6,190 nt of DNA from Candidatus Nanopelagicaceae bacterium (GTDB taxonomy: Bacteria; Actinomycetota; Actinomycetes; Nanopelagicales; Nanopelagicaceae), in the NCBI GenBank assembly GCA_947478965.1, contig CANJXW010000034.1:1-6190 (forward strand). Direction: 5' to 3'. Below are positions 1-6,190 of this stretch, in pieces (position 1 is the stretch's first letter; the number at the start of each line of letters is the position of its first letter). The position numbers and the translations under genes are program-made. The notes under the pieces are model-generated. The model worked only from the letters and a program-made list of their open reading frames with translations, was not told the origin of the DNA and did not search any database.

Positions 1-11
1 CAGTACAAACC

Positions 12-917
12 TTAGCGAATTCGAGAGGCCAGCGCACCTATGTAGGCAACTCCTGCAACGCGCGCCCTGCGAAGAGTCGAGGTCTTTGCTCGTTTGTTAA
101 AGATGTCATAGCCGATCTTTTCAACTTCATCAACGATTCCGCAGTAAAGCTCACTCGCAGCGCGAATACAGGGTCTGCTTGTCTTATCGAGAAGGGCGAT
201 ACCTGGAGCTGCCTCTCGTTGTAATTCTCGGACTCGCTCGATTTGAAACTTTAAGGCGCTGATAATTTCTGGAGTAAGTACGCGCGCTTCAAGCATTTCT
301 CGCGTGACGCCATGTTCTGCAAGTTCATCAAGCGGAAGATAGACGCGTCCGCGCTCTAGATCTTCACCAACATCGCGAATAAAGTTTGCTAACTGAAAAG
401 CAACCCCAAGTTTCTTCGCTGCTTCTAGCGCTTGCGGGGTTGGATCGCCAAGGATCGGAACCATCTCAAGTCCAATAACCGCAGCAGAACCGTAGATGTA
501 CGTGTAAAGATCATCATATGTTTGATAGTGAGTGACGGTGAGATCCATCTCCATGGAATGGAGAAAATCAATAAAGTGTTGATGGGGGATTGCAAAGCGA
601 TTGACTGTATCGATTAGCGCCATACCTATTGCATCCTCGCTTTTACCTGATGCGAGGCCTTGCATGACTCCATCGCTCCATGTGCGCAAGTGTTCTGCTT
701 TTTGGGCAGGTGTAAGAGTAGAAGCTAAATCATCAACGATCTCATCGGCATAGCGTGCAAAGCCATAGAGCGCATGGACGAAGGGGCGTTTCGATGCAGG
801 CAAGAGAAGGGTTGCAAGATAATACGTTTTACCGTGGAGTGAGTTAAGACGCTTGCATTCGGTATATGAAGCACGAAGTTGCGAGCCAGAAATCTTCGCC
901 TTATCTAGTTCGCTCAC
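12..917 (-). CDS. crtB: Phytoene synthase (15-cis-phytoene synthase)
   Basis: Joins two geranylgeranyl diphosphates head to head, via prephytoene diphosphate, to give phytoene, the first committed C40 carotenoid step. The 301-residue length is normal for bacterial CrtB. Both Mg-diphosphate-binding aspartate motifs are intact: YADEIVDD at residues 56-63, and N178/R181/D182/E185/D186 inside the signature at 175-195, which ends GRVYLP. The squalene/phytoene synthase fold runs through the whole protein. The start is GTG (915-917), immediately after the crtI stop codon and in the same frame. There is no good Shine-Dalgarno sequence, so translation probably depends on coupling to crtI. It is the last crt gene visible; only 11 bases follow its TAA, so whether a cyclase or other crt gene comes next is unknown. 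The family assignment is very secure; squalene or diapophytoene synthase is unlikely given the crtE/crtI partners. Confidence 0.97.
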   Translation of the reverse strand: MSELDKAKISGSQLRASYTECKRLNSLHGKTYYLATLLLPASKRPFVHALYGFARYADEIVDDLASTLTPAQKAEHLRTWSDGVMQGLASGKSEDAIGMALIDTVNRFAIPHQHFIDFLHSMEMDLTVTHYQTYDDLYTYIYGSAAVIGLEMVPILGDPTPQALEAAKKLGVAFQLANFIRDVGEDLERGRVYLPLDELAEHGVTREMLEARVLTPEIISALKFQIERVRELQREAAPGIALLDKTSRPCIRAASELYCGIVDEVEKIGYDIFNKRAKTSTLRRARVAGVAYIGALASRIR

Positions 918-2402
918 TTACTTAACCGGACCAACAATTCTCTCTGCAGCAAGGCGACCAGAAATCAAAACCATCGGTACTCCGACTCCAGGCTGTGTTC
1001 CAGAACCAGCAAAGACTACATTTTCAAAACCAGCTGCAATATTGCGCGGTCTAAAGGGACCGGTCTGGAAGAAGGTATGTGCGCTTGCAAAAGGCGCTCC
1101 TTGTTCCATTCCCTGTGCTTGCCAATCAAGAGGGGTCGTGAGAACTTCTGTCTCGATCGCATCACCAAAACCTGTATATCCACGATCTTCAAGGGTCTGG
1201 ACCATCTGATCGCGATAAGGAGCAGCTTGTTTCTTCCAATCGATATCAGCAGTCAGATTGGGAGTTGGGTAGAGAACGTAGTAGCTCTGCTTTCCTGGGG
1301 GAGCAAGAGTTGGGTCATCATGTGTTGGGATCGTGACAAGAACAGATGGATCGGACATAAGTTGCTTCTTGGTGATGAGTTCGTCAAAGACGCCATCCCA
1401 TGATTCGCCGAAGTGAATATTGTGATGCGCAACGTGGTCATACTTCTTTGATGATCCAACGAGCAAAGTTGCACACGATGGCGAGTACTTAAGACGCTTG
1501 ACTGAAAGCGGAGTCTTTCCAAGAAGATCACGCCATACAACGGGCAGGTCTGGGTTCATCACAACAACGTCGCACTCAATCCGTTCGCCTGTATCGGTAA
1601 GAACAGCTTTAACGCGAGAGTTCTGAATATCTAACTTTGTGACCGTAGTGTTGTATTTAAATTCAACGCCGTGCTTTTGCGCAGCAGCTGCAAGTGCGCG
1701 AGGTACTGCGTGCATGCCACCCTTAGGGAAGAAGACTCCATTGACTGAGTCCATATAAGCAATGACGGCATAAATAGCAAGCGCCTGCTGTGGACTAACG
1801 CCCGCATACATCGCTTGGAATGAGTACACCTTCTGAAGGCGTGGGTCTTTCATAAATTGATTGACCTTGGGTGCAAGGCGTCTAAATCCACCGAGTGCGA
1901 TCAAGCGCGCAAGGTTTGGGGTTAAGAGGTTAAAAGGTGAATCGATATTGCGATCGATAAAGTCGTTCATTTCATATTTATATAACTTAGTTACAAACTC
2001 AACATATTTGCGATATCCGAGAGCTTCTTCGGCGCTGACGGTCTTGCGAATCTCTTCTTCCATCGCCTGGGTATTTGCATGTACATCAATCTGAGTTCCA
2101 TCTGCATAAAATGCTCGGTATAAAGGTGAAAGTGGCATGAGTTCTAGCCAATCTTTCAAATCTTCCCCAACGCAGTTAAATGCATCATTGATAAGTGATG
2201 GCATTGTGAGAACACTTGGCCCGGTATCAAAGGCGTAACCATCTTTATTGAGTAAACCATTGCGACCACCAGGAACGGATTCGCGCTCAACGACGGTGAC
2301 TTTGCGACCTGCGCCAGCTAAGCGAAGAGCAGTACTGAGACCTGCCAGACCTGCGCCAACAACTACAACGTGATCGGTGGGTCCCTTGATACGAGCTGGC
2401 AT
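918..2402 (-). CDS. crtI: Phytoene desaturase (CrtI type, FAD-dependent)
   Basis: A flavoprotein that introduces double bases of unsaturation into phytoene, in bacteria usually four steps to all-trans-lycopene, at the membrane surface. It has 494 residues, the normal CrtI length. The N-terminal Rossmann dinucleotide-binding motif is VVGAGLAGLS (residues 14-23), with an acidic strand end at E39 and GGR at 45-47. The substrate/FAD region FDTGPSVLTMP is at 58-68. The central segment around MDSVNGVFFPKGGM (217-230) is typical of CrtI. The C-terminal bacterial phytoene-dehydrogenase signature is FAGSGTQPGVGVPMVLISGR (464-483). The ATG start overlaps the crtE stop by one base (TAATG) and has a strong Shine-Dalgarno sequence. 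The stop is followed directly and in frame by the crtB GTG. The number of desaturation steps (three to neurosporene or four to lycopene) cannot be read from sequence. Confidence 0.97.
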   Translation of the reverse strand: MPARIKGPTDHVVVVGAGLAGLSTALRLAGAGRKVTVVERESVPGGRNGLLNKDGYAFDTGPSVLTMPSLINDAFNCVGEDLKDWLELMPLSPLYRAFYADGTQIDVHANTQAMEEEIRKTVSAEEALGYRKYVEFVTKLYKYEMNDFIDRNIDSPFNLLTPNLARLIALGGFRRLAPKVNQFMKDPRLQKVYSFQAMYAGVSPQQALAIYAVIAYMDSVNGVFFPKGGMHAVPRALAAAAQKHGVEFKYNTTVTKLDIQNSRVKAVLTDTGERIECDVVVMNPDLPVVWRDLLGKTPLSVKRLKYSPSCATLLVGSSKKYDHVAHHNIHFGESWDGVFDELITKKQLMSDPSVLVTIPTHDDPTLAPPGKQSYYVLYPTPNLTADIDWKKQAAPYRDQMVQTLEDRGYTGFGDAIETEVLTTPLDWQAQGMEQGAPFASAHTFFQTGPFRPRNIAAGFENVVFAGSGTQPGVGVPMVLISGRLAAERIVGPVK

Positions 2403-3487
2403 TAATGGCTCCTACGAATTGCGCTTGTGGCGAGTTCAATCAGAAGTTCTCGCGCCGAGGGTGCTATTTCATCAGAGTTTGCAGCTTCCAGCGCGCTAGA
2501 AAGGAGCCCATCTATGAGATCTTCGACATCTTTTACTGCCCCAGTTTCAATGATTGCGGCGCGCACATCTTCGACTTGCTTGGAGGTCAGATCTGGATCC
2601 CCGAGGCTAGATTCGATGATCGAACGCTGGTTGTGATTGGCTTTTTCTAGCGTCATTGCCATGAGAACAGTGCGCTTTCCTTCGCGCAGGTCATCTCCTG
2701 CAGGCTTGCCAGTAACGGCAGGATCGCCAAATATTCCAAGAGCATCATCGCGTAATTGAAAAGCTTCACCAAGAGGCAAACCATAGGAACTCAAGATGTA
2801 CATGAGATTTTTTCTCTCACTCGAATCTCTGTGCGCAAGAGCAAGGCCAAGATGGAGAGGTCGCTCAATTGTGTACTTTCCAGATTTGTAACGTGCAATA
2901 CGAAGTGAGCGATCAACGCTGGGTGTTTTTTCTCCCGATTCGCGAACATCGAGATATTGACCCGCCATAAGTTCGATACGCATCTCATCATGAACGGTGA
3001 GTGCAGAGAGGAGGGCATCGCTCGTGACACCCGATGTATGCAACATGTGATCAGACCACACAAGCGCAAGATCTCCGAGAAGAACAGCTGCTGCTTCTCC
3101 GAATTTTCCAGAGAGGCCAGCCATTGCTCCCTGTTGATGTAAGTTTTCAAAGTGTCGATGGATTGCAGGTTTTCCGCGGCGTGTATCAGAACCATCCATC
3201 AAATCATCATGAATAAGTGCGCAGGCTTGTAAAAGTTCAAGGCTTGTAAATGCACGGATATCTTCTTGCGTTGGCGTAAGCCCTGATGCGCAGAAACCTG
3301 CATATGCAAAGAGTGGACGAAGGCGTTTTCCGCCATCGAGAAGAAAGGATTCAAGCGCATCACATACAGGGATGAGCTCTGAACCAATTTCGCTCAGGTA
3401 TTCCCGTTGTAGCGTGAGGTATGAGGTGAGTTCGCTATGAACCTCTTTGCGAATGAGCGAGAGCGCGCCTGGTGCATCGTTAGTCAC
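2402..3487 (-). CDS. crtE: Geranylgeranyl diphosphate synthase (polyprenyl synthetase)
   Basis: A trans-isoprenyl diphosphate synthase that extends allylic diphosphates with isopentenyl diphosphate; beside crtI and crtB the product should be C20 geranylgeranyl diphosphate. From the GTG start (3485-3487) it is 361 residues. Motifs in order: GGKRLRP (52-58), first Asp-rich motif DDLMD (94-98) followed by RRG, a segment ending MAGQYLD (174-180), KSGKYT (201-206), second Asp-rich region FQLRDD (243-248) followed by GIFGD, and GDDLREGKRT (264-273). The third Asp of the second motif is Gly, which I recall as common in actinobacterial homologues, so activity is expected. An upstream in-frame ATG (3521-3523) would give 373 residues, but it would overlap metF, has a poorly placed Shine-Dalgarno match and lacks a -10 box. 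The GTG has TACCGT at -12 to -7, fitting a leaderless mRNA. It is the first gene of the crtE-crtI-crtB operon. Exact chain length (C15, C20 or C25) is inferred from context. Confidence 0.93.
   Translation of the reverse strand: MTNDAPGALSLIRKEVHSELTSYLTLQREYLSEIGSELIPVCDALESFLLDGGKRLRPLFAYAGFCASGLTPTQEDIRAFTSLELLQACALIHDDLMDGSDTRRGKPAIHRHFENLHQQGAMAGLSGKFGEAAAVLLGDLALVWSDHMLHTSGVTSDALLSALTVHDEMRIELMAGQYLDVRESGEKTPSVDRSLRIARYKSGKYTIERPLHLGLALAHRDSSERKNLMYILSSYGLPLGEAFQLRDDALGIFGDPAVTGKPAGDDLREGKRTVLMAMTLEKANHNQRSIIESSLGDPDLTSKQVEDVRAAIIETGAVKDVEDLIDGLLSSALEAANSDEIAPSARELLIELATSAIRRSH
2409..2413 (-). promoter_or_regulatory. Shine-Dalgarno sequence of crtI
   Basis: AGGAG on the minus strand, six bases before the crtI ATG and inside the last codons of crtE. 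The good match and spacing confirm the crtI start and suggest efficient initiation at the TAATG junction, by re-initiation or de novo. This contrasts with crtB, which has no comparable site. Confidence 0.8.
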
Positions 3488-3493
3488 GGCGCA

Positions 3494-3499
3494 ACGGTA
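3494..3499 (-). promoter_or_regulatory. Predicted -10 element for crtE-crtI-crtB (leaderless)
   Basis: TACCGT on the minus strand matches the actinobacterial TANNNT -10 consensus and lies exactly at -12 to -7 from the crtE GTG, so transcription would start at the first base of the start codon. No convincing -35 hexamer is visible 16-18 bases upstream (TGCGCA is the nearest). The element shares its TA dinucleotide with the metF -10 element on the other strand. Predicted from pattern and spacing only. Confidence 0.6.
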
Positions 3500-3503
3500 C
3501 CCT
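3498..3503 (+). promoter_or_regulatory. Predicted -10 element for metF operon (leaderless)
   Basis: TACCCT on the plus strand matches TANNNT and lies exactly at -12 to -7 from the GTG at 3510, again placing the transcription start on the start codon. No clear -35 box is seen. It overlaps the divergent crtE -10 element at the central TA (3498-3499) of a GGTACC palindrome, so only one polymerase could open this site at a time. Confidence 0.6.
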
Positions 3504-3509
3504 GAGCGC

Positions 3510-4388
3510 GTGGAGATGCGCATACCTATCGAGGGCGAAGTTACGTACTCCTTTGAATTCTTCCCTCCGAAGGATATTGAGGGTGAAGATCGTCTCTGGA
3601 GCGCAATGGGCGCCCTGGAGGAAATTTCCCCAGACTTTATTTCAGTGACCTATGGCGCAGGTGGAAGTACGCGAGATCGCACTATTCGGATTACATCTGA
3701 GATAACTGCGCGCACAGGAATCCCCACTGTTGCACACCTAACGTGTGTTGGCTCCACCCGCGATGAACTCCTTGAGATATTAACTCGCTACAAAGATGCA
3801 GGAATTCACACCATCCTTGCTCTTCGTGGAGATCCTGCAGGAGGTCCTCGTGCTACCTGGGTCACAGCGCCACAAGGACTCAATCACGCCGATGAACTCG
3901 TCTCACTCGCTGCAGATTTTGGTGGATTTAAAATTGGCGTCGCAGCATTTCCTGATGGCCACCCTGCATCGGATGGAAACTTTGAGAAAGATATTGAAGT
4001 TCTCCTTCGCAAAGAAGAGCGCGGGGCAACTTTTGCCACAACTCAATTCTTCTTCGATGTTGATAAGTGGAAAGTACTAACTGACCGCCTGGCTGCAAAG
4101 GGATCGAACCTTCCGATTATCGCTGGCATTTTGCCGGTGACAAGTGTTCACCAGCTCACGCGTATGGCCGAACTCAGCGGAACGCCAATACCTGTTGCGA
4201 TATCAGAGGCATTTGCAAAGGTCGAATCTAACCCTGATGATGTTCGAAAGCTTGGCGTGGAGATCGCAACCAAGCTCTGCGAAGATCTTCTCGAGGCTGG
4301 CGCACCTGGACTCCATTTTTATACAATGAATACATCTACTGCAACACGAGAAATTTTCGCGCAGATTAAAGATAAGAGGAGACGATGA
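3510..4388 (+). CDS. metF: Methylenetetrahydrofolate reductase (MetF family)
   Basis: Expected to reduce 5,10-methylene-tetrahydrofolate to 5-methyl-tetrahydrofolate, the methyl donor for methionine synthesis, as a cytosolic TIM-barrel enzyme. From the GTG start it is 292 residues, the usual bacterial MetF size. Landmarks: SFEFFPPK (14-21), with E16 at the position of the catalytic Glu; TYGAGGSTRDRT (47-58); HLTC (76-79); LRGDP (105-109), with the Asp thought to interact with flavin; AFPDGHP (146-152); TQFFFD (178-183); GILP (206-209); and GLHFYTMN (267-274). An ATG at 3516 is an alternative start, but its GGAG touches the codon; an ATG at 3447 would run through the crtE start. The GTG has a -10 box at leaderless spacing. 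Some mycobacterial homologues beside a polyprenyl synthase are described as flavin-independent, so cofactor use is uncertain. Translationally coupled (ATGA) to the next gene. Confidence 0.93.
   Translation: MEMRIPIEGEVTYSFEFFPPKDIEGEDRLWSAMGALEEISPDFISVTYGAGGSTRDRTIRITSEITARTGIPTVAHLTCVGSTRDELLEILTRYKDAGIHTILALRGDPAGGPRATWVTAPQGLNHADELVSLAADFGGFKIGVAAFPDGHPASDGNFEKDIEVLLRKEERGATFATTQFFFDVDKWKVLTDRLAAKGSNLPIIAGILPVTSVHQLTRMAELSGTPIPVAISEAFAKVESNPDDVRKLGVEIATKLCEDLLEAGAPGLHFYTMNTSTATREIFAQIKDKRRR
4376..4381 (+). promoter_or_regulatory. Shine-Dalgarno sequence of the CDP-alcohol phosphotransferase gene
   Basis: GAGGAG inside the last codons of metF, three bases before the ATG at 4385. The purine-rich run around it is a strong match to the 16S rRNA tail and fixes the start at the ATGA overlap, supporting a two-gene operon with coupled translation. 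Confidence 0.75.
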
Positions 4389-5005
4389 AGAGAGAAGATT
4401 TCTTTTCCAAATGGAGCGCCCTTCACGGTGGAGCCCAGATCTCTGGAATCGTAAAAGCATGGCTTTCGATTTCTTACCGGTGTGCACGAATATCCTCAGC
4501 GCTGCATATCTCAGCGAACTTTTTAACCCTGCTTGGTGTTCTTTTCGCAATCGCCATGGTTGCAAGCCCGCTCTCGTTGTTGTGTATTCCTCTCCTAGTT
4601 CTCTCGCTCTTTTCTGATGGAATTGATGGAAGCGTTGCGATGTTTCAAGGGCGCGAGAGCGCTTGGGGAGCGATATTAGATTCTGTAGCAGATCGCATTA
4701 CCGAGGCTCTCTGGCTATTTATCGCCTATAAGGTAGGTGTTCCAGCGTGGATCGCTATAACGCTCTGGCTGATCGCATCGACTCAGGAATATATGCGCGC
4801 TCGAATCGCATCACTTGGATTTTCAGATATTGGCGTTGTGACCCCTGCAGAGCGGCCAATGCGTGCAAGTTTGCTCTTTATTCTCTTAGTTAGTTACCAC
4901 CTAGATTTCAGCTCCGCAGTGTTTCTCTCATCTGCATTTCTTCTTCTGCAAAGTTATAGCGCTTACCTAGTCGCACGAAGTGCTTATCGCGCGCTATCTG
5001 CTTAA
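4385..5005 (+). CDS. CDP-alcohol phosphatidyltransferase family membrane protein
   Basis: A 206-residue integral membrane protein of the CDP-alcohol phosphotransferase superfamily, which transfers a substituted phosphate from a CDP-linked donor (usually CDP-diacylglycerol) to an alcohol acceptor. The catalytic motif is present: D78, D81-G82, A85, G95, D99 and D103 match D-x2-D-G-x2-A-[R]-x8-G-x3-D-x3-D with correct spacing. The usual Arg after the Ala is Met86. About six hydrophobic segments are visible (roughly 44-60, 62-77, 105-117, 119-133, 160-172 and 175-192). Two basic patches, QEYMRAR (134-140) and AERPMR (155-160), could bind the acceptor headgroup. The acceptor (glycerol phosphate, inositol phosphate or other) cannot be told; I do not assign pgsA or pis. 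It starts within the metF stop (ATGA) and ends tail to tail on the next gene with a four-base overlap. Confidence 0.88.
   Translation: MKREDFFSKWSALHGGAQISGIVKAWLSISYRCARISSALHISANFLTLLGVLFAIAMVASPLSLLCIPLLVLSLFSDGIDGSVAMFQGRESAWGAILDSVADRITEALWLFIAYKVGVPAWIAITLWLIASTQEYMRARIASLGFSDIGVVTPAERPMRASLLFILLVSYHLDFSSAVFLSSAFLLLQSYSAYLVARSAYRALSA
5002..5005. other. Shared palindromic stop TTAA of two convergent genes
   Basis: TTAA reads TAA on both strands: bases 5003-5005 end the plus-strand phosphotransferase gene and bases 5004-5002 end the minus-strand oxidoreductase gene. The two genes therefore overlap by four bases with no spacer, and no hairpin plus T-run terminator is visible on either side. 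Confidence 0.9.
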
Positions 5006-6190
5006 TGAACTTCTTTCTTATTTAACACGGCAAGGGTAACCATCTCGGCGCTCAAACCAACAAGAGGTAAGCCGCCACCGGGATGAGCTGAACCTCCAAC
5101 ACAGAATAAACCTTTCAGAGGAGATCTATTCTTCGCACGCAAAAATGCAGAACGCGCACCATTGCTTGACGTTCCATAGATCGAACCACCTGGCGCCATG
5201 ACAGTTCGCTCAAGATCAGCAGGTGTTCTTATTTCAAGTACTTCAAGGCGGGAGCGGATATCAATTCCTTGGGATTCGATCTGATCGATAATTTTCGCGG
5301 CATAGAGTCGATTAAATTCAGGATCGCTCCAGTTGTACCCATCGACCCCTGTTGCGTCATGTCGTGGGGCGTTGACGAGAACGAACCACGCTTCGTCACC
5401 TTCTGATTTCACCATTGTTGCATCGCGTGGTGCGCAGATATAGATCGTTGGATTTTCTACAGGTACTTTTCTATCAAAGATTGCATCGAATTCAGCATCG
5501 TAATCTTGCGGAAAGAGAATTGTGTGGTGCGACAGAGGCGTTGCATCTTTATCAGCGCGAAGCCCAAGGAGAAGTGAGAAGCCCGCAAGAGATGGTTCTG
5601 ATTTATTAATCGCTCTTCGCGTTGCGCGAAGTCTTGGAACCCTTCCCTTGATGAGTGAGTTATAGACAAGACCCGCATCGGCATTTGCAACGATGACATC
5701 GCATGGAAGGCAATCTCCAGAATGCGTGATGACTCCGGTGACTCTCGTCTTATCGTGGGTTATCTCTGAGATCTTGTTTTCGAATTCAAATTTCACACCA
5801 AGATCCAGACAGCGTTGATAGACAGCATCTGCCAAACGGCCTACGCCACCTGTGATATGCCAGGCTCCAAAGGCTTCTTCGACAAAGGCGATAGAGGCAA
5901 GAACGGCAGGTGCAACCCGAGGATCTGATCCGCTATATGTTGCATAACGATCAAGAATCATCCGTAACTGTGGATTGGGAAGGTTGAGATCGCGCAGAGA
6001 TTTCCATGGCGCAATAACGCGTAGATCACGAAGTAGCGTAGGTCGCTTCAGGAGCGAGAGTGGAGACTTCAGTTCCGATTCTATAAAGGGCGCTCTGGAA
6101 ACATCCCACATAGCTTCGGCAGTTCTCATGACCGAATCCCATTCGAGCGATGCTTCTTTACCCAGCACCTTTTCAATGGATGCGAGAGTC
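5002..6190 (-). CDS. Second CrtI/CrtD-family carotenoid oxidoreductase, N-terminus cut by window edge
   Basis: A FAD-dependent phytoene-desaturase-like flavoprotein, of which 395 C-terminal residues are visible. The frame stays open to the last base; a GTG at 6168 is internal, because the Rossmann GxGxxG domain and about the first 100 residues are missing. Visible family marks (numbered from the window edge): MWDVSRAPF (27-35), GAWHITGGVGRLADAV (108-123), LVNAPRH in the middle of the substrate domain, and the C-terminal FAD signature FCVGGSAHPGGGLPLVGLSAE (starting near 362). That ending differs from the GTQPGVGVPMVL ending of crtI here and is nearer CrtD-type enzymes (hydroxycarotenoid 3,4-desaturases), so a later step on lycopene or a derivative is plausible. 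Other options are a CrtO-like ketolase or an unrelated amine oxidase of the superfamily. It converges on the metF operon, so its promoter lies outside the window. Confidence 0.85.
   Translation of the reverse strand, partial: TLASIEKVLGKEASLEWDSVMRTAEAMWDVSRAPFIESELKSPLSLLKRPTLLRDLRVIAPWKSLRDLNLPNPQLRMILDRYATYSGSDPRVAPAVLASIAFVEEAFGAWHITGGVGRLADAVYQRCLDLGVKFEFENKISEITHDKTRVTGVITHSGDCLPCDVIVANADAGLVYNSLIKGRVPRLRATRRAINKSEPSLAGFSLLLGLRADKDATPLSHHTILFPQDYDAEFDAIFDRKVPVENPTIYICAPRDATMVKSEGDEAWFVLVNAPRHDATGVDGYNWSDPEFNRLYAAKIIDQIESQGIDIRSRLEVLEIRTPADLERTVMAPGGSIYGTSSNGARSAFLRAKNRSPLKGLFCVGGSAHPGGGLPLVGLSAEMVTLAVLNKKEVH

Follow-up and report, generated by a model that had tools for sequence, protein, structure and literature searches.

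The window analysed here, a stretch of 6,190 nucleotides in its full length, comes from a Candidatus Nanopelagicaceae bacterium. The source genome is incomplete (52% complete by estimate). Among the named assemblies, IMCC26103 and Planktophila/Nanopelagicaceae, freshwater acI actinobacteria, are some of its closest relatives. Two operons in the window point away from each other across 22 bp of DNA. The plus-strand operon is led by metF (3510 to 4388), which encodes methylenetetrahydrofolate reductase (PF02219; TIGR00676 above cut-off), and its second gene (4385 to 5005) encodes a CDP-alcohol phosphatidyltransferase (PF01066; NCBIfam matches below cut-off). The first gene of the minus-strand operon encodes a polyprenyl diphosphate synthase of crtE/idsA type (2402 to 3487; PF00348), and a crtI-type phytoene desaturase (918 to 2402; TIGR02734 above cut-off) and a crtB-type squalene/phytoene synthase (12 to 917; PF00494) are encoded on the same strand. 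The synthase is likely a crtE product, a name that rests on family and neighbourhood, all its NCBIfam matches being below cut-off. A second desaturase gene, of CrtI/CrtD type and below curated cut-offs, lies at 5002 to 6189 on the minus strand, convergent with the phosphatidyltransferase gene, and runs past the end of the window. By eye, AGGAG is present upstream of the phosphatidyltransferase gene and of crtI; no Shine-Dalgarno-type sequence was seen upstream of metF and crtE, and crtB (GTG at 917) likewise has no AGGAG-type sequence upstream.

The two operons meet at a hinge of 28 bases (3485 to 3512, both strands), a predicted shared promoter bounded by the two start codons, whose coordinates in an earlier note on this DNA prove right to the base on direct reading. 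A GGTACC palindrome occupies 3496 to 3501. The TA at 3498 to 3499 would be T-12/A-11 of the plus-strand promoter, base-paired to A-11/T-12 of the minus-strand promoter. On the plus strand, the TA opens TACCCT (3498 to 3503), the predicted -10 element of metF; on the minus strand, it opens TACCGT (3494 to 3499), the predicted -10 element of crtE. Each is preceded by an SRN-type extension of the -10 element, CGG (3495 to 3497) on the metF side and GGG (3502 to 3500) on the crtE side. The GTG on either side, 3510 to 3512 for metF (+) and 3485 to 3487 for crtE (-), has its first base 12 nt from the T that opens the TANNNT of that side. The non-coding DNA between the two start codons is confined to 3488 to 3509. 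The exact pattern of this 12/12 arrangement, CAY-N6-A-N3-TA-N3-T-N6-RTG, has one match in the window, at 3485, against 0.025 expected under an order-1 Markov model of the same length, for a pattern composed after the site had been seen.

It is highly probable, judging from sequence and its comparison among relatives, that 3485 to 3512 is a single bidirectional promoter, its two directions sharing a TA, and that both of its mRNAs are leaderless. In mechanistic terms, a single promoter read by the housekeeping sigma factor would present TACCCT on one strand and TACCGT on the other, both built on the single TA. Depending on the orientation in which RNA polymerase binds, transcription would begin at G3510 for metF or at G3487 for crtE, so that the GTG start codon would form the very 5' end of each mRNA. 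The start sites, the leaderless translation and the steric exclusion of two polymerases at once are what we infer in this scheme. The predicted divergent starts are 23 bp apart, which is inside the 7–25 bp by which bidirectional promoters are defined, and the opposite -10 elements overlap, as they do in such promoters, by having the TA in common. The geometry of the 18-bp class (TANNNTA, with reciprocal pairing of -11A and -7T) is absent from the metF/crtE hinge, where the offset is -1 and not -6. On both sides TANNNT stands about 12 bp before the start codon, as is characteristic of leaderless, TA-led genes.

PMC3160421 describes leaderless genes as recognizable by a TANNNT about 12 bp upstream of the start, and puts such TA-led genes at >20% of genes in Actinobacteria. 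The signature was sought in six stretches from five relatives (2.0 Mb, 1803 called genes), in which a simple home-made caller allowed several candidate starts per gene. Of the candidate ATG/GTG starts, 8.6–13.9% have TANNNT exactly 12 nt upstream, and the distribution shows shoulders at 13 and 14 nt. Internal ATG/GTG codons have it at the 12-nt distance in 0.6% (G228) and 0.3% (G135) of cases in the two of the six stretches on which the control was run. In the source genome itself (60 kb plus the window) the figures are 13 of 74 starts against 1 of 442, two of the 13 being the junction's own starts. As a result, the 12-nt spacing noticed on both sides of the hinge can be recognized as the modal leaderless spacing of the lineage, in agreement with the description of Actinobacteria in PMC3160421. 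Base frequencies upstream of 280 leaderless-type starts contain no -35 signal; in M. tuberculosis, as far as the text of PMC3898074 at hand describes it, SRN often precedes the -10 element and there is no -35 motif. An E. coli-like promoter with a -35 element was also considered for the junction and rejected, since the only promoter-like site that a simple scan found in 3200 to 3800 is not at the junction.

The comparison within the family is based on 86 species loci from whole-genome searches and fetches (L001–L030, L044–L052, L132–L178). The 30 genomes from other genera among them were hand-picked, 1–4 per genus, from a search in which 236 of 296 genomes of the order yielded metF; the sample does not include genus g52. 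Thirteen loci of a separate search stand outside the 86, several being duplicate genomes and one (L042) a gammaproteobacterial match. In 82 of the 86, crtE lies divergent beside metF, the four left out being L020 (contig end) and L174, L177 and L178 (no crtE beside metF). These 82 loci keep the layout in 14 of the 16 genera sampled, and in the loci read from the remaining two, g40 and g42, no crtE lies beside metF.

The shared-TA core, ANNNTANNNT, is present in all 82 paired loci, its columns A(-4), TA and T(+5) being imposed by the search pattern. The G two bases before the TA, which the pattern does not impose, is likewise invariant (82/82). A weighted profile, which counts these mutually dependent relatives as 36 effective sequences, carries 1.25–2.00 bits at positions -2 to 5 around the TA and drops to 0.02–0.13 bit at 24–31 bp on the metF side. 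An in-frame crtE start stands at 12 nt in 78 loci and at 13 in four (L022, L025, L165, L167). On the metF side, 79 of the 82 have an in-frame start, at 12 nt in 54, 13 in eight, 14 in 15 and 15 in two. The remaining three (L149, L150, L152) have no metF start at 12–15 nt, and all belong to genus g47, which contributes four of the 82 loci. All three retain the crtE half of the hinge, and in L149 an AAAGGAG-like sequence before a later ATG suggests a change from leaderless to leadered. Of the family loci added later and left uncounted, L339, L343 and L345 carry the hinge; L340 (g47) and L344 (g46) have the crtE side at 12 and no metF start at 12–14.

In the source's own genus, 52 of 55 junctions have starts at 12/12 (crtE/metF), two at 13/12 and one at 12/13. 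Since the metF start shifts to 13–15 nt outside this genus and is missing from those positions in the three g47 loci, the exact 12/12 symmetry should be read as a trait of that genus. The alignment that the earlier note had proposed as a check gave the expected picture: the remaining bases drift around a TA, two T positions and two start codons that are retained, the TA and T columns being fixed by the search. The note's central claim, that two leaderless GTG mRNAs arise from a single bidirectional promoter built on a common TA, passed the sequence tests run, whereas the exact 12/12 spacing did not hold beyond the own genus. Sequence and comparison show a TA common to the two strands, a T(-7) on either side, spacings of 12 nt, the conservation of these features, and the leaderless signature in source and related genomes.

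The same two gene families also stand head to head outside the source's family. A divergent metF/idsA-type pair occurs in 23 of 31 class-level loci and in 29 of 30 loci of family f26, the exception (L310) having no crtE beside metF. At class level, TANNNT lies 12–14 nt before a candidate metF start in 24 of the 31 loci and before crtE in 16 of the 23 with divergent crtE. Fifteen of these loci carry both signals, 14 with separate promoters at offsets of 15–339 and one fused at -1 (L064). In f26, both signals are present in all 29 paired loci, and the promoters are fused at exactly -1 in seven and separate, at 10–88, in 22. A tree of MetF+CrtE from f26 requires at least three changes between fused and separate, the direction of change not being inferred. 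Five of the fused loci form a well-supported clade; fused L312 stands beside a well-supported sister, L326 (offset 20), and fused L323 sits at an open fork. Most of the actinobacterial loci read outside the source's family that have both signals thus carry two separate leaderless-type promoters, and fusion is found in the source's family and repeatedly in f26.

Fusion is also found at other divergent genes of the family. The sampled stretches contain 266 divergent pairs, 80 of them with candidate starts 12–45 nt apart. In ten of the 80, TANNNT elements at 12–14 nt on both sides share a TA (offset -1), compared with 0.21 expected from mononucleotide shuffles, although three of the ten are metF/crtE pairs in stretches placed to include them; none of the other offsets from -8 to 15 exceeds three pairs. 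The seven further cases are SRAP/aroA, kynureninase-like/ABC ATPase, DUF2867/NmrA-type with a pyridine-nucleotide oxidoreductase (twice, in G228 and G167), glgC/glgA, FabG-like reductase/unnamed and MFS-like/unnamed. Inspection by eye is the source of the MFS label, of the unnamed partners and of the oxidoreductase assignment in G228, and the MFS-like case is sensitive to which of the candidate starts is chosen. Leaderless-type signals stand on both sides, within 150 bp, in 54 pairs, of which ten are at -1 and eight are spread over 0 to 9. Therefore, the shared TA is a peak and not the only close arrangement. The idea of a forbidden distance between fused and separate promoters was rejected on the same grounds: none of the 29 f26 pairs lies at offsets 0–9, but those 8 of the 54 own-family pairs do.

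Several of these pairs deserve a description of their own. The functionally linked genes glgC and glgA are opposed over a shared-TA hinge at L279:3230-5664 (G287), where the glgA side would use a TTG start. The NmrA/DUF2867-type and oxidoreductase hinge occurs in two genera (L215:17961-19466 in G228 and L255:14302-17040 in G167) and is possibly a second long-lived hinge. A crp-like/nth pair at L227:545-1944 (G228) is the sole case of the 18-bp geometry (TANNNTA), with leaderless-type spacing on both sides.

It could be argued that the GGTACC palindrome has a function other than that of a promoter. It would then be an operator for a regulator, and the two genes would start at ATG codons with leaders, from promoters elsewhere. 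The exact hexamer is present in 62 of the 82 junctions, and GGAG directly precedes ATG 3516, the candidate start of metF. However, that GGAG abuts the ATG without a spacer, and ATG 3523, the candidate start of crtE, is inside metF. The ATGs are also poorly conserved: within the genus, the counterpart of 3516 (metF codon 3) is found in only 27 of 55 junctions and that of 3523 (36 nt upstream of the crtE start) in only 17, whereas starts at 12 or 13 on both sides are found in 55 of 55. At the GTG positions the codon may vary, with 51 GTG and 28 ATG for metF in 79 loci, and 78 GTG and four ATG for crtE in 82. The cultured relative of record CP015604 (L032), for instance, shares the hinge but has ATG as its metF start. 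The palindrome is not conserved beyond the promoter positions: in the 20 junctions without exact GGTACC, it is altered and the TA and both T positions, which the search required, are kept. On this ground the operator was rejected, and we consider it very improbable. The hexamer probably has another source. SRN precedes the plus -10 element in 71 of the 82 junctions, the minus one in 80 and both in 69, compared with 103 of 280 single leaderless-type starts (one strand) and 22.6% of all TANNNT in the sampled stretches. On a shared TA, the SRN of each strand is the complement of the -10 to -8 positions of the partner strand. Two good half-promoters placed back to back therefore yield GGTACC, and counts on related sequences indicate that the palindrome probably arose in this way.

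It could also be that only the crtE promoter is real and conserved. The TANNNT at the right distance from metF would then simply result from the palindrome, and metF would be transcribed from further upstream, within crtE. The crtE side is indeed the stricter of the two (12 or 13 nt in 82/82, against 12–15 in 79 for metF). Sixteen loci, from partly incomplete genomes, have crtE and no metF beside it (L089 and L127, which end before the junction, are not counted). The crtE half is intact in all 16, with its start at 12, and the crtE promoter is therefore independent of metF. On the plus side, the GTG at position 12 survives in four (L112, L118, L119, L121). The plus T(-7) persists in 14 and has been lost in two (L112, L117), so that metF is not needed to explain why it is conserved; decay of the plus half in 2 of 16 argues weakly for separate selection on it. 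In L122–L126 the former metF GTG reads GTT and the plus -10 element is still present. Against a promoter for crtE alone, however, the metF start remains at 12 or 13 in all 55 same-genus junctions with GTG and ATG swapping in place, and class-level metF genes mostly have a TANNNT of their own where the two promoters are mostly apart. Moreover, five metF-less loci (L108, L110, L114–L116) keep the plus -10 element before a gene that, by eye, resembles the operon's second gene and is preceded by AGAAAGG. A promoter serving crtE only is accordingly a most unlikely reading, and the bidirectional promoter is retained.

A different question is why the fusion persists. Polymerases cannot bind a bidirectional promoter in both orientations simultaneously, and at five E. 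coli bidirectional promoters basal activity was too low for competition, which appeared once one side was activated, as reported in PMC12825309. The earlier note had proposed that the two operons are expressed in a mutually exclusive manner; this was dropped as unsupported, because the basal activity in E. coli speaks against it. At low activity the two operons would instead be expected to run independently, with competition setting in only when either direction is strongly activated. One explanation shares the whole mechanism of the bidirectional leaderless promoter and differs only on this question: the fusion would be neutral compaction in small genomes, without regulatory meaning, and the two directions would be independent. 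It is consistent with the 91–92% of the sampled genomes covered by called genes and with the lack of basal competition in E. coli. On the other hand, the fusion also occurs in f26, whose genomes are mostly 2–5 Mb, and another fused pair, glgC/glgA, is functionally linked. On balance we give neutral compaction a slightly better than even chance. A more speculative possibility, offered tentatively and rated well below it, is that double-leaderless hinges are a selected end state. Back-to-back leaderless promoters would slide together and lock on one TA, two base pairs would set both transcripts and start codons, and polymerase competition would couple the one-carbon/phospholipid operon with the isoprenoid/carotenoid operon.

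If the bidirectional leaderless reading is true, the hinge is a very small control element, with two promoters, two transcription starts and spacing-set start codons in 22 bp of non-coding DNA. The fused, separate and one-partner-lost versions in related bacteria form a natural series for the origin of bidirectional promoters. This series bears on coupling versus mere compactness, and on how leaderless starts constrain gene spacing. There is also a practical consequence for annotation: in many genomes of the family, gene callers that favour ATG would be likely to give metF or crtE a wrong start.

Parts of this architecture have been described before. E. coli bidirectional promoters have starts 7–25 bp apart by definition, 18 bp being the commonest distance and both 10 and 23 bp being frequent (Warman et al. 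2026, PMC12825309), so a distance of 23 bp is already known there. In M. tuberculosis, closely juxtaposed divergent promoters are common, and the adjacent divergent genes prpD (Rv1130) and Rv1129c have both transcripts mapped as leaderless (PMC3898074); divergent leaderless pairs are thus known as well. The metF/crtE pair, predicted to be leaderless both ways, resembles this pair as described, and the account in PMC3898074 gives no shared -10 element or spacing for it. A bacterial promoter that is both bidirectional and leaderless on both sides was not found in the open-licence literature searched, and the available text of PMC6640164 (archaeal) and PMC8577284 describes none. Like the bidirectional promoters of E. 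coli (PMC12825309) and Salmonella (PMC10268837), the hinge has overlapping -10 elements on opposite strands. In contrast to those promoters as described, both predicted mRNAs are leaderless, so that promoter spacing also fixes start-codon spacing, there is no -35 signal, and one hinge is conserved through a bacterial family; its shared element is T-12/A-11 and not the -11A/-7T pairing of the 18-bp class. The hinge resembles the leaderless TA-led genes of Actinobacteria (PMC3160421, PMC3898074) in having TANNNT about 12 bp before the start codon, although those accounts describe one promoter per gene and here two such promoters have a common TA. Finally, it contains the same gene families, head to head, as the metF/idsA-type pair of Actinomycetes, but in most of those pairs the -10 elements are separate (14/15 at class level, 22/29 in f26), whereas here they are fused on one TA. 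Within the literature searched, the novelty lies in bringing these features together: two predicted leaderless sides rest on a single TA, and this arrangement is retained across one family and arrived at again in a second.
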